64,000 nucleotides of DNA from Paramacrobiotus metropolitanus (Eukaryota > Tardigrada > Eutardigrada > Parachela > Macrobiotidae). The notes below the pieces were generated by a model that saw only the letters and a list, made by a program, of their open reading frames with translations, did no database searches and had not been told where the DNA came from. Both the position numbers and the translations under genes were made by a program. Numbering within the stretch: position 1 is the first letter of the stretch; each line of letters starts with the position of its first letter. The stretch is from assembly GCF_019649055.1 (NCBI RefSeq), contig NW_026570327.1:372001-436000 (forward strand). The letters are read 5' to 3'. Shown piece after piece: positions 1-64,000 of this stretch.

Positions 1-335
1 TTATGGACATTTGGCAATTTCCGTTGCCCGATCAAAATGCACAATTTCTGAGCTGCGATACATGAAAATCTAATAAAATCTCAGAATGGATTATGTCAAA
101 TCAAAATGCTTTATGATGCAACAATCAACATCACACAATATTATACCAGGTGCGACTTAATAACAGATAAAACAAATTTCAAAATATGCAATTTTTATTA
201 TCACAACAATTCGCGGAATACTTAAATTACAAACCGCACAGGTAGTTTTCTTTTCAAATCTTTAGGGATCATAACAAAATCAATTTTACATAAACGGTGA
301 AAGCTTGATCGTCGGCACTCGTGAGCAGAACTTAC

Positions 336-456
336 TGCTTGTCATATCATCGCGCACGTGAATACAAGATAAGGCATAATGTGCGATATCGAAATAGGGA
401 AACATATGAATCCCTTTGACAGTATTGGCAAAATCCAGAAACAGTTCGGGATCCAT
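336..456 (-). CDS. TMEM38: TRIC-type monovalent cation channel (TMEM38 family), first exon only
   Basis: The exon encodes 40 residues starting at the ATG at 456, in a good CCACC-ATG-G context. It ends at a donor (A|GTAAGT, phase 1) at 336/335. The peptide contains MFPYFDIAHYALS, which matches the start of TMEM38A/B, where a nearly identical MFPFFDIAHY segment opens the first membrane helix. TRIC channels sit in the ER/SR membrane and carry counter-ions during calcium release. All later exons lie beyond the left edge, so bases 1-335 are first-intron sequence. The reading frame stays open upstream of the ATG, but only with non-ATG codons. Family assignment rests on this one conserved segment; A versus B cannot be told apart. 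Confidence 0.75.
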
Positions 457-1274
457 GGTGGACAATGGCTCGGATCCCACGCAGAGTCGAAACTTCTCAC
501 AAGGTTCTCAAGTGTGATTTACAACGAGCATCCTTGCCATCAGTCTAATGCGCCACCCGAAAAGGCATCGCAGAACATGGTCCACCGTGCTGCTCCACTG
601 CAAAAAAACACTCAAAGCAAATTCACTATCGATAGTTGCTATAAATAGCTTCCAGCTCTTAAACTGCACTGGAAGCGAATGTTAATAATTTTTAATTTCT
701 CGTCTGCTTATCGCGTACTTCGCGAGTTCGCGTTTGTTTTGAGTCTGCTTTGATGTATGGGACTATCATGGGACTACGTACAGCCTAAAAGCGTTTTGAC
801 AGGCGTCGTTGTGACAGGCGTCGTTTTAGTGCAGCAGCCTCCAGCTTTCACCGTACTGACTTTTTAGAACATATTATTTTTTAAATTTAATTTTTCTTGA
901 ATAATACAAATGAAAGTTTGCGATGAATGCTAATAATAAATAACTGTGTGACTGTGTCTACATAGGTTTCAAAATCCAAGCCGTCTAAAAGAGACTGGGG
1001 AGCGACCCCTCGCTACAACGCTACTAGTGTTGCGAGGGCTCTTGTGAAATTTCCAAAATGGTGATTGGCTGTTCCTTTATGGCATCGTAATGGCACAGTT
1101 TGCGCATAAGCTGCCGAAATCGTCCACTATCCGGCCTATCGTGCTTGTGGCATTCCAACATCTGCCGCTTCTCCAGTTTTCGGGTTTTCGGCGATTGGCG
1201 TAATTCCGCTTCGTTTTGGGACAATCTGAGATCAAGTCCGTTTTGTAAATCTTTATCCAGAAATTTAAACCAAA
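457..1274. other. Divergent intergenic region between TMEM38 and RPS4
   Basis: About 0.8 kb that must hold both promoters. A short direct repeat (two adjacent copies of a 14-15 base unit with core GACAGGCGTCGTT) lies near 797-826. I see no clear TATA box, no convincing coding exon and no RNA gene. Open frames at 379-648 (+) and 1024-1551 (-) overlap real exons or lack family features. Confidence 0.5.
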
Positions 1275-2835
1275 ATGGTAAGTGGATTGACTGAATAATC
1301 TGTTGACGGCGACAGGACAGACGTGTAGCAGAGACCCTGGAGTTCGCGTTCAGAAAGCCAGACAATCTAGTTCTCGATCTGTGGAGTAAGTACTTTCTTT
1401 CGGATTTTGTAGGCTCGCGGCCCGAAAAAGCATCTGAAGCGCTTAGCGGCACCGAAACACTGGATGTTGGACAAGTTGGGTGGAGTTTTCGTAAGTTACC
1501 AATCCTTGCGCAGTCGCAGTTTGCGATCAGGTTCTCTGGGTTCTTGAGCAATCAACTGCATTTTCTTCGAAGGCTCCTCGTCCTAGCTGTGGTCCCCATA
1601 AGCTCCGCGAATCCTTACCACTAATTATCTTTCTCCGGAATCGTTTGAAGTATGCGCTGACTGGTGATGAAGTTAAGAAAATCGTTATGCAGCGATTGAT
1701 CAAAGTTGACGGAAAAGTCCGCACTGATCCCACTTTCCCCGCTGGTTTCATGGGTACGTTTGCTGTTTCTGCTTATTTTCCATTAATTGGGGTAATTCCA
1801 TGTCCGGTCTTCGCAGATGTGATCAATATTGAGCGGACAAACGAGAACTTCCGTCTGATCTACGATACCAAGGGCCGATTCGCAGTTCATCGCATCACGC
1901 CAGAAGAAGCCAAGGTAAGCGTGTTTATTTGTGATCGAATTATTTCCTTAAATTGTTCTTGGCTTTCGGTATTGGTTTGATATTGTAATTTGGGCATTTA
2001 AATTTTTTCATTTTGGGTATTCTGTATAATGAATGTATTCAACGAAATTTTTTGCGGTAGCGATTGTGACTGCGACAGATGGCAGTTTTTGGTAAACGGT
2101 AACGCATTTTAGAATTTTTACGTTGTATTTATTCGAGCAAGTGATACTTTCTTCATCCTAGCTGGGGTGATAATTATTTGCTTTAGTAAGTCCAATCACT
2201 CCATTATCGTAGGCTGTAGCTCCGAGAGGAATTTTTTGAGTGATGAATATTTCGTATGCGATTAGATGTGTACAGTTGTGGTTTTTTTCAGTACAAACTG
2301 TGCCGCGTGAAGAAGTTGGGTGTCGGTCCCAAAGGTGTCCCGTTCTTGGTGACTGGTGACGGCCGCACCATCCGCTATCCAGATCCATTGGTTAAGACCC
2401 ACGATACCATCCAGTTAGATATCGCCAGCAGTAAGATTCTCGACTTCATTAAGTTCGAAGTTGGCAACTTGTGCATGGTTACTGGTGGTCACAACTTGGG
2501 TCGTGTCGGCACCATCACTAGCCGCGAACGACATCCGGGAAGCTTCGACATTGTGCATATTAAGGACTCCTTGGGACACGTTTTTGCCACTCGGTAAGAA
2601 CGTAAAGACGCATGTTTTGTTATGCGGTAGATAAAATGAGGCCGAAGATACTGAGTTTACTTTGGGGGCTGTTCGATTATAACGCTCTGATTCGCATTGC
2701 AGATTGAATTACGTGTTCGTTATTGGAAAGGGTACGAAGCCATATGTCAGTCTCCCCCGCGGAAACGGTATCAGGCTGAGCATTGCGGAAGAGCGAGATC
2801 AGAGAATTGCTGCGAAGAGAGAAACTACTGCATAA
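1275..2835 (+). CDS. RPS4: 40S ribosomal protein S4
   Basis: Six exons: 1275-1277, 1413-1490, 1573-1753, 1817-1914, 2292-2593 and 2703-2835. Together they give 264 residues, against 263 in human. The first coding exon is only the ATG, followed at once by the intron donor; an intron right after the start codon is also the arrangement I recall for animal RPS4 genes. Translation after it begins [17 protein letters not shown] and continues colinearly with the family through the S4 RNA-binding region, the central domain (residues such as [12 protein letters not shown]) and the KOW stretch ([12 protein letters not shown]). The protein is a structural part of the small ribosomal subunit. AATAAA at 2873 follows the stop by 38 bases. 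All phases close, so this model is firm. Confidence 0.97.
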
Positions 2836-2872
2836 TTATTGTTGTATTGCGATTCATCGATGATTTTATGTC

Positions 2873-2878
2873 AATAAA
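2873..2878 (+). terminator. Poly(A) signal of RPS4
   Basis: AATAAA 38 bases downstream of the RPS4 stop codon. Confidence 0.75.
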
Positions 2879-3619
2879 GCGAAAAACACGTCTCTTTAAT
2901 CCGTATAAATTACAGCTGTAGTAGGAAAAGGCTTGCCGAATGGTTACAATACTAGTAATTACGTAGTTTTTGAATAATTATTATCTTCAAACATTGTCCA
3001 ACATACAGATCTAGATTAATTTTATGTACTATGTATAGCTGCAAAGTGTGAAGTTTGACTTTGAACGTTAATGTGGAATTCGTAGAAGACAGCATTACTG
3101 TAATTAGGAACAAATTAACTAATGGTAAAACGAAATAACTCTGAAATACAAATTGGTCTGGAATACCGGAACTACGGAGTGACCAATGACCATCCGGTCA
3201 ACTGTAGAAAACTTAATAATAACCGGTATGCATGAAGATTACAGACTTTACCACTCTGGCTCCTTTAATCATTAGACGGTAGAGTGACGCAGTGCAATGA
3301 GTGCATGCAATTTCCTTTCGCACGATCATTCTGCTCAGCACAGCTCTACCTTTTTTGCATTTGTGCAGCTAAATTTTCTTGCACTGTCTAGCTTTAAATT
3401 GATACATTTAATAATTTTAATTTACGTCAATGACAACTCGACAAGTACCATACACAGTGAGGTAGTGAAGCGCTGTGTAGAAAATTCAGCATAACATTAA
3501 AAAACTTTTATGGAAACAAGCAAAACAATCACACGGAACTCAGTGCCAATTTGCCAAATACCAGTACCAAAAAGTAACTAATTTGGCATAAAATTACAAA
3601 ACAGATCAAACAAATCATA
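2879..3619. other. Intergenic, convergent RPS4 / TBCC 3' ends
   Basis: AT-rich sequence between two convergent genes. I see no exon, repeat or RNA gene; the short open frame at 3297-3494 has no recognisable features. Confidence 0.5.
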
Positions 3620-5238
3620 TCAAATCTTGAAAACCGCTCGTTCGCTCTCGGGAATGATTCTAACATTGGGAGAACGCTTTTTAGACACAACGTAGTCAAA
3701 ATCTTGCACATTCTGCCAGTTGTTATTCTCCTCCTGTGCAAGGTTTGCTGCTTCGAAATCTTTTTCCAAACCGTCATACCGCAATGTGTAGGGTCCAAAT
3801 TGTGCATTCGTTGTGTTTTCAATTATGCCAGCACTGGCCAGGTGGACGTAGCATTGCAAATCCGAAGAATTGTGCACACGCAGTTGTTGACATGCCGCAA
3901 CAATGGTGCAGCGGCAACAGCCGGCTATAAATACCGATGTACGGACCGGACCGCAGATTATAGTGCAATCGCGAAGATTATTCATGTACACAGTAGAGGC
4001 TCCGGATTCCAGCAGGATTTCGCAGCTGTTCATATTTGTCAGATTTACATCCTTATTAGTCAGCGATTTCCTCGGCAGTCGCAACTTGGAGTTAGCAACA
4101 TTACTAAAGCCACACGAGAAAGCGCTGTCCACTTCTGATGTCGCAGCAGGCAGGTGACTACTTCCATTTTTCACAGAATCTGTAATACACTGCACTTTAA
4201 TATCACTTGGAAAATTATTCGAAAACCTTGTTAAGAAAGTATTAACAAAAACTATTAGTCCATCAGCGAAACTGCGGTCAAAACGTTACAACTTGCGACC
4301 AATTTAAATATTTAATCCAAAAAAGTATTGCAAATCTTGATTAAAATTACATTTTCTCAATTTTTCTGATTAAATTCATGTACAACAAACGGTTAGTTGC
4401 AAACCAAAAATTAATTACACATCAACAACTCTGCGTCAAAGTTAAGGCTGTTCAGTGTAGAGTCTGTGGACTGTACGCTGTTAATTTTTCTTATTAAAAT
4501 ACGCATACAAACACACTGTTCTGTCTGTTCGCAAAATTAACACGGTAAAGGGTAAAAAAAAAATAAAAAGTGCAGTAGTAGAAGATGCTAGCAGCTTACA
4601 ACAAGATTAATGGCACTAAATACCGCAATTTCATTTACAAATGATAAAATCATAAATCTAAAAATTTCGTTACCTGATACGCTCGGAACATGGCATTCAC
4701 CGGAGCTTTTTGTTAATAGCTTAGCTCCATTTTCAACAGGACTGACAAGATTCTGATCCACCACGATTTCACTCACAGGTTTCACTTCACTACCGGATGC
4801 AGGAGCCGTAGCACCTTTCCGAAAAGAAAAGCCACCACCGCTCTTCTTCGCCTGAAGTTTCTCGGATAGTAGTTTATTGGTATTTTGCAGATGGCTCTGG
4901 AAGAAGCGCTGATCGTATGCTGGAATATAACTCGCTGCATCGACAAACACACCGTTCAGACGCTCAAGCTCTGTCTTAGCTTTCTGGTATGCGACTTCCA
5001 AATCGCCCTTCGACAGAGCAGAAGGATTTAAACCTTGCAGAGATTTCTCTAAGGATGTTAGATCTCTTTTCAAATTGTCGGAAATGTTCTCCACTGGTGC
5101 AGCACAAGACTCCGTACGCGCAGTCAACGAACACTTTCCACTGGAACCAGACTTACAAGGAGAACCAAAACCAGCAGCTTCCCAGTGGGAAGGAAGGATA
5201 TCTTTGACACTATCACAGTCGCTATCAGGAACCACCAT
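3620..5238 (-). CDS. TBCC: Tubulin-folding cofactor C
   Basis: Two exons, 5238-4674 and 4179-3620, joined in phase 1; they encode 374 residues. The start is the ATG at 5238; the frame extends upstream only through a TTG. The N-terminal half is a hydrophilic helical region, as in the spectrin-like tubulin-binding domain of TBCC (roughly residues 45-110). The C-terminal half is a C-CAP beta-helix domain with the hallmark run GPVRTSVFIAGCCRC followed by ACQQLRVHNSSD. The Arg in QQLR is at the position of the catalytic arginine finger that makes TBCC, with cofactors D and E, stimulate GTP hydrolysis by tubulin and release folded heterodimers. This role is known for the family. The only intron is 494 bp. 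Human TBCC is slightly shorter (346 residues). Confidence 0.93.
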
Positions 5239-5800
5239 TTTCAAATTCTACTGTAATTATACCAAATTCCCAACGAATAGTCTTCCAGAATATTTAGAAG
5301 TCAAGAAGTTGCAGCGACTACCCCCTGGCAGATCTATGCCAATGAAGGATGCGCGTAAGTAATTATATGGATCAGAGTATCATCAGATTATCCCAGTCCC
5401 AGAATCCATCATATGCAAATACGTTTTGGACATCTTAATCATCTTATCATACCTCGAAATTAAAATTTTAAAAAGCTAAGAAAACTAACAATAAGATAAG
5501 ATAAGTAAATTGTGTCGCGAAGTTCACCACCAGGTTTTCAACAGCAACTGACTGGTGAGCAACTCGTATCAAACGTGATTCATACGAAAATGGGAATCAG
5601 TACAGCAGAGGCTGAGCAGACAGCAGCACAGCAGCGTGACTCATTAATTTTTTTACCCATTTGTTTAGCGGCTTTAGCCATTATTTTTGATTTTAAAAAA
5701 CTTAAAATAATTATTAACAGAAGCAAAGACTAAGGTGACTTCCTAATCTATTTATTCACATTAATCAATATTGTGTCATAAAATTACATTCATATATCAT
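5239..5800. other. Intergenic, upstream of TBCC
   Basis: Contains the TBCC promoter on the minus strand. The open frame at 5512-5733 (+) is Gln-rich then Lys-rich without recognisable motifs, and I do not call it. Confidence 0.4.
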
Positions 5801-6074
5801 AATTACCGTATTTTTCGAATTTAAAGCCTCCTCCAAAATTGAAGCCTCCTCTATCGTATAAGCCTCCCCCCACCTTAGTTCGAAAATTTAGTAACCTCCT
5901 CCGCATTAGAAGCCTCTCTCTATATACGGTGTATAGCAATTACGCTAGTTTAAAGGCTTTGAAAATTTAAAAGCCTCCTCCACAATATAAGCCTCCTCTG
6001 CTGTATAAGCCTCTCCCCAGGCACCTTTAAAAATTTAGAAGCCCAGGGCTTCTAATTCGAAAAATACGGTAATT
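5801..6074. mobile_element. Miniature inverted-repeat element (MITE-like), 274 bp
   Basis: The ends are perfect 21-bp inverted repeats: 5801-5821 reads AATTACCGTATTTTTCGAATT and 6054-6074 is its exact reverse complement. Imperfect pairing continues inward (GAATTTAAAGCC against GAATTAGAAGCC). The inside carries repeated units ending in AAGCCTCCTC at roughly 20-base spacing (near 5827, 5843, 5850, 5910, 5970, 5990 and 6007). There is no coding capacity. This is the structure of a non-autonomous terminal-inverted-repeat DNA transposon. From memory, ends with CCGTATTTTTCG occur in widespread mariner/pogo-like elements of animals, but the family assignment is inference. A TA just outside the CCGTA core could be the target duplication. 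Confidence 0.8.
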
Positions 6075-6864
6075 TTCGCATTGATTTCAAAAGTGACCAT
6101 TGCTAATTTGCTATTGCTAGAGAATAAAAGTTATTTCTCTATGGCCAGTCTCGCAAATTTTTATGCAAAGCATTGCTACGCACGTCTGGCACTTCGCGTT
6201 AATCCTCTTGTCCTATATTCTCTTTATGAATTCAGTTTTTTTCTGGTCTGGTTAATTTTCTTGTAAGTAATCCGCAAAGTTATTAATTTTTAAACTTCGC
6301 GGATTACATGGGTGGGTAGCCGGCACTAGCCGCCAAATTATTCTATGAGATCACTTTAACTGTATTTTGTAGTTCATAACTTAATATGAACAAATAACAG
6401 TATCCAACGGTGCAGTGATTTATAATGCAAAACATCAAACCCATGAATACGAGCAGTAGTTACATAAATATTTTGCTTTCTAATCTATTTTATTTTAGAA
6501 AATATTAATGATGTTTAAACTTTCAAGGTCAACCAATGGTTGTCAGGACACTAGCCAAGGCTGCGCCAACTCCGCCTTCTGCCAGTCAGTCATTCCTGGC
6601 TGACTCACATGATTGCAAGCAGACAACCACGGACACGCAAAGAAGCACCACCGGAATGGTGTGTGGAAATCAGCATCTGCGTTTCCCTTTGAGTTTGAGC
6701 AACACAGTATCCTGTTTGCTTTGTTGTTTTATTAATATTTCCAGCTTATTGTGTCGCATACCCTGACAAAACGGGCTGGAGCTTATTTTTTTCATGCAAG
6801 CACCTGTGCACTCCCGTCTTCCCGCCAGTAGCAGCTAATAAGCGAACAGTTTGGCGGCGATAAA
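6075..6864. other. Intergenic, upstream of GILT-like gene
   Basis: No confident gene. Open frames at 6081-6266 and 6536-6766 (+) have no family features. The part just before 6865 should hold the promoter and 5' UTR of the next gene. Confidence 0.4.
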
Positions 6865-9800
6865 ATGGTGACCAGCTTGCGAAATCGTAACAATGCGGGC
6901 TCCATAAAGAAATTCTGGAAATGGCACGGTCGTCCGCGTTACGTTTTTGAAGCTGCCTTTCTGCTGATTTCCATTGCCTTGGTGTTTCTGGCGTACCGTT
7001 ACTATTTTGGTGAATCTTTCGATGAAACCGTGTGTGGAAAACCTCTGCGCGAATTGTGCCTGTTAGATGATCGCATCATTCACGCTTGCAAGGTCGGTAA
7101 CAACATTAAAATAATAATGTACTAAATCGATTGCCGTGGCGGTGGCGAATTATGTGTGAATTGCAATTATGCCACTCAAATCGGTCAGATGGTGGATGGT
7201 GTGCACTAGGCGCTTATTTACAGATTGCTGCCAGTTGTCCGGACATCAAGCAGCAAAAAGAAGACGAAAATGCCGCAAAGATGGCTGCCGTGCCGCTTGT
7301 GTTAGTGGAAGTGTTTTACGAGGTTTTATGTCCGGACAGTAAAGATTTTGTTATCGATCAGGTTCGTGTGTGTTGATGTTGAGTGCATTAGCACGTTAGA
7401 TTACATAATGGGATTGCATATTGATCGGTAGATTTATCCGACGGTGCAAAAGATTGGTGGAATTGTCAATATCTCAATGGTCCCCTTCGGAAAAGCAGAA
7501 GTAAGACATGGTCAACATTCTTAGAGCACTTTACCGTTACAGCCTGGTGTATTTGCTTTTATGTACAAGATGAAGAATAATAGTCGCTTAAAAGGTAGCA
7601 GCATCTATTCACGGTCCTTGAACCAGATTTAATTGAAAACCAGCGAAGCGTCTGCAAGTATTTATCTGCTCCTGCGTGATAAATTCATATTTCGGCTATG
7701 ATTTTTTACTTCACTGGATTATAACCGCGTTTGATCGATAAGCCGTAAATTTAGGGCTGAAACTATGAAGGAGGTTTTTAATAAGTTTTGCATAACACTG
7801 ATATCAGTTCGCATGGAGTTTTTAGCTTTTTTGCGTATATGCGAGTATGCACATGCAGATAGATATTCAGTTTTAAAGAAAAAAAGCATTTGATTACAGT
7901 AATTACTAGCACAGTTTATTAATTTGCAATAGAATTTGTTTTGCATGAATTCACCTGTTAGTCGTCCGACTCATTCCGCATTCGCTCAGTAACACGTTGG
8001 CTTAAATTTATTTTTCCGTTATTAAGTTTGCTCTGTTTAAAGTCTAATCTCATCCGAAGATTTTAGACAACGTTATTTGAATGTCATTAAATATATAATT
8101 TTCTTTAATTTTTTGTAGATGTTTTTTGCTAGCTTTTCCGATTCCCTTAACAATAAGTTTAAACTTTAACGAACAATATTCCGGGAATACAGTATAGTAC
8201 GTACTGTACTTCGGATCCTGTTATTAGTGATTTACGATTGTTAGCAGTTGCCGTTGCGGTTTTATTTATATTTGTCCAGTACTGACCGCGGCTGCGAATA
8301 ACATGTTTTATCATCAGTAATGACTCTATGACGATGACCAACGCGCGGGGTTGTTACGAGTTTGTGATTACACCGTGGGGTTAGCGATGATCCATAAAGT
8401 AGTTTCAGGGATGTTGTGGAATCTATTTCCGTCCAGCTGGGCTCATGGCAGCCTGTCAGTTCCCTTGTAGTTTCCCTTATCTGAGCCCCCATTTGACGGA
8501 CGTGTCCAAATGACAAATCTAATTTATATGCATGCCCTTGTCACCGATTTGAGTAAGCAGCTCTTGTTTATCTCCCGAGCAGCTGCAGTGTCTGTACCGG
8601 ACACACACACTGGTCATGATTTGTGGGGTCAAGCCTGTCGAGTGCAGACGAGTATTCCCGTGAGATAGCCATGCTTTTGTCGAAAGCATTACAATTGTGG
8701 TGGCTTCCATCACAAAGTGAGCCAAGTGGGAAATTGGGAGCATGACGACGGATTCATTCCGGTCAGCTCAGAGCTTAATTAGATGTGGCTTATGCTTTAC
8801 TCTGTGGCCAAGTGAACCATCAGGAAATCACACTTTATACACCCTTGTTGAACTGCATAGCCCTGACGAGAATTGTAATCGATTGGCGATTTGGCACTAA
8901 GATTGTCCGAAGTTATTACGAAGTCGTGCTGTGATAACGGTTTCATGTTCTACTACAAAGTTTATCAAAACAGTTAATCCTGTTTGCGAATATAGAGCTA
9001 CAAGTGCTGCATTGCGTATTAATTCACACGGTATCGGTTTCACATTTATGTTGCTGCTTATTAGCTAAACATTTTTGCCTGTAGGAAAGGAAGGATGGTG
9101 AAGAATACATTTTCTCGTGTCAACATGGCGAAAAAGAATGCAAAGGAAATTTGGTGCAGGTATTGATAATTTGATAATTAAAGGTTTTGATAATTAAATT
9201 ATTGCGTCAGCTGTCGTGCCGATTTTATTTACGAGTAATGGATAACATGCTTACGAACAAATCGGAAAAACGTTCTGTGTTTCAGACGTGCGCGATTGGT
9301 GTTTTGGGCGATAAAGACCGGAATCTGGCCATCAGTTTTATTAACTGCATGGAGATTTCGCATGATCCAGCTACATCAGGGCCGGCGGTGAGTCAGTTAA
9401 ATTTGTTGATGTGAAACTGTTCACCAACGTAAGTGCTTTTATTTCGATATTTTACAGTGTGCTAAGGATATTGGAATTGACTATAAACCGATTGAAGCCT
9501 GTGTAGCCGGAAAATTAGGCAACCAGTTGCAGCATATTATGGCTCAACGAACATTAACACTGAATCCCAAACTTTATTGGGTGCCATGGGTGGTGCTGAA
9601 CGGGGTCAGTATTAGCTGAGCCTGTATCAATAATTCCATGGTCTATATCATACCGGTTTTAGCTGTGCTTGCAGTTTATTGTTGTTTACTTGTGATCATT
9701 ACCGCTTTACATATCCGAATGTTAATTTGCTTTGCAATTTGTCTGCAGGTTCATACAGAAGACATTCAGCGCAAATGTCTTGCCGATCTCCGCGGTGTTA

Positions 9801-10064
9801 TTTGTGATGCTTATAAGGTAAGCTATGAGTTATGCATAATGCCATTCTGATTCTGCTGATACGAACTTGCAATAAATGAAAGCCAATGATTTTTTGTACC
9901 ATCTTTCCTTAAACCGTAAATGTACATTGTACATGTACATGTTTAGTAGGAGAAATTGTAAGAAATTGTAGACATGCGTAATTTGATTTCATGAGTTCAG
10001 CATTGTTTGTCGTCTGCAGTCCTGCAGCATTTGTCGTTTATTTACTTCAGTACGACCAGCCTAG
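6865..10064 (+). CDS. GILT-like lysosomal thiol reductase, N-terminally membrane-anchored
   Basis: Eight exons, all joined in phase 0: 6865-7092, 7224-7361, 7432-7500, 9085-9159, 9286-9387, 9458-9604, 9749-9817 and 10020-10064. They encode about 290 residues. Residues 28-47 form a hydrophobic segment after a basic stretch, so this is probably a type II membrane or signal-anchor protein. The fold begins with VLVEVFYEVLCPDS at the thioredoxin-like active site (residues 112-115, CPDS). It continues through MVPFGKAE, a CQHG-x2-EC segment, the INCMEI region and VPWVVLNG, all in the order seen in the GILT family (Pfam GILT). Family members reduce disulfides in lysosomes. The active site keeps only the first cysteine. 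The donor of intron 1 (GTCGGT) is weak, and the last 14-residue exon is less certain than the rest. Confidence 0.88.
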
Positions 10065-10095
10065 TTTAATATTGCTATTCTTGAATGGTCCAAGA

Positions 10096-10101
10096 AATAA
10101 A
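10096..10101 (+). terminator. Poly(A) signal of the GILT-like gene
   Basis: AATAAA 32 bases after the predicted TAG; its position supports the last-exon call. Confidence 0.6.
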
Positions 10102-10551
10102 TAATAAGTGACAAGTGAGCTGTAAGATGGTTTTTATTAAAGGGACCAAAGCCTCCAGGCTGTGAGGATACTAAAAGCTGACAACGAGAGGCCGAAACTA
10201 CTTGAGAATGGGTGGATATTTTCGGTGTACTCTCTTCCTGTGATATTCCAATTCCGGATTTTATTAAAGACTCATCAGATAGCAAGTGATGGATTGTAGT
10301 GTGCTGTGGACTGAGTTTCGGTGCCGATCGTTGGATGGCTTTTAAGGATTTTCTTTTGTATGTTACTTGTTTGAAGCATTCGCTCTATCTGTAACTACGG
10401 AATTGTTTTAACGAGTTGAACAAGTTATCAGATGTTTATTCTGCTGAGTAAGTATCTTTCCCGGTCACAAATGCAGTATTTATGTATTGGTTTTTATGTT
10501 GGATCTGGTTGTTGTTTTTTTATCATTTCTGTTTGAAATTACGTACTATAG

Positions 10552-10882
10552 ATGTTTGCCCTTGGACTCTACTGTATCGATGCTAGCGCTCGCGAATAAA
10601 ATACTTCAAGATATTCCTACATTGTTTGCTGAATCGTTTTTGGATTATATTATCGTAGGTTCGACAAATTGTATCCTTCGTACATGTACATTGTGCTGTG
10701 CTTCTATTCTGCATGCGAAACAACGAAAGCTGAAAAATGTTCAACTTGGCCAGCAAATCTTCAAAAAATTCAAAACAGACGTTGAATCAGTAATCAGACG
10801 AGACTGTCACCCGGGCAAACTACAACGGGCACTGGTGCGCTGCCACTTCCAGATGCCGTTTGAGGCTTTGAACTGCAAATAG
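10552..10882 (+). CDS. Hypothetical exon or small gene, unrecognised
   Basis: An open frame runs from an acceptor-like CTATAG at 10551 to a TAG at 10882. It encodes about 109 residues, with a hydrophobic helix-like first half and a Lys/Arg-rich second half containing several Cys. An ATG for the same frame lies at 10487. Upstream GT donors in plausible phase are weak, so I cannot complete a gene. It lies between the GILT-like gene and FAN1 on the same strand and does not resemble the missing N-terminal part of FAN1. It may be an untracked small gene or chance. Confidence 0.25.
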
Positions 10883-11174
10883 AGCGGGAAGTGTTCTCAG
10901 TTTTTACATTTCTGACAACAGTGACAAGATTTTGCTACTAGTCGCAGCTGCACAAACTAGGGTAAGTACTAAGTATCCTGCAGGAGTAGGTGCAACTGCA
11001 TAAGTACATTTTACGCTGCTACAGGCATTGGTGGAGGCTGAGGCTGATGGAGCTGATTTAATGGAGATTCATGTTTTATCCTGAGGAACGATGAATTTAA
11101 CGGATATTAAGTAGCTACACAGTAGCTGCTACTGTGTAAACATTACGGCTTTCTAGTTTACTGCCTATTTTATT

Positions 11175-13671
11175 ATGGAGACCGAGAACGAAGTCACTTC
11201 AACTCAGGAAGACTGCGCTATGTTGGACATCCAGCTGCCGTACTACCTGCAGAATTTCAACTGGATTGTCAAGACGGTATGCAGTGATGCGGAGTTCCAG
11301 CATCTATTTTCCGCGGAGCAATCATCCCGTCTGAGCACCATTGCTTGCTTCGATGCCTTGCCACTGAATGCGCAAAAACTCTACGTACGTTTATATCTGC
11401 GGAAGTATGCGTTTCTCCCGCGGAACAGGATTAAATACGACGAGGAATTTGGCGGGCAAGATGCTGTAAGCGATCTCTTGAACGCACTCGCGGAAGCTGG
11501 TTTTCTGGATGATGAACTGTGTGGTACACTGCTGGATGCAACACTGGTAATGCTGAGTCTGCCGCAGCTGAGGGAGCTCTGTAAGATCTTCCGGGTGGGC
11601 AATGGAACGAACTCTAAGAAGGAATTGCTGACTTCTATCCTGGCAAAGTGTCGTCAGCAGAGAACTCCTTTTGGACAGCCGTTAGCTGAAATTATCCGTC
11701 AAAAAGCTGTGTCCATTCTTGGTAAAGTGTACAGGTAACTTTATTCGCTGTGCTTGGTTTTTTTTCAAAAATTTTGCTAGATTTTATGAAACATGACAGG
11801 AATTGGTAGCGGCGTATAACATTAGCAATATTTATTAATTTTTACTATTTTTTTGCTTAGCGCGACGTACGCGTGTTTTAGTACGAGTATAAGTGCAGTA
11901 AGCAATGCTGCGTGCTTTAATAAATAAATTATAAATGCGTGCAGTGTGAAATATCGGGGTTACATTTTGTTGTTGTCGTTTATTCTGATTTTGAGTCATG
12001 TGCGTGAGTGATAAGAAGTTGAGTGATTTAATAATTGAATTTATTTTCTGTTGCAGAGTTGAAGAAACGCGGAGATCGTTATTTAACCGCATTTTCTTAT
12101 TCTTCCGATTGACCGCTGGTTACACGAATATTATGGCGGACAATCCCATCTTTGGTTTGCTCCAGTTAAAACTTACAAACACGAAATATCCGGATTTTGT
12201 TATCCAGACGGATGCTCCACTCTTCCGCTCATTTGAACAGTTTACAATGCTGGATGTCGCTCAACAGTGTCTCGAGGAAATAGAACTCGCATGGATGGAG
12301 AGGAATTTTATGGGTGGTCAGTTAATCTACGAGAAAACACTTCCGCTATGGGAAAGTATTGTAAAGGAGAAAGAAATCAGTGACGAAGTGATCGGTTTGC
12401 CGCGGTACCTACGGAAATTTCGACCGGGATATTATTACACGAAAGTTATGGAAAAAGGATTGGAATGTCTGGAAAGAATGGGTAAAATACGCGACGCCAT
12501 CCACGGTTATCAACAGTTGTTGGAGCAAAGGATTTATGTTCCGCACCATCGTGGCAGTTGGTATAATCGATTGAGTATTCTTATGCCGAGAGCGGACAAA
12601 AATTTCGCTCCCGCGGCGGGATTGTTGCTGAAAGGAATCGAAGATGTCGATGTTAGGCCTTATCAGAAACTGGAGTTGTTTGGGCGTTTGAAGCGAACTT
12701 CCAAAAACGCCGAGGACGTTGTGAATAAAGACCAGATTACGGAAATGGCAGAGCGATTTTTATACAAACATGCTCCCGCCAGTATTGTCTGTGGAAAAAG
12801 GTGTGCCACGGAGAATAAAATGGGCAAATCAGTTTTCATCGGAGCAGAGGATGGGGTTGTTGTTGGGTCGGTGGAGGAATTAGCGTTATCTCATTATCGA
12901 AAAAACGGTTATCCTGAAGGTCAGTTTAGCAAATAATGGGCGATGTAGGGATTCGGTGGTTAATTTCGTATTTACATAAATTAGTGACATCGCAACAACA
13001 AGTTCTTGGGATTTTGTAAATAATTGATAGTTCATTTCTGATCTTATTCGCATTTTAAAACAGGTGTTCATGTGGAAGGATCAATTATTGCTAGCCTATA
13101 CGGCCTCCTCTTTTGGGATGTTATTTACGCTGAGGGAATCCCGAACGTTTTTCGCTCCAAATTCCAAGTATCGCCTCTGGATTTAGGATGTCCTAGCTTT
13201 TTTACATCTCGACAAGCAAACATTCAAAGGCGGCACGAATCGATTAGCAGTAGTTCTCTGGAGAATGTGATAACTTCGATCTCTGAAATTTGGCATAAGC
13301 ACCATGAAATACAGTCCGTTGTTCAGTGGGACATCTTGGCTTCCTTGGATTGCTTGATCTCTTTTGTGCAGTGCTTTCGCCCGAATCAACTGGCAGAAAT
13401 CTGCCAGAGATTTGCCAGTGATTATGGTGCTGTCCGAGCTGGCTTTCCCGATTTGACTATATGGAATCCGGAGGACAAGCTTGTGAAATTTGTCGAAGTC
13501 AAAGGACCAAACGATCGGCTGTCTTTTAAGCAGATTCTTTGGATAGACTTTTTGTTAAGTATAGATGTTCCCGTTGAGGTATGCCATGTGAGAGCAACAG
13601 GTGCTAAAAGAAAATCTGCGCTGATTGCTACACTTAGCGAGGATGAGGACGATTGTATTGTAATCGAGTGA
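11175..13671 (+). CDS. FAN1: Fanconi-associated nuclease 1
   Basis: Three exons: 11175-11734, 12057-12919 and 13064-13671 (phases 2 and 1 match); 676 residues. Order of parts: a conserved PYYLQNFNWIVKTV start region, a SAP DNA-binding domain (about 127-160, LPQLRELCKIFRV), a TPR-like helical region (LEQRIYVPHHRGSWYNRL, then SVEELALSHYRKNGY), and a C-terminal VRR-NUC nuclease domain. The PD-(D/E)xK catalytic residues are visible: PD near 603-604 and EVK near 619-621, in GFPDL and FVEVKGPNDR. FAN1 is a structure-specific 5' nuclease for interstrand crosslink repair. Human FAN1 is 1017 residues, and its ubiquitin-binding UBZ finger and linker are absent here. An ATG-less extension of the first exon upstream is possible. 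The protein ends in an acidic tail followed by CIVIE. Confidence 0.93.
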
Positions 13672-14200
13672 TTTTGGTGTTTTCCTTTAGAAAACGTTGC
13701 ATGCAATGTGGAATGTTGGTGTTTTTATTTAAGATCGATGCTGGCGCCCTGTGTAGTGTAAATTTATTTGTGTTACAGCAGTAAGAAGTATTATTAATGA
13801 CAGTAAATTGGAATTGTGGCAAAAATCCATTTCCGCACTGCAGAACTGCCAGAACAACACTGTCCCGATATTACGAGCGAGCAGAAGAGTCAAACAATCT
13901 TGTGGTTTATACAAGTTTTAACAATAACTGTTTATATACCTCCATTAAAAATTAATACAGGAATTGGCTGCTGCAGTTGGATAAAATCATATAATATAAT
14001 ATTAATAATACTGCAAAAAAACCAAATGTAGCACGCTTTCACTGCTGCAACAAGTTCCTTATACCCGTTACACGATAATACAACAAAAACAAAACATCGG
14101 CAAGCATTGGATAAGTAATAAACGAGATAAAGCGACAAAAGTTCATAAAAAATCGAACACAGCGATTTGTTTGGAGAAGTGACGATTTCGGAATTGCAGA
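13672..14200. other. Intergenic, convergent FAN1 / kelch gene 3' ends
   Basis: Two 3' UTRs should meet here. I see no exon, repeat or RNA gene. Confidence 0.5.
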
Positions 14201-16261
14201 TTACGCGATAGTATAATTCCACAATACAGGAGGCACATCCGGTCCTTTAATCCACTTTGGCATTCTCAAATCGAGCATCTCAGAGTCAAACCGAATACCA
14301 TCCGATCCGTTAAATCCTCCAGCAACAAAAACACATCCATCTCGAGAAGTGGCCGCGAAATTCCTGCGACCTGTGGATAACGGCGGCAGAAATGTCCAAA
14401 TATCGCGATGCAGATCGTACATTTCGCAAGAAGAGTACGAATGCCGGCCACCGAATCTGAAATATGTATTACAAAACACCCAAATATTACAAATATCAAT
14501 ACTGCAAGTCAGCTTGTAATATCTGAAATATAACAAACTGAAATTTTACACGATGGGATGATATGACAATGCTAACCTGAAGGTCCCACCAACAGCAACA
14601 ACTTTGCCGTTGGAAGGGGAAACAAAACGATGATGACCTCGCGGCACAGCCATTGCACGAGCCGGTTGTAAAGTTAGACGTTCATCTATAACGGACCCGA
14701 CATGGACGCTGGGTAATGCCGTTCCGTTTGCTGCAAGAAGATTACCCGAGTAAAAAAACATTTAATCTGCTTTTCATATCACAAAATTCTGATTTGTATT
14801 ATGACCATAACAGCCAGAATATATGCACTTAACAGCCAGTATCATATATTACAGTACAATACCATCAACACCCCCGCCTAACACGAGTGAGCCTTCGGAA
14901 CTGCACATCCCAACTTCAGATATGCCCGATAGCCGACTTATCGTGTTGAACACTCCACTGTCCCAGTCCAAGATAGCAAAATGGCTAAAAAACCGAGATA
15001 ACTTAAAATACATATGCGGTTGTTCAATATGCAACTATTACCCTGTAGAACGTAAGTGCTACGCGTTATCTTCTCGACAAAGTAAGTTCTACATAATGCG
15101 GTTGATGCGGTAGACAAAATACTCTTTTCATCGTTTAATTTGATCATGAGCTTACCTCTGGTAAGGAGTGCCGCCTGCATATAACTCACTGATATTCTAC
15201 AATAAATTTGCCGAGTAAATATTTTATTCAAAGACTTCGGCGCAGTGATGATGCTTTTAGTAATACTTAATTAAAGGGCTCACCTGTTTCGCATCGTAAA
15301 CGAGCATTATCCGCTCCCGCGTGCTGTCGCGATCCAGAATTATGCATTCATCCACGAAAACTGGTGCGTCGATTATTCCACTACAGGTTTGCCAAGTTCC
15401 TTTTGCAACATCAAGCCTAGAAAGAAATTATAATACACACTTACGTACATTTTCCATCAGTCCCATGGTTTCACATTTCGAAAAATTTGCGAGTTAAGAC
15501 CGCAATACATTTTACGGACCGGTCATTTCACACAGTCCACGCGTTGCTGTAGGTTGATTATTCACTATGTCATTTCACACTCTATCAAAAGTTCAAAACA
15601 CAATCGAAAAATATAATTTTGTGTGGGTGACGTATCTCCGCTATCCATACGAGTGTTCCTAGTTTCAAATACTTATATAAATACTCGTATAAATATACGA
15701 TAGGAAAAACGATAATAAGGTCTATCATACAGGTTTGATCATACACTTTTCTATAAAGGTTCTGTTTAATATTTACCCGCACCTGTGGGCATGTCCTTCG
15801 AATTCCCCATTTACGCCGTGACCGGAAACGATGTGCAATGCGTTGTTCGTACATACACTAGCCGCGTTAATCGTGTACTGACACGGCAGTGTTGCAAAAC
15901 AGCACCATCCATTGTTTCTAAGGTCAGTTTCATAAACATTTCGGGATGCTGTGTCGTCCGCTAACTGGTATCCTCCTGCAGTTCAAACCGCTGATTTACT
16001 GAAAAACCAAAACGTCTGGATGCAGAGAAAAAATCCGTTTTGTGCCGGCAGCAAGGTGTCAGTGATTAGATACTCTTACCTAACCCTCTATTTCTTTGAG
16101 TCACTTAAACAAAATTTTAAAAAAATATGCATCGGCGTTGCTGATTTTTTCAAGTCTCCAGCTAAAACAATACAATTTTTTTCCATTTGCACAGGTCTGT
16201 ATACTGTACCGGCAAGAAAAACTCGTTTATCCATGATATCTTTAGATATTTGTGAAGCTAT
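14201..16261 (-). CDS. Kelch-repeat beta-propeller protein (5' end unresolved)
   Basis: Seven exons chain with matching phases: 16261-16210, 15975-15783, 15416-15284, 15196-15156, 14984-14863, 14730-14577 and 14456-14201. They give 316 residues plus stop. Each blade shows the kelch pattern of a double glycine followed by Tyr and Trp: RVFLAGGYQ...W, LYAGGTPYQ...W, LVLGGGVDG, VVAVGGTFR and FVAGGFNG...W. This is the propeller typical of BTB-kelch (KLHL) or related adaptor proteins. Exon 1 as listed enters in phase 0. An ATG at 16234 could start translation, but family logic predicts further N-terminal exons. Minus-strand sequence at 16560-16867 contains a BACK-like stretch (KIPLVSEELVMNYYS) followed by an in-frame TGA, and I could not join it. 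The candidate 5' part approaches the oppositely oriented SLC22 gene. Confidence 0.8.
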
Positions 16262-17019
16262 CTGAAAATAATAGATTTACTCATTTACACGATTAAAAAC
16301 GAATTATAGTATGAGTAGGTCTGCTTTAAGATGCGTTATACTGCGATATTTAGCAGAGCACAGAGACTTAGAATTTGAAATCAGGCATGATCATGCACAT
16401 ACTGTAAACAGGTAGTACGTTTCAAAATGCCATCTTTTAGACTATTGGAAGCAAAATTTACGCCAAATTGATATTGCGGATTGCGGATTAAAAAAACTAA
16501 AATCGGGAATTTGTACTTACATACTCGTACCGTGAATGTTTTTAATACCAGCCACCAGTGTGCCTGAGTCATCCGAAAACAAGTCTGCAAGCATGGCTGG
16601 CTGCCACTGCATATAACTTGGGTAGCTCACAGCTGACTGTCCCGTTCGTACTGTAGTACAATACAGCGGCGGCACGTCTTCGCATCAACTATAATAATTC
16701 ATAACCAGTTCTTCGGAAACCAGCGGAATTTTATATAAGTACCTCACTATTTCTGTCGGCTTTTCTGAATGGCCCAACATATCCGTCTCAGTATTCTGAT
16801 TGTGAGTGCACTCAGTCAGCAACCTACTCCAACCAGAGAATCGAAACGTATTCCGAGCAAAGTCCAAATTTGCTCGCGTGCTATCGTGTTGTTGATTGCA
16901 GTTGGTTATCCAATAATTACTGATTTCATTTGCATGTTCTTTGATTGCACTTCGTCGCCATTCCTGACTGGCATGTGGTATTCTTGGACGAATTTCGCGT
17001 CATTCCCAGTTGCAGCAGC
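16262..17019. other. Region between kelch gene and SLC22 start; possible 5' exons of the kelch gene
   Basis: Must contain the SLC22 promoter (+) and probably 5' exons of the kelch gene (-). Minus-strand open sequence runs from about 17008 to 16687 without an early ATG. Candidate donors at 16534 (CATTCACG|GTACGA) and near 16520 (GTAAGT) were seen, but I could not close a frame. Confidence 0.35.
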
Positions 17020-20000
17020 ATGTCCAGCGATGCAGATTGTGAAAAGAGTGGGTCTGCCGGGAAGAAAGAACTTCTGCCATGTTACGTGAACGATGGAACG
17101 GAAACGCTGTCAGAGGAGAAAAGCAGCGACTTTGGAGCGCAGTTTGATGAGCTACTTGTGGCTGTCGGAAAATTTGGAAGATATCAACAGTTTGTTATTC
17201 TCGTTGTTCTGCTTCCTTCCATATTCGCTTACGCGTTTTCCAATGGATTCTGGGTGAGCGTGCGTGATTGAATCTGAATTCTGGAAAATGCACTAAACTG
17301 CAATAAAATTGTATAAAACCAAATATCGCGTGCAAAACAGTAAATTCCTTATGGTTCAATGACTTGAATCGACATGAACATGTAGCTACCAAAAAAGCAG
17401 CCGAAAAAATATAAAATCCTTAGTGAATCAAAATTATTTGGATCATTATTATAATAAATGATTTGTCAATCTTTTTATTCCGTCAAGGGAGTTTTGAAAA
17501 ATTTCCAACTTTAGGAATTTCTTATGTAATTAATTACGTAACCACTCGCAGTCACTCCCAGTCAGCGTAATTGCTGAAACCGATAAAATAAACATATATA
17601 TTACAATAATTATGGAAAAAATCACTAATAAATTTTAGTATTTATTATTGAATTTCAAAAGCTGTTTAATAGTAAGCTTTGCGTTATTACTATGTGTATT
17701 TGTTATTTAGCGTTTTCGGTATCGTTGAAAGTTTTCTGTTTACGGGAAAAGGACATAACGTCATTATGTTATATTTGCATGCTAAAATTCATGCGAAAGG
17801 TAATCGAATGTGCAAAAATGCAATGTTGCATTCAGTACGGGACCTGGAGCAGATTTGCACGATGAAAATCAATCTTTGCATAAGTGAATTTTTTTCATCG
17901 ACCGTGACATTTTTTCCAACTCATCGGATGTTTTAATAATAATGACGATTAATGCGTGGAAAGTATGAGATTTGCTGACTTTGCTTAGCGGCACACGTTT
18001 TGACTTGTCAAGCGTGTGTGATTTGTACGTGTGCAACACTCGAAGGTCACTTTAAATTGTAAACCAAACCTAAAACGGGACACAATAAGATAAGATTATT
18101 ATCCTCCTTGTGTCGTCTTTATGAAGAAATCAGGTATTTTTTGTGTGTAGTACACAGGTATCGGTCGTTCCCCATAATAGTCTTACTTACAAATACTGTC
18201 TTTTACGTTTCATGTGTGCTTGCATGTATCTGTATTTCCAACAGTCAGGTTAATTTGGTTTATACTTTATATGTTGGAAATACTGTAAACATCGGACAAA
18301 CGCAGATTCAACAAAAAAATACCAAATCATATGCCCAGGCAAAAATAAGCTGGCCGGGATTACTGTACTTACACCTTGACTGTCAACTTCAATATTGTTA
18401 AATTTTCATTACCTGGTAGTAGCCTTGGAAGTTTAGTAAATTATTACACGGCTGTTGGCTCTTTAAAAGCAGGAATTCGTTATCATTATTTTTCACTTTT
18501 CAGAGCGTTTTACGTACAGCGTAAGCCGGCTGGAATATTATTTTGAGATAAACATCCGACGGTAGTTACCCGAAGCGATTAGGTCGGAAGTTTCGAGTTT
18601 TTCTGCAGATGTTTCTGTCGGTCATGCCAGTACACGTGGTGTGGAGTGCCGTTTAAATTTTAATGGTTGTCTAGCCACGCAACCCATGCCGACAGTTATG
18701 ATTATGTAATGTCGTTTTTAAATAAACGCACTGGTGGTCGAAGAATTAATGGGCTAAAAAACTTGTATCATTTCCTGATCTTGAGTACTCAAAGCCATCT
18801 GGCAGTTCACTTTCCTTGTGGAAATTGCATGCTGTCCTTGACATTTACTGGTTACTTTCAGTGACATTTACGTATCTGCAAAAGTTGAAAGAATACATTG
18901 GGAATGAGATTTGACAGCGGATGCTCCTGAAGATGTGTGTTGCAAATTTTAGTGTGGTCATCAGAGCCCAGAGAGCCTAAAATTAACAACTCGATTGCAA
19001 TGAAACAGTCAAGTTGAAATGCGGAAAGCAATAAGAATGCGTATTAAATTTGTTCGCGTTCAAGAATTCGATTGTTTTTTCGGAATATGAAGTGTAATTG
19101 AAAACGCAAATTTACAGTACGCAATTTTACATTACTTACTCACAGTATTCACATATACAATATTCACATATACAATATTCACAATATTCACATATACATT
19201 TACCTCTGCGTCGTTGGTGAAATATCCTAATATCCTAGTATACCTAATAAAAGATCAAATCATTTCGATGGTTTAACAGTGTACGGTGTACGTAGAGGTA
19301 AAATGGTGTATTGTAAATTTAGAAGAAAACTGGACAGAATTTATATATTAATTATTTTTAAGTTATCACTTCTGCGTCTGCGTAAGCAGTTCTGCGTCTT
19401 TTCTCGTGCATGGTAAAATTAATGAAATCAGTTATATAGATATTTTAATTCGTTTATCAATTTGCACTTCTTTTTTTGCATGGACAAAGTACATACACAG
19501 TAGTTTACAGGTAGAAAGAACGTGCGTAGGTTTACTAATTCTTATATGTAATTGTAACTTGTAAGCACTTAACATCGTTATGCGAAATGTGCTATGGATA
19601 TGCACAAAGAATAATTAAGTAATTATCGTTTTGTTGCACCATGAACTCATGCAGTTTGAATCCTTTCATTACTTAATTAATATCTTTTTAATTTACAGCT
19701 TTTTATCATCGCGTCACCAGACAAATTCTGGTGTCGTTCTGGAGATAACGTATCGGACTTCAATTTAACCGCGAATGGGGACCAGCAGTGCACCGTCCAC
19801 TCCATAGCTATGGCGAATGCGTCAGATTCTGTTGACCGGACCAGTGTGCCGATAGCGCCTTGTGCAAGTGGTTGGGACTATGATAAGACCTACTACTACA
19901 GCACCATCGTAACCGAATGGGATTTGGTGTGTTCCCATGATTTCCTGGCCACATTGATGTACATCATCACATCCGTCGTGGGAACACTAGCCGCACCACT

Positions 20001-21370
20001 GGGCGGCTGGTGTAGTGACCATTATGGCCGGAAGTCCACATATTTCGGCTTTCTGGCCGTAGAAATTGTCAGTGGCATAGCGGTGTCTTTGTCCCCTTCG
20101 TACTGGATATTTGTTGTGTTGGCTTCGGTGCACAGCATTGCCGTGTACCCAACTTACCAGACGTTGTACACACTGGGTTTGGAGATTCTCAGTCCTGATT
20201 ATCGCACCAAATTTGCGGTGATGTTAAGTTTTGCATATGCATTGGGCGCTTGCGCGTGCTGCGGATTATCCTTCTTCCTGAGGGATTGGCGAATGATTAT
20301 TCTGAGCTGTAGTTTGCCCGTGGCGAGCTTGTTTGGGTTTTGGTGGGTGATGCCGGAATCTCCGCGGTTTTTGTTGAGCCAGAGACGTTTTCGGAAAGTG
20401 GAGCTGTACTTCCGACGCGCAGCAAAGTGGAACCGCGTGAATTTCGAGGTAGAATGCCGGGAGAAGTTGTGCCATCTATTTGAAAGTCTGTCCACGCGCG
20501 ACGTGAAAGCCAAGGAGAAGTCGTACTCGTTCAAGCATCTGTTGATCTGCCCGAAATTGCGACGTCGCTTATTTGTCTTAATGTATTTGAGCGGAGTCGT
20601 CGCGGTATGTTATGGTGGTCTTGGATTTTATGCACCACAATTGGGAACCAATCCGTACTTGAATGTCTTCCTGACGAGTTTAGTGGATTTGCCCGCCGCG
20701 TTGTTGACACAGTTAGTGGCCGATAAGTTGGGAAGACGATTGACTTTGTTGTTGGATTTCGTTTTGGGAGGCTTGGCTTGTTTGGCAACGTTATTGTTCC
20801 CCCAAACGGAAGATTATTATTTCGCAACCCTGGTGTTGTTTTTGATGGCGCGGATGTTCGCTGTGAGTTCATACACGGTGGAGGAACTTGTGTCGTGCGA
20901 GAATTTTCCCACGGTTGTGCGGGGTGAGGGAATTAGCTTGACGAATGGCGTTTCGGGGATTGTGTCGAATTTGGGGCCGACCATCGTTTACTTGTTTGTC
21001 GGGAATGCGTTGGCCACACCCATGGCTTGGTTTGGAGGAATTACGATTTTGGCCAGTTTTATTGTGTTTTTCATTCCAGAGACAGGTACATCGATGCATT
21101 CTGTTTGTGTTGTATTTCTTGTTCGTTTTCAGTTTCGTTCATAACGGTCAAAGGATGTAGTGCAGTATGCAACAGACATTAATGCTAAATAAACTTGAAT
21201 TGCGCAGCTGACAATGAGTCAAATGAGGCGCATGAAAACGAAAACTGATTGAATAAAATTTGTTTGTTTGTGTTTTGACAGTTGATAAACCGCTTCCGGA
21301 AACGTTGGATGATTTTGAAGATTTCACTGTGGTTCAATCTGTGAGGGAACTTTTTGTGCACCTGAAATGA
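17020..21370 (+). CDS. SLC22-type organic cation/anion transporter (major facilitator)
   Basis: Three exons: 17020-17253, 19699-21085 and 21282-21370 (phases 0 and 1 match); 569 residues. After a hydrophilic N-terminus, the first membrane helix (about 57-78) is followed by a large extracellular loop with Cys and N-glycosylation sites, then PCASGWDYD and TEWDLVC, both hallmarks of the SLC22 family. The MFS motif follows helix 2 (GGWCSDHYGRKST). PESPRFLL follows helix 6, a large cytoplasmic loop comes next, then six further helices (second-half motif DKLGRR). The C-terminus contains ETLDDFED. Members carry organic ions, carnitine or similar solutes across the plasma membrane; the substrate cannot be read from sequence. 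The first intron is 2445 bp, the largest in the window. Confidence 0.93.
19141..19200. repeat. Short tandem repeat in SLC22 intron 1
   Basis: Repeated units of the type TATTCACATATACAA, with one shorter variant, in direct orientation. Simple AT-rich satellite-like sequence. Confidence 0.7.
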
Positions 21371-22099
21371 AGCAAAGTGCATTAATAAGGATTGTGATGA
21401 TGCGGTCTGCCTGTGTCTGATTAGAATGAGTTTCGTTAGTGTTACTCGTTATTTGTATTATACTCCTGGTTTCGATATCTTTATTCTACAGATATTCTGT
21501 GGTTGTTGGTTTCTCAGTTTTTCTTTTAGAGTTTTAGTTTTCGATCACCTTCATCACATAGTTATAAGGATTGTGCTGTCAGTGTAAAGTGGCTGGACTT
21601 ATTGTTAGCAAGATTTGTATCCCTGCACGAAAATTTTTCATTCATTGGCACAAAGTTTACTTTCTGGAATTTTGTGGCTAACAGCAGCTTTGTTAGAGGT
21701 GAAGCATCGGATAAAAAATAACAGGGTGATATGAACTTGCTTTTTATTACTGTACTTGTAATCAAAACTTTGTGTGCGATGCTCGCAGACTTTTAGTGCC
21801 AGTTACCTATGAAATTTGGAGTTGCACTGGTTAAACTTACCCATTATTGTCATTGTATTGTTATCGTTTCGCATTTGTGCTGCCCAAAGCTTCCGCCATC
21901 GGATATTTACTTATGCCCAACGAATACAGTATCATTTCAACATGCTTAATAAATTATAGAGCAGCTCTGTCGATGTAATTTACACTCAAAACATGAAACG
22001 ATGAAAACAGAAATCAAAAGCTTAAATCGGGTAGAGAATACGGAGTAACGGCAGCTACAACACAAGTGAACACTGTAAACGCCTTCGGGTATGGAACAG
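21371..22099. other. Intergenic, convergent SLC22 / homeodomain copy 1 3' ends
   Basis: No exon or RNA gene seen; short open frames only. Confidence 0.5.
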
Positions 22100-24794
22100 T
22101 TAAGCTTCCACAGTCTCTCCCTCCGCCTGCATTTCCTGATCCACCTCTTCCACGGCATCGCCCTCTGCACCTTCTAGTACTGCTTCGCCCTCCCCTTCAC
22201 CCAGCACCTCCCCTTCCCCCAGCATGGCGTCATCGCCGTCGGCTTCGACAATTTCATCTTCCTGAACCACGTCTTGTGATGCATCCTGCATAATACCCTG
22301 GGTGCTCATCTTCCGTTTGTGACGCGCCGTATTGTGGAACCTAAATGCAGTCTGACGTGAGGGAATGCGATGACAGATATGACTTTCACTCACCAATAAA
22401 TAACCTGAGCCGGAGTGAGCCCCAGTATCCGCGCCAGGCGTTTGGCTCGTTTATCACCACACGTTGTACTTTTCTGGAAGGCTTTATCTAAAACAAATAC
22501 AATGAACTACTCAAATCCGTTATATAAAACCAACACCAGTTTTGCGCATTGCACAACTGAACGAAAAAACGAAAAAACGCTGTGAATCTCTAGGGTACCA
22601 AGGGTAGTGAGCACCTGCGCGGTAATCACGTTAGCAATGATCGAACAACAAGGCATTTTTATATTTGGTCCCATCCAAAATTCTCGTCCAATAATTTTAA
22701 ATCGAATGTTCGGATACTTAAAACACCAAATAAGTTCGGTAATAAATAAAGACTGAGTTAAAAAAAGTAATGCCGGCTCGTATTTCGAAAAAACATCCGA
22801 CGAAAACCCAATTGTCCTGCGAAAAGGCAAATATAGAAATTTCTCATTAACAGACTTTTCTAACGCGCCTGTGTTCTACAAGACAATCCTTTCGGATTCG
22901 AATGTTCAATGGGCGGACGCTGCCCGTTTTCGGGGCACAGAAAAAATAAGAATACCGTTGAGTAGCGGTAATCGCTCATTCATCGCATACGTTATAACTG
23001 CTTCTGACCAGTATGTGTACACTGCAGCAAGCCGGCTTAGCCATTTTTTAATGCACATACCAAGGATTTCAAGCTGAAAGGGGGTCTTCTTCATCGGCGT
23101 TTTCCTATTGACAGGCGCTTTCTTTGGCTTGGGAAGGATTGGAAGCGTGACTGTAATAGTGGTCACTTCCGGCGTCGTTTCCTGGGTGGAAGAGGTAGCC
23201 ACGGGTTCACTGGATGTCTCACCAAAAATATTGTTCAAGGCCGCAGCTACCACATCGGCAGAAACTTGTGCCGGCGAAGGGATCATCTGCTCAGTAATTC
23301 CTATCCATAAAACAAGCATGTTTACAAGAAAGTAAAAAAATATCAGCATGCGATGCAAATCATCCAGATTGCAAAAGCAACGGTTTACTTCAAGTTAGCG
23401 ACGTCGAATAATTTGTACTACACGAAGTCCATACAAATAATGCAAAAGTTATTGTAAGTGTGAAAAAAGATACTATCTGTATGCATTCAGTAATTATTAT
23501 TCTAGACCGTCATAAAAACGCCCACCTGGAACTCGCAATCGAATGAGAAGCTCATTGGCCTCTTCCTTGGTTAGTCCGCCCCGGACAAACGCCTTCCGGG
23601 TCTCTTTGATGGCGCGCTCTTGCGTATTTAATTTCGGCTTCTGCTTCCAAACGCTGGGCTCCTTAATGTACGTTCCATCTTCCAACAATGTCATGCGTGT
23701 GCCCCCGCCAGTGTCCAGGATGTCCAGATCCGAGTCAACGTCGTCTTCGCGTTGCACTTTCGGACTGAGAAGCTTGATGATGTGCGAAGGGAGACGATGA
23801 CGGTGGCGTCGCACAAAGCCATCGCGCCAGGAATACGTAAATGTACAGCGCATACCTGCAAATTCAGAACGACAGCTTTAGCATTTATTCGTTTTTAACC
23901 ATCCACTTTTAAATTTTAAAAAAATTCCGGAAATCTAGTTTAATCTAATAACGAGGCCAAATCAAAATAGTCATATTTATATTTTAAGAACATTCACCTC
24001 CCAATTCACAAATATGTACAGTAATATACTAATATAAATATTCACAGATTTACTGTCTACTGAACAGTCATTATACATGTGTGCATTTTACTGTTTAAGT
24101 ACATGTAAACTCTGAATATGATCAGTCCGTAAGGAGGCTAATGTTGCAACGGTCTGTGTTAAAATTTGTTTGGAATCAAGTTCATCCTACCTCCATAACG
24201 GAATGTTGCCTGCACATCCCGTTAACACCAACATGCGTAAACAAAACACGCTTAAAGGATAGCCGTCGTTAGCCGATAATTAAAAAAAACTTATCCCTAA
24301 TCGTAGAGGGTGTAATAACAACTGGCTAGACAGGTTTACCATACTTGTAACTTCCCTCATAATTTACCGTTAACAAAATGGACATTTCTTAAAATTGCGT
24401 TATGTTATGCCTCAGCTTTTATGATTTTCATTTGAAACCGTTTTTTCCACATTAACGGAATATTAACAACCCGAAACATAAGCATTTACGATGATTTACC
24501 ATTTTCATTAGCAAATTCTTCCATCAGTGTCCTGAGCGTGCGATATTTCCCTCGGAAGGGGCCCAGTGATAACAAAAACTTGACCAGTCCATCTTCCTGC
24601 TGTGGAGACAACAAAGTCGCTAATTTCCGCTCACGTTTCGGAATACCGTGTATACTGATAATGCGCCGAATATTGGTTTCAGAGATTCCCAGTTCCTTTG
24701 CAATGGTGCGATGGGCGATGCCATCCCGATATAATTCTTTTACTCGCTCAATCCGATCATCCGTCATCTTAGAACGCGGACCGCGTTTACCCAT
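22100..24794 (-). CDS. Pogo/CENP-B-type HTH plus homeodomain protein, copy 1
   Basis: Five exons: 24794-24500, 23855-23526, 23300-23061, 22487-22394 and 22340-22100 (phases 1,1,1,2 all match); 399 residues. Residues 10-50 are a psq-like helix-turn-helix (ERVKELYRDGIAHRTIAKEL). A CENP-B-like second HTH follows (LSPQQEDGLVKFLLSLG, then TYSWRDGFVRRHRHRLP), the bipartite DNA-binding layout of pogo transposases. Residues about 273-332 form a 60-residue divergent homeodomain whose recognition helix is QVIYWFHNTARHKRK. W48, F49 and N51 are kept, but position 53 is Ala instead of Arg. The tail is a run of Glu/Asp/Gly. No DDE catalytic domain is present. I infer a DNA-binding regulator built from a domesticated transposase domain. 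A longer upstream frame (to 24980) is not shared with copy 2, so I start at 24794. Confidence 0.85.
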
Positions 24795-26031
24795 TTTTAA
24801 AATAATATTTTTGTTAGGTTTTCTAATAAAAACAACTTTGAAAGCAAAACTTCTCAACAATTGTTGGATTTGAATGGGTTCTTCGGCATAACTTTCCTGT
24901 AGAGCACTACAGGAGCAGTTAGCAGAAGCTCCACGATTTCGAGATGTCGCAGACACGGTGTGCACCACAACAGCATGCATTTACACGTGCCAATTGAAAT
25001 TCCGTTTTTACCACACGAATGCTTTCTATTGGCTGTGATAGTGCTGCTAACAAATCAGAGATGGCGTCTTTGAAACTCCACCTTTGCGAACAGGGTAGCG
25101 ACGTGTGCAGTATTTTGGCTTGAGTAGTAAGTCTGACGCCTGAAGCTCTGAAATCTACCTTTAGCGTCAGCAGTAATGACTTGGCGGGTTTACCATTATT
25201 CTAGACCTGTGGGCCTCTTCGATGTTCTGAATCTTCTGATCTTGCTGAACACTACGTGTTAACGGCGGAAGTAAATATCAGTATCTTACAGTACTTAAAT
25301 ATCGCCAATCCAATAAATAGAATGAAAACCATATGGAGGGAATCCTCCCTTTCCCTTGTACTTGTACGATACGCCTCTATTTTTCCTCTAGTACGATTGC
25401 AATATTTCTGTTTCCGCCCTTGTTTTTGGGACTTAGTACGTAATACCTATACGTACAGCGCTGATTTACATTAAAGCTCGGTTTTGGCCCATCAGTCAGG
25501 AGTATTGAAGCTATCTGCCAAGTAGCATAATAAAATTATTTTCTCTTGCCGTTCCTAGCCATATTAAATTTTATGTACGTAGTTTACGTACGTACACACA
25601 TTGACCATTTCTGTGTAATTATTACCGATTGGTATATCTATATACCGAATCTGAATGATATCATAATCTGAATATGATCAAATGAAGAATTGATCATATT
25701 TGTTGAGCGAAGCTCGCCTTGTACATATTGAGAAATAAAGTGCTCATAATCTGAATGATATTAACCGAATCTTCTGATCATTTTAAATTTTTTGACACAC
25801 TTTATTATCTGTTTTCACCATAGACTGCACTCCGCACTTGCAGACGCAATTATTAAGGTCTTCACGGTCATACGTTTTGATAGCAAGACACCTCTTCGCA
25901 AAACCGCGGCGTCTGTTGCTTTAAAACTCCTACATTATGAGTACTCGTACGAGTGTTACAACAGAATTGCATGACTTCGTACTGCAGTCATGAAAATTAA
26001 TACGAAACAATAATTCAGGTCGAGATTCAAG
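24795..26031. other. Intergenic, upstream of homeodomain copy 1
   Basis: About 1.2 kb, AT-rich. A short motif, CATAATCTGAATGATAT, recurs near 25663 and 25745, with a partial inverted copy (GAATATGATCAAAT..GATCATATT) around 25671-25700. I found no exon, tRNA or known element. A CCAAT box in minus orientation (ATTGG near 25028) could serve copy 1. Confidence 0.4.
25801..25806 (-). terminator. Possible poly(A) signal of the chitinase-like gene
   Basis: AATAAA on the minus strand, about 225 bases below the stop codon at 26032. Confidence 0.4.
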
Positions 26032-29000
26032 TTAGTCTAAAATACACACAGTAGAGTTGCCCTTTAATTTTGAACCCACGGGACAGGTGAACTCTTCGAT
26101 GCCATCGTATCCCAGTCCCGTATCGTAACAAATATAATACTTTTGCGGTGCACTATCCGCATGGGCTGCTGTATCGCCGGTTTGGCATTTGATCTGCGCA
26201 TAGGTGGCCGGTAAACTGGAACCGGTCTGGATGTAGAAAGGCTGATCTTTCTTCAACGTGGTGGACGTCGGCACCACACAGTCGATGGCGGCTGTAACAA
26301 AGGTGCAGTTCTTCTTTTCCGGACATTCCAGTTCACCCGGCGCAAAGGATGAGGGAAATATTTTCGGACAGCGTAGTGTGGTTTCACAGCCACCCGGCAG
26401 GGGCTGCTGCGAGAGACATCGGGATTCTACCCGCGAGTTGAGATCGGAAAGAACGGCTTGCTCGTCGGTCGGGGATAATGGAGCCAGGATGGAACGGGCA
26501 GCGCGTGTAAGTGGATAAGGTACACCACAATACCCGTGTGGATCTGCGAAATGAATTAATATTTAATCGAACCACAAATATGCGCAGTAATTTTTGTGTA
26601 ATAACCAGTATACTTTTATCTAGTTCTTTTAGAAGAACGCAACGTTGCGTTCTTCTAAAAGAACTAGATAAAAGTATTTTATCCAAAAACACTGAAAACT
26701 TCAAAATAAAATTTCTTAAGAATTCCCTAATCCAAATTTAAGTTTTCTGAATTACAGATATAATGTTTGCGTATACATCGATCGCTACCTGACCTCGTGA
26801 GTAATTCTTCTAGGACATTTAAATTAAATTTCGATTTTTGTACAGTTGTCGCACCATCTTGATCGCTGGAAAAGACCATTATCCCTCCAAGATTATTTTG
26901 GCGCGTATAATTGGCTTTCTCCTTCACACTGGCATCGTTATCATAGGAAAGCCACTGGTCGCCGTCGTACGAGTACGAATGCGACACCTTGGTAACAGGA
27001 TCACGGATCATGGTATAGACACCCGTAGCCAGCATCCGGCACACTTCCAGATACGCCAGCGTCCCGGGGGAAATAGTCAACGGGCCGGCTTTGCCATCGC
27101 TCAGAATCTTTACCCCGATTTTCTTAGGATTATCCCCGGAATCATCAATGGGGATGGTGTAAGTGCGTGCGGTACCGGTAACTGCGATGGAAAGTTTTTG
27201 CCGGCCAACCGCTGTTTTCAACCAACCTTGCACAGCCGAATCCTGTTAAATTAAGCGAAATATGTATTAAGTATACGCAAGATCCTTATAATAACTGTAA
27301 GTATAAAACCATGAGCGTGCATAATTACTTAAAAGAGAAGGTTAGTTACGTCTGAGATGGTTAAAACCTCTTGACTGGGTTAGTAGGAATCATGTTTTTT
27401 CCTTAATTAACAAACAAATACAGAGTGTGCGAAACAGATATATATTGCGCTACCATTTTTGCCAATAAGTAATTTTAGTCTTTTACCAGGCTATAGTTTC
27501 CCGGAGAGTTGTACAAAGGCGCATGATGGTATGTGACTTTGCTCCAAGGACCATAGAAATCGTACGTTAAAAGATAGAAGATGTCCACAACCCTGAAATG
27601 CGCATCAGGGTATATGATGTCAGGATATTCTAGTAACGTACTGTACGTATTTGAATGTATTAAATCTTACTGATTAAGAGCGTCGACATCATAATAATCG
27701 ATGTTGGCAATATCTGCTGATAAAGTTATAGAAATTATCAAATCTTCCGCACGTCCTGTAGCCTCCTTTTTGAATGCCGCTTTCATTTCCTGTGGGACAT
27801 TTCGCCATGCTTTATGTACGAGTTACGACAGAGTGAGATGGAGAACCATGTGCAGAGATGGATAGCCATATACTCGTACAGATACAAATACGGTTATGAT
27901 AAAAGAAGTTGATATCAATGGTAAGTCCCAACCTTGAGAAGCGTGGGAAAGTTTTTGTAATCTTCCGGATCGCCACCGCGGTTGCCCACTCCCGGTACCA
28001 GCCAGTCGATCAGCAATCCATCGAAATCGTACAATTTGCAAAATGCTACGACGCTATCAATAAAAGTTTTACGGCTGGAAGGTTGCATTGCCTAAAACGA
28101 AATATGTTCGACAATAGAAACGGTGCAGTATTGGAATAATGCGGGTTCACCATTTGACTAAACATAAAGCCACCGGCATTCCATCCTCCAATTCTAAAAC
28201 GAAGTATTTTTAAAACAGCTTATCAGTCATTCTGGATAGAAAGCTGCGACGTCAGTGAAATGCTTGCTATGCAGCTACGTATACACGTGTTAAAGCATAA
28301 TTTTGTGTGGTAACGAAATGAAACGCCTGCAGTACACGCAAAGAAAGTACTCCTGAAATGCAGCGTGGCTGCAGCACGGAAAGCCACTTTACGACATACC
28401 CAATGACGGCCTTCATTTTCGGGTTTTTTGCTTTCAGAGATACAAATTTGGCGATGTTCCCTGAATACGAAAAACAGATTTAAGATCTATACCATTTCGT
28501 TAATATAGTACAGACTTTACTGACGAAAAATTGCAATTGCAACATAAAGGAACTGCTGAAAATGATTATATTACTGAATATTGTCTGTTTAGTAAAAACA
28601 ATAAAAGTGCTTCAAACAAGAGCTAAACAACGCGAAATATTAATTGAGAGCATGAGCTTAGAATCGTTATCCCCACCTCGCCGTCCGTTTCCTTGCAGAT
28701 CATTGTAAGCATCGAATGCTACCATCGTGTTATTCTGCAAAAAATTGTGCGTTTAGTGCACGTCAAATTACTCCTGCTGTTACTTTAACTTCGTAAAATT
28801 ACTTCTGCTGTTAATATTATGATTTTTAGTTACGGTATTTCTCCACACATCATGCATTTAACATTCATAATTTCGGAATTTATGGTTCCTTTCACCACTA
28901 TTTAATTTAGTCTGCGTTAAATTTTCGACAACATTCCATTTTCATATACTGTACAATTTGTACATCCATATTTCATGATATTTGTACTACTACAATATTA

Positions 29001-29712
29001 TGCGCTTTCGTATACAGTACTACTTACCTAAATAGTGCAAATTCTGTACATATTGGTTAATTTTAGCCACTCTGTAATTTAATTTTTTGTATACGTTTGT
29101 AAGCAAAAGTTTCGCATAAAGTTTTTTGGGGATCTGAGTAATACACTGTATATTGCGTGGATCGTATAAAACGTATAAAAATCGACTGTCAAAAATAATT
29201 AGCCCCAGCGCCAAGCATTAACACAAATTAGAGACACCCGCACATTACATACAACTTAATACAATTGCATAAACTACAAAGCGATGCATAAGTCAAAAGA
29301 ATGTATCACAATATTATCACATGTATCTTACCGCCATGGCTGCGTATAAGTAAATCGCGTGCGTGCACAGTTGTGCCGGCAAATCGTTTCCCATAACGCG
29401 CCCTAATTGTAAAAAGCCAGTTATTCCAGCTTCCAGGGCACCGTCATTATACAATTTAAGGACAACACTGATTGTAAGGTAAATCCCAAATAAAATTTTA
29501 ACCGCCGTGAGCCCATAGATGGATCTATGCACGACGTCAGTTTATAGAATTGGTCCATATTCAAAACAACATTCACCTTGAAGCTTCCTGTAGCTCGCCC
29601 ATGATGCATAAACACACGTAAGCATCGGTGTCTGTTGTAAGTCAACATTGTCACACAGAATCAGAATCGTCAAAAAACATACAAAATATCCTCGTGTTAT
29701 GGCGAAATCCAT
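26032..29712 (-). CDS. Secreted chitinase-like protein (GH18), catalytic residues lost, Cys-rich C-terminus
   Basis: Ten exons: 29712-29577, 29402-29332, 28734-28677, 28460-28400, 28193-28151, 28091-27933, 27789-27671, 27592-27487, 27242-26789 and 26543-26032. All phases close; 572 residues. It starts with a signal peptide (hydrophobic residues about 9-21). The GH18 barrel follows: VYASWASYR, LCTHAIYLYAA, AVIGIGGWNAGG, FDGLLIDWLVPG, YLLTYDFYGPW and LGGIMVFSSD, all in family order. The catalytic DGxDxDxE motif reads DGLLIDWL at 147-154, so the second Asp and the catalytic Glu are both Leu. It is therefore probably a lectin or growth-factor type chitinase-like protein, as imaginal disc growth factors are. 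The last exon encodes a Cys-rich region of about 170 residues that may be a diverged chitin-binding domain. Confidence 0.92.
26610..26677. repeat. Perfect 68-bp palindrome in last intron of the chitinase-like gene
   Basis: Two exact 34-bp arms with no spacer, centred between 26643 and 26644. The left arm ends GAAGAACGCAAC and the right arm begins GTTGCGTTCTTC. It would form a hairpin or cruciform. It lies 67 bases upstream of the last exon's acceptor on the transcribed strand. Confidence 0.95.
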
Positions 29713-30038
29713 CCTTTTTACGTGTGGTTCTGTGCTATCTCTTGCTGCAAAACTTTTCAAAATGCAGTGCGCTTGAATTGCCGGAAGTTTGCCATGTGCT
29801 AACGTGCAGTAGGTATAATGTCCTACTGACACAGTAGTGGATTGTTTAATTCTGTGTAGTATCGTCTGCGGTAGTTTCGTTATTCCGAAACAAGTTCAGA
29901 TTCACGGCCATCGCATAAACGATGTGTCATTTCGAAACGTAACCATTCTCAGTTCTTAACATGCCGGAATCATGGTGTAATACCGATATAAATTATTCTT
30001 GCATATTTAATCGATTGCCGCGGGTGACCATCTCGTTT
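29713..30038. other. Intergenic, chitinase-like 5' end / IQUB 3' end
   Basis: Holds the chitinase-like promoter on the minus strand and the IQUB 3' UTR. In-frame codons continue upstream of the chosen chitinase start to an ATG at 29832. I prefer 29712 because it places the signal peptide at the terminus. Confidence 0.45.
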
Positions 30039-33000
30039 CTATGAAGCTGATTTGTTGTTTTTGCGCAGTTTAAGCAGGGGCTCAAAGCGTGATCTGGCAA
30101 TTTGATGCTTGAACGCAACCATTTTCGTTAAAGCTTCGCTGTACACCTGCAAGCATATAAATATTAATTACTGACTTACTTTATACGATGTATTCAAAGT
30201 TAACTATGTACTTCGTGAATTTACACTAAACTATCTGTACAACAGCACATACCTGGCATTTATATTTACATTGCATGATACACACTAACCCATACAATCA
30301 CATATTTTAACCTGCACGAAAACAATTCGAAATAAAAAAAACGTAAAATTTGATAATAAACAAACTGATTACCTACAAGTAAGTATAAATCTGTAAGTAC
30401 AAATCTAGCTGTGCAGTCAAGTAGTTTCAGAATATCGAATCAGGTTCAGTAATGTATATAGATATGTATTGCAGATGCGTGCACGCGTGCTCGGTTCATA
30501 TGTCCAGTCACCATGCAGTGCCTCCGCTTTTGTGATGTACTCGTAAATTAGCTACGTACGGTAGTGAACGTGAGTAGTGAATCAAATTAATTTTATAAAT
30601 TTATAATTTTTTTTAAAACAAAAATTTATAAATAACCTAAAAGCACAGGTAATCTTTGAAAAATACATAAGAAAAACGGTTACCATTAGCTGTACAGAGT
30701 ATACCCGGCATACCGAAAAACCCAGGCATACCGCAATATGCAAGTCTACATTTGCTACTGCGACGACCCACCTGTTGATTCGGCATCTGAACATGCACAA
30801 CGGCTTCTTCGCGCGTCAGCAGAACACAGTTCCACGGCGTCCACAACTCTTTCATATTCCATCGAACAAACGTCAAGTCGTAGATATCGCGTCGACCCGA
30901 CACCAAACTTGCCTTCCGCCAGATCGTGTCAAATAACGCTTTGAAATCATGCTCTGTTAGTACGGTGAGAATTGGGTGTGTGTCCTTTGTTAGTGTCTTC
31001 TCGGTGGCCATTAAAGCTTTCAGCGCACGTCGGTGGAATCCCAGATCCTCCCGCTTTTGACCAATGTTTTTCATACGCTCGCAATCGCGACAGATCAAAG
31101 CGCCGTTCTCGGCCCGCGAACGCCGTTGGAATCCATCCGCCGGTTTATGGGCGTGGCAGCTGGAACAGTGCTGCATGTTGGTCAACAGACGTGATTCACC
31201 GCTAGCGGAAGCTTGTGCCTACAAATAAGTAATTTCATAATGCAGCTTTGTGTAACAGCTTATTGCGAAATTTTCCCTTAAATTGGTATTGCTAATTTTA
31301 TAATTAAGTGTCGAAAGTACGAATATCACCAAAGTATGAACGAGCTATCTATTTCAATATTAACAGGAAATTAAAAACACTCGCTGTCATAGTATTTAGT
31401 GGCAAAATTAAAAAAGTATTAACCATAGTTTATTAATTTACCAGATTATTCTGGTTTACCAAATTTATGAAGCATTTACCGGCAAGAAACGCGCTATCTG
31501 AGGGTTGAAAAGGGGATTTTTGATGAACTCCAAAAACAAACTGGAAATCCGAGTTCGTATTCCGTCCAGAACATGATCCGTCGTTCGCACACCGGAGGTC
31601 AGCATTGTCACTTCGCGATCCACCAGCGTCGAAATTTCCGACGTGAGATCGCATACAAATTCCTATATAAGTACAAATTTTAAATATAAATTCCTATTGA
31701 ACATTCTGTTTTTAACCATTACACCTTTCGTGTAAGAAATGCCGATTCCTTTAATTTAATAAAAATTTAATAATTTCCTTCACTAGTATACCAGATAGTT
31801 CACATTCGAAAAATTTTCATATACAGAAATCTTGTTTCGAAAAATTTTTGACGTACGGATACGGTAATCGTCACCGACAAGAGCAAGTCTAATCGTTCGG
31901 CTTTGCTGACGGTGTTATCTGTCAGTGCACGATACAGCGCCACCAGTTCCTTTGCGCGTGTTATCCACGGCGTCTCCATCGTGGTCAGTTCTCCAGTAGA
32001 TGCGGCTTTGAAGGCAATTGGCTTGGACACATTCTGCAACAGTCGGTCTTTCTTCAGAATTTCATTTTCCTTGCGGGCTCGGGAACGGTGACCTTCTACC
32101 GCTAACAATAGCGCTACTTCATCCTTCAGAACTTTACACAGCATAGCCTTCCTTTCCGGTCCATCCAGTGCAATGTTGATTTTATACAATTCCTGTTGAC
32201 GCCAGTCTGAAAAAAATATCAAACATTACGACTGATCCAGGAAAAAGGCATCTGACGTAGAATTTTCAATTTTGCTCACTCTGTACTTTCGATGGTTTTG
32301 TACACCAGATCGAAATCGGCTTTGCTACGCGGTCGTGTGCGGCGACGGAATTCTTCGGATAGCAGACGCTCTTTTTCGCGGATAAGGGATTCCTGAAGTT
32401 CCTTCTCTCTGCGTTCACGGTCAGCTTTCTCTTGACGTAATCTTCCAACACGACGTTGGGCCAGCCAGCGCCGCCAGTATGACTGGAGAGTAATGATCTG
32501 CCGAAAGGTCATCGCAGTGAATTATCGCTGTTGCAGATTTTACTCATAATATGCTTTACATACTACAAAATAATAAGTAATACACAGTACCGTACTGTAC
32601 TTTACAATCAAACTTGTCGATGGCAATGTAAAATAATTTCGTATAATTTGTAATATTTTGACACAAAACTGCGTCCAATTAATAAACACTGCTGGTTGCA
32701 TAATAAATTACATTGCAATGTGATTAAATTTGCACATAAAGTATATCTATCTTCTAGATTGAGTTTCCTGACCTTTGCGATCTTTGCGTCCAGCCACTGA
32801 TCAACGGTGGGAACATCGCGCGCCCCAAGAGTCACATCAGTGCTGTCCGTGATATAGACGCCGATTTTTGTCATCTGAGTGCAGGCCTCGCGCAGGCATT
32901 GTGTACGACTGTTTTTTAACTGAAGAGTTTGGGTTTCCCGACACTGGTTCTCGGGGTTCGGGGGCCGAACTGTCGGCTGGAATAATGGAATTAACATTAA

Positions 33001-33218
33001 CACTACTCGTACGTAATCTTAAAATCTTGACTTCTTAAAACCTGTAACTGGTGAAATTTAATGGGTAATACTCCGAAATGTTTAAACTGCATTTTCAAAA
33101 AATCGCACTGTACCAAAGTCTGAGCAGTTGCATGATGGAACTCCACATTGTTAATCCGATCACGGTATCCACCTAGGAAAGGTTTCGCAGCCCGCGGCTG
33201 AGGACCTTGCTCCGCCAT
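30039..33218 (-). CDS. IQUB: IQ and ubiquitin-like domain protein homologue lacking the ubiquitin-like part
   Basis: Seven exons: 33218-33114, 32976-32773, 32497-32287, 32206-31857, 31662-31480, 31218-30772 and 30146-30039. Phases close; 535 residues. It starts near KPFLGGYRDRINNVEFHHA, a conserved block of IQUB, then QMTKIGVYITD. An IQ motif at about 104-123 (IITLQSYWRRWLAQRR) is expected to bind calmodulin. A charged coiled-coil region, WRQQELYKINIAL and the C-terminal zinc-ribbon-like pattern CxxC-x21-CxxC (369,372,394,397) follow, then WTPWNCVLLTREEA. Human IQUB (791 residues) acts in motile cilia and sperm flagella at radial spokes. Its N-terminal ubiquitin-like domain is not encoded between this start and the next gene. 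The donor after ATAQTL (GTACAG) is moderate. Confidence 0.88.
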
Positions 33219-33797
33219 CGTATTAAAATAATTGCACGAAGCTACATTGTTCACCGAGCAGGTTTTGCGCTGTGAATGGCAAATACTGAACAGAGTTGCA
33301 ACGCAATGTTACAGGCGCTATCCCAAAAGTGTATATTTGAAGTATTTCTAACCTACGTATATTATCCTGGCTCTGTAAGTGCTTATCCGTAATTACTCAA
33401 CAAGTCCTACATTTTAGAACTAGTCAGTACTTACCTTAAAAATATTCCAAGTACTGTGCACAGTGCAATTAACAAATGCAGCACTCGTTTATTTTTTAAA
33501 GTACAATACTGGAGTTGTTTCTATGGAGAACGTTTAGCCATGCAATGATTACTTGCGTCGTACATCAGGGAAGCGAAAAATAAAGCAATGTTCCCTGAAT
33601 CTTTATTATATAAAAACGGACATAATTCTCGACTATGCGTTAGTTTCAATTTATCAGAACGCAGTCAAATATTACCGGTGAATCGGTGACTATCAAACAT
33701 TCTGAAAGCAACTGCGAGGCGGTTGTAGAAAACGAAGTAGATATTGCATAACTGAATAAAAACCAGAAGCGTTACAAAAATCCTCGGAAGTATCCTC
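33219..33797. other. Intergenic, QARS 3' end / IQUB 5' end
   Basis: About 0.58 kb. I searched the minus strand for an exon that could supply the missing IQUB ubiquitin-like domain and saw none. Confidence 0.5.
33602..33607 (-). terminator. Poly(A) signal of QARS
   Basis: AATAAA on the minus strand, 190 bases below the stop codon. Confidence 0.6.
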
Positions 33798-37207
<3,410 letters not shown>

Positions 37208-37819
37208 TCTGCAAAGTTATTCCTTTCCACGTGAAGGATATAATCGAAGAACAGGTTTAAAAGTGCCCTTAAACTTTTCGGAACGCCGCGACCAACAAAT
37301 CAGCCAGAATGGAAAATGGAAATCAGAATTGCATCAGACCGATCACCTATGAATAGAATTTCTTGTTGACGTTTTCGTCATTATTCACTCGTTGCACTGC
37401 AGCACTGGTCAAAGTCAAACTACTTGCATTGTACGTACGAAAACTCAGCGTCCTGGGAGGAGGAGGCGTATTTTTAGCGTACGACGCTTGTGGCCGCCCG
37501 CCGGTGGCACTTGACCGTAGTTTTGGTCAAAACGCAATCACGCAGAAACTTTTAAACAAAAGCCGAAAGCGACACTTAATACGCCCGATACGGTACAGTA
37601 CCTAATCTAAGGCCTAACTTCCTAAGGGAAAGATTCGTTGTCTGGCTGCCTGAAAAGGAGCTCATCTTTGCACCGGGCACAATCGCACCTACCTACACAA
37701 TTTGGGACTGCATTCTTTCTAATTTTATTTTTGCTACAAATACTGCTGCAGTTTGAGGGTTACGCCTATTAGATTTTGTCAGCGGAAAAATAAACTTACG
37801 TGACATAAAAGACCAAAAA
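37208..37819. other. Divergent intergenic region QARS / cysteine-rich gene 1
   Basis: About 0.6 kb, expected to hold two promoters. No TATA box in obvious position and no exon seen. Confidence 0.45.
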
Positions 37820-39139
37820 ATGTCGCTGAACCGAAACGACACTGGCACGTTTTCTAGGAAACCTGGCGACAACGACGCGGCCATGCCGATCGCGTCAGGT
37901 TCAGGTCTTGGTGCCACATCGAAGAATGGCGTTGCTGAAAAGAAAGCTAAAGCAGCGTCGTCGTCAGCAGCGAAAACGGACAGCAATTCTGGAGCGACGA
38001 AGGAGCCTGGAACGCTGTCAGATGCTGAAGTCCTGAGCAAATTGACGAAGGCCGGCGTGGAGAATGTGGAGAAGGTAGGGCGATGTGTGAAAGCTGGGAT
38101 AGCTCGGGGTTTCATCCAGCTCGAACGTACTGCAGACTTGGATACTGTTCTTGTTAGTGCTGTGTGTGATGAAGTTTTTGGATTTGAATGCAAGAACAAA
38201 ATCGACGCCACACTGCGAATGGTTCTGCACCAGAAAGACGAAGGTGAGTCTGACTGCTTGTGAACGAAAAAATGGAAAATCTACGCGCTTCCCTGCTACC
38301 GGGGAAGGTTTTCGTAGTTTTTGACTGCGTATGTTAATAACGGTTCAGGTTGGTGTCTTGTTTACTGCGATACGACATCCATAATATCTACAGATATAAA
38401 TCACATAATTATTACAAATTAATCTGATCATTTTACACAGTATTTTCTGCTCCGGTATTGTGACGTCACTTACAGGCAAAAAGCCAAAATCTTATGTGAA
38501 CGTTTTGTTTAACTTCTGGGCGAGCGAAGCGAGCCCGCGTTTCTAATTCAAGACATGTTATTTTAATAATTATTAGGTATTGATGAATACTTGGGATTAG
38601 ACGACTATGCCGTTCGTTGCGACGGATGCGAACAGGGATATTACGTTACCGACTTGTGCACTGCCGATCCAATGTTCTCCGATCCGAAGTATATGCATCA
38701 CTGCGCTGATTGTCCAGGCCTCGGCAAATGCATTGGTAAGACCTGTGTGCGTCCAATTTCCAATCTGGATGTGTCCAGAAGTAATATCATAACAATAATA
38801 GTGTATTTGCTCTTTCCTAGGAGATATACGCGTGCGTCATTGTAAAAAATGTGATGACCACTACTTTGCTGGATCAAATGCGAATTTGAAATGTCCATGC
38901 AGATCTGAGGGTAAGTAGAAGACGTACTTGTCAAGCAATCTATAGTTAGCGTCACATCTTTAGATGGTTCCCTTTTACATAAAGACTACGAGTGTGTGTT
39001 TGAAAACCTGCTCAAAAGAAATGTGATGGGCGCAAAGCGTGTCATACTCGTAAGTTATAAAAGTAACAAATGTTTTCAACACTTTTCGAGCGATTTGGGT
39101 TTACATGTATCCAAAAGAAAGTACATCTGGACGTTATGA
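37820..39139 (+). CDS. Unrecognised protein: helical domain plus Cys-rich putative zinc module, tandem copy 1
   Basis: Exons 37820-38243, 38577-38735, 38821-38910 and 38964-39139, phase 1 at every junction; about 282 residues. Residues 1-70 are Ser/Ala/Lys-rich. A compact domain follows (LSDAEVLSKLTKAGVENVEK, then GRCVKAGIARGFI and TLRMVLHQKD). A Cys/His module comes next: CDGC at its start, then CTAD, HHCADCPGLGKCIG, HCKKCDDHYFAGS and CPC. The spacing suggests two or three zinc sites. I do not recognise the family and assign no function. The last exon could instead splice at a good GTAAGT donor at 39050, so the C-terminus is uncertain. A second, clearly homologous set of exons lies at 41016-41932. 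Confidence 0.7.
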
Positions 39140-41015
39140 TATAAATTTTACATTAGCTATGACTTTAGGGTATGTTTTCTTTTTTTTTAATAATAAGTGT
39201 TTGTCATTGCTATGGCTCAGTACTTGACTATGTAACATGATCGCAAGCGCCGGTACACTAATTGAAAGTTAAACTTTAAACATTAAAATATGTTTTAGTT
39301 ACGGTATCCTCTGTTACTTTAAATGTTTTAACCCGCTGACGACCATTGGTGTTAGGGCGCAACATGCTCTTCAGAATGTTTCTCTCAATTACCCATAGCA
39401 ATTAATCGATATGTCATAGCGTGATCAGCATTACAGGACTTCACCGTAGCAATAAAAAAACAAGCCATACTTGTATCTTAAGTTACTCAAGAACCACGAG
39501 CTCGCGAAAGTCGCGAATTTCGAACTTTCTGACCTCCCGAAGGTCCTGCTAATTAACTAATTAGTACAGTACCTGAGACAATTATTCTGAAGTAATTCAG
39601 TAGAGTACAATCAGTGATGCTTTACTAAGAAATGTTAAGCATGGGTCCTGAAAGTTAAACAATAGATAGCCATAGTCCATCAAAAACTCGTGTTGCGCGC
39701 ACACACCATTGGGCATGTATGGTCCTAAAGTACAGGCGGGCGCATATTCGACACATGGTTTTAACATGTTAATCGAATAAGGGCCTGTCGGTTCGAACTT
39801 ATAACTTTCACCATGTGGTTCTGCTTACCGGAACTTTTCCAAAAAAGATTTAGTTGAGCGGCACCCTGGGCGGTCGGCTATCGCCCTCAAACAAACGAAT
39901 GGAATTCGTTTCCGGGCAACGAAACTTGTGCGTGGAAGTTAAGTTACTTGTGCGTGGAAGCCATTTTTCGTAATCTACTCTGTAGTATAGCTATGTCGTA
40001 TCACAGCGCATCAGTGTAACAACCCTGCCGTTGGCCTTTACACCAACTGGAACAGCGCACGGTGGAGGGGTACAAAGAAAACAGCACATCGGCATCCTGC
40101 AGCCGTGAATATAATCGCTATTACAATAAGCGTATAGCCGGTGGTGACCTTAGCGGAAGGTGTATAACTGACTTCCGCTAATGTTGCGTTCATGGTTTCG
40201 GACGCTGCATTCCAGAACTTTTAGTGCGAGCGTAGTCGCATCACTACTGCACCTGCAGCCATGCAAAGGCAGTGGCGACATTCATGAACTGTGCAAGCGT
40301 TGATCATGCAAACAGTGTAACGGCAACTCGGCAGAATACTTATAGGAAGGCTGTCGCGTAAAGTCTTGCGAAGCGTAAAGAATAATAATTTTAAAAAAGG
40401 TTGTTGAAATTCGCTATTTTTGTTGTGTCCGGTTATCTATCAATCACTGAATCATGCAAAAACCGTTTCTTTCACTTTCGGTTTTTGCTGACCAGTGGTC
40501 ACTTTACTGACCATTGGAATACCCTGGTTTTGAAGTAATTTTTATGTACTATACGATGAACGTTTTTATTTCTGTCAGTTCTTGCTTGCTGAATTATTAT
40601 AGAATTATGCGTTTTATGATTAGGACCGTCTACGCCCAATGGTGTTGCTAAACACCCATGTCACCGCCGGTGACCTATGGTCAGCACAAGCACACAAAAA
40701 ATTCCCTTTCTTAATTGAATTTTTTTATTGGGAAATCCTGGTTTTCAAGAAGAAACTCCCACCCCTTCGGGTAGTGGGCGTTGGGGGGTTAAACCTCTTC
40801 TTGGTGTGCTTTGTTTTTCGAATTCCGCTTTTTTCAGTTATTAGCGTGCGTTAGAAATCAACCGGTAGGCGCTTGCCGCTAGTTGTTGATTTGAAATTGT
40901 ATGGATCTCGGTTTTGCCATCCTTCGCTGGGTTTGCAACTTTACAGTAGTGTAATTTTCAGCATGTAAATGTTAGAATTGAGTCTCATGATTCATTTCCG
41001 AGTTTCCATTTCTAG
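39140..41015. other. Gap between the two cysteine-rich copies
   Basis: About 1.9 kb with no convincing exon. A direct repeat of ACTTGTGCGTGGAAG occurs at about 39926 and 39947. An initial exon of copy 2, or an exon linking both copies into one gene, could be hidden here. The open frame at 40639-40854 has no features. Confidence 0.4.
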
Positions 41016-41932
41016 GAAAATCGGTATCGAAGGCCTCGAACGATGAATCTGATGACGAATGCGAAACTGATGAAGACAGTGAATCTGATTCTGAGGAAGA
41101 TTCCGATATGGATGAGGAGGCTCCATCTCTTGCTGACTGCATCCTTGGTTTGATGAAGGATTTCGCATCGAAAAACCAGGCCACGATTCCTACCGGGCCG
41201 CAGGCTATGACCGGCGATCAGGTTCTGGAAAAACTGAGGCGTCTTGGTGTGGAGAATTTGGACAAAGTTAGTGGATGTGTAAAAGCCGGTATCGCCCGCG
41301 GTTTCATCAAGCTGGAGACTGCCAGTGATTTGGATAAAGTGATCGTTGCAAAGACGGGCAATAAAATTCTGCCAACGGATTGTACTCATAAAGTCGAGGC
41401 TACTGTAAAAATGGTACTGCATCAGAAGGATTGGGGTGAGTTTTTCCACTGGCAGTTATGCAACAGGTTAACGCTGAGTGCTACTATTTATGACATCTGC
41501 ACAAACGTAATTTTGCTGTCCTTTAGGTGGAGATGAGTATAATTGCATAAAAAATGAACATCCCGTTTACTGTGGTAAATGCGGCGAAGGCTATTTCGTT
41601 TCGTGGATTTGCGGGGGAGAGCCGACACTCTGCTACTCGAAGCACATGAACCACTGCAAAAAATGCCCGGATTTAGGAGTGTGTTTGGGTGAGCTTTTTC
41701 ACTAAAGCATTCAAATGGATTTCCAGTTATTTTCCACATATTTGTTTGAATTATACTTAGTCTGAATTTTACTGTAGGATGCTGCCGTGAAGATCACTGT
41801 GACCGATGTGGTAAACACTATTTTGCTGGATCCATGAGAGATATGCCATGCGACTGCGATGAAGTGGAGGAGACTCGAAAAACTGTTCTACGCTGCTTAT
41901 TGGAGAATGTCAATAAAACTGGCAAAAAATAG
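41016..41932 (+). CDS. Unrecognised protein: helical domain plus Cys-rich putative zinc module, tandem copy 2
   Basis: Exons 41016-41435, 41527-41688 and 41778-41932, phase 1 throughout. The first exon enters from an acceptor (TTCTAG) in phase 1, so its true start may be an unseen upstream exon or the in-frame ATG at 41108. An acidic Ser/Asp/Glu stretch precedes the shared domain (DQVLEKLRRLGVENLDK, GCVKAGIARGFIKLE, KMVLHQKD). The Cys module repeats with the same order and spacing as copy 1: CGKC, HMNHCKKCPDLGVCLG, HCDRCGKHYFAGS and CDC. The last exon merges what are two exons in copy 1, so an intron was lost or gained after duplication. The protein ends in KTGKK. Function unknown. Confidence 0.7.
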
Positions 41933-42448
41933 TAGAGGATGTATTGTACAATGATTAAAGACCGAAATCGTTATGCTGCATAACTTTGTGTACGATATGT
42001 GTAGTACACTTCTTCAAGATGACCAAAAATCATGAGATCTCGATTGGAAACTAAATGGAAAGTTTTTGCTCTTGCTTTACGCATTGCTGTCATCTATGAT
42101 GTTTGCAATTTACATATCCGCGATCTATTTCACAACAGTACTGTAATCGTACAGGCGTACTCGTTCGCTGCTTAGCTGAGCTTTCGTATAAAGTAGTAAT
42201 TTTGGTTGTAGACTTCCAAGTAAATAACTTGCTAACGACATCGATAATCACCAGAACTGTTGTTTTATTTTTTCATTTTGTTGCCCAGATGCTATACCCT
42301 GTTAAGGGTTGTTTTTTCGGCAGCTGAAAATGCATTAAAGGTCATTCAATAAGATCTCAAGCTTCGCAGACCATCATAGAGATGGACAACGTGTTTGGCG
42401 GTCACTGTTTGCCAATTCGAAAGCGCAATAAGGTGACAAGTTCAGAAT
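41933..42448. other. Intergenic, convergent cysteine-rich copy 2 / FABP 3' ends
   Basis: No exon or RNA gene seen. Confidence 0.5.
42264..42269 (-). terminator. Poly(A) signal of FABP
   Basis: AATAAA on the minus strand, 180 bases below the stop codon. Confidence 0.5.
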
Positions 42449-43164
42449 TTAAACGCGCTTGTAGTGGCGGACGGCCTTTCCACCGTTCCAGGTGTAGGTC
42501 TGCAAACACAAGGACATTCATTAATCACGTTTCCGTTTTAAAAAATTTTACAGTAGACTTACCAGGGTCAGACCATCATCACGGAATTCGTGATCAATGG
42601 TGGCGGTGAATCCGCTCTCCAAGGTCTGCTTCTGGACCAGACGGTCACCGTTCAAGGTGTAGGTGGCCTTGATGTTCTTGCCACTGGGGGTCTTCTCGTT
42701 GACCTCCTCGTTCAGCTTGAACTTGACGTCCTTGTTGATGACCTCGCTGGTGATCTTCATGGTGTACTCATCACCAGACTTGCTGAATTCGAGGGTGGGA
42801 CGGAGCTGTTTGCCGATTTCTAAACATCACATTGAGAACAAGCTTATTTTGAGTGAATTCAAATCTCAACAACATTTGGTCGCTGCACTGCTTAATCGTT
42901 ATAATTTACTTTTTATAAATATCAAGAAAAAACAGCGCTAACCGTTGACAGCGCCCATTATTTATGCAGAAGATAAAGTAGAAGGCATATTAAAATATTA
43001 CGAAAAAATACTTATACTTAAAAAATTTTACTGGTACTCATGATCAGAGTAAACACACAATTACACATACCGATGTGCTCCTCGCTCAAACCGGTGGCAC
43101 GGAGGTACTGTTCGAAGTTGCCATCGTCATTCTGGTATTCGTACTTTCCGGCGATTTTGGCCAT
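42449..43164 (-). CDS. Cytosolic fatty-acid-binding protein
   Basis: Three exons: 43164-43071, 42819-42563 and 42499-42449 (phases 1 and 0 match); 133 residues, the usual length for the intracellular lipid-binding family. It starts MAKIAGKYEYQNDDGNFEQY, the family's first strand (usually GxY/W..). The helix pair and strands follow, and the C-terminus is TWNGGKAVRHYKRV, where the family normally places carboxylate-binding Arg and Tyr. There is no signal peptide, so it is cytosolic and not one of the secreted desiccation-related relatives. The role is to carry fatty acids or similar ligands. Many Lys and Glu codons and strong C-ending codon use suggest high expression, as does a clear TATA box. 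Confidence 0.95.
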
Positions 43165-43251
43165 TTTGTTGGGAGGAGTATTCGAAATAGCAGACAGTAA
43201 AATTCAAGAAAGTCAGGAGATGAAAGATACAGTCGCCCAGCCGAACAAGCG

Positions 43252-43259
43252 TATTTATA
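43252..43259 (-). promoter_or_regulatory. TATA box of the FABP gene
   Basis: TATAAATA on the minus strand, 88 bases upstream of the FABP ATG; it would place transcription start near 43225, leaving a 5' UTR of about 60 bases. Confidence 0.7.
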
Positions 43260-43669
43260 CCCAGCTCTACCGGCAAATTTACACGTAACACAGATAAGAC
43301 ACACAAACAAGTCCAGTTATTTAAGTTGTCTGGCCTGGACGGCATTGTCCACAAGAAGATACACACACAACCACAGACGTTTCCAATAAGACCAATAGAT
43401 TTTCATGCAAAACCGATAAAGGTCGCCTTCATTATCACAATTCACGCTATTCCAACAAATGTCTTTGGTAAAATGGATTTGTCAAAACAACACTGGAAAC
43501 TCGATAAGATGCATGCGTAGGCCAACTTCCAACCTTCTTTTCTTGATAACGGTTGATACGATGCCCTATGCGTTATTTAAATAATTACGAAATTTAAGGA
43601 AACAGAGTGCGATAGGAAATTCGTCCGCGATACGGACTCACCTGCATAACCGAATGACACGCGTCCACA
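43260..43669. other. Intergenic, RP9 3' end / FABP upstream
   Basis: No exon or RNA gene seen; includes the RP9 3' UTR. Confidence 0.45.
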
Positions 43670-45574
43670 TCAGCTTCTGGACCTTGACCTCCGCTTTTTA
43701 TGCTTGTGGTCTTTCCTGTCAGATCTGCCGCTACGTCGGTCAGATTCGGACTCGCACCGCTTAGATTTCTTTTTATCTTTCTTTTTCTTCTTCCTTTTCT
43801 TGTCTTGCTTCGTTGACTCGTTATCGGAGCTTTCAGAATTCAGTAAGGCTTGTAACTGCTTAATGCGCTCTTCCTTCTGTTCTTTTTTTCGTTCCATCAT
43901 AAACTCGTGCATGGGATCTTCATGACTCTGCGAAAACATAATAATATGCAACACTAATTTTTTCTCATATTAATTTTTTATCATTCCACGGTGTGCACAA
44001 AGATCATGGGAATCGATATAACATGCTAATTAGAATGCAATCTTTTACTTATCGTTAGATTCGATCGTCTGTTTCACGCATTAAGAAGTATGAACACGCG
44101 AGCATACATAGCGAAATTTCTCAATGTTCCTGTTGCCGGAATAAAACAGTGGGCATTCCTTATCTCCGGATCGGTGGCCATAATTTTTGCATTTCCAACC
44201 TACGATCGAAATACTTAAAGCACTTGTGTGCGTTACGTAACTTACGTTACTGTTACTGTAATAAGACCTTCTCTAGACCGCCCTAAAGAACACAAGACAG
44301 TCAGTCTGGGGGCACTTCTACATACTTTTGTAAAATCAGTAATTCCCGTACAGAAGCGCCTATACAAACAATTGCAGCCTATTTTCAATTATACAAACTT
44401 TTGCAGAATGCTATGAAAAAAATCGCACGTTTTCCACCAGATACGGCCTACATAAATTTACCTATTGTGGTACAGTACAGTACATCACAGTTCACAAACA
44501 GCATTCAGCAGTTACAAACTGTTAGCACAGTTACCCGCGAAAAAAATAATTACTATGTGTTCGCATACTATAGTTCTACAGGTGGAAATTCAACTCGAAA
44601 ACTAGTGTATACTGATAAGGGATCACTTCACTCACACTGCATAACCTTTACCTCCTTTCCCAAAGGCATCTGGAAACAAAACCCAATTAGTCCATTCACT
44701 TTGTGCTAAAATTCTAGACAAATAGTGACTGGAACAAGTAAAATATTTTTCTTCAATTCATTAATCAGACGTGCATTCACTAATATTAAAATGCCAACTA
44801 TTCAAATAATCAATTAAATAATATAAATATAAAAAATTAAATATAAAACATAACAGAAAAGCGGCGCAAAAAAAACTGCACAAGTTCTGCAATGCAACAT
44901 AACATGATAACAAGCAAAACTTTAGAAATTTACTACATTAAACCCACAGCCCACAGGTACCACACAGCTAATCAGTACTCGAACTTAATTTTAAAATTAG
45001 TACTACAAGAACATGCAATAACGAACAAGGAAAAATTGTAAACATTGGTCATTGCACCATCAATTTGCAGGCAAACTTAAAACTGATCGGCTAATTCAGC
45101 TCATATAATACAGATATGGATACCTGTACATGTAGTCTGTAGACAACTAAAAACAAAGTAAGGCCTGAGCCAAATTTGAACACATTATTCTTAAATTTCA
45201 GGCGCTTATGCCTTCTCGTACCCACAACCCTTTACTTGGCGCACTTGCTAAAAACTCTCTGGCAGCTTGATTTTGTGGAAGATCGGGAATACAATCTTCC
45301 GGCCGCTCTTCATCTTCCCTGATAAAGCCAGGCGGAGGGGCCTCGTAGCTGAAATAAAAATGCAAATAAAATCGTACGTGATACTGAATATGCCATCACC
45401 GGAAATGTCCACAACTAAATTTATTACGTACAAGGTGTCAATATGCTTCAATGCTGCCACAAGACTCTGGTCAATGGAACTGGAGGAACTCTTCCCTGCT
45501 TTTCTAGAGGATTCTCCATCCCTGTCGTCCGCACTCCGCGACCGACTCTCATCCTCCCTCTTAGATCGATGCAT
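43670..45574 (-). CDS. RP9: RP9 homologue (PIM1-associated splicing-related protein)
   Basis: Five exons: 45574-45432, 45348-45222, 44669-44636, 44199-44108 and 43927-43670. Phases close; 217 residues, human 221. The order matches human RP9: an Arg/Ser-rich start, LKHIDTFYEAPPPGFI, EDCIPDLPQNQAAREFLASA, KGLW, the 11-codon exon MPLGKEVKVMQ, and a CCHC zinc knuckle (CWKCKNYGHRSGDKEC). SHEDPMHEF and a Lys-rich, RS-type tail follow. The tiny third exon is confirmed because it supplies the first base of the Cys codon in CWKC. RP9 is a nuclear protein linked to pre-mRNA splicing and phosphorylated by PIM1 kinase; mutation in human has been linked to retinitis pigmentosa. Located head-to-head with homeodomain copy 2. 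Confidence 0.95.
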
Positions 45575-45784
45575 TGGGAATTCAAAAGAACTATGGATAA
45601 CAGAGCCGGCAAGACTGAAAGAGAAATAATAATATCACAGATCTGCAGTTTCGAGCAATAACCAAATCATTCAGTCTTGACTCTTGCCTAAAAAGTTAAA
45701 AACTGGTACTTACATTTTTAACGGTGAAACTTTTGTTGCACAAGTGTTAAAGAATGAAAAATTTGAAAAATTTTCGACTAGGGA

Positions 45785-45812
45785 GCGCTTGCGCTGCTGA
45801 CAGCGCGAGCGC
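45785..45812. repeat. GC-rich inverted repeat upstream of homeodomain copy 2
   Basis: GCGCTTGCGCTG at 45785-45796 pairs with CAGCGCGAGCGC at 45801-45812 (11 of 12 bases) around a 4-base loop, 18 bases before a TATA box. Confidence 0.75.
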
Positions 45813-45830
45813 CCACGAGCGTTAGCTGCC

Positions 45831-45836
45831 TATAAA
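45831..45836 (+). promoter_or_regulatory. TATA box of homeodomain copy 2
   Basis: TATAAA preceded by GC-rich sequence, about 150 bases upstream of the ancestral start codon at 45983 and 200 upstream of the ATG at 46033. Confidence 0.6.
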
Positions 45837-46032
45837 GCAAAGCACCGGAAGACGTCTACAGGAAAGTTGTGCCGAAAATCCTATTGAGTTGTTTTGGTTT
45901 ATTCTAGCAAAATCTACAAGTATTTGTGGCAATAAGCAACGGTGGATTATTACAAAAAGTGACGAACAACTATTGCTGCGAAATGAGTTACCGCGGTCGA
46001 CGATCCAAATTGACGGATGACAATGTTGAGCG

Positions 46033-47603
46033 ATGAAAGAATTGTATCAGAATGGGGTAGCCCATCGCAACATTGCGAAGGAAAAGGGAATCTCCGAAAC
46101 GAATATGCGGCGCATTATTAGTTCCCACGGTATTCCGAAACGTGAGCGGAAATTAGCGACTTTGTTGTCTCCTCAACAGGAAGATGAACTGGTCAAGTTT
46201 TTGGTGTCGCTGGGTCCTTTTGGGGGAAAATATGTAGCGCTCCGGAATTTGATGGAAGAATTCGCCCGTGAAAATGGTAAAATTAATTTCATCATATAAT
46301 TCCACCAAATGTGGAGTTTTTTGCTTTTTGTCGCTTGTGTGCTCAAGTTGTGAATGCAACTTTGTTGATGTACGGCAGTATAGGCGTAAAAATCATTAGG
46401 CGATTATTATGATACGACTGCGCTTTGCAGACATGCAGTGCACATTCACATATTTCTGGCGCGATGGCTTCGTGCGACGGAATCGTCAGCGTCTGCCGGC
46501 TCACTTTATTAAGCTGCTCAGTCCCAGAGGAACATCTTTGACGAGCGGGTATGATGATGATTTGGACATCCTGAGGGCGATGAATTCCAGAAGGCGCCCC
46601 CGGAGGATATTAACCGAAGACGATGCGGGCGTAAAGGAGCCCAGCGTGTGGAAACAGAAGCCGAAGTTGAATGTCCACGAGCGCGCCGTCAAAGAGACAC
46701 GGAAGGCGTTCATCCATGGCGGACTGACCAAGGAAGAGGCCAACGAACTTCTCGTGCGACTGCGAGTCGAAGGTGGGTTTTTGTGAAATATATAGTTCAC
46801 GTTGCGGAGAGTATGAAATTCGCGATGATAAAATTGACATAGGTACTTGAAGTAAACATTTTCAGAGTAGTTAGCAGTTAAGGTCATTCCTTATTAGGAA
46901 TTCCGCAGCCAGTAACCCCCGTGCCACAAATGTCCAGTGATATTCTGTGGGTTACCGCGATTAATAATATTTTCGGCGAGACATCCGGTGAACCGCAACC
47001 GACCTGTTCCACCCAGGAAGCAGTACCGGAAGCGATATTCCCTAATTTTCTTCTCAAGGCAAAGATACCGCCGACTGTAAAATTTGATGTGAACAGGAGA
47101 AGTCCGATGAAGAAGACAGCTTTCCAGGTCCAGGTTCTAGGTATAAATTATATTAGAACGATAGCAGATTATTTTGTTTTGTCTTAAAAACAGCTGATCT
47201 GGTTTAAAGAGAAAGCTTTTCAAAAAAGCACAACATGCGGTGATAAACGAGCCAAACGACTGGGACAGCTGCTGAATCTTTCTCCGACTCAAGTTATCCA
47301 TTGGTAATTGGAAGCATCGTTTTGTGGTGAAACTTGTGACTTTATGCTGTTTTTGTATGAGGACGGGTGTTTGCATGCAGGTTTCATAATACTGCGCGTC
47401 AGAAACGGAAGATGGCGCAAAAGGCGGGTCCGGAAGGAGTAGTCGTACAAGATGCCATTTTGGAGGCGCAAGCTAGTCATGCCATGTTGGGTGGAGAGGA
47501 AGGAGCGCTGGATGGAGGCGAAACGATGCTAGAAAGCGGAGAACATTATACCATGGAGAAGATTAATCAGGAAACACCACAAGGGTTGGTTCTGGAAGGG
47601 TGA
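46033..47603 (+). CDS. Pogo/CENP-B-type HTH plus homeodomain protein, copy 2 (frameshifted N-terminus)
   Basis: Five exons: 46033-46276, 46431-46772, 46898-47140, 47210-47303 and 47381-47603. They give 381 residues with the same intron positions and phases as copy 1, and exon 4 is 94 bases in both. The psq-like HTH (NGVAHRNIAKEKGISETN), the CENP-B-like HTH (LSPQQEDELVKFLVSLG, TYFWRDGFVRR) and the homeodomain with recognition helix QVIHWFHNTARQKRK are all intact. The acidic tail is shorter. The start homologous to copy 1 is an ATG at 45983, but a one-base deletion at about 46031-46033 puts a stop (TGA 46034) in that frame. The ATG at 46033 restores the rest but loses 16-17 residues before the first helix. 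The exon-4 acceptor (TTTAAAG) lacks a good pyrimidine tract. A recent pseudogene, a sequence error or a real shorter protein are all possible. Confidence 0.75.
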
Positions 47604-48084
47604 TATTGCTGTGTTTGTGCGAGTTGCTGTGTAATACTGTACATAGATTTTATACTTGGGTAGTGATAAGAGATTTCTGTTAATAATGCCACAGTCAAAC
47701 TTCTGGTAAGCTTGCCCCAAAAATGACGTGAAATTTCCTCAGCGATCTCTCTGTTTGTGATATGTACGGTATTGGGGCACAATCATTTAATGCAGTTGCA
47801 TTTATCTATTTATAAATGACATTACAAGCTTGCAGTTATATTTTTGTGTCCAAAATAGGAAGTGCAGTTTTTATAATATCTGAAACGTAACTTAACGAAG
47901 AAGGAAGTCACGCTGGGTCGAGCGACTTCAGCGTTTTCTTAAGGATTACGTCACGCTTGGGTAGCAGAATAGCAGCTGGGCCGTAATGCATTAATCGTAA
48001 ATTTTATTTTTTATCAGTATAAAAATTCGCTCTTGAGGCACAAGATCGCTCATCTCACAGAGTGTGGACTTCTACATTTAACAA
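47604..48084. other. Intergenic, convergent homeodomain copy 2 / AKAP17A 3' ends
   Basis: No exon or RNA gene seen. Confidence 0.5.
48003..48008 (-). terminator. Poly(A) signal of AKAP17A
   Basis: AATAAA on the minus strand, 77 bases below the stop codon. Confidence 0.55.
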
Positions 48085-51000
48085 TCAGCAGTATAAAACA
48101 TTTACAGGCGCCTGAAATGCTGCCTCATCGTCTTCCATTGCAACATGATTACGCTGACCAGCATGCACAGGCACAACAACAAGGAAACTGCTTAACCTAG
48201 AGTCTTCATTACTGCGACTCAGGCTAATCTTTTTGTGCTGCGAGTCTTCCGTGTTTCTGGAAAAATCCCTGCCATTAGATTTTCGTGCACCTTTGACTTT
48301 TTTCGCTGGCCTCGGTGCGCCATTTGTTGTACAATCGACCGGCTGGATTTTCGAGCTACTGGCACGGTTTTCCGAAACCGCAGCGGATTGGACAGCAGGC
48401 GAAGGAAAATTCTTCCCCAACCATTCAGAAACTTGCTCCAGTTTTTTATCCACATCTGGCGGACCCTTTGCAATTAATTTCATCCGTTTCCGTTCTCTGC
48501 GTTCCAGTTTCTTCAACTTTTTCTCTTCTTTTTGCTTTCTCTTTTTCTCTACTTTTCGTGTAGTTTTGAGCAACGCTTTCCGCAGTTCATCTTCTTTTTG
48601 AGACAGCATTTTTGAGAATTCGACTTCTTTCTGCAGCTCCTGCTGTCGCGCTTCCTCTTTTAGCCTTCTTTCCTCCTGTTCACGATGAATACGCTCTAAT
48701 TCTGCTAATTCTTCCTCTCGTTTCTCCTGAAAACATGTTGACGCTTGCCAGCACAATCCACAAACCACGTTGTATGCAGCGACCACGTACCTTCAGCCGT
48801 TCCAGAAGTATGGATAACAGTCTAACGCTTTCCAGTTCGCGCTGAGCTATCAACAACTTTCTCTCCTCGACAGCTACTTCGTGTTGCCGCTTTCGTTCTT
48901 CTTCTTGTCTCTTCCTTTCTGCGGCTTTTCTCTGCTCCATTAGTCGTCGTTGCCGGCGCCGTTCTTCTCGGCGGCGCTTCTTTTCTTCTTTTCGGCCAAT
49001 TCCTCAGCCTCTCTCTCTCTGAGTGACAAAACAACGGAATGCTGAAAAATCTGTGTGATAAATTGCTCTCTAAGTGTAAAGCTAAAAAAGTTATCAGTCT
49101 GTACGACTGTACTTAGCAGAATTTCTTAGATAGCATACCGGCAACCGTTTAAAAAAATAATATCATCAGTTTAGAGAGTAACATTAACAAACTAACAATC
49201 CCCATTCCCCACTATTATGCAAACGAAAACTCACGCCTCTAATATGCGTTTCTTCTCAGCTTCTTCCGCATCTTTTTTGGCTTTTTGCTCTTTGAGCTTT
49301 TCGAGTCGCAAATATTCCAGACGATCCTGCCGCCGCTTGCGAATATTTTTTTCGCTCATATGTTGAGTTTTGTCAAATTCCACCTAAGAAATCAGACTGC
49401 GTCAAAATACAAGCATATTACAAAACGGTAATCACTACGAACTACCGCCACAAATTTAGCCACATAACTTGCTGCGCATTATTGGTATCAAAACCAAGAC
49501 TACTAGCTCTGAAAAAAATTCCAGATAAACTAAATTAATTTTCAAGGTAAGTCAGGCAACTCAAAAACTGCCTAATAAAAGCGTTAACGCCTGGACAAAT
49601 TACCGAAAAACCATTGTCTACATTTTACATCCACGAGATTGCAGTAACAGCAGAAAAATAAATGCACATGACAAAATACAATTATTTCCTGCCACCTTCT
49701 TCAACTAAAACTTATCTTTCTCCTGCTGATAAATCCACAAACCGCAATGAGATCAAAAAGGATCCAACTGCACTGAGCTCGCTGTATCAAGTTATGCGGC
49801 GGTGGCCCATCAAAACAACACAAGCGTCAAATAACCTTGATATTGGCAGTAAATGCCTTCTCCTCGCTCTCTTTCCATAACAGCTTCATCCCGTATAACG
49901 CAGTGAGGCATTTAACAAAAGCATTGTATTCAGCATACTGGATAAAGGCATCAAAAACGAACTCATGTCCGAAACCTTTGAGCGTATTACTGGCAAGGAG
50001 AGACTGATTGCGCGATGGATCCAGCAGTGGCACATCGGCGGCGCGAATCTTACCAAATAGTCCGAATACTTCTTTCAATCGGTCCATGGATGGCTTATTG
50101 TTAACGTCTACACCCTTTTTATCCACCGGAACAAAGCTGTTCTCAGCTGGATCGGTCACCTCCGCGGCAGCGTCTGTGCTCGGGGGCGCCTTAGGCACGG
50201 AAGGATTATCGGGCTTCGGTTTGCTGAACCATTTGCAGGGCACATTGCGCAGGACAACAGTATCGGGCCGCTGTCCCGGCTTCAGTTCGTTGAGATTCTG
50301 TGCATCACGAAAAAATGCAGTCCAGTCATGCCGCTGAGGAAAATTTAACTTAGCTTCTGAGCAATGAATTCGTAATGTCTCCGAAAATCCGCTCAGTTTT
50401 ATGGTCTGATCCTCCAACTGGTGCATCACTTTCAGAACCAGTTCTTTGTTGTCCAGTTCGCCTTCATATCGAATAACCTGCCAGAAACTTAACGATATGC
50501 AAAACGAAACTGCAAGCGCAAACTGAAGAGGCACGACAAACCATATAAACTGATGAAACTAAAATTTAATAACATACTACAAGTGAACGAACTACGAAGT
50601 CAGTTACGTGTGATTGCGAGATACGTTACGAGATAAAAAGATACCCGCCTAAAATTTAAAAATGATCGAATGATACAATATTATTAAGAAAAAACTGCAA
50701 CTGACAATCGTAAGTCGTACTGTCGTACTTAACTTTCAATTAAGTAAAACAATTCACTTACAGTAAGTCTTATTAGCTTTTGAGTACTTGTAATAGCTTT
50801 GAGTAGTATTAGAAGTTTTTGGTTTGCGCAAAAATCTGTATTCAAAACTGCAAAAGTAAACGCTTAAGTTCTTAACTGCGATTAAGTAAACGCTTAATTG
50901 TTTGCTTAACTGAGTGCGTTTGCCCAAACATTCAAATAGTTTCCTTTAGATTACAAAATACCAGCGTGTCACAGTGACCACTCTCAGAAACTGTGCAAAC

Positions 51001-51337
51001 ACAAACCTCAAGGTTACTCGTTGTCACTTTCATCATACTGAAAACCATAGGCTTGGCAAGAGTTTTTATCTTCTCCATAACTTCCCAATTCGAGATGCTT
51101 TTTCCCACCGCTGAGGTTACTGAAGTTGCGGCCAAGGTTTTGGGAAGCTGAACGGCAATGCAAACCCGTGCTATAGGTTTCAGAAACAGCGACGGTTGAG
51201 CCAACTGCGTCACATCGGACAGGTCGGAGCATGGCTGAAGTGCCACAGCACCTGCCTGAAATAAACACAAGTTTGATACAAAACCAAATAAATGTATGTC
51301 GCAGAGTGCCATAAAACGAGCAACCGAAGCATACCAT
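48085..51337 (-). CDS. AKAP17A: A-kinase anchor protein 17A homologue (one-base frameshift in exon 5)
   Basis: Six exons: 51337-51335 (the ATG alone), 51255-51007, 50477-49836, 49383-49235, 49018-48791 and 48726-48085; about 637 residues if the shift is corrected. The N-terminal half matches AKAP17A closely: GKSISNWEVMEKIK, VIRYEGELDNKELV, KLSGFSETLR, FPQRHDWTAFF, PGQRPDTV and PCKWF. An RRM-like segment follows (DRLKEVFGLFGKIR, VPLLDP). The rest is a long charged coiled coil (QHMSEKNIRKRR, EERKLLIAQRELESVRLL) and a Lys-rich tail. The family is a nuclear-speckle splicing factor that anchors protein kinase A. In exon 5 the frame breaks at an A-rich stretch near 48980-48995: one base too few for both flanks and both splice phases to stay in frame. 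A further upstream start cannot be excluded because the frame stays open before 51337. Confidence 0.88.
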
Positions 51338-51896
51338 AGCAGCGCTGGAGCTTGCAGACTTAGCTATTAAAATCCCAGCCTTCGACTCTTCAGGAACTGC
51401 ATTCGAACAAAGCCTATTTAAAATGCAAGAAGCTTAGAAGCCACACAGCGACTGATGTCCCCTCCTGTACCCAGTGACCACACTCAACAGAACCAGCATC
51501 ATTAAACAGACAGCTCCTAATTTCTGGGCAGTTCTAATGCCAAGATGTATCAATTCCGGAATTTAAACCCGTTTCACTTCCTTCGGAAATTTTAAAAAAA
51601 AACTGATAAAAAGTACAAAAAGACAACACCATAAATTCTTACCAGCAGTTTGCTTGATTTTTCCTTTTTTTCGGTTTTGTACTTTTGTTTTGATTTTTGA
51701 TCAGACAACAAGCGTATATGGGCAAGGCTTGGCCTTTACTACTCTATTAACTGCGACTTACGAGTACGTATGTATTTAAACGGCGTTTATTTTTTTACGA
51801 CTTCCTAATTTTTTTCGTCAGCGTGTTACACTGTTACGGTTTACTATCTACATATCCACGAAGTCTATCAAAGATTAAGGATCTCTTTATGGATGC
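51338..51896. other. Divergent intergenic region AKAP17A / MMACHC
   Basis: About 0.56 kb with two expected promoters. No TATA box or RNA gene recognised. Confidence 0.45.
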
Positions 51897-53456
51897 ATGG
51901 TAAGAGATTCAAAACTGTATTTACTGGAATCGGGGGAAACCAGAGACAGAATGTTTCATTTGTGCGGCGCCGAAATGTTGAAGTTGAAATCAACGGGGCT
52001 ACATGACACTGACGCACGATCAGCTGGTCTTGGCACCCTTCGATTAGACCAGCCGGGCAGTCGATCCTCTCCCGTTATCAGCATCACTCCGATAGCCGAA
52101 CCAGAATCTCCGTCCTCGTTATCAGTTCAGGAACTCCGCAGCATTCTCATCCAGATCAGTCGTATTTTAGCGCCGCAAGGATTTGAAATCTATCCGTACC
52201 TAGTAGGTATGGATATGAGTCTAGGACAAATTATTTTTTTCATTTTTATCCTAACCACATTGGCATGATTGATAATTATTTTGATTCTCGCATTCGTCGA
52301 CGATTGTACCAGTTTCAAAGATTTTATCTTGTCTTCTTATTTTAGGATGGTATAATAATGTTGTGGAGCCCCCGTTTTGTTTGCAATATGACAAAGATAC
52401 GGTTGCGGTTCTGGTTATCAGCACGCCTTCCATGTTCGAGCGCACATTCATTCCCTTCATCTTAAACAACGATCTGAAAGATCTACGGGATCCCATTGAT
52501 TTGTGTGTTATGAAATGCTTTAGCCGACTTCGGAAGGTGAACGATTATGACCCATTTTGTAGTAATTGTCATATGATGTATTATCATGTTTTGCCATTGT
52601 ATTTGCGCTATTGCCTTGCGGGAATCCGAATAATTTGTATGTTCGGCAGTGGTTTTTTTTTGCTGTGTCTGGGGGTACTCTGAAATTAGCTAAATGGAAA
52701 TAATTGCAGTGCAGCCTCAGGCCTTAGTTTTATGCGACAATTTGATTTTGTTTTCAATTGAAAAAGGATTGAAATAAATTTTTGCAGGGACTTGATAATT
52801 TGGATATGGACATCATTCATGATTTTGAACTCCATCCAAATCGACGACCAAAAATTCTTGCCCAGACTGCTGCACATGTGGCCGGTGCTGCATATTTGTA
52901 CCAACCCAAACATTATCCCAGCGCATCGAAAAATCAAAAGGTAATAACTGCAACAATGATTAAAAGACCAAAGTAGTGGCGATAATTTGTGGGCTTCTTG
53001 TTTACAATTTTTAAGTTGGTGATAGTTTGCTCTGGGCGGTTATTGTTTTGGCGCATGCGCCGCGCCCAATTTTTGACAGCAAGGCGTGTGCAGTTGCGAA
53101 TGTTGAAAAGGTGATGTTTTTTTATTATTGCATTACAGAAGTTGATGGGGGTATGCATGCATCCAAAACTCGGAGGCTGGTTCGCAATTCGCGGCTGCAT
53201 TATTTTGAAAACAACTTTATGCAGAGATTTGCCCCGTCGTCCACCTGTTAACGTGATACGATCAGATATAGACGCACAAACTGCCATTGAATTGTTTAAT
53301 TTTCACTGGCGGGATAGTCGCTTCCGGGATGTGATTCCGGTGGTGGAAAAGTATTCCGAAGATCAGCAGTTGTACTTTAACACTTCCCCTGGCAAACGCA
53401 AAGAACTGCTACCACTTTTAAAAGAAAAGTACAAGCATTTGGAAACTGAAGAGTAA
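51897..53456 (+). CDS. MMACHC: Cobalamin processing protein (cblC)
   Basis: Exons 51897-52206, 52346-52536, 52788-52940 and 53139-53456 (phases 1,0,0); up to 323 residues, human 282. The nitroreductase-like core matches human MMACHC in order: [76 protein letters not shown] and [15 protein letters not shown] binds incoming vitamin B12 in the cytosol and removes its upper ligand (decyanation or glutathione dealkylation) before delivery to methionine synthase and methylmalonyl-CoA mutase. The N-terminal 70-80 residues before the core are not conserved. The true start may be a later in-frame ATG, since the first ATG sits in a donor-like context (ATG|GTAAGA). Confidence 0.93.
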
Positions 53457-55164
53457 CTGCAATCTCAGCCGTCAGATAAAAAAATTTTGACATAGTTGAT
53501 ACGAGTCTATGACATGTCCAAGTCCAGGCATGTACGCAGTAGTATTGCGTTTGTTTATGCATTTATTGTGGAGTTATATTAACAGTAATATACAAAATAA
53601 TAAAGATTTTGTGAATTAACTTTTTAACTAAAGAATTGGTCTTCACTCGGGGAACCTGGAATAAAAGAAAAATTCGAGGTGTACCACCTGATGGATGATG
53701 TACAGAGTCTGTATGCCATTGCACGTTTTTAATATTTGATAAACACTTGCTCAATCGAACGATCTTTATTTACGGTTGGTCATGTCCGGAAGCGCTTTCC
53801 GAATCTTTAAAAGCGGCACATAATCGCAAAACACTCGAAACAAACGTGATGCATAAATACGAGCGTAAAGCGTAACAAACAAAGATTTATCAAGGGGATT
53901 TTGCGCAATTCAGACGAAACTAATTTTTTGTTGTTTCTCTCTCCATTCTATGCACCGCTTGGTAGAGTACAGACTACAGATATAGCCTACTCAGCAAGAT
54001 AAACAAAAAATATTTTGACAAAATAATAGAAATGTATGTACGACAGTGCGAGTACAATGCGAGATTGTCGAACTGTCTGCAAAAATGTTTATTACATAAA
54101 TTGACCACACAGTGGCACACACCTACTGCTATAAGAGTACGTACTTGTGCATTAACAGTTGTAAGTACAGTACATAAATACTTAAAATTTTGCATCAGTT
54201 TTTTCTTTTCGGGTATATGTACTGGTATACTTCTGCTCACCATCAGTAGTGAAGTGGCTGGTGCACAGTGTACATTGATATAATACCGGTTGAGTCGTTG
54301 ACCAAGGTCCACCCAATGATTCAAACAGTGTTTACGGTTAGATTGCAAAAGGCAAAATTAAGTAAGCATTTATATTAGATTATTTTATTGTATCTATATA
54401 AATAGATGTCAAAACGTATTAATTTTTTCTATAAATGCAACTGGCAGAAAATAATTAAGCGCAGCATTTATAATAATATTAGCAGTTAGTAACCGCTTAA
54501 TATCTGTATGCAAAACAGGCGCTGTTTATAAGAATTTTATTTACAACATGATGAAATATACTCCTTGTAAGTAATATTCAAAGAATCGAAGAGTAGTAAT
54601 ACTTGTACTCTTCGATCTTCATACAAATTAGATCTTTGTGACCGTAGCCGGCTGATACGGTACTCGTACACTAAATTTGCGTAATCATGAATGTTATGAT
54701 ACTAGCCATGAGTTACGCCATAACGTTCGGAACTTCGGATGTAAGTATTTAAACTTTAATACCGCGTACCCATGTCCCATATCCTGCACTACTGTAGCAT
54801 GCTTCAGAATCTTCCAGACATGCGTGATTTTAATATGGCCTTTCCTATTCACAATTACAAAAATTATGGCTTAATAACTCCGTAAGTGGAACCTTGATCC
54901 ATAAAATAATGAGTAGGATGTTCTATTTTGCGAGATAACTGCAAAATTAGCTGGAATATGTAATAGGTTTAAATTTTATTATCAACGCTGGCGAGAATCG
55001 CTAGATTACCAACTAACAGAAGGTTTACATGCGACGCAACTTGGTTCCACCCATTTCTCATCTAACGACAACGTGCAACACTGTTTGTACACACTGCGCT
55101 TTGTTGCACGCCACGAGTTTGGGATAATTCTGGGAGCGGAAGTTTTTGCAACCGTAGAGTTATT
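53457..55164. other. Intergenic, MMACHC / KLF gene
   Basis: 1.7 kb, the largest gap with no repeat seen. The open frame at 53974-54348 (-) lacks domains, splice partners and coding-like composition, so I do not call it. Confidence 0.5.
53599..53604 (+). terminator. Poly(A) signal of MMACHC
   Basis: AATAAA 143 bases downstream of the MMACHC stop codon. Confidence 0.6.
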
Positions 55165-56899
<1,735 letters not shown>

Positions 56900-57997
56900 T
56901 GCGGGTGAAAAGGTTGTCGCATGGAGCTCACTAAGTCTAAAAGAGCCGCTACGCCTAAAGGATTTTTATTAATTTGGTAGTGATAGTTTTAATTTGTTTT
57001 TATTACTCGTCTAAGATTACCATATAATATTTGATTCTGTACGTCCAGATGTGCCGTGGCTAGTGATGCGCTGATCCATCTGTCGTTTTACTGGGAACTG
57101 TTTTTACAATTTTAGTTGTACATAAGTCTTGTGGTGTTTCCCGAAGATTTTAACAACCGGTTGTTATATTTTACCCGTGAGCTGCTACACAGTTCACAGT
57201 TACCGTCTCTTTGTTTAATATTCTTTTATTTGTTGACGATTTGGACGGTGAGTTTATGATTTCAGCTTATTTTACTAGAGTATAATTATGTGGCAGTTAT
57301 GTGTTGGTTCATGGAATCGACAAACTTTCTTGTATAATATAAAGTTGCCATTATGTAATGCTTCAACTGTAATGCTTCAACTTTACGAAATGTGCCATGC
57401 GACTTTTCGGGAATATGGACTCGTTACACTAGTGTGCGATCGTACTGTATGTATCTACAGATAGACTTCAGCAAACCTACTGTAGTCAGTTTTTGTTAGA
57501 TAAGCCGGACACGAGTGCAGGCATTGTGGATAAGCATACTTTATGGCGACCTTTATTGGCCATATCGGTACCATAGACAAGCTTGGCCTTCCAATAATAC
57601 TCGGCCAGTCGTACTCTACATTATGCACGGGTAGGTATACACTATGCACCGGAAGCCCGCTGTGACGTCAGAAAACGACACCGTTGCAGACTTGCAGTAC
57701 ACACCAGACCATAACACTATCTCAGAGAATTAATGGTTCACTTTCAAGTTGCAAAGATATACAGTACGAAGTTTCAAGTTTTATTAAAAAAAATGTCCTC
57801 TTTCAGTCTTTCTGTGGTTAAAAACTTTGGACAAATTGATAATTTTTTATCCGAACTAAAGCTAAATAGCTAAGCTAAAGCTAAAGCTAAGCTAATTAGA
57901 GCTAAATGGCTAATGTATAATCAATTAATATTTAACGCACCCCCCTGTTTTAATAATCAGAAACCGACTTTCCCCTTATTAGAGATTACTGAACAGA
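56900..57997. other. Intergenic, KLF / TYW5
   Basis: About 1.1 kb including the KLF 3' UTR and TYW5 promoter. One small tandem repeat, listed separately; no other gene or RNA seen. Confidence 0.45.
57856..57914. repeat. Short AGCTAA-type tandem repeat upstream of TYW5
   Basis: Eight or nine degenerate copies of AAGCTAA/AGCTAAAT in a row, ending about 85 bases before the TYW5 start codon. Confidence 0.75.
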
Positions 57998-59285
57998 ATG
58001 ACTCTTAGTTTTAAGGAAGAGTTGCTTACAGCTTCATCCGTTCCTACTCTCATTCCCGTTTATGATGCTCCTACGAATACTGAATTCTTCGATATCCAGG
58101 CGCAGCGGCAACCAGCCGTTCTCCGTGGTATTCCCATTGGCGCATGCGCGGAGAAGTGGACTGCAGCGTATTTGGCGCAACAAGTTGGACGGGATAAACC
58201 TGTGAGTGTGCACGAATCATCGAGTAATCGTCTGCGATTCCTAGACAAAAATTTTGTTTATCGCGTGATGCCGTTTGGAGCCTTTATCGACGCTGCTCTC
58301 ACATCCAGCGAGGGTGACGCACAAAATAAATTCTATTACTACCGCGCACTGGCGGACGATGCCAGGAACGTGCCCAGTGATTTCCGTCGCGATTTTCCTA
58401 AATTAGCACTTGACTTTGTGCTCCCGGATTTTCTGGAGCCTGAAACCGTGTTTTCCTGTGTTTTGCGATGCGGTTCGGCCAATTTGGGATTGTGGTTGCA
58501 TTATGATGTGCTCGACAACGTGCTCATACAGATCCGCGGACGAAAACGCGCAGTGCTTTTTGATCCCGAGGATTTTGATCATTTGTACATGCAAGGCGAT
58601 AAATCACCCATCTTCGACGCGGAGAACGTGGATTTGGAGAGATTTCCCAAGTTTCGAAATGCGACCAAGTGGGTATGCACCCTGGAAGAAGGCGATATGC
58701 TTTTTATTCCTGCTTTCTGGATGCACTACATGGTCGCGGAGGAGTTCAGCATCGCCGTTAACGTCTTTTGGCACAATCTGCCAAAGGAATTGTACGATAG
58801 CAAAGACACGTAAGACAATTCCCAAATTCCCTTTTACAACTTTTCTGCTTTTAATGGCATGCATTATTTGCGTTGATTTCTCCATTGCCTCATATTTATG
58901 TGACATGACAATTATTATGTATTATCGAGAATTTATTATTTATGCTGGCATATTTTGATAATCTCTTGATATCTAAATTATTTTTAAAGGCAAATGCTGA
59001 TTGACAAATTCACACTAAAATATATTAGTAATTTTAAGAAATATGCACCTTTGTTTTTATGTATAGCATTCTGCAGTTGGTAATCTGCGTATTAACAGTG
59101 GTCGCATTTTTAGGTATGGGAACAAAGAATTACTGCCATACTTCCGTGCATCTCAGGGTCTGGATCGAGCGCTAAAACAGTTGGAAAATTTACCCCGTGA
59201 ATATAGAAGATTCTATGCCAGAATGCTTAAAGCGAAGCTGGACAAATACTTAACCGACTCCGCATCGGAGAGTCCTAAAAGTTGA
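57998..59285 (+). CDS. TYW5: tRNA wybutosine-synthesizing protein 5, JmjC hydroxylase
   Basis: Two exons: 57998-58809 and 59114-59285 (phase 2); 327 residues, human 315. It matches human TYW5 along its length: PAVLRGIPIGACAEKWT, LDKNFVYRVMPF, LWLHYDVLDNVLIQIRG, GDMLFIPAFWMHYMVAEEF, FWHNLPKELYDSKDTYGNK and EYRRFYAR. The JmjC iron site is visible: HxD in LHYDV and the distal His in FWMHYM. The enzyme is a 2-oxoglutarate/Fe(II) oxygenase that hydroxylates the wybutosine side chain at position 37 of tRNA-Phe. The Y-G-N-K block is rebuilt exactly across the intron, which confirms the junction. Confidence 0.96.
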
Positions 59286-59698
59286 TAGTTGTGATATTGT
59301 GATCGTTCCTTTCGAAACCCGCGTTTACGCTGTGGTGTTGCAAGTGCGCTCTTTAATTTTTGGCAGCGCATTTTTTACACTAAGTCTCGAAGACTTGATG
59401 GATGCATGGAATAAATCAATTCAGAAGATTTTTAATGTGGTTGCAAGCTGCTTCGGTTTAATTTTTTTGAAATCAGTGTGCGACTCAATCCAGTCGTGCA
59501 CGGTTCACGCGCCGCAGGGCAGAAATGAGCCATTCCGCTGTTTTTACCGGTTTACACATATAAAATGGCCTTGAGCACCTGGTAGATTTTACGAATCGGA
59601 GCAAAATTTTGCACCAATTTAGTGCTGCGCTGCTCTGGTGAAGAACGGGTCAGTTTCGTGCATCGTTTCGATTATCGCCCTAATACCTCTTCTTTACG
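59286..59698. other. Intergenic, TYW5 / sulfotransferase
   Basis: About 0.4 kb with the TYW5 3' UTR and the sulfotransferase promoter; no RNA gene seen. Confidence 0.45.
59410..59415 (+). terminator. Poly(A) signal of TYW5
   Basis: AATAAA 125 bases downstream of the TYW5 stop codon. Confidence 0.55.
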
Positions 59699-61445
59699 AT
59701 GTCCAACGAACTGAACGGTTCGCCCCGGTATCCAATTCCGGAAAAGCTCCCGAAGCCGTACGACATCTCGTACCACGACCCAAAATTTCTGTAAGTTGGC
59801 ACCTTGTATTCAGTTACGTGTAATAAGAATTACGAAAAATAACGCCAGTGCCCTACTTTGCAGGAAAAATTACAAAGGATGCTTCGTGGAATATCCGAAA
59901 TATTTGACCTTAGACGATGTGGAAACCTTTGAAGCGTCTCCGCTGGACACTCCAGTTTGCTCATTTCCTAAGACTGGTGCGGTGTTCCATAAAAAAATTA
60001 AAAGCCTGCTACGATCCATTTATAACTTTGATTCCTTACGTGACCCTGCAGTTTTTTAAAATTTCTTTTTTTGCGCTAATTAGATGAACATGTACAGATG
60101 CTCTAAAAATTTGGATCTGAATCGGCATCTGACCGTCACTTTTGCTTTGCCTAATCGGTGTTGGTGTTTCAAATATTACAGGGACCACTTGGATGAACGC
60201 TATCATCGTCGGCATCAATGCAAAAGGTGACCGGAATTGTTTTTACGACGCGCCACTGGAAATGAAGAGTCCATTTCTGTGCCGCTGCGAACCAGAGCAG
60301 CCGGTAGGCACTCGAGCAATCGACATTCTGAAGAAGAAGCCTCCGGGCAGGACTTTCTTCACCCATTTGGCTTACCAAGCGCTACCTGAATCGATCATCC
60401 GAGCCGGTGCCAAGGTGATTCATCATGAACTATTTTTATGTTATACTGGTTTGATTAAAAATTTATTCGTTATGACACTATTGTCGTAGGGTCATAAGGA
60501 AGAAGCTTTAATCAAACCAGTATGGAAAGACATAAGTTATGTCTTTTTCATATTTTATTGGGAACTGTAATTTTTGCGTTCAGCGTATCGAACATACCCT
60601 ATATACTTTCCATTTAGTACATTTCAAACTGTCTTGTCTTATTCGGAAACTTAAGGATTTATCCGACGGGTGAGAATTAATTTTATCGTAATCCCGTTTA
60701 AAATTTGTAGCTTCAAGTTGCTTTTCATCGTGTTGTAGAAAGTGTACATTTGGCGCAATCCGAAAGACACCATGGTTGCCCTGTACCATTTTCTCCAAAT
60801 TCAGCGCCGCATCGGATTTCATGGTGATTTAAATGAAGTTGTTGATTCATTCATTAGCGATCACGTCGAATTTGGCCCGTTCTTTGATCACATCGCCAGT
60901 TTCTGGAGCCGTCGCCACGAAGATCCGAACATCTTCTTCTGTTCTTTTGAGCAACTGAAAAAGGTCAGAACGCTGTATTGTTGCAGAATGCAAATAGTTG
61001 TCTTCCGTGTCTACATTTTGTGATTAGCAATGTTGTATCCGTAATGGTAAGAAACAATGTTTTTTCTGTGTTTTAGAACTTTGAACCGGTGGTGTCTCGC
61101 TTGGCGGAATACCTTGACAAGCCGCTTACTCATGAACAGATCCAGGTTATCAAGGAGGAAACCGACTTCCCCAAATTTCAAGCTAACCTAATGCTCAACA
61201 AGTACAAAGCTCATGAGTTGGGATTTTTGGATTTCAACAAATTCCCTTTCATTCGTGATGGTATATTGCTGCATTTTGATGTGGGTAGTTAAGAATGGGA
61301 TACACAGTTGAGTATCGTTGCAGGTGGCACTGGCCAGTGGAAGAAATGTTTCACACCGGAAATGAACAAGAAAGTCGACGCCTGGGTGGAGAAAAATCTT
61401 CAGCGACCAGAAATGAAAGATTTCCCCGGCTTTGAGTATGAATGA
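59699..61445 (+). CDS. Cytosolic sulfotransferase (SULT type)
   Basis: Six exons: 59699-59790, 59864-59976, 60182-60414, 60739-60963, 61077-61260 and 61324-61445. Phases close; 322 residues. The PAPS 5'-phosphosulfate loop is FPKTGTTWMNAI, rebuilt across the second intron. The 3'-phosphate site is VYIWRNPKDTMVALYHF, and the C-terminal PAPS contact is IRDGGTGQWKKCFTPE, where SULTs usually have RKGxxGDWK. There is no signal peptide or membrane helix, so it acts in the cytosol, moving sulfate from PAPS to small acceptors such as phenols, steroids or amines; the acceptor is unknown. The third intron contains a strong hairpin (60443-60523). Confidence 0.95.
60443..60523 (+). ncRNA. MicroRNA-precursor-like hairpin in sulfotransferase intron 3
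   Basis: A 17-base arm at 60443-60459 (ATACTGGTTTGATTAAA) pairs perfectly with 60507-60523. A second stem, TTATGAC/GTCATAA, closes a small loop at about 60479-60491, and the segments between pair partly. Overall length is about 81 nt. Outside the perfect arm, TTATGT pairs again with ACATAA beyond a bulge. The size and shape fit an intronic pre-microRNA, but a small inverted-repeat transposon relic would look alike. Confidence 0.4.
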
Positions 61446-62191
61446 ATTACCGAAGATCTTTTGCTTTTTTCTGTTGTCTTTTGGTGGACGCTTCTAGTTT
61501 TCGGTGAATTCTGCTATGTGCTTTTAGAAATAGTTGCGTAAAAATAGTAAATCGTCTACTTTTAGATGTGCTTCGTTTGTGGCGCAGTTTTTCGTTTAGA
61601 TTAATAGGAATTAAAACTCATGAAATTTAAATCAGTCTTCTGATAATATTTATTTGCTTCGACAGGGTAAAGGCTTTAAGTAACTCCCAGCAGCCGGCAA
61701 AAATTAAGTTAATTAGATGAATATTTATGGGACACAAATATAAATAGTAAATACTAAATACTGTATGCAAGCCCAGATAAGCACTTTTGTTGTAAAATTC
61801 GGATGCGGAACCAACTAAGCATAGGATAAAACAGGCGGTATTAGTTGTCGGTGACGTAGTACAAATCGTTGCGAGCCTGTGCAAGGGGGGCATGCACAGT
61901 TCTTTTAGGGGCATATGTATTATTAGTAGGTTGCCGCAGAAGTGCCTCGTTGTGTTACGCGTTCTCGTCCGCGCTTACCATGAGTTACCGTGTCAGTTGA
62001 AAAACGAAAACGTTTTGGAAAAAATTTACGAGCAATTTAAATTTATGTTTTTTATAAGTTTCTTCCTGCGCCCCTGTCCATTCACAGAACTGATTTTTTT
62101 CACTGCAGCGTTTTACAAAATGCATCAATTCTTTGGGCCGAGAGTGCTCAAATCTCACCACTGCTGATGACCAGCAATCAGTAAGGCAACC
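61446..62191. other. Intergenic, downstream of sulfotransferase
   Basis: Contains the sulfotransferase 3' UTR (ATTAAA variant poly(A) signal at 61610-61615). No confident gene; the open frame at 61892-62167 has no recognisable domain. Confidence 0.4.
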
Positions 62192-62314
62192 TGCGATTCG
62201 ACTTTGGCTGAGTGTGATGCGTGCAGGAATGAATTCATGTCGGTTTGCCAGGAGTACGATTACAACGGCGCGTCGTGGAGCTTAACTGTCGCCCATTGTT
62301 ACGAGAATTTTCAG
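62192..62314 (+). CDS. Possible orphan Cys-rich exon
   Basis: An open stretch translates to a Cys-spaced peptide (TLAECDACRNEFMSVCQE, then WSLTVAHCYENFQ). It is followed by GTAAAG and GTAAGT donors. The spacing C-x6-C-x2-C-x6-C-x20-C resembles secreted disulfide-rich proteins, but I found neither a start exon nor a following exon. It may be a fragment or chance. Confidence 0.25.
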
Positions 62315-62673
62315 GTAAAGTAAGTAATAATGATGAGGATAAGTGCACCAGTTTGCCCACATGCGGAATACTCTTTGGTTGTGTACTTGCGAAGAATTAA
62401 TATTACTCATATCCAGGCACTATTAGAGACCCGTGGTTCTACTCTAACAGTTTATCAGTCATGGTTTAAATTCGTTCATAGTGGTGAATGAAGAAGAGTA
62501 GTGGCCTGTTAATGAAATGTTTTCTGAATAATCATTATCTCTTCGCATGCCATAATATTGTTGTTAGTGTGATCCCAGGCAGAGACCCAAGCAGACGCAG
62601 TGCGCGTTTAGTTTCTCAGTAATTCTTCGGAATTTTGTTAATCTGAATGTTTACTGTCGTAGGTCTATGGGAA
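62315..62673. other. Intergenic, upstream of the last gene
   Basis: No exon, repeat or RNA gene recognised; presumably the promoter and 5' UTR of the next gene. Confidence 0.4.
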
Positions 62674-64000
62674 ATGAATTCTCCCAGGCGCTCGCAGAGG
62701 GTTCTAGCCTTGGGAAGAGGCTCCGTCCTTCCTCTGGCCGTCGCCGTTCCTAAGCGCAGAAAGTTCGCTGTCCATCGCAGTCCCAACGACAATCTTAATG
62801 GCAATGGCGTCGAAGAGGAAAGCGCCAGCAGCGCTCGTTCATCGAGAAAAAGACGCTACCGCTCTCCGAATAATGCTGAAATAACCAGCGAGACAAAGCA
62901 GTTGGAAAACTGCGAAAGCAAACAGACATCGCGGAAGAAAAGTAAGCATTTGGAAAGAGCGGGAAATTTTCGTTTTAAAATTTAAAAAGATTTAATTTTT
63001 CTGGATTTTTCGTTTACTTGAAATTTCTTTAAAAAGTTTTAAAAAGATTTTAGATAGGCCTTAATTATTTCTTAATTATGCGCACCCTTCATCAGCTACA
63101 TACCTTTTTTTATTGAAAATCAATTTTTGTTGTCTTTTTTAATATTCGTTCTCAGGCGGTTCGCTTTTTGTAATCGTACATCCTTATTCAGTTTTGTTTT
63201 TTTTAGCAGCGGAGAATACAGCGTCAAGCACTTTCGTGGAATTGGCTCCTGATAAGACAGAGAATAACGAACCTCGTGGTACAAAAATTCGGAATAAATT
63301 TCCCACGCCAGTTCGACGAAGTACCCGAACTGCCCAGCCTACGCTAAAAGCCTTGGAAGGATTCGCAAGGCTTCCTCCGCGCTCTAAACGGGGTCAGCAA
63401 CGTGCTTCTGATTCGATGCCTTCGTCCTCAACAGTTGTAGCTGTGATTGCGCCGTCGATACAGCTTCATAGTTGGGCGGCTTCGGTACCAAGTGTTCCTT
63501 CGTGTTTGCTGAAAAAACACAAACCCAGTGTGATCCAGCATAATTCCTCAGCGTCAGTAGTGGGTTCCAAAAGAAAGCGAAAGCGGAATGCCGCATCTAA
63601 TAGGGAACACAGCGTCCCTGCTATATCCCATACTGCATTGGAAGCCTATGATAGCGATCTGCCGAATTCGAGCGAAACTCAAAATATGACTGAATCCACG
63701 GTGAATGGTGTGCATGCAACTGTAGCAGTGGAAGATGCTGCGCAATCGAATATTCCGCTTACGGACGGTATCCTGTCAGTTCGTGCGAAGAAAACGATAA
63801 AACCCAAACCAATCAAAGGAAGTGCGGCAAAGAAAACATCAATCGCGAAGGCAAAAGCGGTTTCGGCTGTTAGTATCGAGGTTGGGAATGTCGATCTGCC
63901 GACTCTTCCACCGGAAATGGATAGCCATATTCAGATATCAGCAGAAACTAATAAACCTCTAGCTGTTGCAACAAGCTCGGAAGGGCCGCCAAATCGACGC
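62674..64000 (+). CDS. Basic, Ser-rich, probably nuclear protein, 5' part only
   Basis: Two exons: 62674-62941 and 63207 to beyond the window end (phase 1); 353 residues so far with no stop. The start is the ATG at 62674; an in-frame ATG at 62647 lies before an acceptor-like TCGTAG and could also be used. The sequence is low-complexity: Lys/Arg clusters fit for nuclear import (SRKRRYRS, GSKRKRKRN), many Ser, Ala and Pro, and repeated Lys-Pro/Lys-Ala runs near the end. No folded domain is visible in this part. The second frame is open for 794 bases, far beyond chance, so a gene is likely. Function unknown; conserved domains may follow outside the window. Confidence 0.7.

Follow-up and report, generated by a model that had tools for sequence, protein, structure and literature searches.

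The window, a 64,000-nucleotide stretch of tardigrade DNA (C107:372001-436000, in an assembly of 169.8 Mb and 533 contigs that was searched as a whole), carries a five-exon gene on its minus strand at 22100-24794. The gene had been proposed by a sequence-only reading, and the exact exon model bears it out: the five exons join in frame across introns that are all GT-AG and have phases 1, 1, 1 and 2, and the coding sequence, whose stop codon ends at 22100, specifies a product of 399 aa. The protein begins with two helix-turn-helix (HTH) modules, which a linker connects to a homeodomain, and ends in an acidic tail (Table 1). One neighbouring gene encodes an MFS transporter of the sugar/organic-ion type (Sugar_tr, 2e-22), and another is GH18 chitinase-like (1e-17). 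Between exon-like ORFs of the latter lies a perfect 68-bp palindrome, the sole perfect palindrome of ≥26 bp in the window. The assembly has exactly five DM-domain genes, and two of these lie 28 kb apart on contig C5; the published 170-Mbp genome of Paramacrobiotus metropolitanus likewise has five Dmrt genes, with a complex of two genes extending over more than 30 kbp on scaffold 5 (PMC11191345).

Table 1. Positions of the five-exon gene, its relatives and other features mentioned in the text (window coordinates unless a contig is named)
Feature	Position	Strand	Content
Exon 1	24500-24794	-	295 nt, ends in phase 1; start codon, HTH1, basic linker, HTH2 helices 1-2
HTH1	24767-24648	-	about residues 10-49, within exon 1; Pfam HTH_7
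Exon 2	23526-23855	-	330 nt, phase 1 to 1; HTH2 recognition helix SWRDGFVRRHRHRLP and conserved uncharacterised region
Exon 3	23061-23300	-	240 nt, phase 1 to 1; linker and homeodomain residues 1-16 (23109-23061)
Exon 4	22394-22487	-	94 nt, as in the other two copies; homeodomain from codon 17 (phase 1) to codon 48 (phase 2)
Exon 5	22100-22340	-	241 nt; homeodomain helix 3 end (FHNTARHKRK), acidic tail, stop TAA
Copy 2	45983-47603	+	all five exons recognisable
Copy 2 exon 1	45983-46276	+	81% DNA identity to exon 1; 1-nt deletion
Copy 2 exon 2	46431-46772	+	
Copy 2 exon 3	46898-47140	+	
Copy 2 exon 4	47210-47303	+	94 nt, homeodomain
Copy 2 exon 5	47381-47603	+	homeodomain end, tail, stop TGA
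C270 version of copy 2 region	C270:75059-80058		at contig end
C16a exons 1 to 5	C16: 62285-61991, 61364-60930, 60620-60438, 60293-60200, 60127-60085		distant paralogue
Transporter gene	19681-21141	+	Sugar_tr
Chitinase-like gene	26730-27245	-	GH18
Palindrome	26610-26677		68 bp
Homeobox-like fragments	C17:48610-48708; C90:48637-48744		VDALF*RKQYLTVE
Multi-HTH repeat proteins	C51:552538-553740; C51:538633-539610; C51:42339-43499		HTH_23/HTH_7-type modules
CENP-B_N/Tc5 ORF	C12:748929-749321	-	251 residues

The helices predicted for exon 1 fall at residues 12-23, 28-35, 39-49, 64-77 and 84-97. The first module (HTH1), initially taken for a psq HTH at residues 10-50, is a significant HTH, and its best Pfam match in the window protein is HTH_7, a generic resolvase HTH (E = 8e-6). 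In C16a, a distant paralogue described below, the top score for HTH1 is to CENP-B_N (E = 0.0012), at 18.9 bits against a cut-off of 21.2. The psq assignment itself did not hold in Pfam, as neither HTH_psq nor CENP-B_N reaches its cut-off for HTH1 in the window protein or in C16a. A Pfam search of the whole 399-residue protein gives a significant homeodomain and no assignment to HTH_psq, HTH_Tnp_Tc5 or CENP-B_N. When exon 1 is folded alone (pLDDT 74), HTH1 is clearly resolved as a three-helix unit and the model has two additional helices, and a Foldseek search with it returns generic HTHs only, with nothing at E < 0.001 and no specific structural relative.

The second module (HTH2) had been described as CENP-B-like. 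It has no match in Pfam, HTH_Tnp_Tc5 included, even as an isolated region, and the likeness is seen instead at the profile level: by hhalign, HTH2 aligns over most of its length to eleven Tc5-type HTHs of the same genome (P = 1.7e-4, probability 50%), scoring above 100 column shuffles, and a W-x3-F-x2-R motif is invariant in both alignments, that of HTH2 and that of CENP-B/Tc5-type HTHs. The rest of exon 2 encodes the conserved uncharacterised region, which terminates in FVRGGLTKEEANELLIRLRVPG. In addition, residues 18-116, which extend across both HTHs, align to the ORF of a same-genome pogo transposase containing psq, Tc5 and DDE domains as typed by Pfam, with a pairwise E of 1e-7 and a score above those of 150 shuffles. 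This pairwise value is optimistic, because the partner was first found by a search at genome scale, where its E is only 0.3, and the pairwise test was picked after that match had been seen. A DDE catalytic domain (DDE_1) is not matched in the whole protein or in the linker. The alignments moderately support a pogo/CENP-B-type origin of the HTH pair.

Three matches on contig C51 (beginning at 552538, 538633 and 42339) were rejected as relatives, as they are multi-HTH repeat proteins built of repeated HTH_23/HTH_7-type modules. The same contig has further CENP-B_N matches from 12069 to 553716, and multi-HTH proteins apparently form a large cluster there that is specific to the lineage.

The homeodomain, residues 273-332, is matched by Pfam with an E of 1.2e-10 in the whole protein and of 4.6e-11 as an isolated domain; the PF00046 scores of the window protein (41.5 bits) and of C16a (52.9 bits) compare with a curated cut-off of 22.9. 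The 60-residue domain has W48, F49 and N51 and an alanine at position 53, all as reported before, and the corresponding motif reads WFHN in both window copies of the gene and WFRN in C16a. The homeodomain had also been called divergent. R53 is absent from the window copies, but C16a has a more canonical WFRNRRQK with R53 intact (Pfam E = 3.2e-14), so that the homeodomain is less divergent at the family level than the window copy implies. Since the window copies have lost R53 and C16a retains it, their homeodomains may differ in affinity, and the loss could weaken homeodomain binding in the window copy. The tail is acidic as first described, with 24 D/E and no K/R in the last 69 residues.

Two introns interrupt the homeodomain, in codon 17 (phase 1) and in codon 48 (phase 2), and the identical pair is found in Hox-like (ANTP-type) genes elsewhere in this genome (C108, C43 and C6). 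These genes differ from the window gene in that the ~5 kb scanned upstream of them gave no sign of N-terminal HTH exons, and their homeodomain similarity to its family is weak. The solved homeodomains nearest to that of C16a, slightly closer by sequence, are PRD-like (DUX4, Pax6 and PHOX2B). With regard to the source of the homeodomain, the introns point to Hox-like genes and the sequence slightly to PRD-like ones. The intron pattern and the sequence indicate that this half derives from a real intron-bearing homeobox gene rather than from a chance HTH. Split homeobox exons on C11, C90, C43, C108, C17, C6, C92, C10, C96, C141 and C39 were considered as a wider family and rejected, having no HTH exons nearby. 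Separately, C17 and C90 carry near-identical homeobox-like fragments with a common in-frame stop (VDALF*RKQYLTVE), which we regard as dispersed homeobox pseudogene copies.

A transposase-derived HTH pair N-terminal to a homeodomain is also the layout of PAX, and the module order would be identical if the gene were a very divergent PAX gene, its HTHs being the PAI and RED of a paired domain in front of a PRD-class homeodomain. HTH1 does align weakly to PAI (hhalign P = 0.025), and the PRD-like neighbours of the C16a homeodomain, Pax6 among them, are in line with such an identity. HTH2, however, does not resemble RED (hhalign P = 0.73), yet matches the CENP-B/Tc5 HTH. Furthermore, the Pfam PAX profile (PF00292) is unmatched at E up to 10, whereas the real PAX loci that coexist in this genome score 63-217 bits per exon. 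The PAX gene on C39 has a homeodomain intron pattern different from that of the window gene, and position 50 of the homeodomain carries His or Arg where PAX typically has Ser. Pfam, and hhalign comparison with five paired-domain sequences of the same genome, both go against PAX identity, and we hold this reading to be quite unlikely.

A protein search of the assembly gave 20 exon matches, mostly in four regions. Copy 2 lies in the same window on the plus strand. The deletion in its exon 1 breaks the frame after codon 16, and its original start may have been lost recently or an internal ATG may be used; an in-frame ATG at 46033 could be the start of a shortened protein. The end of contig C270 matches the copy 2 region (window 46505-51950) at 88-93% identity and has further damage, and it is probably an uncollapsed allele/haplotype or a recent (segmental) duplicate of that region. 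C16a encodes 349 residues, 33% identical to the window protein, in five exons with the same phases 1, 1, 1 and 2; the first exon, at 295 nt, and the fourth, at 94 nt, have exactly the lengths of their counterparts in the window gene. C16a encodes both HTHs and the more canonical homeodomain; the acidic C-terminal tail is missing and an acidic stretch is present in exon 2. Next to it on contig C16 is C16b, a partial degenerate neighbour. A scan of viral contigs for relatives found none.

The two window copies have diverged with a dN/dS of 0.25 (bootstrap 0.18-0.33). The ratio is 0.20, 0.25, 0.21, 0.17 and 0.25 in exons 1 to 5, respectively; over the HTHs it is 0.17, and over the homeodomain 0.16. 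Since the duplication that produced the window copies, the HTH half and the homeodomain half have both been maintained as protein, with purifying selection in every exon. The dS between these copies is ~1, and the duplication is therefore old. A chance join of the two halves is excluded because the architecture and the intron phases recur at two other loci, under purifying selection. On the best-supported reading, the fusion has survived two or more duplications, of which one is very old.

The presence of several copies, one frameshifted and one partial, could also suggest an accessory protein that is encoded by a transposon or was recently mobile, rather than a host gene. The copies are very few, however: two in the window, the C270 copy, which is maybe an allele of copy 2, and two on C16. 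Moreover, the window copies are alike in their exons only, self-comparison of the window reveals no flanking terminal repeats, and introns and selection are of the host-gene type. We consider a mobile-element origin of this kind highly improbable, in favour of a host gene.

The exon 2 donor and the exon 3 acceptor, through which the HTH and homeodomain modules are joined, are both in phase 1 at three loci, and the codon split between them always encodes Gly. The intervening intron measures just 225, 125 and 309 nt in the window gene, copy 2 and C16a, respectively, and contains no AATAAA or ATTAAA poly(A) signal in any of the three. Exon 3 spans the junction, supplying the linker and the first 16 homeodomain residues, and is itself constrained (dN/dS = 0.21). 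These features bear on the possibility of two adjacent genes that were co-duplicated, with exons 1-2 forming a short HTH gene of pogo origin and exons 3-5 a divergent homeobox gene. Such an arrangement would account for an in-frame ATG inside exon 3, and for the reading frame of exon 2 stopping 9 codons beyond the donor site. On the other hand, no sequence is conserved beyond that donor, and the conserved splice-site pair, the Gly codon, the short introns and the constraint on the linker exon all speak against separate genes, which we regard as unlikely. The evidence that the HTH exons and the homeodomain exons form a single gene is strong but indirect.

The locus is probably a host-transposase fusion gene that founded a small tardigrade gene family and encodes a likely DNA-binding regulator. 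In the proposed scheme, the double HTH of a pogo/CENP-B-type transposase, minus its DDE domain, would have been joined in frame by splicing to homeobox exons contributed by an ordinary intron-bearing homeobox gene. The sequence-only reading had likewise proposed transposase-derived HTHs joined to a homeobox gene; the join is well backed by the phases conserved at three loci, the lack of a poly(A) signal between the modules and the selection, and the pogo origin more moderately. Judging by its domains, the protein, presumably expressed, would most likely be a sequence-specific nuclear DNA-binding regulator. The HTH pair and the homeodomain may read separate half-sites of a composite DNA site via the flexible linker, as do the paired domain and homeodomain of PAX, and the acidic segments, including the acidic tail, could recruit transcription or chromatin machinery.

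The architecture seems PAX-like, in that the DNA-binding half of a transposase precedes a homeodomain, with different parts and a separate origin. We lean, with less assurance than for the fusion itself, towards a second, independent PAX-like origin, that is, a lineage-specific tardigrade homeobox class that combines a pogo-type double HTH with a homeodomain, has three DNA-reading modules, and acts as a developmental transcription factor. The paired domain is thought to derive from a Tc1-like transposase and to have become linked to a homeobox gene of the PRD-like type (PMC4901127, PMC8290160). Among fusions of a transposase DNA-binding domain with a homeobox gene, PAX is the textbook example, so old that the event can only be inferred. 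A younger, separate event involving another transposase superfamily would, if true, make this route to new developmental regulators a repeatable one, and the donor transposons, the unfused homeobox relatives and the orthologues of related tardigrades would be directly comparable. The catalogue of metazoan homeobox genes would also gain a class; PMC4901127 lists 16 for animals, none of them with CENP-B-type HTHs. We found no report of a protein with CENP-B/psq HTHs and a homeodomain in the open-licence literature, in agreement with the initial impression that no family with this layout has been described.

The fusion of transposase and host exons has precedent. In the tetrapod host-transposase fusion (HTF) genes (Cosby et al. 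2021, as cited in PMC8290160), transposase DNA-binding domains are spliced to host exons to yield transcription factors, and the tardigrade gene is predicted to be joined by splicing in the same manner. The HTF genes described are from tetrapods, and a CENP-B-type HTH with a homeodomain partner was not found in the literature searched. The CENPB and HTH-psq families are covered by a nine-phylum survey of TE-derived factors, which mentions neither homeodomains nor tardigrades (PMC10027918). Vertebrate pogo-derived genes (CENPB, JRK, TIGD, POGK and POGZ) have been domesticated recurrently, in some cases fused to KRAB, zinc-finger or CENP-B dimerisation domains (PMC7386202). In their products, as in the tardigrade protein, an HTH of the CENP-B_N or psq-like type precedes one of the Tc5 type; the tardigrade protein differs in having no DDE match and in its homeodomain, which is absent among the partners in PMC7386202. 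Elsewhere in the tardigrade genome, a 251-residue ORF on the minus strand of C12 matches CENP-B_N (3e-10) and HTH_Tnp_Tc5 (6e-14), lacks a DDE domain, and is a candidate for a separate domesticated pogo gene.
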